From contig NZ_CP068082.1 of assembly GCF_016724845.1 (NCBI RefSeq), positions 3,906,001 to 3,970,000 of the forward strand: 64,000 nt of DNA, written 5' to 3'. Positions 1 to 64,000 of this stretch are shown piece after piece. Origin of the DNA: Sphingobacterium spiritivorum. Its GTDB lineage: Bacteria > Bacteroidota > Bacteroidia > Sphingobacteriales > Sphingobacteriaceae. The notes under the pieces were generated by a model. It saw nothing but the letters and a program-made list of their open reading frames with translations, was not told the origin of the DNA and made no database searches. Each line of letters begins with the position of its first letter. Position 1 is the first letter of the stretch. The translations under genes and the position numbers were made by a program.

Positions 1-1
1 T

Positions 2-2098
2 GTCCATAAACTCATCTCGCTTGCTGATGGCGCCGGACTTGAAGCCGAGACAATCAAGCAGGCAAGAGTACTCGAAGGTTCTATGCGGAATACAGGTATT
101 CATGCCTGCGGAGTTATTATTACGCCCGATGATATCACTAATTTCGTTCCGGTTTCATTAGCGAAAGACTCCGACCTTTATGTAACGCAGTTTGATAACT
201 CCGTGGTGGAAAGTGCGGGTCTCCTGAAGATGGACTTTTTAGGGTTAAAGACACTTACCCTGATTAAAGATACTGTTGCTAACGTCAAACTGAGGCATAA
301 TCTGGATCTGGATCCGGACAATTTCCCGATAGATGATCAGTTAACATATGAGTTATTCCAACGCGGAGAGACCATCGGTGTATTCCAGTACGAGTCGCCC
401 GGTATGCAGAAGCATATGAAGGATCTCAAGCCCACTGTGTTTGCCGATCTGATTGCGATGAATGCCCTGTATCGTCCGGGGCCGATGGAGTATATCCCAA
501 GCTTTATCAAACGTAAACACGGAATAGAGCCGATTGTATACGATCTGGATGCCTGTGAAGAGTACCTGAAAGAAACATATGGTATTACCGTATATCAGGA
601 GCAGGTAATGCTACTGTCACAGAAACTCGCCGGATTCTCAAAAGGTGATGCCGACGTATTGCGTAAGGCGATGGGTAAGAAACAAAAGGCTGTACTGGAT
701 AAGATGAAGCCTAAGTTTGTAGCGCAGGCTGTAGAAAAAGGACATAATGCCAAAGTGCTGGAAAAAATCTGGACCGACTGGGAAGCTTTTGCGAGTTATG
801 CCTTCAATAAATCACACTCTACCTGTTATGCATGGGTAGCTTATCAGACAGCCTATCTGAAAGCGCATTTCCCTGCTGAATATATGGCGGCTGTATTGTC
901 CAATAATATGAATGATATCAAACAGGTGACATTCTTTATGGAAGAGTGCCGGAGAATGGGGCTGGAAGTATTAGGGCCGGATGTCAATGAATCACATTAT
1001 AAATTTACTGTAAATGATAGAGGGGCTATTCGTTTTGGAATGGGAGCCGTCAAAGGAGTAGGTGCAGGGGCTGTGGATACGATAGTACAGACTCGTGAAG
1101 GCAACCCTTATAAATCAGTATTTGATATGGCCAAGAGGATAGATCTTCGTGCTGCTAACAAAAAAGCATTCGAAAGTCTGGCTTATGCCGGAGGTTTTGA
1201 TAGTTTCAAGGATACACATCGTGCCCAGTATTTTCATGTGGACGGAGATAACTCTACCGGACTGGAAAAAGCTGTCAAGTTTGGTCAGCGTCACAAAGAA
1301 AATGAAAGTTCAGCTCAGGCGAGCCTGTTTGGAGGAGGTGGAAGTGCTGAGCTTCCGGAGCCTGTACTGGCGCCATGTCCGCAGTGGGGACTCATCGAAA
1401 AACTCAAGTACGAGAAAGATGTGATCGGTATTTACCTGACCAGTCATCCGCTTGACAACTATAAATTTGAGATCAAACATTTCTGCCAGAACAACGTAAG
1501 TGAACTCCAACTGATCAATAAAGTCAAAGCTTCAGAAGTGGAAGAGGATGTATTGCTAGAGTTCAATAAGATCAAAAATAAAGAAGTCATTATCGGAGGG
1601 ATAATTGCAGCAGCAAATCATCGTGTTTCCAAGAATGGCAAACCCTTTGGGATACTGGTTATAGAAGATTATTCGGATTCATTTGAAATGATGGTCTTCG
1701 GTGAGGATTATGTTAAATTTAAGGGCTATCTGCAGGAAGGATACTTTGTGCAGATCCGCGGATTGGTTCAGGAAAGATTCAGGCAGGTCGGAAACTGGGG
1801 TTTTGAGCTGAAAAATATCCAGTTGTTATCGGATCTTCGGGAGAAACTGGCGAAAAGTTTTACCGTACAGGTGCCTTTACAGGTTGTCAATCCTGAATTT
1901 GTACAGTTTATGAAGAACTTAATAGACGGTACGCGGGTAGAAGGACAGGATGCCAATTGTCAGTTGAAATTCAAAATTGTGGATATACAGGAAGGCTTCA
2001 ATATAGAGATGCCGGCGAAAACTATAAAAATTAACCTCACAAACGAATTTTTGGATGGGATAGAGCAGTTTGAAGGTGTTAATTATAGATTGAATTGA
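2..2098 (+). CDS. dnaE: DNA polymerase III alpha subunit, C-terminal part (5' end outside window)
   Basis: Replicative DNA polymerase catalytic subunit. The frame is open to the left edge, so the PHP domain and the first catalytic aspartates lie outside the window; the ATG at 83 is internal. Visible are the later part of the C-family polymerase core (GVFQYESPGMQKHMKDL, ALYRPGPMEYIPSFI, YQEQVMLLSQKLAGFS, FNKSHSTCYAWVAYQTAY), the helix-hairpin-helix region (IRFGMGAVKGVG) and, from about 1580 to 1820, an OB-fold domain (IIGGIIAAANHRVSKNGKPF). The order is that of DnaE, not PolC: no exonuclease domain is inserted in the visible part. The last ~90 residues resemble the poorly conserved tail of Bacteroidota DnaE. 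trxA follows after 121 bases with its own probable promoter. Family assignment is very secure. Confidence 0.97.
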   Translation, partial: VHKLISLADGAGLEAETIKQARVLEGSMRNTGIHACGVIITPDDITNFVPVSLAKDSDLYVTQFDNSVVESAGLLKMDFLGLKTLTLIKDTVANVKLRHNLDLDPDNFPIDDQLTYELFQRGETIGVFQYESPGMQKHMKDLKPTVFADLIAMNALYRPGPMEYIPSFIKRKHGIEPIVYDLDACEEYLKETYGITVYQEQVMLLSQKLAGFSKGDADVLRKAMGKKQKAVLDKMKPKFVAQAVEKGHNAKVLEKIWTDWEAFASYAFNKSHSTCYAWVAYQTAYLKAHFPAEYMAAVLSNNMNDIKQVTFFMEECRRMGLEVLGPDVNESHYKFTVNDRGAIRFGMGAVKGVGAGAVDTIVQTREGNPYKSVFDMAKRIDLRAANKKAFESLAYAGGFDSFKDTHRAQYFHVDGDNSTGLEKAVKFGQRHKENESSAQASLFGGGGSAELPEPVLAPCPQWGLIEKLKYEKDVIGIYLTSHPLDNYKFEIKHFCQNNVSELQLINKVKASEVEEDVLLEFNKIKNKEVIIGGIIAAANHRVSKNGKPFGILVIEDYSDSFEMMVFGEDYVKFKGYLQEGYFVQIRGLVQERFRQVGNWGFELKNIQLLSDLREKLAKSFTVQVPLQVVNPEFVQFMKNLIDGTRVEGQDANCQLKFKIVDIQEGFNIEMPAKTIKINLTNEFLDGIEQFEGVNYRLN

Positions 2099-2152
2099 TA
2101 CAGCATAGTTATTATTTAACCCGTCGATGACTAAAATTCAGATGACGTTGTT

Positions 2153-2160
2153 TATCTTTG
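2153..2160 (+). promoter_or_regulatory. Candidate -7 box for trxA
   Basis: TATCTTTG matches the Bacteroidota -7 consensus TAnnTTTG, 59 bases before the trxA ATG. I see no clear -33 TTG at the usual spacing, so this is a moderate call. Confidence 0.4.
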
Positions 2161-2219
2161 TTAGAGATTAAAGAGATAACCCATAATGATGTAAATCATT
2201 GTTTAAAAAAAAGATAATT

Positions 2220-2537
2220 ATGGCTTTAGAAATTACAGACAGCAATTTTGAAGAATTGGTATTAAAATCAGATAAACCGGTATTGGTAGATTTTTGGGCA
2301 GAATGGTGTGGTCCTTGCCGCATGGTAGGTCCGGTTGTAGAAGAGATCGCTAAAGAATATGAAGGTAAGGCTGTTGTCGGAAAAGTTGACGTAGATAGTA
2401 ACCCTGAAATTTCAGTTCGTTTTGGTATACGTAACATTCCTGCACTATTGTTCTTCAAAAACGGCGAGATCGTTGATAAACAAGTTGGAGCAGTACCAAA
2501 ATCAGTATTGACAGAAAAACTTAACAAGCAGTTCTAA
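2220..2537 (+). CDS. trxA: Thioredoxin
   Basis: Cytoplasmic thiol-disulfide oxidoreductase of 105 residues, the usual TrxA length. The redox motif WCGPC sits at residues 29-33 after the beta-strand PVLVDFWAE. The cis-proline loop is NIPALLFF and the family-typical aspartate is in VDFWAEWC. The open frame can be extended upstream to a TTG at 2199, but the ATG at 2220 gives the standard thioredoxin N-terminus (MALEITDSNFEELV) and the upstream extension is lysine-rich and unconserved, so I chose 2220. There is no signal peptide, so it is not a periplasmic paralogue. It is a single-gene unit between dnaE and a strong terminator. Confidence 0.96.
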   Translation: MALEITDSNFEELVLKSDKPVLVDFWAEWCGPCRMVGPVVEEIAKEYEGKAVVGKVDVDSNPEISVRFGIRNIPALLFFKNGEIVDKQVGAVPKSVLTEKLNKQF

Positions 2538-2561
2538 GAAATAGAAGGTTTTTAACCTTAG

Positions 2562-2595
2562 AAAGGAGATGATCAATGATCATCTCCTTTTTTTT
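2562..2595 (+). terminator. Rho-independent terminator after trxA
   Basis: A perfect 13-bp stem (2562-2574 with 2578-2590), 3-base loop AAT, followed by a run of T to 2595. Confidence 0.9.
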
Positions 2596-2681
2596 GTTGC
2601 CAATTTTATCTTTATTGATGAATTTTATTTTGAATATGATTATATTTTTGAATATTTTTTGAAAAAAATATACTTTTTTTA

Positions 2682-2711
2682 TTGTTTTTTTAATGAATTA
2701 ATATATTTTTG
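2682..2711 (+). promoter_or_regulatory. Candidate promoter of amt
   Basis: TTG at 2682-2684, a 19-base spacer, and TATTTTTG at 2704-2711 fit the Bacteroidota sigma-ABfr layout (-33 TTG, -7 TAnnTTTG). The amt ATG is 26 bases after the -7 box. The region is extremely AT-rich, so chance matches are possible. Confidence 0.5.
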
Positions 2712-2737
2712 AGTAATTATAAAGCGTAATATTAAAT

Positions 2738-4051
2738 ATGAAAAGTAAAAAGTCTGTTTTTCCGCTGATTTTTATGGTGGGGGTTTTGATCTTAGCTCTG
2801 ATTTTCCCTTCAGTTCCTGTTAGTGGTAGTGATTTTGAATATTCAGGTGCGGATACAGCCTGGATGTTGACATCTACGGCTCTGGTTTTGATTATGACTC
2901 CGGGTTTAGCTTATTTTTATGGAGGAATGGTGAAAAAGAAGAATGTAATCTCTACGATGTTGCAGAGTTTTATTTGTATGGCAGTAGTGGCGGTGATATG
3001 GGTTGTATTTGGTTTCAGTCTGGTGTTTGGTACCTCGATTGGTGGTATTATAGGTGATCCACGTACCTATTTTATGTTTGAGCATGTGATAGGAGGTAAG
3101 CCCTGGCCGGGCGCACCAACCATTCCGTTTACCTTATTTGCGATGTATCAGCTTAAATTTGCAATTATTACTCCTGCATTGATAACAGGTGCTGTGGCCG
3201 AACGTATCCGTTTTACCTCTTATATTTTATTTATCTGTTTGTTTTTTATTTTTATTTATGCTCCGCTGGCGCATGCTACCTGGCATCCGGATGGTGTGCT
3301 TTTCAAGCTTGGCGTCCTGGATTTTGCAGGTGGTACAGTTGTACATATGTCTGCAGGACTGACTGCATTAGCTGCAGCGATCTATCTTAAACAGGGTAAA
3401 GATTTTCATGCCCATAATCCGGCACGCATTACATATGTGATGCTGGGTACGGGGATGTTATGGTTCGGATGGTTTGGATTCAATGCCGGTTCAGCTTTCG
3501 GAGCCAATGCGCTGGCTGCTACAGCACTGGCGACTACTTCCGCAGCCTCAGGTGCAGCGGCATTGATGTGGATATTTTTTGATGCAGCAAGAGGGATTAA
3601 ACCATCTGCGATGGGGACTTGTATCGGCGCCGTAGTAGGACTGGTTGCTATTACACCTGCTGCAGGATTCGTGACCGTACCACATTCCCTGATTATTGGT
3701 GCTGTAGCAGCACTTATCAGTCGGATGGTCGTCGATTGGAGAACCAAATCACGTGTGGATGATACGCTTGATGTATTTCCGTGTCACGGATTAGGTGGTA
3801 TGGTGGGGATGCTACTTACCGGAATATTTGCTACTAAAGCGATAAACGGGGCTGTAGAGCATGACGGATTGTTTTTCGGAGAGACTACGCTTTTTTTTGC
3901 GCATGTGATAGGTTTGGTAGGAGCGACTCTTTTTACATTGATACTGGCTTTTGTACTTTTAAAACTGACAGACCTGATCTCTCCGTTGCGGGTGAGCGAA
4001 GAAGAAGAAGAAATCGGACTTGATCTTTCTCAGCATAATGAGAAATTATAA
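2738..4051 (+). CDS. amt: Ammonium transporter, Amt/MEP/Rh family
   Basis: Inner-membrane channel for ammonium/ammonia uptake, 437 residues, about 11-12 hydrophobic segments. An N-terminal hydrophobic stretch ending near PVSGSDF looks like a signal peptide, as in other Amt proteins, placing the N-terminus of the mature protein outside. The twin pore histidines are visible: H203 in the Amt signature region (DFAGGTVVHMSAGL) and H350 in DVFPCHGLGGMVGML. The entry region TPGLAYFYGGMV is also typical. No glnB/glnK PII gene lies next to it, although amt is commonly paired with one. It is flanked by terminators on both sides and so is probably transcribed alone, perhaps in response to nitrogen supply (inference). 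Confidence 0.96.
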   Translation: MKSKKSVFPLIFMVGVLILALIFPSVPVSGSDFEYSGADTAWMLTSTALVLIMTPGLAYFYGGMVKKKNVISTMLQSFICMAVVAVIWVVFGFSLVFGTSIGGIIGDPRTYFMFEHVIGGKPWPGAPTIPFTLFAMYQLKFAIITPALITGAVAERIRFTSYILFICLFFIFIYAPLAHATWHPDGVLFKLGVLDFAGGTVVHMSAGLTALAAAIYLKQGKDFHAHNPARITYVMLGTGMLWFGWFGFNAGSAFGANALAATALATTSAASGAAALMWIFFDAARGIKPSAMGTCIGAVVGLVAITPAAGFVTVPHSLIIGAVAALISRMVVDWRTKSRVDDTLDVFPCHGLGGMVGMLLTGIFATKAINGAVEHDGLFFGETTLFFAHVIGLVGATLFTLILAFVLLKLTDLISPLRVSEEEEEIGLDLSQHNEKL

Positions 4052-4077
4052 TATAGCTTAAGACTAACATCCGCAAT

Positions 4078-4112
4078 CCCCTGTAAATCATCCGATATAC
4101 AGGGGTATTTTG
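4078..4112 (+). terminator. Terminator after amt
   Basis: 8-bp stem CCCCTGTA (4078-4085) with TACAGGGG (4098-4105), then a T-rich tail. Confidence 0.75.
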
Positions 4113-4182
4113 TGTTGGATAAGAAATGACATTGCGAAAACTTTAGAAAGACTTTTTATGAAATATTTTCTTAAATAATATG

Positions 4183-4190
4183 TAACTTTG
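4183..4190 (+). promoter_or_regulatory. Candidate -7 box for the PurF-family gene
   Basis: TAACTTTG matches TAnnTTTG and lies 17 bases before the ATG at 4208. There is no convincing -33 element. The short leader leaves little room for leader-based control. Confidence 0.45.
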
Positions 4191-4207
4191 CGTCATCAAA
4201 TCAAGCT

Positions 4208-6118
4208 ATGAGTGACGCTATAAAACACGAGTGCGGAATTGCACTTATTCGATTGTTAAAACCCCTCTCTTATTATCAGGAAAAATACGGTACGCCCTAT
4301 TACGGGATTAATAAGCTGTATCTATTAATGGAAAAACAGCACAATCGCGGACAAGATGGTGCTGGTATTGCGACGATCAAATTTGATACGCAACCTGGTA
4401 ACCGTTACATCAGCCGTTATAGAGCAATGGGTTCATCTGCTGTGGCAGATATCTTCGAATATGTTCAGAAGAAATTTGCTGCCGTTCAGAAGGCATATCC
4501 TAAAGAATCGAAAGATACAACCTGGCTGAAAGAGCATGTAAGCTTTACCGGTGAAGTGCTTTTGGGACATTTGAGATATGGAACTCACGGAAAAAACAGT
4601 ATTGAGAGCTGTCATCCTTTCCTGAGACAGAATAACTGGATGAGCCGTAATCTGGTTGTAGCCGGAAATTTTAATATGACCAATGTGGATGAGTTGTTGC
4701 AACAACTGTATGAGTTGGGACAGCATCCAAAGGAGAAAGCGGATACGGTAACTGTATTGGAAAAAATCGGACACTTCTTGGACGATGAAAATCAGGAGTT
4801 ATTTGATAAGTTTAAAAAAGAAGACTACTCTAATGTGGAAATCAGTTCACTGATTGCCAAAAATCTGGATGTAGCCAAAATATTAACCCGTTCTGCCAAA
4901 ACCTGGGATGGGGGATATACTATTGCTGGTATATTTGGTCACGGTGATGCTTTTGTTATGCGTGATCCGGCAGGTATCAGACCGGCATTCTATTATCAGG
5001 ATGAAGAAATACTTGTTGTTGCTTCAGAAAGACCGGTAATACAGACTGCTTTTAATATTCCGATTGGAAGTGTTAAAGAAATCAAGCCAGGACATGCACT
5101 CATTGCGAAAAAGGATGGTACTGTCACAGAAGAGATGTTTCGCCAGCCGGTTGAGAAAAAATCATGTTCATTTGAACGTATTTACTTTTCCCGCGGTTCT
5201 GACGCAGATATTTACAAGGAACGTAAAGAATTGGGCCGTCTCCTGACTCCGTTGGTGTTGGAATCTATAAATTACGATATCAAAAATACCGTATTTTCTT
5301 TTATACCTAATACTGCTGAAGTTTCATACTACGGTATGACTGAGGGTGTAAATGCATATGTGCGTGATCTTCAGAAACAGGCTTTACTAAACCGGGAGGA
5401 TAAAATTTCGGATACAGAACTGGAAGAAGTACTGAGTATGGCGCCACGTTTTGAAAAGTTAAATGTAAAAGATGCTAAATTAAGAACGTTTATTACACAA
5501 GATGCAGACCGTACAGATATGGTACAGCATGTGTACGATACGACTTATGGTATCGTCAGAGATGATAAAGATACAATAGTAGCTATAGATGATTCTATCG
5601 TAAGAGGAACGACATTAAAACAGAGTATTCTGACGATTCTGGATCGTTTGAATCCGAAGAAGATTGTTATCGTTTCATCTGCACCACAGATCCGTTACCC
5701 GGATTGTTATGGTATCGATATGTCACGTATGGGCGAGTTTGTAGCATTTGAAGCTGCAATTAACCTGTTAAAGCAACGTGGACTGGCACACATTATTGAT
5801 GAAGTTTATCAGAAGTGTGTAGCTTCTCTGACAAAAGATAAAGAAGAAATTGAGAATTATGTAAAGGCAATCTATGCGCCGTTTACAAATGAAGAAATTT
5901 CAGCTGAAATTGCGAAAATCATCAAACCTCACCATTTGAAAGCAGATGTAGAAGTTATCTTCCAGACATTGGAGAACCTGCATACAGCTATCCCTGATCA
6001 TAAAGGAGATTGGTATTTTTCAGGAGATTATCCGACTCCTGGAGGAAACAAAGTTGTGAATAAAGCTTTTATGAACTGGGTTGAAGGTAAAAATGTAAGA
6101 GCCTATTTCAGCAACTAA
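4208..6118 (+). CDS. PurF-family glutamine amidotransferase/phosphoribosyltransferase, 636-residue form
   Basis: Two-domain protein of the amidophosphoribosyltransferase type, which makes phosphoribosylamine from PRPP and glutamine in the first step of purine synthesis. The N-terminal class II glutaminase has C9 in KHECGIAL, implying removal of a short propeptide as in the Bacillus-type enzyme, then HNRGQDGAG and GHLRYGTHG. The PRPP-binding loop is IDDSIVRGTT, around residues 460-469. It is much longer than ordinary PurF (about 470-500 residues), with insertions in the glutaminase half and a roughly 100-residue C-terminal extension. The usual HNGNLTN oxyanion segment reads GNFNMTN, so the asparagine is kept but the following glycine is phenylalanine. 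Bacteroidota often carry such a long form beside a normal PurF; whether this one is the purine enzyme or a paralogue cannot be decided here, so I give no symbol. Confidence 0.88.
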   Translation: MSDAIKHECGIALIRLLKPLSYYQEKYGTPYYGINKLYLLMEKQHNRGQDGAGIATIKFDTQPGNRYISRYRAMGSSAVADIFEYVQKKFAAVQKAYPKESKDTTWLKEHVSFTGEVLLGHLRYGTHGKNSIESCHPFLRQNNWMSRNLVVAGNFNMTNVDELLQQLYELGQHPKEKADTVTVLEKIGHFLDDENQELFDKFKKEDYSNVEISSLIAKNLDVAKILTRSAKTWDGGYTIAGIFGHGDAFVMRDPAGIRPAFYYQDEEILVVASERPVIQTAFNIPIGSVKEIKPGHALIAKKDGTVTEEMFRQPVEKKSCSFERIYFSRGSDADIYKERKELGRLLTPLVLESINYDIKNTVFSFIPNTAEVSYYGMTEGVNAYVRDLQKQALLNREDKISDTELEEVLSMAPRFEKLNVKDAKLRTFITQDADRTDMVQHVYDTTYGIVRDDKDTIVAIDDSIVRGTTLKQSILTILDRLNPKKIVIVSSAPQIRYPDCYGIDMSRMGEFVAFEAAINLLKQRGLAHIIDEVYQKCVASLTKDKEEIENYVKAIYAPFTNEEISAEIAKIIKPHHLKADVEVIFQTLENLHTAIPDHKGDWYFSGDYPTPGGNKVVNKAFMNWVEGKNVRAYFSN

Positions 6119-6138
6119 CAAAATATAAGAATTTATCA

Positions 6139-6176
6139 AAAAGGTCTTATGCAATGCAGCGTAAGACCTTTTTTGT
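6139..6176 (+). terminator. Terminator after the PurF-family gene
   Basis: 11-bp stem AAAAGGTCTTA (6139-6149) with TAAGACCTTTT (6162-6172), extended by weaker pairs inside, then TTTTG. It lies between convergent genes and may serve both. Confidence 0.85.
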
Positions 6177-6198
6177 TTAATGTTATGATGTAATCTTA

Positions 6199-6678
6199 TT
6201 AAAGCTGGTTTTGAAGCGCCTCTGGATCGTATCGCATACTATAAAGGTCGTAACCCGGAGCCCAGTAATCTTTGGCTATTTTGGTAAGTACAAACCCGTT
6301 CTTTTCATAAAACCTATAAACAAGTTGGGATGTCCTGACAGTTATTTTCTGAATGTGATAGGTGTTCTGTAATTCCTTGATCCGGTATTTAAGTAATGCA
6401 CTTCCTATGGATTGTCCCTGGAAATCCGGGTGAAGAATATCCCAACTAATCTTTCCGACCGTTTTATCTTCAGCGAAGTTGATACCTCCGCATCCGATAA
6501 TCAGTCCGTTAGATTCCACAACATAATAGTGGTCTATTTCATGTTGAAGGTAATGGATCAGATCGACTTCCTCTTCCGAAGAAAAATATTCAGGTGTATT
6601 GAGACGTAATAATCCGATGACAGGAGACTGATCATCTGCCTTGTATTCTCTGATGATAAATGTTGCTTTTTCGGTCAT
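6199..6678 (-). CDS. GNAT-family N-acetyltransferase
   Basis: 159-residue single-domain GNAT protein that would transfer an acetyl group from acetyl-CoA to an amine. Motif A, which binds the CoA pyrophosphate, is HPDFQGQSIGSALLKYRI (Q-x-x-G-x-G/A pattern). The C-terminal motif B region is VRTSQLVYRFYEKNGF, typical of the fold. The substrate cannot be read from sequence. It lies downstream of asnA on the same strand but is separated from it by a perfect hairpin, so co-transcription is uncertain. No signal peptide or membrane segment is seen. Confidence 0.87.
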   Translation of the reverse strand: MTEKATFIIREYKADDQSPVIGLLRLNTPEYFSSEEEVDLIHYLQHEIDHYYVVESNGLIIGCGGINFAEDKTVGKISWDILHPDFQGQSIGSALLKYRIKELQNTYHIQKITVRTSQLVYRFYEKNGFVLTKIAKDYWAPGYDLYSMRYDPEALQNQL

Positions 6679-6696
6679 TTGTATTTATGTATAATG

Positions 6697-6727
6697 ACAT
6701 AAGGTCTGAACGGATCAGACCTTATGT
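6697..6727 (-). terminator. Hairpin between asnA and the GNAT gene
   Basis: Perfect 13-bp stem (6697-6709 with 6715-6727), loop ACGGA. On the minus strand it lies just after the asnA stop. The tail is only mildly T-rich, so it may be a leaky terminator or an attenuating hairpin. Confidence 0.55.
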
Positions 6728-6740
6728 TTATAACCTCAGA

Positions 6741-7748
6741 CTACAGAATATTGATTCCCTGAATTCTAAGATTTTCTTTTTCCTGCTCATCCCAGATACT
6801 GACCTGTACTTCACCTATATGCGATTTCTTAAGCATAAACATACAGACTCTGGATTGGCCTATCCCTCCGCCTATGGATTCAGGAAGATGTCCGTCAAGG
6901 AGCATTTTATGAAAAGTAAGTGATGCTCTTTCTGTATTATTGCGGATTTCGAGCTGATATTGCAATGCTTTTTTATCTACGCGTATACCCATAGATGAAA
7001 GTTCAAATGCGCTGTTGAGAACAGGATTCCAGACAAGAATATCTCCATTCAGGCCGTTGTAACCGTTTTCATTTACACTGCTCCAGTCGTCATAATCGGC
7101 AGCGCGTCCGTCATGTGCTTTTCCATTGCTTAGTTCGCCACCGATACCATACAGGAATACAGCACCAAATTCTTTGGTGATTGCATTTTCTCTTTCTTTT
7201 GGAGTGAATGCAGGATATTTCTGCAATAATTCTTCTGAAGAGATAAATGTGATGGTATCCGGTAGAATAGCTTTAATCGCCGGATATTGTTTTTCGACCT
7301 GATGTTCTGTGAATTTTAAAGATTCATAAATTCTCACCACCGTCTCTTTAAGGTAATTCAGATTACGGTGTTCAGGCAAAATTACTTTTTCCCAATCCCA
7401 CTGGTCTACGTAGATCGAATGGATAGGAGTATAATCTTCGTCCGGACGTAAGGCACGCATATCTGTAAGAATACCTTCTCCTGGAAGCATGTCCAGTTCA
7501 CGGAGACGTAGTCTTTTCCATTTTGCCAGTGAATGTACGACGACAGCAAGGCGCTCTTCCAGTGCTTTGATTGGAAAAGCTACAGGACGTTCTATGCCGT
7601 TCAGATCATCGTTGATACCTGTACCGTCCAGTACCACCAGAGGTGAGGAAATCGGTATTAAATTTAAATTGTGTTTTAACTGTTGTGAAAAAGTGTCTTT
7701 AACAAAACTAATAGCCACTTCTGTTTTCAGTAGTTCTCTTCCTTCCAT
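6741..7748 (-). CDS. asnA: Aspartate--ammonia ligase (asparagine synthetase A)
   Basis: Makes asparagine from aspartate, ATP and free ammonia in the cytoplasm. The 335 residues match the usual ~330 of AsnA. The fold is that of class II aminoacyl-tRNA synthetases. Family segments are visible throughout: VVLDGTGINDDLNG, ERPVAFPIKAL, VVVHSLAKWKRLRL, GILTDMRALRPDED, HSIYVDQWDWE, and the C-terminal GGGIGQSRVCMFML carrying the class II motif 3 arginine. The ATG at 7748 gives the typical N-terminus. It depends on ammonia, not glutamine, which fits the nearby ammonium transporter, although the two are not in one operon. A 470-base divergent gap separates it from the DUF6377 regulator. Confidence 0.96.
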   Translation of the reverse strand: MEGRELLKTEVAISFVKDTFSQQLKHNLNLIPISSPLVVLDGTGINDDLNGIERPVAFPIKALEERLAVVVHSLAKWKRLRLRELDMLPGEGILTDMRALRPDEDYTPIHSIYVDQWDWEKVILPEHRNLNYLKETVVRIYESLKFTEHQVEKQYPAIKAILPDTITFISSEELLQKYPAFTPKERENAITKEFGAVFLYGIGGELSNGKAHDGRAADYDDWSSVNENGYNGLNGDILVWNPVLNSAFELSSMGIRVDKKALQYQLEIRNNTERASLTFHKMLLDGHLPESIGGGIGQSRVCMFMLKKSHIGEVQVSIWDEQEKENLRIQGINIL

Positions 7749-8218
7749 GAAGTATATTTTTATTAAAAATGCCTTTTCTTAAAAAAGACATTCGATTGTG
7801 GATTTATCTCCAGATCATAATGTAGATTGCATTCAAACCTAAGTTTTACTTTGTTCCCTTTATGATGTGAAACCTCATATTATTACGTTAACAAAAATAG
7901 TATAATTTAATTCAAATGGAAGTTTTGTTGATAATATTATTTTAATGCTGTTGTATTATTGATTAATTTTTAACGAGAGGCCAGATTTCTACGATACTTT
8001 CTTATTGACTTAATAAAATCAAACTCCATGTAAAATCCCTATCTTTGAATGTATTTATATTGCATTTCAGCGTGTTTTCGTAGATATAGGACCTTAATAA
8101 GATGTGAAGCTCTGAGATTCAGGATCGTAAGATTGCAAAGGAACCGAATTCTTGTCATTACCATATCGTAATTACACACAAACCCATTTATTGAGTAACC
8201 AAAAAGATTAATCCCTTA
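7749..8218. other. Divergent intergenic region, asnA / glycan regulator
   Basis: 470 bases without a credible gene. Two -7 box candidates of the TAnnTTTG type are visible: TATTTTTG on the minus strand (7892-7899), facing asnA, and TATCTTTG on the plus strand (8040-8047), facing the gene at 8219. Neither has a clear -33 element. Both would leave leaders of more than 100 bases. I see no riboswitch fold that I recognise. Confidence 0.4.
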
Positions 8219-9859
8219 ATGCGTATTGTATATTTCTTTTTTGCAATGATGTTTTTGTTTTCTGCAGATGTTTTTGGACAGCAGAATCTTTTACCGTATT
8301 CGGATGTAGAGAAAAAACTGGATGATCTGATCCGACGTCAACATTATTTTGTAAAAAAGAGAGAGGATATGATTGCTGGTCTGAAGCAGCAGGCTGCATT
8401 GGTTAAACGGGAACCAGGAAAATATTTTGATGCTAATTACAGGATTTATGAAGGCTATAGAAAGTTTCAGTCAGATTCAGCGATTGCTTATGTCTTGAAG
8501 TGTCAGACATTAGCCCATGAATTGAAAGACGATGCATTGCGAATTCGTGTAGATCTAGACCTCGCTGCATTGTATTCTACTGTAGGCCGTTATATTGAAT
8601 CAAAGAAATTGTTGGAGAATATTGACCGGAATAAACTTGATCCAAAATTTTTGCCTCCGTATTATGAGACGTACAGCTCTTTTTACAGCCATTACGGTCA
8701 AAGTAATAATATGAGTACCTATTATCAGCAAAGTGAATTGTACAGAGATTCCTTGCTTTCAGTTCTTGACCACTCTTCAGAACAGTATGCGATCGTACAG
8801 GCTACTCAGACGTTGTTTAAAGGAGACAGAAATGCAGCAGAAGGGATGTTGCTGAAATTATTAGATACATATCAGAATGATCTGGAAAACAAAGCCATGA
8901 CAGCCTATTTTTTGGGATTGATATATCAGCAGAATAATGATATCCCAAAGAAAAAGTATTACTATGCTGTATCAGCCTGTGCAGATATAGAACATGCCAC
9001 GCGGGATAATGCTTCCTTACAGGATCTGGCATTGAGTTATTATGAACAAGGAGATTTTGACCGGGCATTTAAGCTCATCGAGAAAGCTATAGATGATGCG
9101 ATGGTTTCCAATGTAAGATACCGTGTTATTGAAGGTACATCATTCTATCCTTTGATCAATGCTGCTTACCAGCAGCGTATTGAACAACAGAAAAAAGTTC
9201 TTTTAATATATCTTATTCTTATCAGTGTATTATCTGTCGTGCTGATTGCAGGTATTGTATATCTGTACAGGCAGATGAGCCATTTGGCTAAGACCCGGAA
9301 AGCATTATCCGAGACAAACGAAAGATTAAAGGACTTAAATGAAGATCTTTCCCTGGTCAATATGAACCTGTCTGAATCTAATCATATCAAAGAGGAATAT
9401 ATTGCCCGTTTTTTTGATATGTGCTCTTCTTATATAGATAAGATGGAAGATCTCCGGAAGTCTGTACTCAAACAAGCCTCCAATAATCAGATCAAACCAC
9501 TGATCGAACAGTTGAAATCTACCCGAATGGTGGAACATGAGGTGGAAGAATTGTATAAAAACTTTGACCGTATTTTTCTCAATCTCTATCCTGCCTTTAT
9601 TCAGGATTTTAATAGTCTGTTGCTTGCTGAAGAACAGATATGGCCTAAGAAAGGAGAACTGCTGAATACAGAGCTCCGTATATTTGCGCTCATCCGGTTA
9701 GGAATAACGGACAGTGTCAAGATCGCGGGTTTTCTGCGATATTCCCTGCGTACCGTCTACAATTACCGCACAAAAGTACGAAACAAGGCTGCCGTAGAAC
9801 GGGCTGATTTCGAAGATATCGTTCGACAAATAGGTCTTAAAGTGCGGAATAATCATTAA
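8219..9859 (+). CDS. Membrane-tethered TPR/HTH regulator (DUF6377-like), probable glycan-locus regulator
   Basis: 546 residues. A signal sequence (residues 1-20, ending DVFGQQ) leads to a periplasmic helical part with TPR-like repeats (about 75-320; for example ALSYYEQGDFDRAFKLIEKA). One transmembrane segment spans 327-349, and a cytoplasmic coiled coil covers about 350-390. The C-terminal region (about 480-530) has a helix-turn-helix-like segment: TELRIFALIRLGITDSVKIA, then YSLRTVYNYRTKVRNKA. This layout fits Bacteroidota regulators that sense a ligand in the periplasm and bind DNA from the membrane, analogous to SusR but with a different C-terminus. It is 212 bases upstream of susC on the same strand, so its likely targets are the next four genes (inference from position). 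There is no histidine kinase or receiver domain, so it is not a hybrid two-component system. Confidence 0.8.
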   Translation: MRIVYFFFAMMFLFSADVFGQQNLLPYSDVEKKLDDLIRRQHYFVKKREDMIAGLKQQAALVKREPGKYFDANYRIYEGYRKFQSDSAIAYVLKCQTLAHELKDDALRIRVDLDLAALYSTVGRYIESKKLLENIDRNKLDPKFLPPYYETYSSFYSHYGQSNNMSTYYQQSELYRDSLLSVLDHSSEQYAIVQATQTLFKGDRNAAEGMLLKLLDTYQNDLENKAMTAYFLGLIYQQNNDIPKKKYYYAVSACADIEHATRDNASLQDLALSYYEQGDFDRAFKLIEKAIDDAMVSNVRYRVIEGTSFYPLINAAYQQRIEQQKKVLLIYLILISVLSVVLIAGIVYLYRQMSHLAKTRKALSETNERLKDLNEDLSLVNMNLSESNHIKEEYIARFFDMCSSYIDKMEDLRKSVLKQASNNQIKPLIEQLKSTRMVEHEVEELYKNFDRIFLNLYPAFIQDFNSLLLAEEQIWPKKGELLNTELRIFALIRLGITDSVKIAGFLRYSLRTVYNYRTKVRNKAAVERADFEDIVRQIGLKVRNNH

Positions 9860-9874
9860 TTGCTTCTTAAACAG

Positions 9875-9991
9875 GTACTTTTTACAATACATTTATTTGT
9901 GTAATAATCTTGTTGTCAATGTGTTGCGTTTAATCGCAAGTACTTTTTCACTATATGCCCTTAAAAGCAGGGGCTCCCTTTTATAACTTTG
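9875..9991 (+). promoter_or_regulatory. susC upstream control region with direct repeats and a -7 box
   Basis: GTACTTTTTAC (9875-9885) and GTACTTTTTCAC (9940-9951) form an imperfect direct repeat 65 bases apart. They precede TAACTTTG (9984-9991), a good TAnnTTTG -7 match 80 bases before the susC ATG. The repeats may be binding sites for the upstream regulator (inference). Confidence 0.4.
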
Positions 9992-10071
9992 GTCAATATC
10001 GCGGTCTGCTCTTTATGCGGTCCGTATGAGTAATAATAACCAATCAAATAAATCATCAATTTCAAAACATT

Positions 10072-13056
10072 ATGAAGCTTTTTATCCAAAAAGGTAAGTT
10101 GTTCATCTATCTGTTTCCGATGCTCCTGTTGATACTAAGTCAATCTGTGTTATTTGCACAGGAAAGTATTACGGTCCGAGGAACCATAACTGATGCACAG
10201 ACAAAGGAGGCGCTGACGGGGGTGTCAGTTGTACAGAAGGGTACTTCCAACGGTACATTGACAGACCGGGACGGACGTTACGAACTTAAGGTGCCTCGTA
10301 ATGCCGTACTTGTAGTGACGTATGTCGGTTACAATCCGCAGAGCATTACGGCAACCACATCATCACATTCTGTAGCATTGCAGTCTGCCATGAATGAGCT
10401 GGAAGATGTCATTGTTATCGGCTACGGTACCGCCAAACGTAAAGATGTCACCACGGCCATTTCTTCCGTATCAACCAAGGATCTGGACCAGCGGCCGATT
10501 GTGAATGTAGGTCAGGCGATTCAGGGTAAAGCTGCCGGTGTATCGGTGATACAACCCAATGGTACTCCGGGAGCAGAAATGTCTATCCGGGTGCGCGGGA
10601 CAACTTCTTTTAATGGTAGTAACGATCCGTTATATGTCGTAGATGGAGTGCCGGTAGACAATATACGTTTTCTCTCGGCAAATGATATTGCCGGCATGCA
10701 GATTTTAAAAGACGCCTCCTCCGCTGCGATCTATGGATCCAGAGCGGCCAATGGCGTAATTCTGATATCGACCAGGTCTGGTGTCGCAGGTGAAGCAAAA
10801 ATAGATCTGAATGCACAGCTTACCCACAATGTGGTTGCCAATTCATTCGATGTACTCAATACAGATCAATATCGTGAATTACAGAATGAAATCGGTTTGG
10901 TTTCTTTGCCGGCAAATCTAAAAGATCAGACAGACTGGTTCAAGGAAGCCTACAAAACGGGTAAGCTGCAGAATTATCAGCTATCCATTTCGGACGGTAC
11001 TGAAAAACTGAAATACTTTCTTTCTGCAGGTTATGTTGATGAAAAAGGAGTTTTAAATGCAGCTTTTTTTAAACGATATAATTTCAGAGCCAATATTAAT
11101 AATCAGGTGCGTAAGTGGTTGAATGTAAGTGCTAACGTTAACTACTCAGATTATTCTAATAATGGTATTTCTACGGGTACAGGTGCTAACCGGGGTGGTG
11201 TAGTATTGTCTGTCATCAATACGCCTACCTATGCGCCGATCTGGAATCCGGAAAATCCGGCACAGTATTATAATAATTTTTACGGGATAGGGAACATTAC
11301 AAGCCCGCTGGAAAACCTGGCCAGAAGTGCTAATAATAAAGATAAGGAAAACCGTCTTTTGGCCAGTGGAAGTACATTGATCACTTTTCTGCCCGAACTG
11401 ACCTTTAAGTCTTCCTTTACACTGGATAGAAGAAATGCGGTAAATACCAGATTTCTGGATCCTATCGCCACTGCCTGGGGACGTAATCAGTTTGGTGAAG
11501 GAGCGGATTTGCGAAATATGAATACAGTTCTCACCTGGGATAATGTCCTGACCTATAACAATAGTTTCGGGAAACATAATATAGAATCTATGCTGGGAAG
11601 TTCATGGACAGATTCCAAGTATACTAATAATTACATTTATGGCTCTCACTACCGTAATGATCTGATCCAGACACTGAATGCTGCGAATAAAATCTCCTGG
11701 AATAATACGGGGTCAGGTGCATCAGCATGGACAATCATGTCTTACTTTGCACGAGTCATGTACAATTTTGACAGCAAATATCTGGTCACTGCAAATGTGC
11801 GTGCAGACGGATCATCTAAGATACATCCGGACAATCGCTGGGGAATATTCCCGTCCGTATCTGCTGCATGGAGACTGTCTGCAGAGGATTTTCTGTCTGA
11901 TACCGAATGGCTGAATGATCTGAAAATACGAGGAGGTTGGGGAGAGACCGGAAATCAATCGGGGATAGGGGACTACGCCTATTTGCAACGCTATGATATT
12001 GGTCGGATCGAATGGTTCAAGGAAGGTCAGCAAAATGCTCTTCCTACCATATCTCAGGCTAATCTGCGTACTCCCGATCTGAAATGGGAAACAACAAGGC
12101 AGTCTAATGTAGGAGTGGATCTGTCTGTATTAAACGGTCGTGTTAATGTCGCACTGGATTACTATTACAAGCATACCCGAGATATGCTGATGTATCTGGT
12201 ACTTCCGGCCGGCTCAGCAGCAGTGGGTAATATTGCCCGCAACGAAGGGGAAATGATCAATAAAGGATTTGAAGCTACTGTAGGGAGTAAAAACCTGACA
12301 GGTGACCTGAAATGGGAAACGGATTTTAATATCTCGTTTAACCGTAACCGCTTAGAGAAACTGGAAATGCAGAAAATCTATAATGATGCTGTTACAAGCG
12401 GTGTTGTGAATGAGGCTGTTGTGCGGAATGAACCAGGCCGTCCGATGGGTGGTTTCTATGGATATATCAGCGATGGTGTAAATCCTGAAACCGGAGAACT
12501 GATGTATCGGGATCTCAATAGTGACGGCAGATTATCTCCTTCGGACCGGACCTATATCGGGGATCCTAATCCGAACTTTACTTATGGGATGACAAACAAT
12601 TTTTCATGGAAGAATATAGACCTGAGCATTTTTATACAAGGGTCATATGGAAATGATATTTACAATGCCAGCCGTATAGAGACTGAAGGAATGTATGATG
12701 GTAAGAATCAGACAACACGTGTGCTGGACAGATGGCAAATTCCCGGACAGATCACAGGTGTGCCCAAAGCCGGATTTAATATCAAAAACTCTACATACTT
12801 CGTAGAAGACGGTAGTTATCTGCGCCTTAAGAATATCTCGCTTGGTTATAATATTACATCAGAATCGCTCAGACGTATCGGTATTCGAAAGTTGCAGCCC
12901 TATGTATCCGCAAGTAATCTCTTGACCTGGACAAATTATACAGGTATGGATCCTGAAGTGAATCAATGGGGAAATAACGGAGCAGTACAGGGAATTGACT
13001 GGGGAACCTACCCGCACAGCCGTTCATTTGTAGTCGGATTAAATGTTGGATTTTAA
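10072..13056 (+). CDS. SusC/RagA-family TonB-dependent outer-membrane transporter
   Basis: 994 residues. Outer-membrane importer of oligosaccharides driven by TonB, working with the SusD lipoprotein that follows. A signal peptide ends near SVLFAQES. Next come a carboxypeptidase-regulatory-like domain (about 33-115; VRGTITDAQTKEALTGVSV), a TonB-box-like segment (EDVIVIGYGTAKRKD) and a plug domain with the SusC signature (IRVRGTTSFNGSNDPLYVVDG, shortened here: NDPLYVVDGVP, then ILKDASSAAIYGSRAANGVI). The C-terminal barrel ends in the aromatic strand VVGLNVGF. There is no N-terminal STN or anti-sigma interaction domain, so control by an anti-sigma cascade is unlikely; the upstream DUF6377-like regulator is the better candidate. 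susD starts 11 bases downstream. Confidence 0.95.
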   Translation: MKLFIQKGKLFIYLFPMLLLILSQSVLFAQESITVRGTITDAQTKEALTGVSVVQKGTSNGTLTDRDGRYELKVPRNAVLVVTYVGYNPQSITATTSSHSVALQSAMNELEDVIVIGYGTAKRKDVTTAISSVSTKDLDQRPIVNVGQAIQGKAAGVSVIQPNGTPGAEMSIRVRGTTSFNGSNDPLYVVDGVPVDNIRFLSANDIAGMQILKDASSAAIYGSRAANGVILISTRSGVAGEAKIDLNAQLTHNVVANSFDVLNTDQYRELQNEIGLVSLPANLKDQTDWFKEAYKTGKLQNYQLSISDGTEKLKYFLSAGYVDEKGVLNAAFFKRYNFRANINNQVRKWLNVSANVNYSDYSNNGISTGTGANRGGVVLSVINTPTYAPIWNPENPAQYYNNFYGIGNITSPLENLARSANNKDKENRLLASGSTLITFLPELTFKSSFTLDRRNAVNTRFLDPIATAWGRNQFGEGADLRNMNTVLTWDNVLTYNNSFGKHNIESMLGSSWTDSKYTNNYIYGSHYRNDLIQTLNAANKISWNNTGSGASAWTIMSYFARVMYNFDSKYLVTANVRADGSSKIHPDNRWGIFPSVSAAWRLSAEDFLSDTEWLNDLKIRGGWGETGNQSGIGDYAYLQRYDIGRIEWFKEGQQNALPTISQANLRTPDLKWETTRQSNVGVDLSVLNGRVNVALDYYYKHTRDMLMYLVLPAGSAAVGNIARNEGEMINKGFEATVGSKNLTGDLKWETDFNISFNRNRLEKLEMQKIYNDAVTSGVVNEAVVRNEPGRPMGGFYGYISDGVNPETGELMYRDLNSDGRLSPSDRTYIGDPNPNFTYGMTNNFSWKNIDLSIFIQGSYGNDIYNASRIETEGMYDGKNQTTRVLDRWQIPGQITGVPKAGFNIKNSTYFVEDGSYLRLKNISLGYNITSESLRRIGIRKLQPYVSASNLLTWTNYTGMDPEVNQWGNNGAVQGIDWGTYPHSRSFVVGLNVGF

Positions 13057-13067
13057 TAGTTAAAGAT

Positions 13068-14588
13068 ATGATATCAAGATATATATTAATTCTTTTGCTG
13101 AGCAGTATGGGATGTACAATGATATCCTGCTCATTAAACAGAGATCCGTTAGATACCTATTCAGATGTCACTGAAGGAGTAACGGAGACAGGCAAAAAGG
13201 TAGTGTTTAAAGATAAGGCAACTGTACTGAGTCATATGAAGACTCTTTATCAGCAGATGAGAGACCGGCAGGAACACTGGTATCTGGATCTCTTGCTGAT
13301 TGCGGAGTCACATGCAGACAATGCATATGCCGGAACAACCGGAGCGGAGGTTATTCCGTTTGAGAACAATGCTATAGAGGGTTCTAATTCAGTAGTCAAC
13401 AGGGATTGGAACCGGTATTTGCAGGATATCGGTCGTGCAAATCGTCTTATTGTCAATATTGACAGTGTGAAAGATAATGCGCTGACTGCACAGGAACGCA
13501 AGCAGTATAAGGCGGAAGCGATGATCTTCAGAGCGATGATTATGTACGATATGGTGCGCATATGGGGAAGTATTCCTGTGATTACGACAGAAGCAGCTGA
13601 TATTACATCGGAGACACTCGAAGAAGTCTATCCGCAATATTTTCCAAAACAGGCTACCGAGCAGGAGGCCTATCAGCAAATTGAAAAAGACTGTCTGGCT
13701 GCGCTGCAGGATGCTCCTAATAGTGTAGCTTCAGACAAAACGGTATTTTCAAAATCTGTAGCCAGGACATTACTTGCTAAGATATACGTAGAAAAACCAC
13801 TTCGTGATTATGCCAAAGCTATTCAGTACTGTGATGCCGTAACTGCAGACGGATTTGATCTGGTATCGGATTTCAGTGATCTGTTTGGAATGAATGCAGG
13901 AAATACCGATGCAAAAATGCGTAATACAAAAGAATCTATTCTGGAAGCACAGTTTTTTCCGGGCAGCGGTAACTGGGCCACCTGGATGTTTGGACGTGAC
14001 CTGATCAATTACGATAATAATTTTACCTGGGCGAAGTGGGTTACACCTTCACGCGATCTGATCAAAGCTTTTCAGGAGGAGGGAGATCAGATCCGGTTCA
14101 ATCAGTCTGTTGTGTATTATGTAGCCAAATGGAGTAATTATTATCCGGCCAGCAATTATCCCTTTATGTATAAGCTGCGTTCGGCCAATAGCAGTATTAT
14201 CAAATACAGATATGCCGATGTATTACTGTTGAAGGCTGAAGCACTGATCCAGCAGGGAAGTTCTGACCTGTCTGCCGCTGCCGATATAATCGATCGTATT
14301 CGTGTACGGGCAGGATTACCCAAACTTACAGCAGCAGCAAAAGCCTCAAAGGAAACGATGCTGAATGCTCTTCTTAAAGAAAGACGTCTGGAACTGGCTT
14401 TTGAAGGTCAGCGTTGGTTTGATCTTGTCAGACTGAATAAGGTGGAAGAAGTGATGAATGCCGTATTTGCAAAAGACAGCGGACGTAAACCACTGGTCTA
14501 TCCGTTTAATACAAATTCATACCGTTTACCTGTGCCGCAGGCAGCAATTGACCAAAATCCGAATCTGGTGCAAAATCCGGGGTATTAA
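13068..14588 (+). CDS. SusD/RagB-family surface glycan-binding lipoprotein
   Basis: 506 residues. Cell-surface lid protein that binds glycan and closes over its SusC partner. The lipoprotein signal has its lipobox cysteine at residue 21 (MISC). The family's helical TPR-like core includes AEAMIFRAMIMYDMVRIWG and the C-terminal SusD motifs YADVLLLKAEAL, RVRAGLPKL, LKERRLELAFEGQRWFDLVR and LPVPQAAIDQNPNLVQNPGY, all characteristic. It lies between susC and the GH30 gene with gaps of 11 and 15 bases, so is co-transcribed. The glycan it binds cannot be read from the sequence. Confidence 0.95.
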   Translation: MISRYILILLLSSMGCTMISCSLNRDPLDTYSDVTEGVTETGKKVVFKDKATVLSHMKTLYQQMRDRQEHWYLDLLLIAESHADNAYAGTTGAEVIPFENNAIEGSNSVVNRDWNRYLQDIGRANRLIVNIDSVKDNALTAQERKQYKAEAMIFRAMIMYDMVRIWGSIPVITTEAADITSETLEEVYPQYFPKQATEQEAYQQIEKDCLAALQDAPNSVASDKTVFSKSVARTLLAKIYVEKPLRDYAKAIQYCDAVTADGFDLVSDFSDLFGMNAGNTDAKMRNTKESILEAQFFPGSGNWATWMFGRDLINYDNNFTWAKWVTPSRDLIKAFQEEGDQIRFNQSVVYYVAKWSNYYPASNYPFMYKLRSANSSIIKYRYADVLLLKAEALIQQGSSDLSAAADIIDRIRVRAGLPKLTAAAKASKETMLNALLKERRLELAFEGQRWFDLVRLNKVEEVMNAVFAKDSGRKPLVYPFNTNSYRLPVPQAAIDQNPNLVQNPGY

Positions 14589-14603
14589 TTAATTCTATCA
14601 AAG

Positions 14604-16103
14604 ATGAACAAGTATAATAATAAGTATATGATTTTAACATTCCTGTTTTCGTGCCTGCTGACTGTGGGATCATGCAATCGCGAAAGCTACGCTCCTTCCA
14701 ACGGTTACTCATCTGCAGAAAGTGGAGATGTCACAGTATATGTTACGACTAACAATCGTAGTTATGATTTCCAAAAGGAATTCAAACCATTCAGTACCAA
14801 ATTTAATATGTCGCCCAATACGATTACATTGGACCCCGCAGTCAAGTTTCAGACGATGGACGGATTTGGTGCGGCAATAACAGGATCCACCTGTTATAAT
14901 CTGATGAAGATGAAAAAGGAAGACCGTACAGCTTTTCTGAAAGAAACATTTTCAGATAAGGAAGGTATGGGGATGAGTTACATCCGTATAGCTATCGGAT
15001 GTTCGGATTTCTCCTTGAGTGAATATACCTGCTGGGATACACCGGGAATAGAAAACTTTGGACTACAATCGGAAGAGAAGGATTATATTATTCCGGTATT
15101 GAAAGAGATACTCGCTATTAATCCTGATCTGAAAATCATAGGATCACCATGGACCAGCCCCCGATGGATGAAAGTAAATAACCTGACTGAGTTAAAAGCG
15201 TATAATTCATGGACCGGAGGTCAGCTTAATCCTGCACATTATCAGAATTATGGAACTTACTTCGTAAAATGGTTGCAAGCTATGGCTGCACAGGGCATAA
15301 AAGTGGAGGCGATTACGCCTCAGAATGAACCGTTGAACAAAGGAAATTCTGCTTCTTTGTATATGACCTGGGAGGAGCAAAAAGCTTTTGTAAAACAAGC
15401 ACTGGGGCCACAATTGAGAGCTGCAGGTCTGCAGACAAAAATATATGCCTTTGATCATAATTATAACTATGATAATATTGCCAGCCAGAATGATTATCCG
15501 GTCAATATTTATAAAGATCAGGAAGCTGCATCTTACTTTGCCGGAGCGGCTTATCACAATTATGGTGGTAATAAATCGGAGCTACTGGATATTCATCAGC
15601 AACGACCTGACAAAGAGCTGATCTTTACAGAGACTTCTATAGGCACATGGAATGACGGTCGTAATCTGTCCACACGGTTAATGGAAGATATGCAGGAAGT
15701 TGCACTGGGTACAGTCAATAACTGGAGCAGAGCCGTGATTGTCTGGAATCTGATGCTGGATACAGAAAAGGGACCGAATCGTGAGGGCGGATGTCAGACT
15801 TGCTATGGTGCTGTAGATATCAATTCGGCAAATTATAAGACAATTACCCGTAATTCACATTATTACATTATCGGACACCTGTCATCGGTCGTAAAACCGG
15901 GAGCAACACGTATAGGAGCATCCGGATATACAGCTGACGGATTGCTGTATTCCGCTTTCCAGAACGTAGATGGTAGTTATGCAGTAGTATTGCTGAATAA
16001 TTCGAATGAAAACCGTGCGATTACATTGAATGACAGTAAAAATCATTTTAGTTATCAGGTACCTGCAAAATCTGTGGTATCCTATCGTTGGACTTCTAAA
16101 TAA
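14604..16103 (+). CDS. Glycoside hydrolase family 30 lipoprotein
   Basis: 499 residues. Retaining beta-glycosidase with a (beta/alpha)8 barrel plus a beta-sandwich. The lipoprotein signal has its cysteine at residue 24 (TVGSC). The family start motif FQTMDGFGAAITGSTC, the acid/base glutamate E242 in ITPQNEPLNKG, and the nucleophile E343 in IFTETSIGTW are visible. The C-terminal beta-sandwich carries DGSYAVVLLNNSNENRAITL. Overall it resembles the glucosylceramidase/beta-1,6-glucanase branch of GH30, not the xylanase branch. Beta-1,6-glucan of fungal walls is therefore a plausible substrate, but this is inference. It is the only glycoside hydrolase in the locus and is probably a surface-anchored endo-enzyme supplying the SusCD pair. 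Confidence 0.9.
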   Translation: MNKYNNKYMILTFLFSCLLTVGSCNRESYAPSNGYSSAESGDVTVYVTTNNRSYDFQKEFKPFSTKFNMSPNTITLDPAVKFQTMDGFGAAITGSTCYNLMKMKKEDRTAFLKETFSDKEGMGMSYIRIAIGCSDFSLSEYTCWDTPGIENFGLQSEEKDYIIPVLKEILAINPDLKIIGSPWTSPRWMKVNNLTELKAYNSWTGGQLNPAHYQNYGTYFVKWLQAMAAQGIKVEAITPQNEPLNKGNSASLYMTWEEQKAFVKQALGPQLRAAGLQTKIYAFDHNYNYDNIASQNDYPVNIYKDQEAASYFAGAAYHNYGGNKSELLDIHQQRPDKELIFTETSIGTWNDGRNLSTRLMEDMQEVALGTVNNWSRAVIVWNLMLDTEKGPNREGGCQTCYGAVDINSANYKTITRNSHYYIIGHLSSVVKPGATRIGASGYTADGLLYSAFQNVDGSYAVVLLNNSNENRAITLNDSKNHFSYQVPAKSVVSYRWTSK

Positions 16104-16111
16104 CAGTAATC

Positions 16112-17446
16112 ATGAAGAAAAGTATTCTAGCAGGATTTTTACTGCTGCATAGCGTAGGAATCTTTTATTCCTGTAAAAAGGATGAAAAATTAAGCCCCGG
16201 AAACCCGGAAATGATGCTGAAATCAGAATTGAAAACGGCTCTATTTGGAGATAGCCTTTCCTTTGAAGTACAGGTGTCTGATGCTACTGTGCCCTTGTCT
16301 ACGCTCAAAGCTCAATTGTATTATACAGATGATCAGGTGGCCGAAACGGTTATACGAACCAAAGAGAACGGAACATATTCCGGAAAAATCTTTATCCCGT
16401 TTTATAAGAATGTACCTAATGGTACTGCTACATTGAAACTGGTCTTGCAGAATATCAGTAAGACTATTACCGAACAATCTCTTGATCTTGTCGTGAGTCG
16501 TCCGGATTTTCCTTACCTGACTTTGGTTGCTGAGGGGAAAGAATATAAGATGCAGAAAAAGACAGCTAACCAATATGCGGCAACTGAGGTTTTTCCATTT
16601 TCTGTTAAGGGATATATCAAAGCACCCAAAGTAGGGGCAAATGGTAACGAAATGAACTTTGGATGGGAGAGTAACGCAATCGCACTTGGATCCACTTCTC
16701 CGATTCCTTTTTCCAATTCTTCATCAGGTACATATACCATTGCATTTAATACCTTTAATTATGAAGCATCTCCTTTTATTATTGCTTATGCGATTAATCA
16801 GAAAGTCCTGAATAGGGTCAATGATGATAATTTCAGGACAGATCTGACTATAAATAAAGGTGATCAGGTAACTATTGATGGTTTTTCGGATCTTAAAGAC
16901 TGGTGGATTGATCCGGATTTCTTTACAAAAGACAGCAACGGCAAACTGACTTTTAATGCCATAAATGGTAATTATAGAATTACGGCTAATTTTCCGAATA
17001 AATATTTTATCGTAGAAGCGCTGGACGGAAGTAACTATGCTTCATTGAAAGCGGATGGAACAGGAGCGATCTGGATTATCGGTGAAGGAGTAGGGAAACC
17101 GTCGGTAGCGAATAATCAGGTTGGTTGGAATACAGATAAAGCTCTTTGTCTGGCACCAATAGGAAATAAGAAGTATCAGGTTACATTTAGAGGAAAGGAA
17201 ACGATAAAACTTGATAATATTAACTTTAAATTTTTCCATCAAAAAGGATGGGGCGGTGAATTTGGTTCTGCAGCCATTAAAACCTCCGGAGATCTGATCT
17301 TTATCGGTAACGGATCCAATGGCAGAGATTCCGGAAATTTGGGACTGCTTACAGGTAAAACCCTGGAAGATGGAAAAACTTATGTATTGACTGTGGATGT
17401 CAGTGCCGGTAATACAGCTGCAGTACTGACTGTTCAGGCTAAATAA
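16112..17446 (+). CDS. SusE/SusF-like surface glycan-binding lipoprotein
   Basis: 444 residues. The lipoprotein signal has its cysteine at residue 21, followed by KKDEK, a charged stretch that fits the lipoprotein surface-export signal described in Bacteroidota. The N-terminal region (about 30-130) looks like an Ig-type SusE domain. The C-terminal half holds two tandem beta-sandwich units, each with the pattern seen in SusE/SusF starch-binding modules (NGNYRITANFPNKYFIVEAL and the final KTYVLTVDVSAGNTAAVLTV). It has no catalytic motif. It is last in the operon, 8 bases after the GH30 gene and just before a strong terminator. It most likely holds the glycan at the cell surface. Assignment to SusE/F is by architecture and position, with less direct motif support. 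Confidence 0.82.
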   Translation: MKKSILAGFLLLHSVGIFYSCKKDEKLSPGNPEMMLKSELKTALFGDSLSFEVQVSDATVPLSTLKAQLYYTDDQVAETVIRTKENGTYSGKIFIPFYKNVPNGTATLKLVLQNISKTITEQSLDLVVSRPDFPYLTLVAEGKEYKMQKKTANQYAATEVFPFSVKGYIKAPKVGANGNEMNFGWESNAIALGSTSPIPFSNSSSGTYTIAFNTFNYEASPFIIAYAINQKVLNRVNDDNFRTDLTINKGDQVTIDGFSDLKDWWIDPDFFTKDSNGKLTFNAINGNYRITANFPNKYFIVEALDGSNYASLKADGTGAIWIIGEGVGKPSVANNQVGWNTDKALCLAPIGNKKYQVTFRGKETIKLDNINFKFFHQKGWGGEFGSAAIKTSGDLIFIGNGSNGRDSGNLGLLTGKTLEDGKTYVLTVDVSAGNTAAVLTVQAK

Positions 17447-17475
17447 TTACTTTGGAATAAGGAAAGTATGGAGAC

Positions 17476-17520
17476 GATCCCCTGATCAGCCAACCGGCAG
17501 ATCAGGGGATCTTGTTTTGT
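17476..17520 (+). terminator. Terminator of the sus-type operon
   Basis: Perfect 12-bp stem GATCCCCTGATC (17476-17487) with GATCAGGGGATC (17500-17511), then TTGTTTTGT. Confidence 0.9.
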
Positions 17521-17543
17521 TAGTGTCGCTGAACAGGTGACTG

Positions 17544-17660
17544 GCTTAACTACTGTTACTTCTCTGGCGCAGGGATGTGCCTGTTCCTCTATAATGTTGT
17601 CGGTGTGGACACCGACAAACGCAGTTGAAGCGTCTGTTGGCGTCCCCGCCAGCAGTATGC
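17544..17660 (+). repeat. Intergenic palindromic repeat, family 2, copy A
   Basis: About 117 bases sharing its ends with copy B at 17791: both have CTCTGGCGC near the start and CGTCTGTTGGCGTCCCCGCC near the end. Inside is a 9-bp perfect hairpin (17598-17606 with 17609-17617). The 3' part forms a second hairpin, CTGTTGGCG with CGCCAGCAG. It is non-coding. Confidence 0.6.
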
Positions 17661-17739
17661 GATACAAATAGTTTTTTAACTATAAAAGCACAAAAGTTTT
17701 AACTTTATTAACTATATCAACCTTATCAACTTCTTAGTA

Positions 17740-17783
17740 ACCTCTCTGCCCTGCGGGCATCTCTCCTTTAAAAGGAGAGAATT
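17740..17783 (-). repeat. Intergenic palindromic repeat, family 1, single inverted copy
   Basis: The reverse complement of this segment matches the tandem units at 39842-40163: a CTCTCCTT/AAGGAGAG hairpin followed by TGCCC/GGGCA and CAGAGAGG. The AT-rich bases on its left (17671-17739) are, in reverse complement, also related to the spacer of those units. Confidence 0.65.
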
Positions 17784-17790
17784 AATCAGG

Positions 17791-17920
17791 TTTAACCGTT
17801 GTTATTTCTCTGGCGCTGGGATGTTGTCTGTGCCTCTATTATTCTGGATACGAGTGTGACGCTCGCACCAGCTTTTGTTTTTCTTTGCGTCTGTTGGCGT
17901 CCCCGCCAACAGTATAACAT
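17791..17920 (+). repeat. Intergenic palindromic repeat, family 2, copy B
   Basis: Diverged second copy of the element at 17544, in the same orientation. Its internal hairpin differs in sequence (GTGTGA with TCGCAC) but sits in the same place, while the 3' hairpin CTGTTGGCG/CGCCAACAG is nearly unchanged. This suggests that structure is kept over sequence. Confidence 0.6.
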
Positions 17921-18049
17921 GCTTGTAACAAGCTGCTTATTTTTGAATTTTTAGTTTCAAGGTCCATCAGATATACTTCTGTAATTTTTTTCTTTCAGAA
18001 AAAAACACTAAATTATGCTGTTTTTACAGTATAACGATATAATAAAAGA

Positions 18050-19270
18050 TTGAAATTCACCGAATTTGGTTTAGCTCCTCTATTGGAGGAGGGGTTAGAC
18101 AGTATGGGTTATCTTGATGCAACTCCTATACAAGGACAGGCTATTCCTGTTATCCTCCAAGATAAAGACCTTATTGCCTGTGCGCAGACAGGTACAGGTA
18201 AAACCGCATCTTATCTCTTGCCTATCTTACATAAAATTGAAGTCCGCAAATCGGAACATGTCAATACCTTGATTTTAGCCCCTACACGTGAATTAGCCCT
18301 TCAAATTGATCAGCAGATTATGGGACTTGCTTATTTCACAGGGGCGACTTCTATTGCTGTCTATGGCGGAGGAGACGGGATGGGGTACGAACAGCAGAAA
18401 AGAGCAATTCGCGAAGGAGTAAACATTATTGTGGCGACTCCCGGAAGATTGATTGCTCATATGACATCCGGTAAATTTGACTTCTCTAAACTGGAACATC
18501 TTATTCTCGATGAAGCTGATCGTATGTTAGATATGGGGTTCTACGAAGATATTCTGCGGATTATCAGTTATTTGCCGGCGAAGCGTCAGAACTTGCTTTT
18601 TTCGGCTACAATGCCGCCTAAGATCCGTTCTCTGGCCAAACAGATTCTGCATGATCCTACAGAAATAAATATTGCGATATCCAAACCTTCAGACGGCATA
18701 AAGCAGCAGGCATATCTGGTATATGATGAACAAAAAACGGAATTGATCAAAACGATTCTCTCTGATGACAGCTATTCCAGTGTTATTATTTTTGCATCCA
18801 AAAAGGAAATCGTCAAGAGACTGACGCATGAATTGCAGAAAAAGGGAATAGCCGCTGAGGCATTTCACTCCGATCTGGAACAGACTCAGCGTGAAGAGGT
18901 CATGAACAAGTTTAAAGGCAAGCGTCTGAGTGTACTAGTCGGAACAGATGTGATATCAAGAGGGATAGATGTAGTGGGAATAAGCCTGGTAATCAATTAT
19001 GATGTACCTCCGGACCCCGAAGACTATGTGCATAGGGTAGGACGTACTGCCAGAGCAGCAACTACCGGTACTGCCATAACTTTTATCAATACCAAAGATC
19101 AGAATCGTTTTGGCCGTATAGAAGCATTGATAGGTAATGAAATCGAAAAAGTACCCTTGCCGGAAGGATTTTCCGAAGGACCTGTATATGATCCGAAAAG
19201 CCGGCCTGCAAAAAAAAGATTCAATCGGAAAAAGAAGCCTTTCAGAAAAGTCGCTAAGAAACAGGATTAG
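18050..19270 (+). CDS. rhlE: DEAD-box ATP-dependent RNA helicase, RhlE-like
   Basis: 406 residues. ATP-dependent RNA unwinding, likely in ribosome assembly or RNA decay. The two RecA-like domains carry all helicase motifs: Q motif with TPIQGQAIP, Walker A AQTGTGKT (45-52), PTRELA, TPGR, DEAD at 154-157, SAT in LLFSATMP, SRGID, and HRVGRTARA. The tail is basic and lysine-rich (KKRFNRKKKPFRK), as in RhlE and CshA types. The start must be TTG at 18050: the nearest upstream ATG (18015) is in another frame and hits a stop, and TTG gives the expected start MKFTEFGLAPLLEEGL. Family is secure; the RhlE subgroup is likely. Confidence 0.93.
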   Translation: MKFTEFGLAPLLEEGLDSMGYLDATPIQGQAIPVILQDKDLIACAQTGTGKTASYLLPILHKIEVRKSEHVNTLILAPTRELALQIDQQIMGLAYFTGATSIAVYGGGDGMGYEQQKRAIREGVNIIVATPGRLIAHMTSGKFDFSKLEHLILDEADRMLDMGFYEDILRIISYLPAKRQNLLFSATMPPKIRSLAKQILHDPTEINIAISKPSDGIKQQAYLVYDEQKTELIKTILSDDSYSSVIIFASKKEIVKRLTHELQKKGIAAEAFHSDLEQTQREEVMNKFKGKRLSVLVGTDVISRGIDVVGISLVINYDVPPDPEDYVHRVGRTARAATTGTAITFINTKDQNRFGRIEALIGNEIEKVPLPEGFSEGPVYDPKSRPAKKRFNRKKKPFRKVAKKQD

Positions 19271-19289
19271 CAAAGACAAAAGATATACG

Positions 19290-19330
19290 AACACGAACTT
19301 TCCATTATTACGGAAGTTCGTGTTTTTATT
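19290..19330 (+). terminator. Terminator after the DEAD-box helicase gene
   Basis: Stem AACACGAACTT (from 19290) with AAGTTCGTGTT (from 19314), extended inside by CC/GG, then a T-rich tail. It lies between convergent genes. Confidence 0.85.
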
Positions 19331-19400
19331 TTAAGTCTTTTTTTTAAGAATGGACAAATTTTAAAAAGTCTGTTCAATAAATGTTTTGGCTATTCTTTTA

Positions 19401-21356
19401 TTAATATTCAAGTACCTTTATTTCAGTTCGTCGATTAGCCTGATGCTCTGCATCTGTACATTTTACCCCGTCTTTACACATATTAATTAATCTGCTTTCC
19501 CCGTAGCCTTTAGCTATAATTCGGTTTCGGGCTATACCTTGGCTTACTATATAATCCACCGCAGACTGCGCCCGGTTCTGAGATAATTTCATATTGTATT
19601 TAGCTGTAGCTCTGCTGTCTGTGTGACTTGAAAGCTCGATTTTAAGACTCGGGTTGTCCCGAAGAGTATGGACCAATTGGTTGAGAACAGGTTTAGCATC
19701 TTCTCTGATATTAGATTTATCCAGATCGTAGTAAATATTCTCTAATGTAAAACTTATTCCTTTTTCAATTACTGGCTGTAAATGAAGTGTCAGATGGATT
19801 GTAGTATCACGATTGGCAATAGGAGTTGTGAAAACTACCGAATCTCCGTGAAAACCGAGCTTCTCTCCAACAATGCTATAATGCAACCCGGCATCAGTTG
19901 GGAAGTTAAATTCGCCATTTTGACTACTTAATTTGCTCTGAAGTATTTGCCCTTTTTCATTCTGCAATGTCAGTTGTACAGCTGTGAGTGGTTCTGAAGT
20001 AGCTTTGTTCAATGTTTGCCCTTCCAGGTACAGATGAATTTTTGGTTGCTGAAAAGAGAAGGAATAGATATCATCCAGCCCTTTTCCTCCCATACGATTT
20101 GAAGACAGATATCCGTAAAAAGACTCGCGACTGTCATGAATAACTACATATGAAAAATCATCTGAAGCGGAGTTTACCGGAAAGCGAAGATTTTTGGATC
20201 TGCTGAATTTATTTTCTTTTATTTCACTCATAAATACATCCAGTCCTCCCATACCAGGGAAACCATTACTGGAATAATAAAGTATATTTCCGGAAAGGGA
20301 GGGAAACATCTCGTCCCCGGATGAATTAACTTCCGGGCCTGCATTTACCGGTTTGCCCCAGCTACCGTCGGGTTGACGTATACAATACCAGATATCTACG
20401 CCTCCCATTCCTCCGGGCATATCCGAAGCAAAATAAACTGTGGCTTCATCCTCGCTAAGTGCAGCATGTCCTGTAGAGTAGCTCTTTTTGTTATTATATG
20501 GAAAAGGGGTGGCTGTCCAGGAATCTCCGGATCGTGTATAAATGATTAGCTCCAGGTTATGTTTGTTGAATGTATAGTTGCCTGATCGTTGTTTTTCTGC
20601 ATCTTTACCGGGGTAGGTACGGGTGACAAACAGGGTATTTCCTTCTTTATTGGTGGCGACAGGCCCAACATGATATTCTGTATCGTTAAATACATCGGGC
20701 AGGATGTTGGGATATAATAAGGTAGTAGCATTTTTATCCCGGCTTGCTGAATACACGCGAAGATACGGCCGGCCGGTACGTCCGGAAATGCCTGTACTCC
20801 AGGTGCTGGGTTCACCGGCATATAAGACATTGTTATGAAGCGGGATAGTACCAAATTCAGAATAGCGTGTGTTGACGCCATCCTCATTCTTTAGTTTATG
20901 TAAGGTAGGTGAAGCCATCCATATGACTGCAGAATCAGCTCCCTGTATTGAAAGGGTCACCTCATCAGCCTTACCTGTACGTGTACCATACTGACGGAAC
21001 TGTTCTTTGGCCGCACTATAATTTCCTGTCATCTTCAGTAAATCTGCATAAATCAGTTGCGATCGATCTGAAAATTTACCTTGACTTATAATGCGGGCAT
21101 ACCAGTTTTGTGCCAGACTATAGTTATCAATAAGGTAATAACATTCAGCAAGACGCTCCATATCCTGAAGACGGGGTTTCTTTGTGTCAACGAGCTTCTC
21201 ATAAATACGAGCCGCACTATAATATTCGTATTGATGATAAAGTTTATCAGCAGTTGCTCTGAGACTTACCTGCTCCTGAGCTTTTACTGAAATTACTACG
21301 CTCAACAATGCTCCGATAGCCAGTAGTTTATATATAGAATGTAGTTTTTTTGCCAT
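19401..21356 (-). CDS. OmpA-family protein with PD40/TPR region (PorE-like)
   Basis: About 651 residues from the chosen ATG at 21356, which gives a clean signal peptide (MAKKLHSIYKLLAIGALLS to VKAQEQ); the frame extends 20 residues further upstream without a signal. Order: a TPR-like helical part (about 30-130), a PD40/WD40-like beta-propeller (about 150-420; repeats such as GNILYYSSNGFPGMGGLDVF), a carboxypeptidase-regulatory-like domain (about 440-520), and a C-terminal OmpA domain binding peptidoglycan (LSSHTDSRATAKYNMKLSQN, then NRRTEIKVLEY). This is the architecture of PorE, a T9SS accessory that links outer-membrane parts to the wall. It is last in the six-gene minus-strand cluster, after PorP/SprF and a type B CTD protein, a pairing common in Bacteroidota. 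Known as a family; its role with the fibre genes is inferred. Confidence 0.9.
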   Translation of the reverse strand: MAKKLHSIYKLLAIGALLSVVISVKAQEQVSLRATADKLYHQYEYYSAARIYEKLVDTKKPRLQDMERLAECYYLIDNYSLAQNWYARIISQGKFSDRSQLIYADLLKMTGNYSAAKEQFRQYGTRTGKADEVTLSIQGADSAVIWMASPTLHKLKNEDGVNTRYSEFGTIPLHNNVLYAGEPSTWSTGISGRTGRPYLRVYSASRDKNATTLLYPNILPDVFNDTEYHVGPVATNKEGNTLFVTRTYPGKDAEKQRSGNYTFNKHNLELIIYTRSGDSWTATPFPYNNKKSYSTGHAALSEDEATVYFASDMPGGMGGVDIWYCIRQPDGSWGKPVNAGPEVNSSGDEMFPSLSGNILYYSSNGFPGMGGLDVFMSEIKENKFSRSKNLRFPVNSASDDFSYVVIHDSRESFYGYLSSNRMGGKGLDDIYSFSFQQPKIHLYLEGQTLNKATSEPLTAVQLTLQNEKGQILQSKLSSQNGEFNFPTDAGLHYSIVGEKLGFHGDSVVFTTPIANRDTTIHLTLHLQPVIEKGISFTLENIYYDLDKSNIREDAKPVLNQLVHTLRDNPSLKIELSSHTDSRATAKYNMKLSQNRAQSAVDYIVSQGIARNRIIAKGYGESRLINMCKDGVKCTDAEHQANRRTEIKVLEY

Positions 21357-21444
21357 TATTTTGCTGTTATCAGGAAACCTTTGAGATGGTATTCCTCTAT
21401 AGTTATTATAGATCATTATTTCTGCTGTACATCCTTGATTTCTC

Positions 21445-22458
21445 TTAGAAAAAACGTGGGCTCAGGTATTGGCTCGCCCCGCGGCTTCCGAATGTCAGTC
21501 CCAACGTGATTTCATGAGATCCATTTTGTAGCCCACTCATACGGTTGATCATTGCATCATACGAATACCCGATACGTAACCGTTCGGTCACATAGAACTG
21601 TGCAATACCGGTAATGGCGTTCATTGCGCTTAGTTTGTCTACAGTATGATCCTGATAAGCGCGGTTAAAGAGTTTAGCCCGTGTACGATATCCTGCTCCT
21701 ATCCAGAATTTGCTGTTGAAGATTAACATCGTATTTATATCCAGCGATGTCGGTCCTTTAAAATCTTCTTTTAGCAGCATACTGGGCCGGAGGTGGACAC
21801 CCTGACTCAACTCCAACAACATACCTGAAATCACATACATACTTACCGTACGATAGAGATTTTCAGAAGTATTCAGATTGAACCGGTAGTCTGAACCGGA
21901 ATTTGTACCATTGAAAAGATCCTGTACTGATACTCCGGCATACCAGCGGGGATTAGTGTAGTATACACCTAAGCGGATATCCGGAGCCCAGTCCGATATT
22001 TTTCCTCTTGGAATTATCTGATCATTATAATCGTTGGGATCCAGTTTATTTCCATCAAGACTGTATTGGGTGACGCCCGCTGCAATGCCGAGACTTAGTC
22101 GCTGTGTATCTTCGTCATCCAGTTGTAAACGGAAAGCATAGTTTCCATAGATGGCTGTTGCTGCCTGTGCACCCAATTTGTCTGCAGTGAGGTTAAGCCC
22201 TACAGCATGTCGTTTATTCTGCGCATCTAAAATACCATCTATTGAGACCGTTCCCGTTTTTGGCGCTCCTTCCCAGCCTGTCCACTGGCTACGCAGGCCT
22301 ACCTGTGCAAACCATTCTTCCTTGTAGCCTGCATAAGCCGGATTCACACTCATGGAGTTGAAAATGTATTGCGTAAACTGGATACTCTGCTGGGCATAGC
22401 TCTTACAGAAGCCAACTAGCCCCGTCAGTGTGAGTAAAATGTATTTTCTGTATTTCAT
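21445..22458 (-). CDS. PorP/SprF-family T9SS outer-membrane protein
   Basis: 337 residues. Outer-membrane beta-barrel of the PorP/SprF family, needed in studied species for secretion or surface attachment of proteins with type B T9SS C-terminal domains. The signal peptide ends at KSYAQQS. The family start is clear: IQFTQYIFNSMSVNPAYAGY, then VGLRSQWTGWEGAPKT. Later segments ALGLNLTADKLG-like (VGLNLTADKLGAQ) and the C-terminal LRIGYSYDAMINRMSGLQNG and SHEITLGLTF are typical. It sits between the type B CTD gene and the PorE-like gene with gaps of 38 and 88 bases, so it is likely the dedicated partner of the upstream-encoded secreted protein. Confidence 0.93.
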   Translation of the reverse strand: MKYRKYILLTLTGLVGFCKSYAQQSIQFTQYIFNSMSVNPAYAGYKEEWFAQVGLRSQWTGWEGAPKTGTVSIDGILDAQNKRHAVGLNLTADKLGAQAATAIYGNYAFRLQLDDEDTQRLSLGIAAGVTQYSLDGNKLDPNDYNDQIIPRGKISDWAPDIRLGVYYTNPRWYAGVSVQDLFNGTNSGSDYRFNLNTSENLYRTVSMYVISGMLLELSQGVHLRPSMLLKEDFKGPTSLDINTMLIFNSKFWIGAGYRTRAKLFNRAYQDHTVDKLSAMNAITGIAQFYVTERLRIGYSYDAMINRMSGLQNGSHEITLGLTFGSRGASQYLSPRFF

Positions 22459-22496
22459 TTTTAATAGTTCTTAGTTAGTTTTTAAGACAATCACTA

Positions 22497-24083
22497 TTAT
22501 TGGGGTTTGATCAATACATCTCCTTTGAACACACGTGTTTCTCCACCCTTCGTAGCTTCGATAATATAGAAATAGGTGCCTGTATTCAGACCGCTGCCAT
22601 TCCATTTATTATCATAAGTACTGTTACGATATACTTCATTTCCCCAACGGTTGACAATGGTTACTCCAATACGATCATAATATTCATAGCCGATAATCTC
22701 AAAATAATCGTTGATACCATCTCCGTTAGGAGTGAATACATTCGGAATATGAAGGTCGCGGGAAAGGATATTAAGTGTCACACGGGCTGTATCTGAAAGA
22801 CCATATTCGTCAGTGATGCTATATTCAAAGGAATCTTCTCCTATGTAGCCCGGATCGGGGGTATAAGTGATGCTACCATCTATATTGACAGTTACTTTTC
22901 CATGTTGCGGCTGACTGAGTATAGTGACTGAAGAAACGATAATGGGGCTGGATCCTGCATTGTCATTTTGCAATACATGTAATTGATTTTCCTTGTTGAG
23001 ATATTCATCTGCATAGGCTATCGTAAAGGTGTCATCATTGGCTTCAGGACCCTTGTAGCTGAACTTAGTCATCCAGGTACCGCTCAGCGTGGGAGCAGCA
23101 TAAGCTAATACGTCCTGCCGGCTGTGTATACCTGTCCCTATTAATGTGGTAACATCTCCAATCCAGTTGCCATTGCCGGAATATTGCATAATTTCTGCTT
23201 TGCTATCCACAAAGAGATTTCCATTGGTGATGGCCTGATGAATAAGGGTGTAATCCGCTCTTAGCTCCTTACTGGCATAGATATGCCAGATACGGTCCAT
23301 ACCCACTTCTGTATCCTTAATCTGGATTGTTGTCGCAGCTTTATAATCTATAACGCCCACATGGATATCATCGGCTGCTTTTGGAGTAAGGATTGCGGGA
23401 GTGTAACTGCTTTCATTTATACCTACCGGAAACAGAAACTTTTCCCCCTGTTTCAGACTCTTTACAAGTGAACTGCCTGGTATATTACCTGTCACGACAT
23501 AACCGCGTATATTCTGATTCGGAATGTTAATACTACCTGCGTTCAATAACTGGGCATTAGATCCCAGCATCAGTTCAAATCCGTTGAGCAGAATATCCCC
23601 TCCCTGTACATTAAAATCGATATTAGCATCTACTCTCAGACTTGCGGTATTATTTATTCCTGTCTGAATACCGTATCCCGGATCTGAAATGTCTGCCAAC
23701 TTGATATTAGAAGGGTTGTCAATTGTAATATTTACCTTAATAAATTCTCCGCTATTTGCATCGATCAGTGTAGGTTGATTACCCCAGCCTGAATAGTAAG
23801 GATTGGAGCCTGGATCTTTCAGGATAAGTTTACCACTTCCGGTGATTTTGGCAGTAGGAGCAATCCATACTTTAGTACTGTAGATATATAAGTCTCCGTC
23901 AATCTGCCATTCTGCATTAGGGCCTATAAAGAGACTTTCAGAATATATAACATCCGCTGTGCCCTCAGAAACGATAAAATAGGAGTTATTTGAAAAATCG
24001 GAATTTTTGCCATTTTGAGCGTATAGAGATAGGCTAAACATCCCAATGGCAGTACTAAGGAAAAATTTGATAGAATTTTTCAT
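22497..24083 (-). CDS. Secreted protein with T9SS type B (gliding-motility) C-terminal domain
   Basis: 528 residues from the ATG at 24083, chosen because it starts a signal peptide (MKNSIKFFLSTAIGMFSLS, to YAQN); the frame runs 33 residues further upstream without sense. The N-terminal ~330 residues are beta-rich and Asn/Gly-rich, probably a beta-helix or sandwich adhesin. Residues about 345-440 form a cadherin-like/VCBS-type module (NDDTFTIAYADEYLN; HGKVTVNIDGSITYTPDPGY). The last ~90 residues are the CHU_C-type domain: IPNVFTPNGDGINDYFEI, VTIVNRWGNEVY, NTGTYFYIIEA, FKGDVLIKPQ. Known: such domains direct export through the T9SS and surface anchoring with PorP/SprF partners, encoded next door here. 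Confidence 0.9.
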   Translation of the reverse strand: MKNSIKFFLSTAIGMFSLSLYAQNGKNSDFSNNSYFIVSEGTADVIYSESLFIGPNAEWQIDGDLYIYSTKVWIAPTAKITGSGKLILKDPGSNPYYSGWGNQPTLIDANSGEFIKVNITIDNPSNIKLADISDPGYGIQTGINNTASLRVDANIDFNVQGGDILLNGFELMLGSNAQLLNAGSINIPNQNIRGYVVTGNIPGSSLVKSLKQGEKFLFPVGINESSYTPAILTPKAADDIHVGVIDYKAATTIQIKDTEVGMDRIWHIYASKELRADYTLIHQAITNGNLFVDSKAEIMQYSGNGNWIGDVTTLIGTGIHSRQDVLAYAAPTLSGTWMTKFSYKGPEANDDTFTIAYADEYLNKENQLHVLQNDNAGSSPIIVSSVTILSQPQHGKVTVNIDGSITYTPDPGYIGEDSFEYSITDEYGLSDTARVTLNILSRDLHIPNVFTPNGDGINDYFEIIGYEYYDRIGVTIVNRWGNEVYRNSTYDNKWNGSGLNTGTYFYIIEATKGGETRVFKGDVLIKPQ

Positions 24084-24221
24084 ACTAATACATGTTTGTA
24101 CCTTCATGTACAGATCACGGTACCTTGCTGACAGCAATCTAAAACTGTCCATACCTGTTATTAATCTGCTGTATAGTTTCATCTTCAGGTCTGTTTATTG
24201 TTACTCCTTGTTTTACGATTT

Positions 24222-25022
24222 TTATTGTACAGGAACTGCGTAAAAATAATTTTCAGAATTGTTGGTCGCATATTGGAAAATATCAGTGGCCCACCTTTGA
24301 AGAACAAGATATATAGTTACTCCTGCGGATGCAGTTACATTAATAACCGAACTTCCGGATATAAAACTTGTCCCATTTGTATCAGTTGGCGAGGCTTTAG
24401 CAGCTTTCAGCAATATACCGGCATAGCAGGTGTTATTACCGGCAGGACCTGAATGGGTAAAGTCTGCCTGCGCTATACTTGCTGGGCTAGAAGATAAGTA
24501 ACAATGTTGCCAGCTGTCGCTACTGATATTATTAAATGTCATGCCTGCATTTACTGCCCATTTACCCTGAGGAAGAGTGATGGATACACCGGAAGCGACA
24601 TAGTTACCCGTTCCGTCATTTGCATGTACAGTATTGGCGGTGCCGGGGAAATCCCCTAATACGGTGGGACGAAATGCCGGAACCAAAGTCCAGCTGCCAA
24701 TTCCGTTTGCATCACTGGTCAGTACATAGCCATTGGCCTGTGTACCATCTATAATCTTAATGGCAGCTCCGGCAATGCCGTTATCAATAACGAGTTTTGT
24801 GGTAGGGGCTATGGTGCCAATACCAACATTACCTGTATTGGTAACGACAAAATCATTAGCAGGCTGTGTCCCTGTAGGGGCTCCGCTGGCATTATTATCT
24901 TTACTGCCATCTACATGAAGGACAGTTTGGGGATTTTTGGTATTGATTCCTGTATTTTGTGCGTAAGCGGATGCAAAGCAGATCGTAGCAAGCGCTGTAG
25001 CTATAATTTTAAATGTTTTCAT
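24222..25022 (-). CDS. Secreted tail-fibre-like protein, paralogue of the next gene
   Basis: 266 residues from the ATG at 25022 (signal MKTFKIIATALATICFASAY, then AQN); the frame starts 7 residues earlier. After the signal comes NTKNPQTVLHVDG and the collar-like repeat VGIGTIAPTTKLVI, a pattern common to phage tail-fibre and Bacteroidota surface-fibre proteins. The C-terminal ~130 residues (from about 135) are beta-rich and predicted to form a globular head: LPQGKWAVNAGMTF, QHCYLSSSPASIAQ, ENYFYAVPV. No T9SS C-terminal domain is present. It is clearly related along its whole length to the protein at 25104. Function unknown; a fibre tip or minor subunit is a reasonable guess from context. Confidence 0.75.
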   Translation of the reverse strand: MKTFKIIATALATICFASAYAQNTGINTKNPQTVLHVDGSKDNNASGAPTGTQPANDFVVTNTGNVGIGTIAPTTKLVIDNGIAGAAIKIIDGTQANGYVLTSDANGIGSWTLVPAFRPTVLGDFPGTANTVHANDGTGNYVASGVSITLPQGKWAVNAGMTFNNISSDSWQHCYLSSSPASIAQADFTHSGPAGNNTCYAGILLKAAKASPTDTNGTSFISGSSVINVTASAGVTIYLVLQRWATDIFQYATNNSENYFYAVPVQ

Positions 25023-25103
25023 TGTGTTGTATATTAATAACATTAGATATTATTTGCTTATGCAGATAGACTGATATTTCATTATGGTAAAAAGTATCCG
25101 ATA

Positions 25104-25880
25104 TTAATCTATTGGTTTCGCAAAAAAATAGTTTTCCAGATAACTTTGTGCATTGAATTCGTAAGCACCCGTGGGCTGATTCTGTAACATAAGGTAGATG
25201 ATGGCCGTAGATGCTGTTACTTCTATGGCTGCACTACCTGTAACAAATCCACGTTGACCAGTTGCACTCTTATCAGTGATATTGGTTGCTACTATCCCAC
25301 CATAACTGCTCTGCGCCCCCGCAGGCCCCAAATAAGTAAAACCATTTTGCTGCAAAGCACTATTTGAAGATGAAAGATAACAGCGTTGGAATATGGTTCT
25401 GTTACCTTGTACAAAGGTAATCCCTGCATTTACTATCCATTTTCCTCTGGTTAGTGCTATGTATATATTTGAATATTTTGGAGTTTCTCCTCCATCTGGT
25501 GTTACCTTTGCATTGCTTGAAAAAATACCATTAACTACCACTTTTGATACAGCCGGATAATTCCACTTGGCAAGACCGCTGGCATTACTGGTCAGCACAC
25601 TTCCAGCCTGCTCTCCTCCATCTATAATCTGGATTTTTCCCCGGATATCCAACTTGTGTGTAGGACTGATAGTTCCTATTCCTACACTGCCGGCTGATGT
25701 GACTACAAAATCGTCAGCTTCCTGTGTAGTCGGATTATTATCTTTTTTAGCATCCACGTGCAGGACAGCTTGTGGATTTTTGGTGTTAATGCCGGCCTGC
25801 TGAGCCTGTAATGTGGCCAATCCGGAAATCCATAACAACAGCAGTAATGATGTCGTCAAACTATTGATTTTCTTTTTCAT
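25104..25880 (-). CDS. Secreted tail-fibre-like protein, paralogue of the previous gene
   Basis: 258 residues with a signal peptide (to LATLQAQQ). It shares the same order as its neighbour: INTKNPQAVLHVDAKKDNN, VGIGTISPTHKLDIRG, a linker (SVLTSNASGLAKWNYP), then a beta-rich C-terminal head (LTRGKWIVNAGITF, FQRCYLSSSNSALQQ, LENYFFAKPI). It begins 8 bases after the stop of the giant repeat gene, strongly suggesting one transcript. The two small proteins probably arose by tandem duplication. They lack membrane anchors and T9SS C-terminal domains, so how they reach or stay on the surface is open. I do not recognise the head domain. Confidence 0.75.
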   Translation of the reverse strand: MKKKINSLTTSLLLLLWISGLATLQAQQAGINTKNPQAVLHVDAKKDNNPTTQEADDFVVTSAGSVGIGTISPTHKLDIRGKIQIIDGGEQAGSVLTSNASGLAKWNYPAVSKVVVNGIFSSNAKVTPDGGETPKYSNIYIALTRGKWIVNAGITFVQGNRTIFQRCYLSSSNSALQQNGFTYLGPAGAQSSYGGIVATNITDKSATGQRGFVTGSAAIEVTASTAIIYLMLQNQPTGAYEFNAQSYLENYFFAKPID

Positions 25881-25888
25881 GACTAGTA

Positions 25889-28800
25889 TTACTTTGTATG
25901 AGAAGGCTGTGTTCCGTAAAGTTTTTCGATACGTTCCAGACGTTCGTTCATATTTTTTACGGTTTCCTTTAATGTTTCAATCTCCCGGTCCTTGTTGTCT
26001 AACTGTTTCTTTTGTTCGATAGTATGCAGATATAATTCTTCTACTTTTTCCAGTATCTGGACACTGAGTTCGGATATATTAAAAATATATTCGCCTTTCT
26101 CATTTTTGCTCAGTCCTTTGATCCCTGTAACCCCCGGAAGATGTTTGTTTTCATTTATAAAAGTTTCTACTTCATCTAAAGATTTAAATGAATAGTCACT
26201 ATTCAGCTTAGAAGTTCCTTCAAGATAATCTTCAAAAACGTAATCAGCATATAGTGAAGACGCTGTAGTAATAGTTCCGTTGACATATAGTTTGGCATTT
26301 GCGTCTGCTCCGGTCAGAGCAGTTGCCCCAGCTCCAATGGCCACATTGCCTGTCTGGTAAATATTATCTGTATTGGTAGTTGCACCGTTGGAAGTTCCTT
26401 GTACTCTCCAGGGTTCCAATTTGTTTTGGTCTATCCATTGTGGTATTCCTGTTCCGCCAGTGATTAGTACCTGATTGCTGCTGGCAATGGCTATCTTTTC
26501 AGGTGTAAGTGTGCTATTGGCAATATCTGCATTAACAATAGTAGCATCGGTTATTTTTGTTGAAGTAATGGATCCATCAGCTATGCTTAAAACGGCATCG
26601 GCCAAAACAGAGCTGGCTAGCGAGTTAACTGTATTCACTTTAATAATACCATCGGTAGTTATTGTTTTACCTAAGCTGGTTGCTACATTTGCAGGATTTA
26701 CAGATAGTTCTCCATTGACAATATTTACAGTCGGGTCGGTAGCAGCTTCTTTTACTACCCCTAAGGTTGTTGCATTTGCTGTTGCTACATCTACACTAAA
26801 AGGTTTTAATACTGCTCCTGTTGGAGTACCACCAAGTATAACTTTAGAGCTCCCTGCAGTTACATCTTTACCTAAGCTGGTTGCTACATTTGCAGGATTT
26901 ACAGATAGTTCTCCATTGACAATATTTACAGTCGGGTCGGTAGCAGCTTCTTTTACGACCCCTAAGGTTGTTGCATTTGCTGTCGCTACATCTACACTAA
27001 AAGGTTTTAATACTGCTCCTGTTGGAGTACCACCAAGTATAACTTTAGAGCTCCCTGCAGTTACATCTTTACCTAAACTGGTTACTACATTGGCAGGATT
27101 TACAGATAGTTCTCCATTGACAATATTTACAGTCGGGTCGGTAGCAGCTTCTTTTACTACTCCTAAGGTTGTTGCATCTGCTGTTGCTACATCTACACTA
27201 AAAGGTTTTAATACTGCTCCTGTTGGAGTACCACCAAGTATAACTTTAGAGCTCCCTGCAGTTACATCTTTACCTAAACTGGTTACTACATTGGCAGGAT
27301 TTACAGATAGTTCTCCATTGACAATATTTACAGTCGGGTCGGTAGCAGCTTCTTTTACTACTCCTAAGGTTGTTGCATCTGCTGTTGCTACATCTACACT
27401 AAAAGGTTTTAATACTGCTCCTGTTGGAGTACCACCAAGTATAACTTTAGAGCTCCCTGCAGTTACATCTTTACCTAAACTGGTTACTACATTGGCAGGA
27501 TTTACAGATAGTTCTCCATTGACAATATTTACAGTCGGGTCGGTAGCAGCTTCTTTTACTACTCCTAAGGTTGTTGCATTTGCTGTTGCTACATCTACAC
27601 TAAAAGGTTTTAATACTGCTCCTGTTGGAGTACCACCAAGTATAACTTTAGAGCTCCCTGCAGTTACATCTTTACCTAAACTGGTTACTACATTGGCAGG
27701 ATTTACAGATAGTTCGCCATTGACAATATTTACAGTCGGGTCGTTGGCAGCTTCTTTTACTACTCCTAAGGTTGTTGCATCTGCTGTTGCTACATCAATA
27801 GTGAAAGGTTTTAATACAGCTCCTGTTGGGGTACCACCAAGTATAACTTTAGGGCTTCCTGCAGTTACATCTTTACCTAAACTGGTTGCTACATTAGTTG
27901 TATTTACAGCTAGCGTTCCGTCAGTTGCAATATTTACTGTTGGATTAGCGGATGCTTCTTTTACTACCCCTAAGGTTGTTCCATTGGCTGTTGCTACATC
28001 ATATTTATAAGGTGTGGTACTAGTCCCGTTTCCAGTTAAAGTGGCATTGGTTCCATTAGCGAACTTTAATGCATTTTGTATTGCAGGTGCTAAGTCTAAT
28101 GCTGTAGCAGGGACCCCATTTACTGTCGTAGTCAGATTTGAACCGGATAAGCTGTTTGCAACCGTATTGACAACTTTCGCTGTAGCTGTTACTCCGTCTA
28201 CTGTTGATGTAATTGTATTTGTTCCGTTGTTCACTAAGGTGTTTGTCGTAGCAGGAACCAATGTGTTTTGGTTTACCCATTGTGGTAATCCTGTACCGTC
28301 AGTGATGAGTACCTGATTGTTACCTGCATTGGCTAATTTGGACGGTGTAATTACACCGTCATTTATATTTGCTGTTACAGTTGTAAGGGTTGCCCCTGTT
28401 CCGCCTGTTATATTCAGATCTGTAGAAGTAAAATCTTTACCAATACCTCCCGCACCTGAAGTGTTCACGGACAACGTTCCGTCGGCCGCTACCGACAATC
28501 CGGAGCCTGGTTTTACCGCTCCGGTAGATGTTGTTGTAGCAGGAGTTACATTTATGGTATAAGCGGTGTTGTTACCAACCGTGGAGGAAGTCACAGAGGT
28601 TGCTGTTCCTGCGACAACTGTTGTTGTTGTTTGATTGTTTTTGACCAGCGTACTTATGTCCAGACTATTCTCATTACCTTTCTCGTCTTTGTAGATTAGC
28701 TTGTTGTTGACCGGATCATAACTGAGTACGGTCAGTGTCTCATTTCCTGTAACCAGTGAACTGATATCAATAGGAGTGGGTACGCCTTTTTCGTCTGTAT

Positions 28801-31432
28801 AGGTTAATATCTTATTTGAATTGTCGTAAGCGAGAGTTGTGAGCGTTTCGTTGTTTTTAACCAGATTGCTGATATCTATTGTGTTGATTGCTCCCTTCTC
28901 ATCTTTATATGTCAAAGTATTTGTCTGTGCATTGTAGCTGAGTACGGTCAGTGTCTCATTTCCTGTAACCAGTGAACTGATATCAATAGGAGTGGGTACG
29001 CCTTTTTCGTCTGTATAGGTTAATATCTTATTTGAATTGTCGTAAGCGAGAGTTGTGAGCGTTTCGTTGTTTTTAACCAGATTGCTGATATCTATTGTGT
29101 TGATTGCTCCCTTCTCATCTTTATATGTCAAAGTATTTGTCTGTGCATTGTAGCTGAGTACGGTCAGTGTCTCATTTCCTGTAACCAGTGAACTGATATC
29201 AATAGGAGTGGGTACGCCTTTTTCGTCTGTATAGGTTAATATCTTATTTGAATTGTCGTAAGCGAGAGTTGTGAGCGTTTCGTTGTTTTTAACCAGATTG
29301 CTGATATCTATTGTGTTGATTGCTCCCTTCTCATCTTTATATGTCAAAGTATTTGTCTGTGCATTGTAGCTGAGTACGGTCAGTGTCTCATTTCCTGTAA
29401 CCAGTGAACTGATATCAATAGGAGTGGGTACGCCTTTTTCGTCTGTATAGGTTAATATCTTATTTGAATTGTCGTAAGCGAGAGTTGTGAGCGTTTCGTT
29501 GTTTTTAACCAGATTGCTGATATCTATTGTGTTGATTGCTCCCTTCTCATCTTTATATGTCAAAGTATTTGTCTGTGCATTGTAGCTGAGTACGGTCAGT
29601 GTCTCATTTCCTGTAACCAGTGAACTGATATCAATAGGAGTGGGTACGCCTTTTTCGTCTGTATAGGTTAATATCTTATTTGAATTGTCGTAAGCGAGAG
29701 TTGTGAGCGTTTCGTTGTTTTTAACCAGATTGCTGATATCTATTGTGTTGATTGCTCCCTTCTCATCTTTATATGTCAAAGTATTTGTCTGTGCATTGTA
29801 GCTGAGTACGGTCAGTGTCTCATTTCCTGTAACCAGTGAACTGATATCAATAGGAGTGGGTACGCCTTTTTCGTCTGTATAGGTTAATATCTTATTTGAA
29901 TTGTCGTAAGCGAGAGTTGTGAGCGTTTCATTGTTTTTAACCAGATTGCTGATATCTATTGTGTTGATTGCTCCCTTCTCATCTTTATATGTCAAAGTAT
30001 TTGTCTGTGCATTGTAGCTGAGTACGGTCAGTGTCTCATTTCCTGTAACCAGTGAACTGATATCAATAGGAGTGGGTACGCCTTTTTCGTCTGTATAGGT
30101 TAATATCTTATTTGAATTGTCGTAAGCGAGAGTTGTGAGCGTTTGGTTGTTTTTAACCAGATTGCTGATATCTATTGTGTTGATTGCTCCCTTCTCATCT
30201 TTATATGTCAAAGTATTTGTCTGTGCATTGTAGCTGAGTACGGTCAGTGTCTCATTTCCTGTAACCAGTGAACTGATATCAATAGGAGTGGGTACGCCTT
30301 TTTCGTCTGTATAGGTTAATATCTTATTTGAATTGTCGTAAGCGAGAGTTGTGAGCGTTTCGTTGTTTTTAACCAGATTGCTGATATCTATTGTGTTGAT
30401 TGCTCCCTTCTCATCTTTATATGTCAAAGTATTTGTCTGTGCATTGTAGCTGAGTACGGTCAGTGTCTCATTTCCTGTAACCAGTGAACTGATATCAATA
30501 GGAGTGGGTACGCCTTTTTCGTCTGTATAGGTTAATATCTTATTTGAATTGTCGTAAGCGAGAGTTGTGAGCGTTTCGTTGTTTTTAACCAGATTGCTGA
30601 TATCTATTGTGTTGATTGCTCCCTTCTCATCTTTATATGTCAAAGTATTTGTCTGTGCATTGTAGCTGAGTACGGTCAGTGTCTCATTTCCTGTAACCAG
30701 TGAACTGATATCAATAGGAGTGGGTACGCCTTTTTCGTCTGTATAGGTTAATATCTTATTTGAATTGTCGTAAGCGAGAGTTGTGAGCGTTTCATTGTTT
30801 TTAACCAGATTGCTGATATCTATTGTGTTGATTGCTCCCTTCTCATCTTTATATGTCAAAGTATTTGTCTGTGCATTGTAGCTGAGTACGGTCAGTGTCT
30901 CATTTCCTGTAACCAGTGAACTGATATCAATAGGAGTGGGTACGCCTTTTTCGTCTGTATAGGTTAATATCTTATTTGAATTGTCATATGCGAGAGTTGT
31001 GAGTGTTTCGTTCGCTTTGACAACATCCTTCAAATTAATTGTTACAGGATTACCATTGACATCTATAAATGACATCTCGAATGTTGACGGATTGTAGGTA
31101 ATATTAATAGCTCCATATGAGTTCCCTACGGCAATCCACTTGTGTCCGTCATTATAATATATCCCGGGAGAAACATCACCGACTTTTGCCGTATTATATA
31201 CCATCATACCCAGTACATGTTGATTACTCTGTAATGGAGCAGGATTAGTAGTGGATTGTAGCTCTACTCTTGAAAAGAGTAACCCTTTGTACTTACTTGA
31301 TAACTCAAGTATGGCATCTTTATTTGGCAAATTTGATGCTCCGGAGATCGAACCGTCTCCGATTTTCTGCTGAGCATATCCCGTTGCTACTGCAAGACAT
31401 GATAGCAGCACTAATAATGAATGTTTTTTCAT
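25889..31432 (-). CDS. Giant secreted repeat protein, tail-fibre/adhesin-like (1847 residues)
   Basis: Signal peptide (1-20, to TGYAQQ). An N-terminal domain (21-140) has motifs shared by many Bacteroidota fibre proteins (NKDAILELSSKYKGLLFSRV; GIYYNDGHKWIAVG). Residues 141-932 are 11 repeats of 72 residues, each of two related 36-residue halves with the pattern NETLTxLxY...LTYxDEKG...IDISxLV. A linker (933-1180) has tail-fibre phrases (STGAVKPGSGLSVAADGTL). Residues 1181-1582 are 6 repeats of 67 residues (TSLGKDVTAG...TTLGVVKEA...NGELSVNPAN). The end holds LYADYVFEDYL, SLDEVETFINENKHLPGV and a coiled coil (about 1795-1840), the stem typical of trimeric fibres. No T9SS C-terminal domain or lipobox is seen. 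It heads the six-gene cluster. A long trimeric surface fibre for adhesion is the best reading; a length-variable stalk is inferred from the repeats. Confidence 0.88.
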   Translation of the reverse strand: MKKHSLLVLLSCLAVATGYAQQKIGDGSISGASNLPNKDAILELSSKYKGLLFSRVELQSTTNPAPLQSNQHVLGMMVYNTAKVGDVSPGIYYNDGHKWIAVGNSYGAINITYNPSTFEMSFIDVNGNPVTINLKDVVKANETLTTLAYDNSNKILTYTDEKGVPTPIDISSLVTGNETLTVLSYNAQTNTLTYKDEKGAINTIDISNLVKNNETLTTLAYDNSNKILTYTDEKGVPTPIDISSLVTGNETLTVLSYNAQTNTLTYKDEKGAINTIDISNLVKNNETLTTLAYDNSNKILTYTDEKGVPTPIDISSLVTGNETLTVLSYNAQTNTLTYKDEKGAINTIDISNLVKNNETLTTLAYDNSNKILTYTDEKGVPTPIDISSLVTGNETLTVLSYNAQTNTLTYKDEKGAINTIDISNLVKNNQTLTTLAYDNSNKILTYTDEKGVPTPIDISSLVTGNETLTVLSYNAQTNTLTYKDEKGAINTIDISNLVKNNETLTTLAYDNSNKILTYTDEKGVPTPIDISSLVTGNETLTVLSYNAQTNTLTYKDEKGAINTIDISNLVKNNETLTTLAYDNSNKILTYTDEKGVPTPIDISSLVTGNETLTVLSYNAQTNTLTYKDEKGAINTIDISNLVKNNETLTTLAYDNSNKILTYTDEKGVPTPIDISSLVTGNETLTVLSYNAQTNTLTYKDEKGAINTIDISNLVKNNETLTTLAYDNSNKILTYTDEKGVPTPIDISSLVTGNETLTVLSYNAQTNTLTYKDEKGAINTIDISNLVKNNETLTTLAYDNSNKILTYTDEKGVPTPIDISSLVTGNETLTVLSYNAQTNTLTYKDEKGAINTIDISNLVKNNETLTTLAYDNSNKILTYTDEKGVPTPIDISSLVTGNETLTVLSYDPVNNKLIYKDEKGNENSLDISTLVKNNQTTTTVVAGTATSVTSSTVGNNTAYTINVTPATTTSTGAVKPGSGLSVAADGTLSVNTSGAGGIGKDFTSTDLNITGGTGATLTTVTANINDGVITPSKLANAGNNQVLITDGTGLPQWVNQNTLVPATTNTLVNNGTNTITSTVDGVTATAKVVNTVANSLSGSNLTTTVNGVPATALDLAPAIQNALKFANGTNATLTGNGTSTTPYKYDVATANGTTLGVVKEASANPTVNIATDGTLAVNTTNVATSLGKDVTAGSPKVILGGTPTGAVLKPFTIDVATADATTLGVVKEAANDPTVNIVNGELSVNPANVVTSLGKDVTAGSSKVILGGTPTGAVLKPFSVDVATANATTLGVVKEAATDPTVNIVNGELSVNPANVVTSLGKDVTAGSSKVILGGTPTGAVLKPFSVDVATADATTLGVVKEAATDPTVNIVNGELSVNPANVVTSLGKDVTAGSSKVILGGTPTGAVLKPFSVDVATADATTLGVVKEAATDPTVNIVNGELSVNPANVVTSLGKDVTAGSSKVILGGTPTGAVLKPFSVDVATANATTLGVVKEAATDPTVNIVNGELSVNPANVATSLGKDVTAGSSKVILGGTPTGAVLKPFSVDVATANATTLGVVKEAATDPTVNIVNGELSVNPANVATSLGKTITTDGIIKVNTVNSLASSVLADAVLSIADGSITSTKITDATIVNADIANSTLTPEKIAIASSNQVLITGGTGIPQWIDQNKLEPWRVQGTSNGATTNTDNIYQTGNVAIGAGATALTGADANAKLYVNGTITTASSLYADYVFEDYLEGTSKLNSDYSFKSLDEVETFINENKHLPGVTGIKGLSKNEKGEYIFNISELSVQILEKVEELYLHTIEQKKQLDNKDREIETLKETVKNMNERLERIEKLYGTQPSHTK
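26687..27892 (-). repeat. Tandem repeat B within the giant fibre gene: 6 x 201 bp
   Basis: Six in-frame units of exactly 201 bases (67 codons). A fixed landmark, AGGTTTTAAT on the plus strand, recurs at 26801, 27002, 27203, 27404, 27605 and 27806. Units differ in blocks: the two lowest-coordinate units share one set of variants (for example CTAAGCTGGTTGCTAC), the next three another (CTAAACTGGTTACTAC), and the sixth is most diverged. A degenerate further half-unit follows at about 27893-28020. Confidence 0.93.
28637..31012 (-). repeat. Tandem repeat A within the giant fibre gene: 11 x 216 bp
   Basis: Eleven in-frame units of exactly 216 bases (72 codons); the plus-strand landmark GGGTACGCC recurs every 216 bases from 28778 to 30938. 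Ten units are almost identical in DNA. I could see only single-base differences at one codon (near 29925, 30141 and 30789) until the outer edges, where the first and last units diverge. Each unit is itself a diverged duplication of a 108-base half. Confidence 0.95.
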
Positions 31433-31782
31433 ATCAATGTCAATAATTGAAAATATTACTTAGATGTAAACCTTAAAATAATCAGGTGTTAATTCCCCTT
31501 TATAAATCTATTTTTTGCGAATATATAGATAGATAATCCGGATTCTAAAGTAGTAAAAAATTTGTAGTACAATAGCTACATTTTAAATTAAATGAATGAA
31601 TATTCTGTTTTTTTATAAGAGATATAACTACACGTTATTATCTAGCTTGTAGCTATTTCTCCACAAACAAAATATGTAACCGTTCGGTGTTTAATTATTG
31701 TTCAGAAATTCAATGAGATATGATCTTTTATAACAAAATTTTAAAGCCAATTATTGAATCACTTATATTTTAAGATGGGATC
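31433..31782. other. AT-rich region upstream of the giant fibre gene
   Basis: 350 bases with no credible gene. It must hold the promoter of the minus-strand fibre cluster, but I found no clean TAnnTTTG box with a -33 TTG. The leader is strongly AT-rich. Confidence 0.35.
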
Positions 31783-31824
31783 AAAAAAAAGCCTCTTTTA
31801 GAAAACTAAAAGAGGCTTTTTTTT
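31783..31824 (-). terminator. Terminator of the J-domain/KTSC gene
   Basis: Perfect 19-bp stem (31783-31801 with 31806-31824), loop AAAA, core GCCTCTTTTAG. Eight A/T pairs at the base give a T-run on either strand. It isolates the KTSC gene from the fibre cluster. Confidence 0.92.
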
Positions 31825-31853
31825 TATTTTGATAAATTGAATAATAGCTAAAA

Positions 31854-32303
31854 TCAGACAGGTTCAGAGGTCTTTAATACATTTCTGTAAGGATAGGAAT
31901 GAAAAATGTGTCTTCTTGCAAAGCGACCTGGTGAATCAGCATTAATGAACTTGATATAATCATTTTTTGCCACACCAAAATATTCATACTGACTTCCATC
32001 GTGAAAGGTAATTACCAGAACCTGTGATTTCCAGTCAAAGTCTGCAATACCGGAGTTGGCTATAGTTGCAGTATATATGGGAAGTTGATTTTCCAGCGTT
32101 TCCGGACAGATACTTACTAAAAAATGATAGGCTTCTATCATCTCTTTACTTTTGGTCTCAGCGGCGATTCTTCCTTCTTCATCATTAACAAATTTATCAG
32201 GATGACACTCTTTCATAATCGTTCGATAAGTCGACTTTAATATTTTAAGATCGGCTGATTTATCTACGTTCAAAAGTCTTCTGTAGTCTGCAATTTTTTT
32301 CAT
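31854..32303 (-). CDS. J-domain/KTSC-domain fusion protein
   Basis: 149 residues. The N-terminal ~70 residues form a J domain with the HPD motif at 34-36 (MKECHPDKF), which in DnaJ proteins stimulates the ATPase of Hsp70. The C-terminal part (about 83-140) is a KTSC domain: SGIADFDWKSQVLVITFHDG, YEYFGV, then FARRHIFHSYPYR. KTSC is a small domain of unknown function, often alone or next to nucleic-acid proteins. There is no signal or membrane segment. It has its own terminator, and the nearest same-strand neighbour upstream is the VF530 gene, 135 bases away. The pairing suggests KTSC presents a client to DnaK, but this is inference. Confidence 0.85.
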   Translation of the reverse strand: MKKIADYRRLLNVDKSADLKILKSTYRTIMKECHPDKFVNDEEGRIAAETKSKEMIEAYHFLVSICPETLENQLPIYTATIANSGIADFDWKSQVLVITFHDGSQYEYFGVAKNDYIKFINADSPGRFARRHIFHSYPYRNVLKTSEPV

Positions 32304-32438
32304 GGCTGCAAAGGTAGGTATTCTTTAACGATAATCTGCTATCCACAAGCGAATTGCTGTATTAACGTTAGGAAATTATTAAAATAAATTTTCTGACGAC
32401 AGATAGAAAAATTTTCTTTACAACTTCGGGAGGATATA

Positions 32439-32663
32439 TTATTTATTACTGATAATCCGTACATATAATTCTTCAACCTTCTGACGCGCCCAAGGTGTTT
32501 TTCTGAGAAATGTGAGAGATGATTTCACGCTGGGATTCTCATTAAAACAACGAATCTGAATACGTTTGCCCAAACCTTCCCAACCGCCGAAATGATCGAC
32601 CAGATATTCGATAATGCTATCTAAACGGACTCCGTGTAAAGGATTATTAGGTTGTTCATTCAT
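32439..32663 (-). CDS. VF530-family protein (DUF2132)
   Basis: 74 residues, the usual size for this small helical family. The conserved core is visible: [20 protein letters not shown], then [31 protein letters not shown] and KVEELY. The family is known from a Vibrio structure, with DNA binding proposed from its fold; the cellular role is not established. It is cytoplasmic, with no signal peptide. The basic C-terminal half is consistent with nucleic-acid binding. It may be co-transcribed with the J-domain/KTSC gene downstream, though 135 bases separate them. Confidence 0.88.
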
Positions 32664-32790
32664 GGTGTAAAAGTAAGGATAATCAGTGAATTTATATTTT
32701 TATATTGCTGATCCTGTATTTAAGTTTCCATATAAGGATGGAGTTTATTGAAGTATAGCATGTATATTTACTAAATTTTCAGCTAATCAA

Positions 32791-34005
32791 ATGGAAAACC
32801 TGATGACCACGGCCAATATCAAGGCACTGATCCTGTCATTGCTTATTTTTATTTTTACCTATTGGTATTACAGCAGTCAGCAACCGAGCTTTTTGAGCTT
32901 TGGCACAGCAGTATTTGCAGGACTTATCAGCCTTATTCTTGTGTTGCTAGGTGCATGTATAATCAGAGCACTTGACCAACTTATACTATCACAGATCATC
33001 TATCCACACATTCTATTTCGCTTTTTACAACCATTTCTGATACTGCTATTGCTGTTTTGGTTAAGTTATGGAATATTTTATACAGGTAGATTTGGCTATT
33101 CCTATGAATTTACCTCTTCTGTTAAACAGTTTTTTCGTTTACATCTTCCTTATATAACAGTAGTTTGTATCCTGTTGGCGATCGGGTTGTCTTTGCCCTT
33201 TCCCTCGCAGAAGATGAGTGTTGGCGCCTTGTTTTACAACAATATCAAGTTTGCACTATGTGTTGCCGGAATAGTTGTTGTCAGTATCTTTCTGATTTAC
33301 TGGATTAAGCTTATAAAACAGCCCAATCTCGGGACTAAATTTGTCTTATACGAAACTTTAGATAATCAGTTTGACCTGGATGGACTTGAAGTAAAATTGC
33401 TATTGGACGTAGGGACACAGCATCATGCCAGTGAACCCTATTTTCTGCCGGACAGGAATGAGCTTATTATTAACGCATTGGCCGAAAGTTCAAATAAGAT
33501 TCCTCCTTTGCACAAAAGCTATAAGGTGGACAAAGAAGGAAAGGTCATAGCCGATCTGGATACCGATATCCAATTTGCCGGAGCGCAAGGTCCTTTTACA
33601 TTTGAAGAGGGGTATATCAAAGCCAATCAGGCTGATCAACTGGTCACCTGGGTGTTTGACGGGAATAAGGAAATCAGAGATGTCAGCAGTTTTTCTGTTC
33701 CTTATAACCGGATTATCACTAGATTGACCCCTGACCAGAATCAGCCTAAAGCAGAATATTTCTATAAGACATCCAAAATCCGGTGTGCGGATACAGAAGT
33801 GAAATGGAACGGTACACGTTATTATACGATAACTTATCAGGGTGACACCGTGAGATTCAAAATAGACCACGTATATCTGAAGAATGGTCCGCAAAAGGAA
33901 TGTACGGAACAGACGGTTGAATATTTTGAATGTAAGGGCATGAATTTTGATCTGATCCGGTTAAATGAGCAGGTATATTATACCATAAAGCAAAAGAGAA
34001 AGTAA
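32791..34005 (+). CDS. Unknown membrane protein with large extramembrane C-terminal domain
   Basis: 404 residues that I do not recognise. The N-terminal half has about five hydrophobic segments (near residues 10-27, 38-60, 75-97, 117-135 and 150-172). The C-terminal ~220 residues are soluble and beta-rich, with no motif I can name (YETLDNQFDLDGLEVKLLLD; GTRYYTITYQGDTVRFKIDH). The ATG at 32791 precedes a second possible start at 32803. It begins a four-gene plus-strand run: the next gene starts 2 bases after its stop, a sign of translational coupling. The order membrane protein, secreted protein, secreted protein, small membrane protein suggests an envelope complex; no function can be assigned. 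Confidence 0.75.
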   Translation: MENLMTTANIKALILSLLIFIFTYWYYSSQQPSFLSFGTAVFAGLISLILVLLGACIIRALDQLILSQIIYPHILFRFLQPFLILLLLFWLSYGIFYTGRFGYSYEFTSSVKQFFRLHLPYITVVCILLAIGLSLPFPSQKMSVGALFYNNIKFALCVAGIVVVSIFLIYWIKLIKQPNLGTKFVLYETLDNQFDLDGLEVKLLLDVGTQHHASEPYFLPDRNELIINALAESSNKIPPLHKSYKVDKEGKVIADLDTDIQFAGAQGPFTFEEGYIKANQADQLVTWVFDGNKEIRDVSSFSVPYNRIITRLTPDQNQPKAEYFYKTSKIRCADTEVKWNGTRYYTITYQGDTVRFKIDHVYLKNGPQKECTEQTVEYFECKGMNFDLIRLNEQVYYTIKQKRK

Positions 34006-34006
34006 T

Positions 34007-34708
34007 ATGAAAATCTTGATTTTACTGTTATTGGTATCCCTGACTGCTCAGGCGCAGAAGAAGGAGATAGCCGTAGGATATGCAGATACTTATGATAAGC
34101 TGCCTTCTATCAAATTTCAAAAATCTTCGAAGGAAGAGTATGACTTATGCCGTCAAGCCCTGAGACCGGATTCTTTACCGCTCAAAGATGTAAACGGGCA
34201 TATGTTGGTGCCTACAAAACAAGGAACAATCCGCTTGCAGAAATATACCGATTCGGCTAAAGAAGATTTCAGAGGATATGAATACGCCGGTTATTTTCCC
34301 GGATTAAAGATGTATGTGGTCAATAGTATACATGTAGCGGAACATATAGGATTCAGCGACCGTATATTAATAGATAGCACCAGCGGATATCAATATGCTA
34401 TTGTATCTGTCGGGGATGATGCTGTAGAAATTCCTGTACCCTCTCCTGATGGTAATTATATACTGTATTATTACAATTATGTCTACGAAAAGAACAGTTG
34501 TTTTATAGGGATATTGAATCTCAATAAAACAACTCATCCTGCAAAACGGTTGTCTGAGAAAATGAGCTTTCAGACGAAGGACTGGGCTGTAGAGGAGATA
34601 AGGTGGAAAGATAACCGGACTTTTATGGTGAAAGCCAGCGTTACCGCAAATAAAAATAATCAGCAAAATATTAGTTATCTGTACTTTATCGCTCAGTTAA
34701 ATCCTTAG
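34007..34708 (+). CDS. Unknown secreted protein
   Basis: 233 residues. A signal peptide (MKILILLLLVSLTAQAQKK) directs it to the periplasm or surface. The rest is beta-rich with aromatic-rich strands (GYEYAGYFPGLKMYVVNSIH; SPDGNYILYYYNYVYEKNSC), resembling a short propeller or TolB-like fold: the SPDGNYILYYY phrase is typical of such blades, but there are too few for a full propeller. It is tightly linked to the membrane-protein gene before it (1 intervening base) and is 14 bases from the next. No catalytic motif is seen. Function unknown. Confidence 0.72.
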   Translation: MKILILLLLVSLTAQAQKKEIAVGYADTYDKLPSIKFQKSSKEEYDLCRQALRPDSLPLKDVNGHMLVPTKQGTIRLQKYTDSAKEDFRGYEYAGYFPGLKMYVVNSIHVAEHIGFSDRILIDSTSGYQYAIVSVGDDAVEIPVPSPDGNYILYYYNYVYEKNSCFIGILNLNKTTHPAKRLSEKMSFQTKDWAVEEIRWKDNRTFMVKASVTANKNNQQNISYLYFIAQLNP

Positions 34709-34722
34709 GTCGAAAAAATGTT

Positions 34723-35361
34723 ATGAAAAAGCTCTCAACTCTTTTCGTTCTGTTAATCCTGTTCTTATGTACTTTCACCGGTACTGCTAAAACAGCTATT
34801 CGCTGTGTTAAGTATAGTCAAACTATCCTGCTGAATGTGGATACGACATTAGATTATTATCCCTTTAAGGATAGTACTTATGTACTTTCTGTAAAACCTT
34901 CTCAAAATCCGGAGGCGCTGGATACATTAATTTATATGCGAAAGACTTCCGATACTACCAGCACTGTATTGTGGAAAGAATTTTTTTCTCTTCCTGAAGC
35001 AATAGACTTTCGGTCCGAAGATTTTAATGGAGACGGGCAGGATGATGTATTGATTTATGCCGGAACAGGAGCCAGGGGAGCGAATGAATTTTACCATTTG
35101 TATGTAGCAGATCCTAATGAGTATACATTATTCAGGATTCAGGGGTTTGAAGAAATTCCAAATACGGTATACCTGTCTGAATATAATATTATTGTGGGAT
35201 ATGCTTATAGTGGAGAGAATTATTATATAGTCTATAGAATTGATAAAAATAATGTTATTCACCAGATGGGAGAATCATTTAAAGATGATTTTGATAGTGA
35301 TCAGGACGACTTTGATAAACGAATTAAGATTATTCTGAATGCTGAAAAAGAAGGACACTAA
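34723..35361 (+). CDS. Unknown secreted protein with FG-GAP/EF-hand-like motif
   Basis: 212 residues with a signal peptide (to about TGTAKTAI). The central motif FNGDGQDDVLIYAGTGARGA matches the Asp-rich calcium-type loop seen in FG-GAP and XAC2610-like secreted proteins (DxNxDGxxD). The C-terminus is acidic (DDFDSDQDDFDKRIK). Its end overlaps the next gene by 23 bases in another frame, so the two are probably co-translated. It belongs to the unknown operon 32791-35689. Ligand or calcium binding is possible; nothing more specific can be said. Confidence 0.72.
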   Translation: MKKLSTLFVLLILFLCTFTGTAKTAIRCVKYSQTILLNVDTTLDYYPFKDSTYVLSVKPSQNPEALDTLIYMRKTSDTTSTVLWKEFFSLPEAIDFRSEDFNGDGQDDVLIYAGTGARGANEFYHLYVADPNEYTLFRIQGFEEIPNTVYLSEYNIIVGYAYSGENYYIVYRIDKNNVIHQMGESFKDDFDSDQDDFDKRIKIILNAEKEGH

Positions 35362-35689
35362 AATCAATCTGTACCTGATCATTAGCTTGGTGCTGTTGCT
35401 TATTCTCTGGCTTATGATGGGGGTGAGTCAAGATGACGAGTTTAATGAATACAGCGTATTCGTAAAGTATCGTCCCACAACACAACTTTATTTTAAATCT
35501 CCTTTAGGAATGGACGATATGCCTCCGGATTTCCCCGAAAAGCTAAGGACAAAAAAGGCCATATATGATGATTTTGTACTTACAAAACATTGGAGCGATC
35601 ATGAAATGATCAATATTATCGGCGGGATTCTTATTCTTATTACTCCTGTATTCCTGTTGGTCGGTATTTATAAGCAAATAAAAAAGTAA
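35339..35689 (+). CDS. Unknown small membrane protein
   Basis: 116 residues with two hydrophobic segments, one near the N-terminus (about 9-27, LYLIISLVLLLILWLMM) and one near the C-terminus (about 91-110, IIGGILILITPVFLLVG), around a ~60-residue polar loop containing VKYRPTTQLYF and GMDDMPPDFPEKLR. It starts inside the previous gene (23-base overlap) and ends the four-gene run. No homologous family is recognised. An inner-membrane partner of the secreted proteins before it is an inference from the overlap only. Confidence 0.65.
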   Translation: MLKKKDTKINLYLIISLVLLLILWLMMGVSQDDEFNEYSVFVKYRPTTQLYFKSPLGMDDMPPDFPEKLRTKKAIYDDFVLTKHWSDHEMINIIGGILILITPVFLLVGIYKQIKK

Positions 35690-35891
35690 ATCTACGGTCT
35701 GGTTGTTAGAAGTTATCCCTCTTTCTTGATTGTTTCTTCTGATTAATCTATTTCCTGAGTATTTTTTTATTTCTCACATTGCTGATTTTTGAAATATTAT
35801 TTCCCGGAATAATTTGTGTTTTTTTCTTTCCTGTAGAATTGTATTCGTGAATAGAATTTGTAAATTCACTTAACCTTAATCACAACTAATT

Positions 35892-37166
35892 ATGAGTACT
35901 ATTAAATCAACCAAACTTTTTACAGCCAGTTGTCTGGCTCTGCTGGTCACTTCCCTTTCCTTTGGGATACGTGCCGGAATGATGAATCAATTGGGAATAG
36001 ATTTTCAATTGAATGCCACACAGCTAGGAACGATCACAGCTACTGCCTTTTGGGGTTTTCCTTTGGCTATTGTAATTGGTGGTTTTGTGGTGGATATCAT
36101 CGGTATGAAACGTTTGCTTGTCATGGCATTTTTGTTTCATCTGGCAGGAATTATATTAACCATTTTTGCACAGGGTTATTGGACTTTATTTTTTTCGACT
36201 TTATTGATCGGAATCGCTAATGGTACAGTTGAAGCAGCTTGTAATCCATTGGTTGCAGCACTGTATCCGGAAGACAAGACTACGCGTCTTAATTACTTCC
36301 ATTTGTGGTTTCCGGGCGGAATTGTCATAGGAACACTTTTGGTAACCCTGTTTGTTAATATTGGACTAAGCTGGCAATTTCAGGTAGCTACAATGCTGAT
36401 TCCGACATTAATTTATGGTTACCTTTTCTTAAAACTTGAATTTCCTGTTACAGAACGTGTATCATCCGGCTATTCTAGTAGAGATATGTATAAGGCTGTT
36501 TTCAGTCCTTTATTTCTGTTTATGTTTGTCTGTATGTTTATGACGGCTATTACAGAACTGTTCACCGGGCAGTGGATTAGTCTTTTACTGAAAAATGTAA
36601 CGGATAATGCTATTCTCTTGTTAACAATTACTACCGGTATTATGGTTGTGGGGCGTGCTTTCGCCAAACCTATAGTAAAGAAGCTCGCCCCACAGGGTGT
36701 ATTGCTTTTTTCTGCTGTTTTTGCAGCTCTGGGGCTATATCTGTTAAGTACACTGTCCGGAAATTCTATTTTCTTTGCTGCCCTTATATTCGGAATAGGT
36801 GTATGTTATTTCTGGCCTACTATGATTGGTTTTGTAGCCGAAAATATTCCTAAATCCGGAGCGCTGGGTATTAATCTGCTTGGGGGAGCCGGGATGTTTG
36901 CCGTATCAATATATACTATCCTGATGGGTAATTTTTATGACAGTCTGATCGTCAAACATTTACCTGAAGGTGCCGATATTCAAAAGTATAGCACAGCGGC
37001 TGAAGGTTCAGCAGAAGCTATTGCATTTGGCTCAGCAAAGAATCTGGCCGGACCGGAAGTATTACAGGTTACGCTGATCCTTCCTGTTGTATTGATCTTT
37101 GCTTTTCTGGGATTAGTCTTGTACATGAGATTTCTGAAAAAGCAATCTCTTACATCTGGGATATAG
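35892..37166 (+). CDS. Major facilitator superfamily transporter
   Basis: 424 residues with about 12 transmembrane segments. The MFS loop 2-3 motif is recognisable as GGFVVDIIGMKRLLV (G-x-x-x-D-x-x-G-x-K/R pattern) and a related loop occurs in the C-terminal half (GRAFAKPIVKKLAPQGVLL). The phrase GIANGTVEAACNPLVAALYP resembles the sugar/fucose permease branch of Bacteroidota. No substrate gene is next to it, so the cargo stays open; a sugar or sugar-derived compound is most likely. It is an inner-membrane protein, transcribed alone, 202 bases after the unknown operon. Confidence 0.85.
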   Translation: MSTIKSTKLFTASCLALLVTSLSFGIRAGMMNQLGIDFQLNATQLGTITATAFWGFPLAIVIGGFVVDIIGMKRLLVMAFLFHLAGIILTIFAQGYWTLFFSTLLIGIANGTVEAACNPLVAALYPEDKTTRLNYFHLWFPGGIVIGTLLVTLFVNIGLSWQFQVATMLIPTLIYGYLFLKLEFPVTERVSSGYSSRDMYKAVFSPLFLFMFVCMFMTAITELFTGQWISLLLKNVTDNAILLLTITTGIMVVGRAFAKPIVKKLAPQGVLLFSAVFAALGLYLLSTLSGNSIFFAALIFGIGVCYFWPTMIGFVAENIPKSGALGINLLGGAGMFAVSIYTILMGNFYDSLIVKHLPEGADIQKYSTAAEGSAEAIAFGSAKNLAGPEVLQVTLILPVVLIFAFLGLVLYMRFLKKQSLTSGI

Positions 37167-37344
37167 TATCAAAGAGTTTTACAGAAAGAAGAGATAGAAT
37201 TTCCTTCAGCCTATTGTCAGGAGAAATCTATATTTTGTAATCGTATATATACTGTTGATCGATCAAAATCTGTACTTTTAGACTAATTGACGTCAGTCTG
37301 TACTGACAAAAATCAGCGGTATGATCATTTACAAAAATATATAC

Positions 37345-38094
37345 ATGAGACTTACATTGTTTGTGTGCTCTTTTATCTGTCTGTTGGCATTAGTATCTTG
37401 TAATGAATCCAAATTATCAAAGGAAAAGATTACAGCTCTTTCTCTGATAGGGACAGATATTTCGATAGCACAGAGTCTCACCGATAAAAATGATAATGAG
37501 ATATCTGTAAAACTATTTGACAAGGATGGAAATATCATTAGCAATGATAGTGTACATATAAAGGTCAATGGAGCTGATATGGAGCTTCAGAAAAGACAGG
37601 GATTATATTATACAACAGAGACCCGATATTATAAAACTAATATTCCTGTTGATAAAGGCTATCACCTGACGATAAGTCTGAATGGTAAATGGTATGCATT
37701 AGGCAGTGTAGCATGCTTAGCTGAAGTAAATGAGGAGGATATTATTACGGATAAAGAAGCAGACCGGCAGAAGGATTATCACATAAAATGGAATAATCTG
37801 AAGCAGATAAATGAATTGTCTGTTTCAAAGAGCGTTCTCTTAAAGAAATCCACTCCTCTGGAACAGATGCATGAGTACAGCGAAGAAGAAATTCATAAGA
37901 TATCGGCGGATGGTCAGTTTACCGTGCCTGTATCATATTTTTCGGATTCAACGTCGGCAATCAGCTTCTTAATACTAAAATTTAATGCTTCAAAACAAGG
38001 AAAGGTAAATCCGGACTTGATCAAAGAGAGTCAGATCAATGTGAAAGGATCAATTAAAAAGACAAAGGACTTTGATAATGAGCATAACCCTTAG
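37345..38094 (+). CDS. Predicted lipoprotein of unknown function
   Basis: 249 residues from the ATG at 37345, which begins a compact lipoprotein signal (MRLTLFVCSFICLLALVSC) with the lipid-bearing cysteine followed by NES. The frame can be extended to an ATG at 37321, adding eight residues, so the start is uncertain. The mature part is beta-rich in its first half (ISVKLFDKDGNIISNDSVHI; GYHLTISLNGKWYALGSV) and charged in its second. No family is recognised. It converges on the gene at 38110, with 15 bases between the two stops, so no terminator space is visible between them. Confidence 0.7.
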   Translation: MRLTLFVCSFICLLALVSCNESKLSKEKITALSLIGTDISIAQSLTDKNDNEISVKLFDKDGNIISNDSVHIKVNGADMELQKRQGLYYTTETRYYKTNIPVDKGYHLTISLNGKWYALGSVACLAEVNEEDIITDKEADRQKDYHIKWNNLKQINELSVSKSVLLKKSTPLEQMHEYSEEEIHKISADGQFTVPVSYFSDSTSAISFLILKFNASKQGKVNPDLIKESQINVKGSIKKTKDFDNEHNP

Positions 38095-38109
38095 TCCGGT
38101 TTTTGGTCA

Positions 38110-38688
38110 TCAGGGTTTTAAATTAAAGTTCTGCCAAAGCATATAGCCGCTGGACGTCTTTCCGGATGTATTTGTATAATTGACAAATATCCATTTATCA
38201 TCAATAATATTCTCCAGTTCAATGTATGCCTTATCGCCCTTTATGAGATAAGTCCGGAGGCGTGAATTGCTTTTGGTCGTTTTATAAAAATATGCTTTAG
38301 CTGTTTTGATCAGGTATTCTCCGGGGATTTGAGTTGTTATTTTAGTATAGCTACCCGCAAAATCTTCCGGTAAATTTTCTGCATTACAATCTGAAAATAT
38401 TGTATTTAATGCGTTTTTACTAAAGCTAAGTCTGACGGTACAGGCACTTTCTTCCTGTTTCCTGAGTATGCATACATTGTCTTTGAGTACACCTTGTCCG
38501 CTGAATGCACCGTGTGTGCCGGAAGAGGTATTCCACCAGGCAAATATTTCACCTTTCAACTGGGATTGACTCTTTTGTACTGCAATAGTGCAGGAAGCGC
38601 CTGTTTTGTCTGTACGGCGGTAGGTGCCTGTCTGGGCAAGTACAGAAAGCATTACAAGACTGAAAAGTATACTGATAAAAGCCTTCAT
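38110..38688 (-). CDS. Unknown small secreted protein
   Basis: 192 residues with a signal peptide (MKAFISILFSLVMLSVLAQ). The first ~95 residues resemble a lipocalin-like or crust-like beta domain (GTYRRTDKTGASCTIAVQKS; FAWWNTSSGTHGAFSG) with cysteines that could pair. The C-terminal ~70 residues (KAYFYKTTKSNSRLRTYLIK, then WIFVNYTNTSGKTSSGYML) look like a bacterial SH3-type module, which often binds cell wall. No enzyme motif is visible. It is transcribed alone, convergent with the lipoprotein gene. Confidence 0.72.
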   Translation of the reverse strand: MKAFISILFSLVMLSVLAQTGTYRRTDKTGASCTIAVQKSQSQLKGEIFAWWNTSSGTHGAFSGQGVLKDNVCILRKQEESACTVRLSFSKNALNTIFSDCNAENLPEDFAGSYTKITTQIPGEYLIKTAKAYFYKTTKSNSRLRTYLIKGDKAYIELENIIDDKWIFVNYTNTSGKTSSGYMLWQNFNLKP

Positions 38689-38911
38689 CGGACATATAAC
38701 ATTTGTAATACGATTTTGTTACGGAAAAGGGTTTAATACATGCTTTATCCGGCTAATAAATTGTTTTAATATTTATATCTGAATGTGTGTACGGGAGTTA
38801 TTAAAGCAGGAAATGGTAGGTCCATATTTTTATATTCAGAAAGAAAAAACAGATTACCGGATGTATGAATTTAATTTATATTTTTATACCCGTACAAATA
38901 AAATATAACAC

Positions 38912-39784
38912 ATGGCATCAGGTTTTTTTGCGATTTTGGATGATATAGCTGCTTTAATGGACGATGTAGCAGTTACGAGTAAAATAGCCACACAAAAAAC
39001 AGCAGGAATACTTGGCGATGATCTGGCCGTCAATGCAGAAAAAGCGACAGGATTTCTTTCCTCACGCGAACTACCCGTATTATGGGCGATTACAAAAGGA
39101 TCTTTAATTAATAAGCTTATCATAGTTCCTATTGCTTTGCTTTTAAATGTATTTTTTCCGATAGCCATTAAGTTTATACTTGTTTTAGGAGGTTTTTATC
39201 TGGCCTACGAGGGTGTAGAAAAAATTATTGAATACTTCTTTCACCGTTCGAAAAAAGGGCATGAAGTTATAGCGGAAAGAAAGGAAAATGATAGTGAAGT
39301 CGAAAAAACTAAAATAAAATCTGCTGTTACGACTGATTTTATTCTTTCTGTAGAGATTGTCATAATAGCCCTGGGTACAGTGTTGGATAAGAGCCTTACC
39401 TTACAGATTATAACTGTTTCTGTGGTGGCTCTTGTCGCTACTATCGGTGTGTACGGGATTGTGGCTTTAATTGTCAGAATGGATGATGCGGGTTATAAAC
39501 TGATAAAACATTCAGATGATAAAGGTTTGTTATCTAAACTAGGGCACTTATTGGTAAGTTCACTTCCGATTATTATCAAATGCCTAGCGGTAGTGGGAAC
39601 TGTCGCTTTGATACTGGTATCGGGTGGTATCTTTGTTCACAATATCGATTATTTACATCATATTGCTCCTAATATTCCTTCCATAGTAAAAGAAGTGACA
39701 ATCGGACTGATAGCCGGACTTCTGGTAGTTGCCCTTGTGACAGGCAGCAAAAAACTGATTGGCCTGTTCAGAACAGCAGATTAA
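38912..39784 (+). CDS. DUF808 family inner-membrane protein (YedI-like)
   Basis: 290 residues. The N-terminal signature is unmistakable for DUF808: MASGFFAILDDIAALMDDVA, then KTAGILGDDLAVNAEKATGF and ELPVLWAITKGSLINK. Five or more transmembrane segments follow, with a charged cytoplasmic loop in the middle (RSKKGHEVIAERKENDSEVE) and the family phrase VRMDDAGYKL. The E. coli homologue is YedI, whose function is unknown. The length matches the family (about 290-310). It stands alone before the repeat array at 39842. Family is certain; role unknown. Confidence 0.92.
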   Translation: MASGFFAILDDIAALMDDVAVTSKIATQKTAGILGDDLAVNAEKATGFLSSRELPVLWAITKGSLINKLIIVPIALLLNVFFPIAIKFILVLGGFYLAYEGVEKIIEYFFHRSKKGHEVIAERKENDSEVEKTKIKSAVTTDFILSVEIVIIALGTVLDKSLTLQIITVSVVALVATIGVYGIVALIVRMDDAGYKLIKHSDDKGLLSKLGHLLVSSLPIIIKCLAVVGTVALILVSGGIFVHNIDYLHHIAPNIPSIVKEVTIGLIAGLLVVALVTGSKKLIGLFRTAD

Positions 39785-39841
39785 ATATTTAGCGAAGCTA
39801 ATTTTCTCTCCTTGGAAAGGAGAAACGGTTGATCCTGGTTA

Positions 39842-40163
39842 ATTCTCTCCTTTCCAAGGAGAGATGCCCGTAGGCAGAGAGGTTGATTGTAAAAGTTAAT
39901 AGGGTTTATAAAGTAGATAAAGTTAAGAAGTGATAGAGTTAGAGGGTTGTACTTGTGTCTGTGCTACTACTGTTGCTGCTATTCTCTCCTTTCCAAGGAG
40001 AGATGCCCGAAGGGCAGAGAGATTGATTGTAAAAGTTAATAGGGTTTATAAAGTAGATAAAGTTAAGAAGTGATAGAGTTAGAGGGTTGTACTTGTGTCT
40101 GTGCTACTACTGCTGTTGCTATTCTCTCCTTTCTAAAGAGAGATGCCCGTAGGGCAGAGAAGC
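39842..40163 (+). repeat. Tandem intergenic palindromic repeats, family 1 (two full units and one partial)
   Basis: Units start at 39842 (139 bases), 39981 (140 bases) and 40121 (partial, ~43 bases); a degenerate trace precedes at 39803. Each begins with a hairpin CTCTCCTT/AAGGAGAG, then a second, TGCCC/GGGCA, then AT-rich spacer (AAAGTTAATAGGGTTTATAA) and a short GTGCTACTACTG tract. The two spacers are nearly identical. It is non-coding. A single inverted relative lies at 17740-17783. Confidence 0.85.
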
Positions 40164-40222
40164 TTTAATACTATTCACTAAAGTACATCAGAAAAAAATG
40201 AGTATACATGCGCCAGACGAAA

Positions 40223-40258
40223 AAAATCCCGGATTCATTAAGAATCCGGGATTTTGTT
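40223..40258 (-). terminator. Terminator of the glutamine synthetase gene
   Basis: Perfect 14-bp stem AAAATCCCGGATTC (40223-40236) with GAATCCGGGATTTT (40242-40255). On the minus strand it is followed by a T run. Confidence 0.9.
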
Positions 40259-40331
40259 TATTTAATGCGTATCAAGTATCTGAAACAGACTTTTGATACA
40301 GCCTTTCCTTTTTTAAGAAAACAATTTCTAC

Positions 40332-42521
40332 TTAGCGAATGAAAAGTAACTCTCTCAATTTCGGTAAAGGCCATTTACTGTCATCTACGATTTGCTCCAG
40401 TTTGTTAACATGGTAACGGATCTGATCGAAATATGGTTTTACCAATTCGTCATAAGCAATAGAACGCTCACGTACATCTTCCAGAGCATTTGCTTTTTTA
40501 CGTTCCTGACGCATAGCTTCAGCTTCTTCAAGAATTGTGTTAGCGTGTTTAGAGATCCGTTCGATCAGGTTCAGCTGAGAACTGTATGCTTCTTTTGGAA
40601 GACCCAGATCTTTTAATCCTTTCACATTCGTGATCAGGTCATTCTGGTAGGTGAATGCTGCTGGAGCGATCAGACTACTTACGATCTCACCGATAACACG
40701 CGCTTCGATCTGAAGTTTCTTGTAGAAGTTCTCCAACAAAATCTCGTGACGTGCTTCACTTTCACGGTGGCTGTAGATACCCATTTTTTCGAAGAGATCA
40801 AGAGAACTTTCTTTCGTGTAGATATCCAATGCTTTTGGAGTAGACTTGATATTAGACAATCCTCTTGCTGCAGCTTCTTGTTCCCACTCATCACTGTAAC
40901 CATTACCTTCAAAACGGATAGCTTTTGATTCTTTGATGTATTTGCGGACAACATTAAGAATCGCAAGATCTTTTTTCGTGCCTTTTTTAATTTGTTTGTC
41001 TACTTCGATTTTAAATTCAGCCAGTTGATTTGCTACAATTGCATTCAATACTGTCATTGGCAATGCTGAGTTCGCAGATGAACCTACTGCACGGAATTCA
41101 AATTTATTACCTGTAAAGGCGAAAGGAGAAGTACGGTTACGATCTGTATTATCCAATCTCAATTCTGGGATTTTAGGAATACCATGCCATAAGTTTGCTT
41201 CAGCTTTTACTTTTTTAGCTACACGTGCAGATTCAACTTCTTCCAGTAATTCATCCAGTTGAGAACCCAGGAAGATAGAAATAATTGCAGGTGGTGCTTC
41301 ATTGGCACCCAGACGGTGATCATTGCTCGCACTTGCGATAGATGCACGTAACAAATCTGCATGCTCATGAACAGCTTTGATCGTATTTACGAAGAAAGTC
41401 AGGAACATCAGGTTGTTTTTTGGTGTTTTGCCCGGAGACAATAAGTTGACACCTGTATTTGTGATCAGAGACCAGTTATTGTGTTTTCCTGATCCGTTAA
41501 CACCACTATAAGGTTTCTCATGTAGTAACACTTTGAAACTGTGGCGTAAGGCTACCTGGTCCATTACGTTTTGCAACAATTGATTGTGGTCGATAGCTAA
41601 GTTAATCTCTTCAAACATCGGAGCACACTCAAATTGCGAAGGCGCAACTTCGTTGTGTCTTGTTTTCAAAGGAATACCCAGTTTCAGAGATTCATTTTCA
41701 AGATCTACCATAAACGCAAGTACACGCTCAGGGATAGCTCCAAAATAATGATCTTCTAACTGCTGACCTTTTGCAGAAATATGTCCGAATAATGTACGGC
41801 CTGTAAGCTGTAAGTCAGGTCTTGCATTGTATAAGGCAAGGTCTACAAGGAAATATTCCTGCTCGATACCCAGAGATGGAGTAACTTTAGTGACAGCTTT
41901 ATCAAAGTACTGAGCTACTTCTACAGCAGCTTTATCAATAGAATTGATTGCTTTCAGCAAAGGTGCTTTATAATCTAAAGACTCACCTGTATAGGATACA
42001 AAAACGGTAGGGATACATAAGGTCTTGCCACCACCTGTTTCGAAAATAAATGCAGGGGAAGTCGGATCCCATGCGGTATAACCTCTGGCTTCAAAGGTAT
42101 TACGAATACCTCCGTTAGGGAAGCTGGAAGCATCCGGCTCTTGTTGAACTAATGCATCAGCAGTAAACTTTTCAATTGCGCCACCATCACTGTCCGGCTC
42201 AAAGAAAGCATCGTGTTTTTCAGCTGTAGAACCTGTTAATGGTTGAAACCAGTGCGTGTAGTGTGAAGCTCCATTGGCAATTGCCCAGGATTTCATTGCC
42301 TGGGAGATGTGTTCTGCCAAGTCACGGTCAATCGTTGTTCCCTCTTCAATGATCTCTACCAACTGCTTGTAAGAGTTTTTTGGTAGAAAATCCTTCATTT
42401 TAGAGATGGTAAAAACATTTTTACCATAAAGGGCTGTTGCTTTTTGCAATGCCAATGGTTGTGTAGAGGTCTTAGGTCTGCCACCTGCTGCTTCTACGGC
42501 CTGGAATCTTAAGTCTGACAT
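40332..42521 (-). CDS. glnN: Glutamine synthetase, type III
   Basis: 729 residues, the size of GSIII (types I and II are far shorter). ATP-dependent synthesis of glutamine from glutamate and ammonia in the cytoplasm. The GSIII N-terminal domain is visible (FTISKMKDFLPKNSY), followed by the catalytic core: HYTHWFQPLTGSTAEKHDAF, the glutamate-rich metal site IEQEYFLVD, PLKTRHNEVAPSQFE, and the ATP/glutamate-binding segment KPYSGVNGSGKHNNWSL. RTSPFAFTGNKFEFRAVGSS gives the late conserved region. It is transcribed alone, with a terminator. Together with amt and asnA it covers ammonium uptake and assimilation. Sometimes named glnA; glnN fits the type III class better. Confidence 0.96.
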   Translation of the reverse strand: MSDLRFQAVEAAGGRPKTSTQPLALQKATALYGKNVFTISKMKDFLPKNSYKQLVEIIEEGTTIDRDLAEHISQAMKSWAIANGASHYTHWFQPLTGSTAEKHDAFFEPDSDGGAIEKFTADALVQQEPDASSFPNGGIRNTFEARGYTAWDPTSPAFIFETGGGKTLCIPTVFVSYTGESLDYKAPLLKAINSIDKAAVEVAQYFDKAVTKVTPSLGIEQEYFLVDLALYNARPDLQLTGRTLFGHISAKGQQLEDHYFGAIPERVLAFMVDLENESLKLGIPLKTRHNEVAPSQFECAPMFEEINLAIDHNQLLQNVMDQVALRHSFKVLLHEKPYSGVNGSGKHNNWSLITNTGVNLLSPGKTPKNNLMFLTFFVNTIKAVHEHADLLRASIASASNDHRLGANEAPPAIISIFLGSQLDELLEEVESARVAKKVKAEANLWHGIPKIPELRLDNTDRNRTSPFAFTGNKFEFRAVGSSANSALPMTVLNAIVANQLAEFKIEVDKQIKKGTKKDLAILNVVRKYIKESKAIRFEGNGYSDEWEQEAAARGLSNIKSTPKALDIYTKESSLDLFEKMGIYSHRESEARHEILLENFYKKLQIEARVIGEIVSSLIAPAAFTYQNDLITNVKGLKDLGLPKEAYSSQLNLIERISKHANTILEEAEAMRQERKKANALEDVRERSIAYDELVKPYFDQIRYHVNKLEQIVDDSKWPLPKLRELLFIR

Positions 42522-42993
42522 TTAGAATTAGTGTTGAAATTTCTTTTTTTTAATTAAAAAATCATATTGATCCTCTAATAATGTTGTAAAAATATGGTGT
42601 TTTGGTAAAAATAAAAATATTTTTTTAAAATAATTTGAATTATTCTGTGATTTTGTTGTGAATTTTTAGCTTTTTGTGTTTTTGTTTATGATTTTTATTG
42701 CCTTTAGGGCTGTTCTTATTGTATTTTGTTTGCAAAATTCAGGAATTTACAGTTTTTTATTGATTTCTTATTGTTTTGTTAATGCTGCCTGTTGTGTAAT
42801 AAAAAAATCTGATTTTGATGGAGTATTATGTAAAAGGCAAATAGAAAAGATATGTTTTAGTAAAAAAACTGCTATTTGTGTTTTCTGTACTTTTATTTTT
42901 TGTCATAAAGCTATTTGTTTTCATGATATTGATCAGACAGACCAAAAGATATTCTTTTGTACTTTTGATCCGATTTTTTAATATTATAAAAGG
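42522..42993. other. Extremely AT-rich divergent region, glnN / DUF3050
   Basis: 472 bases holding the upstream regions of two divergent genes. A 101-codon frame at 42676-42981 is rich in Phe, Cys and Ile, as expected from T-rich noise, and I do not accept it as a gene. I see no convincing TAnnTTTG promoter pair. Confidence 0.35.
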
Positions 42994-43764
42994 ATGGATA
43001 GAATACAGGAAGTACAAGATTACATTCAGGCAGAAAGAGATGTTTTACTAAAGCACCCGTTATATGAAAAGCTAAATGATCTGGAATCATTAAAGCATTT
43101 TACAGAAGTACACGTATATGCTGTATGGGATTTTATGTCCTTATTGAAAGCGCTTCAGGTAAAATTAACCTGTACACAGGTTCCCTGGTTTGCTTCCGCA
43201 TATCCCAATACCCGATATCTGATCAATGAGATTGTACTCGCTGAAGAATCGGATGAATATATAGATGGTTCCCGTCTAAGCCATTTTGAAATGTACCTCG
43301 ACGCTATGCTTACTATAGGAGCAGATCCGCAGGCTATGCTGGATTTTATTAACAGCCTCAGGAATGGGGAGAATATACAGACAGCAATTGATTCAAGTAA
43401 GCTGGATATACGCATAAAGGATTTTCTGAATTTTACTTTCGATACAATAGCAAAAGGCGGCGCACATGAGATTGCTTCTGCATTTACATTTGGCAGAGAA
43501 GATCTGATACCGGGCATGTTTACCTCCATGCTTAGCAATATACAGAATAACTCACCTGAGGTTGATCTCAGTAAACTGATTTATTACTTTGACAGGCATA
43601 TATCTCTGGACGGTGATGAGCATGGCCCTTTGGCTATGCAGATGATTACTGAACTGGCCGGAGAAGATGATACAAAATGGCAGGAAATCAAAAATACAGC
43701 AAAAGCAGCTCTGAAAAAGAGAATTGCGCTGTGGGATGCCATAAATGACGGACTTGCCCAATGA
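42994..43764 (+). CDS. DUF3050 protein, heme-oxygenase-like helical fold
   Basis: 256 residues, mainly helical. The DUF3050 signature is clear: HFTEVHVYAVWDFMSLLKAL with H35 and H40, VPWFASAYPNTRYLINEIVL, LSHFEMYLDAM, and ISLDGDEHGPLAMQM near the end. The pattern of His and Glu residues on separate helices is like heme-oxygenase-fold diiron oxidases (HDO), so metal-dependent oxygen chemistry is possible, but no substrate is known and this is inference. Its stop overlaps the start of the phosphoesterase gene by 4 bases (ATGA), so the two are translationally coupled. It has no signal peptide. Confidence 0.88.
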   Translation: MDRIQEVQDYIQAERDVLLKHPLYEKLNDLESLKHFTEVHVYAVWDFMSLLKALQVKLTCTQVPWFASAYPNTRYLINEIVLAEESDEYIDGSRLSHFEMYLDAMLTIGADPQAMLDFINSLRNGENIQTAIDSSKLDIRIKDFLNFTFDTIAKGGAHEIASAFTFGREDLIPGMFTSMLSNIQNNSPEVDLSKLIYYFDRHISLDGDEHGPLAMQMITELAGEDDTKWQEIKNTAKAALKKRIALWDAINDGLAQ

Positions 43765-44507
43765 TCAGATTAGCCATCATCAGTGATATACATGGAAATC
43801 TGCCTGCATTACAATCTGTATTGGAAGATATCAGACTGAGGGCTATCAGTCAGATTTATTGTCTTGGCGATCTGATTGATTTTGCTCCCTGGGGAAATGA
43901 AGTAATCGATCAGATTAAATCTCTGGGTATTCCCTGTCTTCTGGGAAATCATGATGAGCGAATTGCTTTTGATCAGGAGATAAGACCTTTGCCTCACCAC
44001 AGTGAAGAAGAGACTGCCGTAAGGTATTTAGCGATCAATCACTCTAAGGCAACAATTACTTCGGCTCATAAAGAATTTCTCGCTCAACTTCCGTATCAAC
44101 TCAGACTGATGTATAAAGTCGGAGCAAAACAGTGGAATATCCAGCTGGTGCATGCCAGTACCCGAAGCAATGATGAATATGTATATGAAGATCATGAGGA
44201 GGCAGATCTCATCGAGATGCTGTCACAGTCCGATGCAGACCTGCTGGCAATGGGACATACACATTTATCGTACCGGCGTAAGGTTACGCTTCCTTCAGGA
44301 AATGTCAGTACAGCGTTGAACTGTGGTTCTGTAGGTCGTTCAAAGGAGAACGATCGTAAAGCTACGTATGCAGTTATTACGCTTACTGAAGAGGCGTTAG
44401 AAACCGAAATTATAAAAGTGGACTATCCGATAGCAGAAGTAGCAGAAGCTATTGCAGAAAGTAGTATCCCGGATTTTTATGCTGATTTTCTATTAAAATC
44501 TACATAG
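43761..44507 (+). CDS. Metallophosphoesterase, YfcE/MJ0936-like
   Basis: 248 residues. Calcineurin-like phosphoesterase core with every metal-binding motif: ISDIHGN (D9, H11), CLGDLIDFAPWG, LLGNHDE, VHAST, and MGHTHLSY. The compact domain with the SALNCGSVG-type phrase (TALNCGSVGRSKEND) fits the YfcE/MJ0936 group, which hydrolyses phosphodiesters with manganese. Substrate unknown. Its ATG overlaps the DUF3050 stop by 4 bases, so the proteins are made together and may act on the same compound. A strong bidirectional terminator follows at 44581. Confidence 0.9.
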   Translation: MIRLAIISDIHGNLPALQSVLEDIRLRAISQIYCLGDLIDFAPWGNEVIDQIKSLGIPCLLGNHDERIAFDQEIRPLPHHSEEETAVRYLAINHSKATITSAHKEFLAQLPYQLRLMYKVGAKQWNIQLVHASTRSNDEYVYEDHEEADLIEMLSQSDADLLAMGHTHLSYRRKVTLPSGNVSTALNCGSVGRSKENDRKATYAVITLTEEALETEIIKVDYPIAEVAEAIAESSIPDFYADFLLKST

Positions 44508-44580
44508 AAGAACTTCATAAAATCAAATTTTGGATAAATAAACTCTTCCGCCTGAATCAGTAGATAGGTTGGAACTATTA

Positions 44581-44623
44581 CATTAAAAACCCCGGATTCT
44601 TCAAGAATCCGGGGTTTTTAATG
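44581..44623. terminator. Bidirectional terminator between convergent genes
   Basis: Perfect 20-bp stem (44581-44600 with 44604-44623), loop TCA, A-run on one side and T-run on the other. Its core (CCCGGATTCTT) is shared with the glnN terminator at 40223. Confidence 0.93.
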
Positions 44624-44656
44624 TATCAACTTGTGTAGATTGACTTTACTTCATTA

Positions 44657-47446
44657 TTAATTTGTGTCAAATCCCCAATCTATTCCTTTGTTTATTGCAG
44701 GCACACCTTTGGAAATCCAGTTTGGAGCAGGTTTTCCTTTCAGAAAGTGATCAAAAAACTGTGCTTCACGTATCTGTATATCCTTACGGTTCTGACGTTG
44801 GATAAGATTATGCTCTTCACCATTATAATTGAGCATCCATACAGGTTTTTGTAATCGTCTTAATGCGGTAAACATTTCAATTCCCTGGTACCATGGCACA
44901 GCGCCATCATTGTCATTCGCCATAATCACTACAGGTGTGTTTACTTTATCTAACTGGAATAAAGGAGAGTTTTCCAGATAAGTATCCAGTCCTTCCCAAA
45001 GTGTCTTTCCTAAGCGGCTTTGCGTTTTTTCATACTGAAACTGACGAGACATACCGGTCTGCCAGCGTATGCCACCGTAGGCCGATGTCATATTGACTAC
45101 CGGTGCTCCGGTCCATGCTGCAGCATACATATTTGTTCGGGTAATCAGGTGAGCCACCTGGTATCCGCCCCAGCTTTGTCCCTGTATACCCATTTTAGTA
45201 GAATCTACCCATGAATTTTGAGCCAGATATCGCATGCCGGAATTGATATATTCTTCAGCCGATTTGCCTGGGCTGCCGATTTCATAGCGAATGTCAGGAG
45301 CAAAGACCAGATAACCGTTACTTACGAAATAAGAAATATTCAGACGGGATGGAGTAGGTGCAGGCGCCTGATAGGTGTAAAGACCATCGGATAGCTTTTC
45401 GTAAAAATAAGCGATGATAGGATACTTCTTGTTCGGATCAAAGTCTTCCGGTTTATAGAGAATACCCTCAGCAGCATATCCGTTAGGTGTCTTCCAGTGT
45501 ACCAGTTCTGCAGTTCCCCAGTTGTATTGTTCCTGTTGAGGATTGATATATGTTAGTGGGGTTTCTTTTACAAAATCCGATGTCAGATACAGATCCGGGC
45601 TATCTTGGTAATCCTCTTTTGTATAGATGATCGCCTTTTTGTTGTCCGAAGCGCTGTATCTTCTGAAGGTGTAAGGCGCCATGATAATCTTTTCCGGATT
45701 TTTGTTTTTCTTATTGGAAACTTCATAGATACCGCTTTCTTTACTCACTTCATTGAAAGCCGTTACCAGATAACTGGTGTTATTCGCTATCAGTGTAGAT
45801 TTGCGATCTTCTTCACGGGAAAGGTCCAGATAACGTAATACCGTATTTGACGCGCGACCAAGTCCGTTTGTTGCAATAGACTTGTCTTTTCCGTCTAATG
45901 CAAAATTCCAGATGTCATATTTATCATTTATAAATACCGATTTTCCGTCTGTAGACCATCCAGCGATTCCGTAAGAGCCAGCCTGTGCAGGCATATCATT
46001 GTCTTCGTCAGAAAAGTTGACCGGAAGATCTTTATTTAAGTGTATGGTCTGCCCGCTGGCAATATTAAAACTGTACCAGTTGCTGTTGTCCAGATTGAAA
46101 TAAACAATATGTGTGCCGTCAGGGGAAATATCCGCATGACCGGAAAAGTTTTCAATTACTTTTTTCTTTTGACCGTTTAAGGTAGATATAACATACAGAT
46201 CCTGTTTTATTGACGTATTCCATTGGTAAGCTATTCTTCTGCCATAATCTGAAGTAGCCAGAATCCATTCTGCATTTTTGCTGTCACTCAGATAAGTTCT
46301 GGAAAACGTATCATCGACAAGCGGTAAGATACGGTTGCCCTGAGCAGGATAGATAACGGCCAGATAGTTTTTAGCCAGATCTCTTTTCAGGTTAACTAAT
46401 TGTTGTGTTTGCAGATAATCATCCTGCCAGCTCCAGATATCAACTTTAGCATGTTCAAAGTCTACCAGTGTCGTATCGCGTGTACGGGGAACAGGAGCAA
46501 GACCGAAAAATAATTTTTCACCGTTATCGCTAAACTGAATATTTCCGTCTCCACTAACATACCAGTTCTGAGGTATATTGGCGCTGTTTTTAGCAGCGAT
46601 TACAGTCGCCGAATCCTGGCCGGATTTGAAATAGAACAGATTGAAATCCTTTAACAGCGATTTTGCTTTAGAAAGATCACCCAGATAGGCGATCTGATTG
46701 CTGGATTTATCAAACTCAAAATTTTTGAAAGCTCCTTTTCTGTTCGTAATCTTAGTTAATTTCTTAGCCGGAAGATCGTAAAGATATACACCCGGAACTT
46801 TTGAAAGGGAATCCTTATCCTCTACTTTAGTTGAAAAAATCAATTTTGTTCCCGCCTCATTTATTTTATACTGATCCACCTGTGCAAAATTGGTGGTATC
46901 GCCCGTTTGCAGATTAAATAAATGCAATGTGGTAATTGTTTTTTCCTTTTCTTTTTTCTTTTGTGTTGTGTCTTGTGAAGGTTTTGATTTTACATCAGAG
47001 ACAAATGCCATATATGTGGCTATTTCCTTCGGAACCTGATAAGATTTTACATTTGGAAATTTATATTGATTTCCGGTTTTTACAGCATATACAAAAAGAG
47101 AATCTTTGGGCATTTCCTCTGCTTTCTTCTTTTTGATCTTGGCCTGGCGTGTTTCTTCAAAAGTCGGCTTGATCAGTGATACAAAATAACCTTCATCTTT
47201 AGTGAGCTGACTGTTATATCCTCTTGGAAGTGTAATGATTTCCTTATTCTCATTATTCTTGAGAACAAATAAACTATTGCCTTCCTGCGGTGTTATACTG
47301 TAGAAGATATACGATCCGGAAGGGCTGATATTCGCAGAGCTGATACTTTTCCAGTTGTCATAGACCGTATGGTCGACTGGTTTTTTCTGCGCAAATGCAC
47401 TTGAAGTAAGAGCTAGTGCTGTGAAAAGACAAAATCTGACTTTCAT
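44657..47446 (-). CDS. S9-family prolyl-oligopeptidase-type secreted peptidase
   Basis: 929 residues. The signal peptide (MKVRFCLFTALALTSSAFAQ) places it in the periplasm or beyond. A long N-terminal beta-propeller (about 30-640) gates the C-terminal alpha/beta-hydrolase domain (about 650-910). The catalytic triad is visible: S758 in GQSWGGYQ, D847 in NDNDGAVPW and H879 in NGEEHNL. The size and GQSWGGYQ motif suggest the DPP/acylaminoacyl-peptidase branch of S9. There is no lipobox and no T9SS C-terminal domain. It is transcribed alone toward a shared terminator. It likely degrades peptides taken up from the surroundings. Confidence 0.92.
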   Translation of the reverse strand: MKVRFCLFTALALTSSAFAQKKPVDHTVYDNWKSISSANISPSGSYIFYSITPQEGNSLFVLKNNENKEIITLPRGYNSQLTKDEGYFVSLIKPTFEETRQAKIKKKKAEEMPKDSLFVYAVKTGNQYKFPNVKSYQVPKEIATYMAFVSDVKSKPSQDTTQKKKEKEKTITTLHLFNLQTGDTTNFAQVDQYKINEAGTKLIFSTKVEDKDSLSKVPGVYLYDLPAKKLTKITNRKGAFKNFEFDKSSNQIAYLGDLSKAKSLLKDFNLFYFKSGQDSATVIAAKNSANIPQNWYVSGDGNIQFSDNGEKLFFGLAPVPRTRDTTLVDFEHAKVDIWSWQDDYLQTQQLVNLKRDLAKNYLAVIYPAQGNRILPLVDDTFSRTYLSDSKNAEWILATSDYGRRIAYQWNTSIKQDLYVISTLNGQKKKVIENFSGHADISPDGTHIVYFNLDNSNWYSFNIASGQTIHLNKDLPVNFSDEDNDMPAQAGSYGIAGWSTDGKSVFINDKYDIWNFALDGKDKSIATNGLGRASNTVLRYLDLSREEDRKSTLIANNTSYLVTAFNEVSKESGIYEVSNKKNKNPEKIIMAPYTFRRYSASDNKKAIIYTKEDYQDSPDLYLTSDFVKETPLTYINPQQEQYNWGTAELVHWKTPNGYAAEGILYKPEDFDPNKKYPIIAYFYEKLSDGLYTYQAPAPTPSRLNISYFVSNGYLVFAPDIRYEIGSPGKSAEEYINSGMRYLAQNSWVDSTKMGIQGQSWGGYQVAHLITRTNMYAAAWTGAPVVNMTSAYGGIRWQTGMSRQFQYEKTQSRLGKTLWEGLDTYLENSPLFQLDKVNTPVVIMANDNDGAVPWYQGIEMFTALRRLQKPVWMLNYNGEEHNLIQRQNRKDIQIREAQFFDHFLKGKPAPNWISKGVPAINKGIDWGFDTN

Positions 47447-47557
47447 TTTCAGGTAGTGTTAAAATTTTGTTATAAATGCCAATAATAGTTAATAAATGCT
47501 ATATTTAGGGTAGTTTATTTGCAACAATGTAGTTAAATTATAATTATTTGATACGTT

Positions 47558-48292
47558 ATGAAGTCTAATGCTGTAGTTATTGCGGTTATCGCAGGTCTTT
47601 CCTTTATTATTTTTGGATCCGTACTCGGAGGAGCCTATCGTTATAAATTCAAAAGTTCCAATACGATTAATGTCACAGGAAATGCAAAGAAAGACTTTGA
47701 GTCTGATCTGGTAAAATGGACGGCTGTGTACAGTCGGAAGTCTATGGAGCTTAGTGAAGCTTCGGAACAGCTTAAAAGAGACAGGGATCTTGTACGGGAC
47801 TTTCTTATTAAACAAGGGATCAAATCAAATGAGATCCGGTTTAATGCTGTCAGCATTACCAAAGATTTCAATTATACCAATGACGGTAACGGAAATAGTT
47901 ACAGCACTTTTTCAGGGTACAGCCTTTCGCAGAATGTAAGCATTGAATCCCGGGATCTGGACAAGGTAGATGCTGCCTCCCGAGAGATTTCAACACTAAT
48001 CTCTCAGGGTCTGGAGCTTAGTTCCAATACACCGAGTTACTATTACTCCAAGCTGGAAGATCTGAAACTGGAGTTAATTTCTCAAGCCTCCAGTAATGCA
48101 CATCTGCGTGCCGGTAATATTGCTAAAGAAGCCGGTTCAAGTTTGGGTGATTTAGTAAAAGCAGACCTTGGGATCTTTCAGATCACCGGACAAAATGATA
48201 ACGAAGAGTACTCTTACGGAGGCGCTTTCAATACGACTTCCAGAAGTAAAACAGCAAATATCACTGTCAAGACCAGCTATTTGACAAATTAA
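47558..48292 (+). CDS. SIMPL-domain protein (DUF541)
   Basis: 244 residues with an N-terminal membrane anchor (about 5-25, VVIAVIAGLSFIIFGSVLGG). The rest is a SIMPL/DUF541 domain: TINVTGNAKKDFESDLVKWT, LIKQGIKSNEIRFNAVSITK, SLSQNVSIESRDLDKV, and the C-terminal SRSKTANITVKTSYLT. The family includes periplasmic E. coli YggE, linked to oxidative stress, but its biochemistry is unsettled. It is divergent from the S9 peptidase and 49 bases before the NAD(P)HX repair gene, so the latter could be co-transcribed. Confidence 0.9.
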   Translation: MKSNAVVIAVIAGLSFIIFGSVLGGAYRYKFKSSNTINVTGNAKKDFESDLVKWTAVYSRKSMELSEASEQLKRDRDLVRDFLIKQGIKSNEIRFNAVSITKDFNYTNDGNGNSYSTFSGYSLSQNVSIESRDLDKVDAASREISTLISQGLELSSNTPSYYYSKLEDLKLELISQASSNAHLRAGNIAKEAGSSLGDLVKADLGIFQITGQNDNEEYSYGGAFNTTSRSKTANITVKTSYLTN

Positions 48293-48341
48293 ATAACGAT
48301 ACATCAGCATCAACCTGCTGATGTATTCAAAGGTTGTTAAA

Positions 48342-49859
48342 ATGAAAATACTGAATGCGATCCAGTTAAAGGCAGCCGACCAGTTGACGATTGCTGCGCA
48401 GCATATTTCTTCATTGGAACTGATGGAAAGAGCTTCCTTTGCACTGACGCTGGCAATAGAACGGGACCTGAAGGATATTTCCGGTTATTCCTTTGCGGTG
48501 CTGTGTGGCTCCGGAAATAACGGAGGTGACGGACTTGCCGTTGCCCGCATGCTGCAGGAGAAAGGGGCTGCAGTGCAGATATATCTTCTGAACGCCTCCC
48601 GTTACAGCGATGATAACCTTCAGAATCAGAGAAAAGTTCACCCCGATTTTATTAAATCCTTTGAGGCAGGGCAACCTCCTGAAATTAATAAAGACGCCAT
48701 TATTCTGGATTGTCTTTTCGGTGCAGGCTTGTCCAGACCCCTTGATGAGAGCTATCGTGCGTTGATTGAAAGTATTAACAATCATCCTAATTATATCCTG
48801 TCGGCAGATCTTCCTTCTGGATTGCAGGCAGATGTGATCAATACCGCTGATGCAATTGTAGTAAAGGCAACCAAGATATATACATTTCATAGTCCTAAGC
48901 TGGCTATGTTGCTTCCTCAGCATCAGGAATGGGTAGATAAATATGAAGTGATTGATATCCGGCTGGATCCGGCTGGGATCCGGCAACAACATGTGGATCA
49001 TTATTATGTGACTGAACAATGGGCATCCGCAAAGTTGAAAGCCCGCAATCGATTTGCACATAAGGGCACTTTCGGACATGCTTTATTGATCGGCGGAAGC
49101 TACGGTAAGATAGGAGCGGTCAGGCTGAGTGCTACTGCTGCTGCCAGATCCGGTTGTGGTCTTGTTACTGTGTATATACCGGGCTGCGGATATACGCCTG
49201 TTCAGGCTTCCGTTCCTGAAATAATGGTGCTGACCGATTCAAATAATAATTATATCGCCAATTATCCTGCTATCAAACCTTATACTGCTATAGGAGTAGG
49301 TATAGGAATGGGACAGGAGGGACCTACGGGAACTGCATTTGTGAAATTGATGCGATCTCTTGCTTCAGATACCCGACTTGTACTTGATGCAGATGCATTG
49401 AACCTGTTGGCTACACGACAGGATTTGATGGCAAATCTTCCCGCAAATACGATTCTTACACCGCATCCAAAAGAATTGAAAAGACTGATCGGAGAATGGA
49501 CGGATGATATGGAAAAGATAGAAAAGGTCCAAAATTTTACATCCCAGCATCAGGTGATTATCATTGTTAAGGGGGCTAACACGATGACCGTATTGCCGGA
49601 TGGGAAGTTGTACTTTAATTCTACAGGAAACGCAGGTATGGCAACCGGAGGTAGTGGCGATGTATTGACCGGAATTATCACTTCTTTACTGGCACAGGGG
49701 TATGCTGCAGCAGATGCGGCTATACTGGCTGTATATCTTCACGGCGCAGCGGGCGATGCCGCACGAAAGGAATGGGGAGAAGAAAGCCTGATTGCATCTG
49801 ATATCATTAGCTGCCTGAGCACAGCGTTTCAACACCTCAGATCTTCCCGTATATTTTAA
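48342..49859 (+). CDS. nnr: Bifunctional NAD(P)H-hydrate epimerase / ADP-dependent NAD(P)H-hydrate dehydratase
   Basis: 505 residues from the ATG at 48342, giving MKILNAIQLKAADQLTI; the frame extends 7 residues upstream to 48321. It repairs hydrated NADH/NADPH. The N-terminal epimerase (YjeF_N, about 1-215) has LCGSGNNGGDGLAVARML, LDCLFGAGL and SADLPSGL. The C-terminal dehydratase (YjeF_C, ribokinase-like, about 230-500) has HKGTFGHALLIGGSYGKIGA, LDADALNLLA, TILTPHPKELKRL, and the ADP/catalytic motif AGMATGGSGDVLTGI with its aspartate. Both domains look intact, as in E. coli Nnr. It is cytoplasmic. Alpha subfamily choice is secure. Confidence 0.95.
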   Translation: MKILNAIQLKAADQLTIAAQHISSLELMERASFALTLAIERDLKDISGYSFAVLCGSGNNGGDGLAVARMLQEKGAAVQIYLLNASRYSDDNLQNQRKVHPDFIKSFEAGQPPEINKDAIILDCLFGAGLSRPLDESYRALIESINNHPNYILSADLPSGLQADVINTADAIVVKATKIYTFHSPKLAMLLPQHQEWVDKYEVIDIRLDPAGIRQQHVDHYYVTEQWASAKLKARNRFAHKGTFGHALLIGGSYGKIGAVRLSATAAARSGCGLVTVYIPGCGYTPVQASVPEIMVLTDSNNNYIANYPAIKPYTAIGVGIGMGQEGPTGTAFVKLMRSLASDTRLVLDADALNLLATRQDLMANLPANTILTPHPKELKRLIGEWTDDMEKIEKVQNFTSQHQVIIIVKGANTMTVLPDGKLYFNSTGNAGMATGGSGDVLTGIITSLLAQGYAAADAAILAVYLHGAAGDAARKEWGEESLIASDIISCLSTAFQHLRSSRIF

Positions 49860-49969
49860 GTAAACGAAATTCGTATCCTTTACAGCGTTGATGTATACCA
49901 TGTGTAAATAACTTCAGCTCTGTAATTAGTGATCCGAAGTAATATAAATAACAGACAAAAACAGTAATA

Positions 49970-50779
49970 ATGGCAAGTAACGAAATATTTTTTGCGCCGG
50001 GAGACAGTCCGAAGATGATGGATGCTTTTAAAAATGCACAACAGACATTTAAATACTTTTGGCGGGAATGGTCCTGGGAAAACAGACGAATTATCCCTGC
50101 TTTGACTGTTGCTTGTGTAAAGGTCGCTTTTTCACAGCGGCAGGCAGATCAGGAAGATCCACTGGTGGAGCATATGTGGATCAATGAAGTCGATTTTGAC
50201 GGAATTAATATAAGAGGGATCTTGGTTAATAGTCCCAATGCATTGACAAATATTGCAAATGGCGATTTTGTAGAAATTCCTTTAGAACAGATCAGTGACT
50301 GGTTATTTGCGATACCGGAAAGCAAACCAAAAGGTTTTTCCAAGCTTTTTTCAGGAAATCCTTTACCAAGGGCATATGGCGGATTTACAATTCAGGCTAT
50401 GCGCTCCGATATGTCTGCTCAGGAACGCAAAGAGCATGACAAAGCATGGGGACTGGACTTTGGTGATTACAGCGAAACATTACTCGTTAATCAGCAAAAA
50501 GAGCATCCCGAAAATCTGGAAGAGCATCCTATGAGTAAGAATATGAAAGAAAAACTTATCGAATTTATAAAAGATAATCCGGATGAACTTACCCAGGCAG
50601 ACGAAGAAGGATATACGCTGTTGCACAGGGAAACCATTGCCGGAAACAAGACGTCTGTGGAAGTGCTTTTAGCTGCCGGAATGGATAAAGAAGCCAAAAC
50701 AAACCAGGGATATACAGCTCTTGATTTTGCTGCAAAACTGGATTGGAAGCATATCCTTCCTTTATTTGAAACTAAATAG
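49970..50779 (+). CDS. DUF2314 protein with C-terminal ankyrin repeats
   Basis: 269 residues. The first ~170 residues are DUF2314 (YegJ-like): FKYFWREWSWENRRIIPAL, EHMWINEVDFDGINIRGILV, NSPNALTNIANGDFVEIPLE and QISDWLFAI. The last ~65 residues carry two ankyrin repeats (DEEGYTLLHRETIAGNKTSV, then NQGYTALDFAAKLDWKHILP). It is soluble, with no signal. The combination suggests a protein-binding adaptor. It precedes the metallo-beta-lactamase-fold gene by 11 bases and is therefore probably co-transcribed with it. DUF2314 is of unknown function and often sits among small accessory or immunity-like genes; no toxin gene is seen nearby. Confidence 0.85.
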   Translation: MASNEIFFAPGDSPKMMDAFKNAQQTFKYFWREWSWENRRIIPALTVACVKVAFSQRQADQEDPLVEHMWINEVDFDGINIRGILVNSPNALTNIANGDFVEIPLEQISDWLFAIPESKPKGFSKLFSGNPLPRAYGGFTIQAMRSDMSAQERKEHDKAWGLDFGDYSETLLVNQQKEHPENLEEHPMSKNMKEKLIEFIKDNPDELTQADEEGYTLLHRETIAGNKTSVEVLLAAGMDKEAKTNQGYTALDFAAKLDWKHILPLFETK

Positions 50780-50790
50780 TCGCCATCCTC

Positions 50791-51561
50791 ATGACAAAAA
50801 TACACCATATCAACTGTCTGAAGATAGTAACAGCAGTGAATGACAATGTGATAGGACATTGTGTATTGATCGAATCGGATCATGAACTATTTCTTATAGA
50901 CACTGGTGTTGGTCTTTTGGATACAAAGCATCCCAATGAAAGAATAGGAGAGCAGTTGATAGAAATGGCAGGATTCCGCTTTAATGAAGACTGGACTGCA
51001 GTAAGGCAAATTGGTGCGTTAGGATTGGAGAATAAACCTGTCACACATTGCATTATTTCCCATCTGGATCCGGATCATATAGGAGGACTTGCTGATTTTC
51101 CTGCAGCTACAGTACACGTAGGAAAAGAAGAATATGACAATTTTAATAGCGGAAATCCACGTTATCTGATACATATGCTGGATCATCATCCTGTGATACA
51201 AACATATGCCAAAACTACGGATAAATGGTTTGGACTGGAAGCCAGGAAAGTTAATATTAAATCCGACATTGATATATACCTTATTCCCCTGGTCGGGCAT
51301 ACATTGGGACACTGCGGAGTTGCATTCCGACAGTATGACAAATGGTTCTTTTATATAGGCGATGCTTATTATATGAAAAAAGAGCTGACAGATAAGGGGC
51401 ATCCGGTCAATGATCTGGCTAAAGCCAGAGCGGATAATAATGAATGGAGGTTGGATACACTGCACAAAATACGTGAATTTATGGATCATCATCCGGATGT
51501 AGAGGTTTTTGGTTATCACGATATAGAAGAGTTCGACGCCCTGCTGGATAACATAAAATGA
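50791..51561 (+). CDS. Metallo-beta-lactamase-fold hydrolase
   Basis: 256 residues. MBL-fold hydrolase with the metal motif H91-L-D93-P-D95-H96 (ISHLDPDHIGGL); the second histidine of the usual HxHxDH is aspartate, a variant found in a branch of lactonase-like MBL proteins. Later ligands are visible in VGHTLGHCGV and IGDAYY. The N-terminal strand pattern CVLIESDHELFLIDTGVG is typical. Substrate unknown; a lactone or thioester is possible. It follows the DUF2314-ankyrin gene by 11 bases and precedes the Nudix gene by 35. Confidence 0.9.
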   Translation: MTKIHHINCLKIVTAVNDNVIGHCVLIESDHELFLIDTGVGLLDTKHPNERIGEQLIEMAGFRFNEDWTAVRQIGALGLENKPVTHCIISHLDPDHIGGLADFPAATVHVGKEEYDNFNSGNPRYLIHMLDHHPVIQTYAKTTDKWFGLEARKVNIKSDIDIYLIPLVGHTLGHCGVAFRQYDKWFFYIGDAYYMKKELTDKGHPVNDLAKARADNNEWRLDTLHKIREFMDHHPDVEVFGYHDIEEFDALLDNIK

Positions 51562-51596
51562 AAAGGAGATACTAAACATGGCAAAGCATAGGTCTT

Positions 51597-52175
51597 ATGA
51601 TTGATAAAATAAAAATTGTGGATACGCAGATCCTTTCAGACAATTGGTATGTACTGCGTAAAATTACCTATGAATACGTCAAAAAAGATGGGACAAAACA
51701 GATACAAAGCAGGGAAGCATACGACCGGGGCAACGGAGCTACTATCTTACTCTATAATGAACAGCAAAAAACAGTGATTCTTACCCGGCAATTCAGATTG
51801 CCGACCTATGTCAATGGCAACAGCAGTGGCATGCTTATAGAAACATGTGCGGGGTTATTGGATCAGGATAATCCGGAAGATTGTATAAGACGGGAAACGG
51901 AAGAAGAGACGGGTTATCAAATAAAAGATGTGCGGAAAGTATTTGAAGCATATATGTCTCCGGGTTCGGTAACTGAGATCTTATATTTTTTTATTGCTGC
52001 ATATGATAAAGAAATGAAAGTCACAGAGGGTGGGGGACTGGAACAGGAGGAAGAGAATATCGAAGTGCTGGAATACCCTATTGAAGATGCTATGAATATG
52101 ATAACAAATGGCGAAATCAAAGACGGTAAAACTATTATGCTGCTCCAATATATAAAATTGCACGGTATTCTATAG
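51597..52175 (+). CDS. nudK: Nudix hydrolase, GDP-mannose pyrophosphatase NudK-like
   Basis: 192 residues, the length of E. coli NudK (191). It hydrolyses nucleotide sugars such as GDP-mannose to the sugar phosphate and nucleoside monophosphate. The Nudix box is near residues 83-105, ending [11 protein letters not shown], preceded by [13 protein letters not shown]. NudK-type phrases flank it: [33 protein letters not shown] and [17 protein letters not shown]. The ATG at 51597 overlaps nothing and gives [13 protein letters not shown]. It may share the transcript of the two genes before it. A strong hairpin follows. Subfamily assignment is good, substrate inferred. Confidence 0.9.
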
Positions 52176-52194
52176 TCATATGGATTATTCAGAT

Positions 52195-52236
52195 ACACAT
52201 ACAGCCGGTGAAAACACCGGCTGTATGTGTTTGGCA
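52195..52236 (+). terminator. Hairpin after the Nudix gene
   Basis: Perfect 16-bp stem ACACATACAGCCGGTG (52195-52210) with CACCGGCTGTATGTGT (52215-52230), loop AAAA. The T tail is weak (TTGGC). Confidence 0.75.
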
Positions 52237-52407
52237 GCTATAGCAGCAGATTTTTTTGTCTATGCTGCAGCCTGAAACAGGTGCTGCTGTTTCCGAAAAA
52301 ATAATATGTTTTGGAATATCTCATTGCAAAACTTTTACTAATAGTATTTTTCTCGTAATTTGTATCAAATTACCATTGTGAAACAATAACCAATATGTAT
52401 TCCTAAT

Positions 52408-53760
52408 ATGAGATACCTTATCGTCATATTATTTTTATGCTATGTATTTCCAATACGTGCTCAAGGTCATTTTGAATTTATAAAGGATGAAGAAAAAGCC
52501 GTTATCCCTTTTCAGTTCGTAAGAAATCTGGCTCTTGTTCCTATTAAGATTAATGGGGTGGATCTGATATTTCTCGTAGATACCGGTGTTAAGGAAACAA
52601 TCCTGTTTAGTCTGGAAGACAATACGCTGAGTTTCAAAAATACCAAAAAGCTTAAGTTTAACGGATTGGGTGAAAACGAAGGGATAGAAGCTATTCAGGC
52701 TACTGGTAATACTGTAGAGGTGGGCGGAGAACTCATCGATACGGCACACACAGTATATGTGATATTAAACAGTGATTTTAATTTTTCGGCTTATGTTGGT
52801 GTGCCTATAAACGGTATTCTGGGAAGTCATTTTTTTAAAGATCATCCTGTAGAAGTAGATTTTGTAAAGCATAAGCTTACGGTTTACAGGGATAGTGAGC
52901 AGATTGAACGAAAAGTCAGAAAATATGAACGTCTGGATATAGAACTGGAAAACAGCAGACCTTATATCGATACCTGGTTATCGTTACAGCAGGAGGGTAT
53001 AAAAGCCAAAATGCTGGTAGATATGGGCAACAGTGATGCTATTATGGTATTTCCTTCGCGCGTACGTGATTTCAGACTGAATGAGCCGAATATAGAAGAA
53101 TTTATAGGGCGGGGATTTAGCGGAGATATACATGGCAGGATGAGTCGTATCCATCAGTTTCAGATGGGAAAATTTATCTTCAGGACTCCTACATCCTCAT
53201 TCCCAGACAGTATTGCTGTCCGTTCTGCCAAACTCGTAAAAGATAGGGTAGGTTCGGTAGGAAATGAGCTGCTGATGCGCTTTAATATCGTATTTGATTA
53301 TACAAGTCAGGCTATTTATATCCGAAAGAATAAATTTTACAACAAACCATTTCTGGTAGATATGAGTGGCTTAGATGTCAAGCATGATGGTATGATTTGG
53401 GTACAGGACTGGGTAAAAGTAAATATTCCGTCGGAAGTGAAAAATGATCAGTTGACCAGTACCAAGCCTGTATATGAAGCATCTACAGGAGCTTTACAAT
53501 ATAAATTTGTGCTGAAGCCATCCTATTCTATTGTCAGTGTCAGAAAAGGTTCTCCTGCAGAAAATGCAGGCCTGAAGAAAGGAGATATGCTAATCAGTAT
53601 CAACAGAAGAATGACCGGAATGATGTCTTTGGATCAGATACAACATTCTCTGAGTGAAGATGAAGGAAAAAAAATTAACATGGTCATCCGAAGAAATGAT
53701 CAGGATGTTAAGGTTTCTTTCCGGCTTAAAGATCCGATTCCTTATATAGAGCCATCGTAG
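52408..53760 (+). CDS. Retropepsin-like aspartyl protease with PDZ domain
   Basis: 450 residues. The signal peptide (to about IRAQGHF) points to the periplasm. Two aspartyl-protease-like lobes each show an active-site-type Asp: D58 in FLVDTGVKETI and D205 in MLVDMGNSDAI. The second departs from the usual D-T/S-G (it reads D-M-G), so the domain may act through one Asp per lobe as a pseudo-dimer, or be impaired. A PDZ domain (about 355-445: VRKGSPAENAGLKKGDMLIS) closes the protein, ending RFRLKDPI-like strands. The arrangement is frequent in Bacteroidota. It is transcribed alone. Confidence 0.88.
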   Translation: MRYLIVILFLCYVFPIRAQGHFEFIKDEEKAVIPFQFVRNLALVPIKINGVDLIFLVDTGVKETILFSLEDNTLSFKNTKKLKFNGLGENEGIEAIQATGNTVEVGGELIDTAHTVYVILNSDFNFSAYVGVPINGILGSHFFKDHPVEVDFVKHKLTVYRDSEQIERKVRKYERLDIELENSRPYIDTWLSLQQEGIKAKMLVDMGNSDAIMVFPSRVRDFRLNEPNIEEFIGRGFSGDIHGRMSRIHQFQMGKFIFRTPTSSFPDSIAVRSAKLVKDRVGSVGNELLMRFNIVFDYTSQAIYIRKNKFYNKPFLVDMSGLDVKHDGMIWVQDWVKVNIPSEVKNDQLTSTKPVYEASTGALQYKFVLKPSYSIVSVRKGSPAENAGLKKGDMLISINRRMTGMMSLDQIQHSLSEDEGKKINMVIRRNDQDVKVSFRLKDPIPYIEPS

Positions 53761-53785
53761 TTTACAGGCTTGCTGACAATCTTCT

Positions 53786-54190
53786 CTATCTCATATTGAT
53801 AACTTTGTCAACAATATATACGGTGTTGCCTCTCCAGGGAATCACACCGTGAAATTCCTTATAATGAAGGTCGAAATATTTACCACTATTCATTTCCAGT
53901 ACATGAAATACGGAATCATCTTCGATCGAAAATTCAAATTCATAGCTGGCCAGTCCTCCCGTTTTGCCTTGTCCGATTCCCTCCTGTATCAGTTTGCCTT
54001 CATAAGTTTTGAAGATATTTCCCTTTTTGACTGCAAAATTCAATTTTCCGGACTTGACCCCTTCACCAAATACGAAATAGTACTTGTAATAAACAGATCC
54101 GGCTCCAGTAGCAATTAAAATGAGAAGGAGAATGATTAAAAATTTTTTAAATCCGCTTTTTTTTCTTGGGGCTGTATTATTATCTTCCAT
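53786..54190 (-). CDS. Unknown single-span membrane protein
   Basis: 134 residues. A basic N-terminus (PRKKSGFKKF) precedes one transmembrane segment (about 17-36, LIILLLILIATGAGSVYY). The rest (about 45-134) is periplasmic and beta-rich: KSGKLNFAVKKGNIFKTYEG, YEFEFSIEDDSVFHVLEM, then FHGVIPWRGNTVYIVDKVI. This small family recurs in Bacteroidota beside dapA and ligA, but I know of no function. Separated from dapA by a terminator, so it is probably transcribed alone. No enzyme motif is present. Confidence 0.75.
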   Translation of the reverse strand: MEDNNTAPRKKSGFKKFLIILLLILIATGAGSVYYKYYFVFGEGVKSGKLNFAVKKGNIFKTYEGKLIQEGIGQGKTGGLASYEFEFSIEDDSVFHVLEMNSGKYFDLHYKEFHGVIPWRGNTVYIVDKVINMR

Positions 54191-54267
54191 ATCCTTAGTT
54201 ATTAACTGCTGAATGACAACTAAAAGTAAAGAGAATAATTGATAATTAACACATGGGTATAAAATAA

Positions 54268-54293
54268 AAAGAGGTGAATTTTTTCACCTCTTT
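54268..54293 (-). terminator. Terminator of dapA
   Basis: Perfect 11-bp stem AAAGAGGTGAA (54268-54278) with TTCACCTCTTT (54283-54293). On the minus strand it runs into a T-rich tail. Confidence 0.88.
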
Positions 54294-54297
54294 CTGA

Positions 54298-55176
54298 TTA
54301 TCCTAATGTTTTCATTTCCTGTTCTATCGCCTGTTGAGTCCTGACACTTACAGGTACAAGCGGTAATCGTACATGATCCCTGCCGATACCTTTCTGCTGT
54401 AATATGTATTTGACACCGGCCGGATTGCCTTCTATAAAGCATAGGTCCGTAATTTCCAGTAACTCATTATGAATTTGTCTTGCATCAGCATAATTACCCT
54501 CTGTGCAAAGTCTGGATAAGGTGGCTACTTTTGCCGGATACGCATTTCCGACTACCGAAATAATACCTACAGCTCCCAGTGCCATCATGGGCAGTGTAGC
54601 GGGATCATCTCCCGAGATAAGGAGAAACCCTTCAGGTTTATCTCTCATAATGGCACTGAACTGAGCAAAATTCGCGGATGCTTCTTTGATCGCTACGATA
54701 TTATCAAAATCCTTTGCCAGGCGAATCGTTGTTTCAGCTGTCATGTTGCTGCCTGTTCTTCCCGGAACATTATATAAGATAACCGGAAGTTTTGAAGCGG
54801 TAGCTATTGCCTTATAATGCTGGTAGATACCCTCTTGAGTAGGTTTGTTGTAATATGGTGAAACAGAAAGAATCGCACAGTAAGCACTGTTGTCAAATTC
54901 CTGTACCTGAGTGACAATTTCTGCAGTATGATTTCCACCAATTCCGGCAACCAATGGAACGCGGCCATTCACCTGTTTGGCAGTAAAATCCCAGATACGC
55001 TTTCGTTCTTCTTTAGAAAGTGTAGCGACTTCGCCTGTAGTTCCTAAAGAAACCAAATAGTTCATACCTTCATTGATCTGAAGCTCGATCAGTTGTGCCA
55101 GGGCTTCAAAATCAATAGATCCTTCTGCATTAAACGGAGTGACTAATGCGACTCCTGCTCCGTGAAGCTCGTTCAT
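54298..55176 (-). CDS. dapA: 4-hydroxy-tetrahydrodipicolinate synthase
   Basis: 292 residues, standard length. It condenses pyruvate and aspartate semialdehyde in lysine and diaminopimelate synthesis. The TIM-barrel active site is complete: GTTGE (45-49), Y135 in ILYNVPGRTG, and the Schiff-base lysine K164 in VAIKEAS. SVSPYYNKPTQEG and LISGDD are family segments. The start GAGVALVTPFN is typical. It lies 47 bases downstream of ligA on the same strand and may be co-transcribed with it. Supplies wall precursors as well as lysine. Confidence 0.97.
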   Translation of the reverse strand: MNELHGAGVALVTPFNAEGSIDFEALAQLIELQINEGMNYLVSLGTTGEVATLSKEERKRIWDFTAKQVNGRVPLVAGIGGNHTAEIVTQVQEFDNSAYCAILSVSPYYNKPTQEGIYQHYKAIATASKLPVILYNVPGRTGSNMTAETTIRLAKDFDNIVAIKEASANFAQFSAIMRDKPEGFLLISGDDPATLPMMALGAVGIISVVGNAYPAKVATLSRLCTEGNYADARQIHNELLEITDLCFIEGNPAGVKYILQQKGIGRDHVRLPLVPVSVRTQQAIEQEMKTLG

Positions 55177-55223
55177 TGTGTTGTTTTTGATTAATGGATA
55201 TTGTTAATTGTAATATATTTTGT

Positions 55224-57296
<2,073 letters not shown>

Positions 57297-57367
57297 TTAA
57301 TGTTAAAATGCACAAATGGTAGACTGTGCTTATTTATGCGTTTTTTTAATCATCAACGTAAAGCAGT

Positions 57368-58399
57368 TTATTCGAAATTTTCAACAGGAAGATCCGAGAA
57401 TTTCCGACGTTTATTCATGAAATATTCCCATATAACACAACCTCTGTATTTTCCTTTTTTGTTTTCAAACCGAATCTGTTCCTTACGTTTTTCTGCTGTT
57501 TTGAAAATATTCAGGAAAAAATATTGATGTGCACGACTTACAGCCCAGGCATCTTTGAATTTTTTTTCAGCTAAAAACTTAAATATTGCTGCAAGATCCA
57601 GCCACAAACGCGCAAAAATAACCCATATACCCGTCCAGAAGGGAAGATTCTTCTGTAACATCAACAGATTGTTTCTGAAATTCAGATATGTCTTTTTCGG
57701 ATTGCTGGTGTTGAGTGTTCCGCCGCCTACATGATACACCGTCGATTGAGGGCAATATCCGATTTTATAATCCATTTTTTTGAGTCTCCAGCACAGGTCG
57801 ATTTCTTCCATATGAGCAAAGAAATCGGTATCAAAGCCATTCGCTTCTCTCCAGGCGTCGGATTTAATAAAAAATGCAGCTCCCGAGGCCCAGAAGATTT
57901 CTTTAGTATCATTATATTGGCCATGATCTTCCTCCAGATGATCCATAATACGGCCTCTGCAGAAAGGGTAACCATAAGCATCGATAAAACCGCCGGCACC
58001 ACCCGCATGTTCAAATTTCTGCTTATCGTGGTAGGCTAATATCTTGGGTTGGGCTGCAACCATGTCCGGATCTGCTTCCAGCATATCGATGACAGGAGCA
58101 ATCCAGTTTTCAGTCACTTCGACATCTGAATTCAGCAATACATAATAATCGGCTTCTACCTGTTCGAGCACTTTGTTGTAGCCTCCGGCAAAACCATAAT
58201 TTGTATCGTTTTGTATAATCGTAATATGGGGATAATAGTTTTGAACAAATTCTATAGAATTGTCCGTAGAGTTATTATCTCCAATTACAAATTCAATATT
58301 AGGATAAGCGCTATTGTATACTGAAGGCAGGAATTTTTCAAGAAAAAATGCTCCGTTCCAGTTCAGGATAACAACCGCTACTCTGGGATAATTTTTCAT
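57368..58399 (-). CDS. Family 2 glycosyltransferase
   Basis: 343 residues. GT-A fold inverting glycosyltransferase, likely adding a sugar to a surface glycan or glycolipid. The start VAVVILNWNGAFFLEKFLPS, the nucleotide-sugar site VIGDNNSTDNS, and the metal motif LLNSDVEV (in place of DxD) are visible, followed by FWASGAAFFIKSDAW and the acceptor region HMEEIDLCWRLKKMDYKIGY. A C-terminal amphipathic stretch may bind the membrane. Its start overlaps the end of the acyltransferase gene by 4 bases, so both are translated together; this ties the glycosyltransferase to lipid A or other membrane-lipid work (inference). Confidence 0.92.
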   Translation of the reverse strand: MKNYPRVAVVILNWNGAFFLEKFLPSVYNSAYPNIEFVIGDNNSTDNSIEFVQNYYPHITIIQNDTNYGFAGGYNKVLEQVEADYYVLLNSDVEVTENWIAPVIDMLEADPDMVAAQPKILAYHDKQKFEHAGGAGGFIDAYGYPFCRGRIMDHLEEDHGQYNDTKEIFWASGAAFFIKSDAWREANGFDTDFFAHMEEIDLCWRLKKMDYKIGYCPQSTVYHVGGGTLNTSNPKKTYLNFRNNLLMLQKNLPFWTGIWVIFARLWLDLAAIFKFLAEKKFKDAWAVSRAHQYFFLNIFKTAEKRKEQIRFENKKGKYRGCVIWEYFMNKRRKFSDLPVENFE

Positions 58400-59262
58400 T
58401 TTCTACGTTTACGTTTCCAACGTCTGTGAGACCACAGCCAGTATTCAGGTTTTTCTTTGATAATGTCCTCTGTAAATTTGTTGTGCAAATGGGTAATTTC
58501 GTGCTCCGCATACAGCGATACATCTTCTACTAATGTAGTAAATTTACAGTAATAATAACCTCTTTTTTCTTTACGTCCGATATGACAATATACAACAGGA
58601 TCATGTGTCATACGGGCGATGCGTTCGGTACCGGTATACACCAGTGTCTCCTGATGTAGAAATTCCAGAAAGTAATCTGAATCCTGATAAACCGGCGTCT
58701 GGTCTGCGACAAACATACTGATATGAGGTTGTTTTTTTAACCGTATGATAGCTCTCAAAATTTGCTTCATAGGTACCATCTGTGCTCCAAAACGGCTTCT
58801 TATATTGTTATAAAGGGTATTGAAAGCGATATTATTAAGCGGTTTGTATATGATCAACACCGGATTCGTAGTCATCAGACTTAGCCGGTGGATACCTAAT
58901 TCCCAATTACAATAATGTGCCGTCACACCTATTACGGACTTGCCTGCATCAAAATGACGGTATACTTCTTCCGGATTGATCAGTTCTATACGTTCCTTGA
59001 CCTGTTTAGCCGAGATACTTGCCATTTTGACAGCTTCTATTACCAGATCAGGAAAGAATCGGTAAAATCTTTTAGCGATCAGTAGTCTTTCTTCTTCTGT
59101 CTTTTCCGGAAATGCATTTTTTAGATTTTCCAGTACTACCTTTTTGCGGTATTTGATCCCGTAAAAAAGCAGATAATAGAAAAGATCGGATAGCGCATAA
59201 AGAACCCAAAAGGGTAAGATAGAAAGGCAGAAAAGTATACCTGACAACAATTTGATTTTCAT
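58396..59262 (-). CDS. Lysophospholipid/lipid A acyltransferase, LpxL/HtrB family
   Basis: 288 residues. Membrane-bound acyltransferase of the late lipid A type, adding an acyl chain to lipid A or an aminolipid. The N-terminal membrane segment is near 5-30 (LSGILFCLSILPFWVLYAL). The H-x4-E catalytic motif is in TAHYCNWELG, followed by PVLIIYKPLNN and SMFVADQTPV, typical of the family. The basic C-terminus ends RRWKRKRRK. It overlaps the GT2 gene by 4 bases. Divergent from wbqC-like; the two start 83 bases apart. Confidence 0.9.
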   Translation of the reverse strand: MKIKLLSGILFCLSILPFWVLYALSDLFYYLLFYGIKYRKKVVLENLKNAFPEKTEEERLLIAKRFYRFFPDLVIEAVKMASISAKQVKERIELINPEEVYRHFDAGKSVIGVTAHYCNWELGIHRLSLMTTNPVLIIYKPLNNIAFNTLYNNIRSRFGAQMVPMKQILRAIIRLKKQPHISMFVADQTPVYQDSDYFLEFLHQETLVYTGTERIARMTHDPVVYCHIGRKEKRGYYYCKFTTLVEDVSLYAEHEITHLHNKFTEDIIKEKPEYWLWSHRRWKRKRRK

Positions 59263-59284
59263 GCTATATCTCTTGAAATGCTAT

Positions 59285-59319
59285 TTTGTTACAAATATCC
59301 TTAATTTAAGTTACTTTTG
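59285..59319 (+). promoter_or_regulatory. Candidate promoter of the WbqC-like gene
   Basis: TTTG (59285-59288), a 23-base spacer and TACTTTTG (59312-59319), matching TAnnTTTG. The ATG is 26 bases beyond. The spacer is at the long end of the usual range. Confidence 0.45.
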
Positions 59320-59345
59320 CCTTATAATAAAGAGCTAATTTCATT

Positions 59346-59957
59346 ATGTCAAATCATATCTTATTGCCGGCATGCTATCTGCCTCCTGTTTCTTATTTTC
59401 ATGTAATCAAACAACATGACTTGCCTTTGTTTCTGGAGAAAAAAGAACATTATCCAAAGCAGACATACAGAAACAGAACGAGTATCATGACTTCAAACGG
59501 CAAACTGGATTTGACGGTTCCGATCATGCATAAACGTAAAGATCATGTTGCTATGGGGGATATCCGGATTAATTATGATCACAACTGGCAAAGATTACAT
59601 TGGCTGAGTCTGCAGACTGCGTACAGAAGTTCAGCTTATTTCGAGTATTATGAGGATGATTTTGCACATTTCTATAAACAGGAATACGAATTTCTGTATG
59701 AATTGAATAAAGAACAACTTTTATTGATGCTGAAGCTGCTGAAACTAAACAGAACAGTAACAGATACGGAGATCTATGTCAAAGAAGATGAAAATGCAAT
59801 TGATCTTCGTTCTCTGATGCATCCTAAAAAACCTTTGTTACAGGAACCGGTTATTCCGTATTACCAGGTTTTTGAAAACAACAACGGCTTTATGCCGAAT
59901 CTGAGTATTATAGATTTGCTCTTCAACCAGGGACCTCAGGCAAAAAACTTTTTGTAG
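59346..59957 (+). CDS. WbqC-like family protein
   Basis: 203 residues of WbqC type, a family found in O-antigen and other surface-glycan loci and of uncertain enzymatic role. Visible are LLPACYLPPVSYFHVIKQHD, RNRTSIMTSNGKLDLTVPIM, and LQTAYRSSAYFEYYEDDF, all characteristic. There is no membrane segment. It is divergent from the acyltransferase/glycosyltransferase pair, which fits an envelope-glycan role. It is followed by an outer-membrane barrel gene after 61 bases. Confidence 0.88.
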   Translation: MSNHILLPACYLPPVSYFHVIKQHDLPLFLEKKEHYPKQTYRNRTSIMTSNGKLDLTVPIMHKRKDHVAMGDIRINYDHNWQRLHWLSLQTAYRSSAYFEYYEDDFAHFYKQEYEFLYELNKEQLLLMLKLLKLNRTVTDTEIYVKEDENAIDLRSLMHPKKPLLQEPVIPYYQVFENNNGFMPNLSIIDLLFNQGPQAKNFL

Positions 59958-60018
59958 CAAATATTGCTTCGGTTCACAAACCTTTGGAGAGGTTAAGTGT
60001 TTTTTTGAAAACAAGTAT

Positions 60019-60708
60019 ATGTTAATGAAAACAAGTTTAGCTTTTCTCCTTCTTCTGTTTTGTGTTCAGGGAGCCGTCAGGGCGCAGTCGGGTGTAGACA
60101 CATTACATTATCGTAAAGTTTATTATTTCGGGGGTACAGGGCTTGCATTTCCTATGGGAAAGACCAAGGATGTTCTTACGCCTAAGTTTTCAGGAAGTAT
60201 GGGGCTTGATATTTCCCTGAAAGACAGTCGCTTCTATGTGATGCCGGTGCTTTATACGCTTTCATTTGGTTATAAGCAGCAATCGCTGGATAATACGAGT
60301 CCCTATCGCATCAATAACGGAGATGCTACATTTTACAATCTGAGTCTTTCAGGTGGTATGAGAAAACAGCATAAACGACTCAATACATACGGTTATATTG
60401 GTCCCGGTTTCGGTATTTTCCTTGAACCGAGGGCTATTGTCAATGATGCCACATCAGTCGTGGAGATCGAAAAGAAATCCAAATTTAATTTTTCTTCAAA
60501 ACTTGGTGTAGGTGCCGATTATAAGTTTAAAGGGTTTTTCGTAGGTCTGGAAGTCGGGTATGTACACAGTTTCACCAAGATTCAGAATACCCCTATTAAT
60601 GCAATGACCGTGATGATAGGACTTAAATCCGATATCACCCGCCTGGGAGATAAGGTGGTGTCTGTATTGGGGGTAGATGGAAGTATAAGCGGTAAGCAAG
60701 AAAAGTAG
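60019..60708 (+). CDS. Outer-membrane beta-barrel protein
   Basis: 229 residues with a signal peptide (to about AVRAQSG); a second ATG at 60025 could also be the start. The rest shows alternating beta-strands ending in aromatic residues (KVYYFGGTGLAFPMGKTKDV; YGYIGPGFGIFLEP; GFFVGLEVGYVHSF), as in small 8-strand barrels of the PorT/OmpW type. The last ~35 residues (VVSVLGVDGSISGKQEK) lie outside the barrel. It is 9 bases before the ABC1 kinase gene and so co-transcribed. It has no clear T9SS signature; a specific family was not assigned. Confidence 0.75.
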   Translation: MLMKTSLAFLLLLFCVQGAVRAQSGVDTLHYRKVYYFGGTGLAFPMGKTKDVLTPKFSGSMGLDISLKDSRFYVMPVLYTLSFGYKQQSLDNTSPYRINNGDATFYNLSLSGGMRKQHKRLNTYGYIGPGFGIFLEPRAIVNDATSVVEIEKKSKFNFSSKLGVGADYKFKGFFVGLEVGYVHSFTKIQNTPINAMTVMIGLKSDITRLGDKVVSVLGVDGSISGKQEK

Positions 60709-60717
60709 AGGCAACAT

Positions 60718-62376
60718 ATGATATATGAAATATCGAAAATAAAAAGGGTAGGACGTATAGCTAAAATCTTGTCCCAATATGGATTTGGCGAACTAATCTC
60801 CCGTTCTAATATAGATACTTTTGTGCCGGACAGTCTGTTACATCTGAACAGTGATACAGAAAAGCTCTTCGAAAAAGATTTTAACGTACGTGTCAGACTG
60901 GCTATAGAAGAACTAGGTCCTACATTTATTAAACTGGGGCAATTGCTGAGCAACAGAGAAGATATTATCCCAAAAGATCTGCGTGATGAACTGGTTAAGT
61001 TGCAGGATAATGTCCCTCCTGAAGAAATGGATGTCAGGCAGAAACTTCGTGAACATTTTGATATTGTACCGGAAGATCATTTTGAATATATTGACGGAAA
61101 GCCTCTTGCAGCAGCATCTATTGGTCAGGTGTATAAAGTTCGTCTCAAGTCCGGTAAAGATGCTGTTCTCAAGATAAAAAGAAGCAATATCCGGGAAGTC
61201 ATTACCGCAGATCTGGCTTTTATCAAAGATCTTACAAGATTTCTGGAGAGTAAGTATGAGGTCATTTATAAGATGAACCTTTATCAGATTATTCTGTCAT
61301 TTGAAAATTCGCTTATGCGCGAGTTGTCTTTTGTAAATGAGCTGAATAATATGGAACGTTTCCGTAAGAATTTCAAAGACAATACTCAGGTGTACGTACC
61401 AAAGGTATACCGGGCCTATTCGGATGATGAAATGCTTTGTATGGAGTTTATTGACGGGGTCAAGATCAACGATGTTGAGGGACTGAAAGCATTAGGCTTA
61501 GATCCGAAATCAATTGTTCAGCAAGGACTTGATCTGTATCTGGAACAGGTGCTTGTACATGGTTTTTTCCATGCTGATCCGCATCCGGGAAATGTATTTG
61601 TCAATAAGAAAGGTCAAATAGTTTTTATAGATTTCGGAGCTATGGGGATGATGATTCCTATGGACAGAAAGCTGATCGAAGCTATGGTCATTAATTTTTT
61701 GATGAAAGACGCGAGAGATCTGATCCGTAACATCAAAAAATTAGCTGTTGTACAACATATTGAAGATGAGCGAAGGCTTGAGCGCGACGCTTATGAGATC
61801 TTCGATATTCTGGATCAAAATTCATTAGCCAACATTGAGATTTCAGTCTTGTTGCGTATGGTAAATAACACCTTGCAGCATAATCATATTCTGATGCCTG
61901 ACTTTATTTATATTCTGATACGGGGTATTGTATTATTGGAAGGAATAGGCAGGCAACTGGATGCAGATCTCAATATTCCAAAAAGTATTTCCCCGTTTGC
62001 GGACAGAATAGCGAAGCAAAAAATATCTCCCGGATATATCAGAGAACAGACTATAGAGAAGGCGAAGTTTTTAAAGGGATTGTGGAGCGATATTCCGGAG
62101 GATGCCATAGCATTGCTGGATAAGGTTAAGAATGATAAAATACTTCTTAACCACCGACTCCGGGATTTTGACAGTTTTCAGCTAATTCTGCACCGGATGG
62201 GCAATAAACTTATGTTGTCCATATTAGCTATGACATTTGGGATAGGAGCAAGTATTCTGGCACACGGTAGAGTAGGATATTTGCTGTGGGATGTACCTCT
62301 GCTTTCCTGGTTAGGGTTTCTGATGAGTTTCTTATTAACTGTAGCTTTGCTGCTGCAATTGTTCCGGTCAAAATAA
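60718..62376 (+). CDS. ABC1/AarF/UbiB-family atypical kinase
   Basis: 552 residues. Atypical protein-kinase-like ATPase linked to ubiquinone or lipid metabolism. The N-terminal KxGQ motif is present (FIKLGQLLSNR), then the alanine-rich nucleotide loop AAASIGQVYKVRLKSG, the conserved lysine region VLKIKRSNIR, GFFHADPHPGN (catalytic), and the metal-binding DFG (VFIDFGAMGMM). Two C-terminal transmembrane segments (about 500-548) anchor it to the inner membrane. No other ubi/men gene is near. A terminator shared with lon follows. Confidence 0.92.
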   Translation: MIYEISKIKRVGRIAKILSQYGFGELISRSNIDTFVPDSLLHLNSDTEKLFEKDFNVRVRLAIEELGPTFIKLGQLLSNREDIIPKDLRDELVKLQDNVPPEEMDVRQKLREHFDIVPEDHFEYIDGKPLAAASIGQVYKVRLKSGKDAVLKIKRSNIREVITADLAFIKDLTRFLESKYEVIYKMNLYQIILSFENSLMRELSFVNELNNMERFRKNFKDNTQVYVPKVYRAYSDDEMLCMEFIDGVKINDVEGLKALGLDPKSIVQQGLDLYLEQVLVHGFFHADPHPGNVFVNKKGQIVFIDFGAMGMMIPMDRKLIEAMVINFLMKDARDLIRNIKKLAVVQHIEDERRLERDAYEIFDILDQNSLANIEISVLLRMVNNTLQHNHILMPDFIYILIRGIVLLEGIGRQLDADLNIPKSISPFADRIAKQKISPGYIREQTIEKAKFLKGLWSDIPEDAIALLDKVKNDKILLNHRLRDFDSFQLILHRMGNKLMLSILAMTFGIGASILAHGRVGYLLWDVPLLSWLGFLMSFLLTVALLLQLFRSK

Positions 62377-62478
62377 ATAAGTGAAAATATTTTTAACAGG
62401 ATACAATAAATAAATTTCGCAGACGTTTATAATAGCGAAATATAAAATTTCATAATTTAGGTTAATAATTGGTTTGGA

Positions 62479-62507
62479 AACCCCTGAAGCTCCCCGCTTC
62501 AGGGGTT
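62479..62507. terminator. Bidirectional terminator between the UbiB kinase and lon
   Basis: 12-bp stem AACCCCTGAAGC (62479-62490) with GCTTCAGGGGTT (62496-62507), extended by TGGA/TCCA around one unpaired A. It lies between convergent genes. Confidence 0.85.
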
Positions 62508-62528
62508 CCATTATTTTAGACCTTAGTA

Positions 62529-64000
62529 TTAACCTTCTTTGCTGTTGAGATCCAGAACTTTAGCGTTTTTTACTTTCTTGTCCAGTAAAGCTAATTTAAT
62601 GACCTCAGACATTTCGGTAACATAATGAAACGTCAGGTCTTTGATATAGTCCTCTTTGATCTCTATAATATCTTTCTGATTGGATTTGCAGAGAATGATT
62701 TCTTTGATGTTTGCCCGCTTGGCCGCCAGTATCTTTTCTTTGATACCGCCTACAGGAAGTACTTTACCTCTTAGCGTGATCTCTCCTGTCATAGCCAGTT
62801 TGGCTTTGACCTGTCTTTGTGTGAATAATGAGGTTAGTGCGGTCAGCATCGTCACACCAGCCGAAGGGCCGTCTTTCGGCGTAGCACCTGCCGGCACGTG
62901 TATATTTACATCCCACTGATCAAATACCTTATAATTGATACCGAAATCTTCCGCATGAGATCTGAGATAAGCCATGGCTATACTGGCAGATTCTTTCATA
63001 ACTTCCCCCAAATTGCCGGTCAGGCTTAATTTACCTTTTCCGGGGCTCAGGCTCGATTCTATAAAGAGAATGTCGCCACCTACAGAAGTCCATGCAAGAC
63101 CAGTGACTACACCTGCCACATCGTTATTTTCATACATGTCCTTATCAAAGATAGGTGCTCCCAGAATCTGTTCAATATCAGCTTCAGACACATTCGGATC
63201 ATACTCCTTTTGCATTACGATACGGGTAGCGATACCGCGCACTACAGAACCTATTTTCTTTTCCAGACCGCGGACACCTGATTCACGTGTATAATCTTCT
63301 ATAATTTTTTCCACCACTTTTGGACGCATAGCTACATCCTTGGTCTGTAGACCGTGCATCTCGCGCTGTTTCGGAAGAAGGTGTTTTTTCGCTATCTCTA
63401 TCTTTTCTTCTATTGTATATCCGTTGACCTCGATGATTTCCATACGGTCCAGTAAGGCCGGCTGTACACCATTTAATGAGTTTGCCGTAGCAATAAACAT
63501 TACCTTCGATAAATCGTATTCCATCTCCACATAATGATCGTAGAAAGCCGTGTTTTGTTCCGGATCAAGTACTTCCAGTAAAGCAGAAGAAGGATCTCCT
63601 TTGAAATCAGCACCTATTTTGTCAATCTCATCCAGTACAAATACCGGGTTTGAGGTTCCTGCTTTTTTCAGGGATTGTACAATGCGTCCCGGCATGGCAC
63701 CAATGTAAGTCTTACGGTGTCCTCTTATCTCTGCCTCATCACGTACACCACCCAGAGCCATACGGGTATATTTACGACCCAAAGCACGCGCAATTGATTT
63801 TCCTAAGGAAGTTTTACCCACTCCCGGAGGACCTACCAGACACAGAATCGGCGCTTTCATATCATTTTTAAGCTTCAGTACGGCAAGATATTCAACGATA
63901 CGCTGCTTTACTTTTTCCAGGCCGTAGTGATCTTTGTCCAGTACTTTCTGTGCACGGGCAAGATCAAAATTGTCTTTGGTAAATTCTCCCCATGGCAGAT
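62529..64000 (-). CDS. lon: Lon endopeptidase, C-terminal part (5' end outside window)
   Basis: ATP-dependent serine protease that degrades damaged proteins in the cytoplasm. The frame is open through the right edge; the ATG at 63860 is internal, because the codons to 63998 read [20 protein letters not shown] and then [20 protein letters not shown], the standard Lon linker. The AAA+ module has Walker [15 protein letters not shown] and Walker [12 protein letters not shown]. The protease domain carries the Ser-Lys dyad: the serine of [10 protein letters not shown] (codon near 62863) and the lysine of [11 protein letters not shown]. The N-terminal LAN domain is missing from the window. It ends with a lysine-rich tail ([19 protein letters not shown]). 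Confidence 0.97.

Follow-up and report, generated by a model that had tools for sequence, protein, structure and literature searches.

The eleven almost identical 216-bp units carried by a single large gene of Sphingobacterium spiritivorum quite likely correspond to the stalk of a T9SS-linked, probably homotrimeric surface fibre, the array of which would be homogenised by its own recombination and the length of which would be evolvable. According to this reading, the array encodes the stalk region of a giant secreted protein, probably assembled into homotrimers, and the 72-aa unit would have gone through repeated rounds of copying and homogenisation within the gene via homologous recombination between units, by unequal exchange, slippage or conversion, so that each species would possess its own near-uniform version of the unit and its own copy number. 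Attachment of the fibre would occur through the adjacent type B, PorP and PorE-like proteins. The analysis deals with a window of 64,000 nucleotides, located on a chromosome that consists of one closed contig of 5.28 Mb.

The product of the fibre gene, of 1847 aa, successively comprises a signal peptide, an N-terminal domain, a first repeat array (array 1), a linker, a second repeat array (array 2) and a C-terminal domain, distributed along the window as follows:

31780..31827, strand not assigned: likely bidirectional terminator upstream of the fibre gene, a 22-nt inverted repeat with T runs
25889..31432, minus strand: fibre gene, ORF of 1847 aa
31013..31372, minus strand: N-terminal domain, aa 21-140, with 49-93% identity across Sphingobacteriaceae
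28637..31012, minus strand: array 1, eleven units of 216 bp (72 aa), delimited by Tandem Repeats Finder and in-frame reading
28637..28744, minus strand: B half of unit 11 at the edge of array 1, from the half-unit tree
26666..28000, minus strand: array 2, 6.6 copies of a 201-bp (67-aa) unit, from Tandem Repeats Finder
25892..26416, minus strand: C-terminal domain, aa 1673-1847, present across Bacteroidota

The signal peptide, read by eye, corresponds to MKKHSLLVLLSCLAVATGYA-QQ, and the C-terminal domain terminates in a long predicted helix with a heptad pattern (residues 199-248 of the AlphaFold model). Apart from the signal peptide, no surface anchor was recognised in the sequence of the fibre: searches of Pfam and NCBIfam revealed neither the CHU_C / TIGR04131 sorting domain, which does occur in a neighbouring protein of 561 aa, nor any match to the YadA-type membrane anchor. 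The lack of a recognisable T9SS sorting domain counts against the preferred reading, which accounts for neither the export route nor the anchor of the fibre. The Pfam matches of the full protein to DUF903 (104 bits) and TraI_2B (59 bits) were rejected because their scores are summed over the repeats, with no single stretch passing, and the NCBIfam match to PaeX, which likewise adds up over the repeats, was discarded as well.

The presence of eleven near-identical in-frame repeats at 28637-31012, described in the earlier note, was confirmed. Tandem Repeats Finder delimited a repeat of period 216 at 28722-31012, with 10.6 copies, 99% matches, no indels and a score of 4540, far above chance, and the in-frame reading of the minus strand, from 31012 down to 28637, delineates eleven 72-residue units spaced by exactly 216 bp. 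Six of the eleven units (3, 4, 7, 8, 9 and 10) share exactly the same bases, units 2 and 6 contain AAT instead of AAC, which is synonymous, and unit 5 contains CAA instead of GAA (E to Q), all these changes occurring within codons 1-2. The core units are about 99% identical, and units 1-10 differ from one another by at most four bases. The description of the core as varying by single bases is accurate, but the variable spot covers two adjacent codons instead of one, and one of the variants, AAC to AAT, is itself synonymous; unit 1 has three further synonymous changes, the rest of it being core-like. Similarly, the outermost units had been considered diverged, which is correct for unit 11, with its first 131 bases identical to the core and 38 of the remaining 85 bases different, but not for the hardly diverged unit 1, so that divergence is one-sided. 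Each 72-aa unit is built up from two related halves of 36 residues, A and B, which differ at 46 of 108 bases, result from an old duplication and are older than the 72-aa unit itself. A whole-genome search found no copy of the array-1 unit elsewhere in the genome, which places the donors within the array.

Orthologues were compared from the window genome (G000), from a second Sphingobacterium species with a closed genome (G059) and from Pedobacter nanyangensis (G324), which possess 11, 17 and 9 units of 216 bp, respectively. In these arrays the units are alike inside each array and synonymously saturated between species. Between G000 and G059, the units display a pS of 0.82, for a mean pN of about 0.13, and the unique flanks a pS of 0.49 (N-terminal) and 0.58 (C-terminal); within G000, any two core units are separated by 0 or 1 synonymous change. 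Against 48 fixed differences, only 2 sites are polymorphic in the G000 core. For units that have been independent since the split between G000 and G059, around one half of the 50 synonymous sites would be expected to differ within any pair of G000 units, and the chance of finding at most one synonymous difference per core pair is then about 1e-13. The latest homogenisation of the core is estimated to fall within the most recent 1% or so of the time elapsed since the split, a value derived, at an assumed constant rate, from 1-2 synonymous changes among the nine core units, with about 50 sites per unit, versus a dS of 0.8-1.1 between the species.

In the half-unit tree, the A and B halves are split from each other (support 1.0) and, inside each half, the units cluster by species, with the exception of half 11B of G000, which joins 01B/14B of G059 (support 1.0). 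Species-wise clustering accompanied by a stray edge half is what results when recombination goes on within an array but bypasses its edge, and the B half of unit 11 has escaped homogenisation. In the older arrays of G059 and P. nanyangensis, the four-gamete test fails for 187 of 703 and 254 of 561 site pairs, respectively, part of which can be accounted for by repeated mutation, and units 1-3 of G059 are mirrored by units 14-16 (permutation p = 0.0035); both features are regarded as footprints of recombination. Since the number of units has changed, at least one of unequal exchange and slippage is needed, conversion being indistinguishable from both in these data. At the level of the compared sequences, concerted evolution of the array and a change of copy number between species are demonstrated. 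The earlier proposal of a recent amplification or conversion is supported by the contrast between 0-1 synonymous change within the array and the saturation between species, together with the half-unit tree, and the likely variation in length that had been put forward is supported between species, by the unit counts of the orthologues and by those of a paralogue found in the same genome:

C1:2525208-2532635 of G000 (= L027 5209-12636): a 2475-aa paralogue with a different array, of sixteen 264-bp units

The arrays of this paralogue comprise about 16 and 18 units in two species, with 7 fixed differences between them in a comparison from which the misaligned C-terminal flank was left out, and seem to follow the same concerted tendency as array 1. 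A CHU_C gene and a PorP/SprF gene occur a few kb downstream of the paralogue.

Array 2 belongs to the same ORF of 1847 aa and falls outside the coordinates considered in the earlier note. Between its five inner units, 0-8 bases are different. It is absent from the orthologue of the sister species G059, and would have been either gained in the window species or lost in the G059 lineage; P. nanyangensis has a single unit related to it. The 511-aa ORF on the opposite strand (26475-28010, plus) is a by-product of array 2 and does not count as evidence of a gene. Another tandem repeat of the window, at 39842-40160, consists of 2.3 copies of a 140-bp unit with 95% matches.

Either the number or the uniformity of the units could in principle be a product of the assembly or polishing steps, an explanation that appears improbable. 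Draft genomes of the genus often break at such arrays, which are hard to assemble: in several drafts of relatives the locus meets a contig end in or beside the array, and in G042, G064 and G039 the array stops at most one base away from where the contig ends. The N runs inside the arrays of some relatives (L021, L034 and L036) were kept out of the evidence. The caution previously expressed about assembly is fair in general, but the genome considered here is one closed contig, the variants along array 1 form a non-periodic pattern with a distinct edge unit, and closed genomes (G000, G059 and G054) have arrays of 11 to 20 units, those of the two relatives being long and one of them clearly non-uniform. 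Because of the closed contig, the count of eleven units is credible and probably sound, short of proof. It is hardly credible at all that selection on the nucleotide sequence or on codon choice keeps the units uniform: the protein sequence of the unit is indeed conserved between species, as indicated by the low pN, but the codons for the shared residues are saturated with synonymous differences, so that no fixed nucleotide sequence is required, and an explanation of the uniformity by constraint on the nucleotides is contradicted by the pS of 0.82 between species. The uniformity of array 1 results from concerted evolution and not from such a constraint.

The fibre gene is the first of six genes located on the same strand and separated by gaps of 8, 60, 39, 38 and 28 bp, the other five being the following:

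25104..25880, minus strand: secreted protein of 258 aa, second gene of the unit, after the 8-bp gap that follows the fibre gene
24222..25043, minus strand: secreted protein of 273 aa, of a design related to that of the 258-aa protein
22497..24182, minus strand: protein of 561 aa in which a bacterial Ig-like domain accompanies a CHU_C / T9SS type B sorting domain (Pfam, NCBIfam)
21445..22458, minus strand: outer-membrane protein of 337 aa of the PorP/SprF family (Pfam, NCBIfam)
19401..21416, minus strand: OmpA-like protein of 671 aa in a PorE-like place, named from gene order and sequence reading

This order is kept in G059, and several other relatives display the same order minus the two small genes; the position of the OmpA-like gene downstream of PorP/SprF is conserved. 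A PorP/SprF gene occurs within the fetched flanks of 53 of the 79 loci that contain the C-terminal domain, compared to a chance expectation of about 2% calculated from the window genome (7 PorP/SprF genes per 5.3 Mb) and of about 11% predicted from the densest genome checked (27 in 4 Mb). SprA, the T9SS translocon, is present in the window genome. In Porphyromonas gingivalis, PorP is bound by the type B cargo and itself binds PorE (PMC9143113); in F. johnsoniae, operons with the same composition have been proposed to form static complexes (PMC12618676). The fibre would be located at the surface, attached via the products of the neighbouring genes and contributing to adhesion or cell contact, and its length may also vary within a species. 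With respect to the CHU_C gene at 22497-24182, the listed start is probably too far upstream, the signal peptide starting at an internal MKNSIKFFLSTAIGMFSLSLYAQ. Additional CHU_C matches occur in G000 at C1:390100, 409916, 533527 and 333811; the open frames that contain them range from 2192 to 4628 aa, are all close to a PorP/SprF gene and may hold similar arrays.

When the full protein was used as a query against the genome contigs, nothing was found; an alignment of the C-terminal domain as query retrieved at least 79 loci, distributed in Pedobacter, Mucilaginibacter, Flavobacterium, Chryseobacterium and others. Tandem arrays with an in-frame period are common among these loci. Twelve homologous genes with the same C-terminal domain possess collagen-like Gly-X-Y stalks, the longest of which, with up to 525 triplets, occurs in Pedobacter polaris (L066 2046-8501), the others being L050, L060, L063, L069, L071, L072, L074, L097, L101, L103 and L125; the N-terminal domain is also present in L066, L101 and L103. 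Collagen-like tracts work as triple helices, so that a trimer is the natural assumption for the fibre family, and the collagen-like homologues, together with the long C-terminal helix, suggest that the fibre of the window is trimeric. The designation as a fibre, already used in the earlier note, is plausible and is strengthened by the collagen-like stalks of the homologues, and is still something that we infer.

Structural modelling gave poor models, a further point against the preferred reading. The AlphaFold2 model of the N-terminal and stalk part (mean pLDDT 53.5) shows strands plus one short helix in each half-unit, and that of the C-terminal part reaches a mean pLDDT of 55.2. The WD40-type matches of the stalk model in Foldseek are meaningless (TM-scores <0.2, rmsd mostly >20, pLDDT 53). 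The structural search with the C-terminal model yielded no match with E <2, profile searches of PDB sequences yielded coiled-coil or chance matches only, and Pfam, NCBIfam, PDB profiles, PHROG and the structural search revealed no relative of the stalk among known domains, folds or PDB entries. A monomeric extended stalk, of the strict Periscope type, is an unlikely alternative to the trimer: highly identical repeats of such a size do define the Periscope class (PMC8201768, PMC9704523), but homologues with the same end domains bear collagen-like stalks, i.e., triple helices, and the long C-terminal helix is coiled-coil-like. The possibility of a phage tail-fibre gene left in a prophage remnant, or of a captured phage fibre, is very remote, even though the overall design recalls tail fibres and the 72-aa unit weakly matches a PHROG tail fiber family (best E = 5.6e-4), since the gene is part of a cellular T9SS-type unit conserved across Bacteroidota, the protein begins with a signal peptide, and the genes beside it are cellular secretion genes, with no phage genes among them.

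The proposed trimeric fibre shares features with several known systems. Periscope Proteins (Whelan et al. 2021, PMC8201768; review PMC9704523), which are monomeric by definition and vary in repeat number among strains, resemble it by their large and highly identical tandem repeats (72 aa here) in a presumed surface protein, by a repeat number that differs between relatives (here 11, 17 and 9 in three species) and by the homologous recombination proposed as the cause, but differ in that a trimer is proposed here and variation is known between species only. A search for the word "Bacteroid" in these two papers gave no occurrence. The YadA-like trimeric autotransporter adhesins have in common with the fibre a putative trimeric stalk, a variable repeat number and a coiled-coil segment, but Pfam revealed no YadA-type membrane anchor in the window protein; variable stalks of trimeric adhesins are already known (PMC9704523). 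The PG1035-PorP-PorE and SprB-SprF systems (PMC9143113, PMC12618676) share the neighbouring CHU_C type B, PorP/SprF and OmpA-like genes, and differ by the repeat protein, which has no type B domain and is encoded by an additional gene at the head of the unit. With bacterial collagen-like proteins the likeness concerns the homologues of the window gene, which carry Gly-X-Y in place of the stalk, whereas the window protein contains a beta-rich 36/72-aa repeat and no Gly-X-Y. The principle of evolvable surface stalks of variable length is already known (PMC8201768, PMC9704523); a literature search among open-licence papers found no description of a T9SS-cluster-linked fibre family with exchangeable stalks.

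It is tentatively conceivable that such trimeric fibres, linked to T9SS clusters, occur throughout the Bacteroidota, with fixed ends and an exchangeable recombining stalk, made of beta-repeats or collagen-like, which would set the length of the fibre for each lineage and perhaps for each cell, and that their route to the surface involves no recognised T9SS signal. In practical terms, draft genomes of Bacteroidota understate such repeat proteins. If the preferred reading is true, array 1 would provide a clear example from nature of concerted evolution within a single bacterial gene, the idea of the variable-length stalk would extend to a widespread fibre family of the Bacteroidota, and this family would be tied to the T9SS type B / PorP / PorE units, the cargo of which is only partly known.
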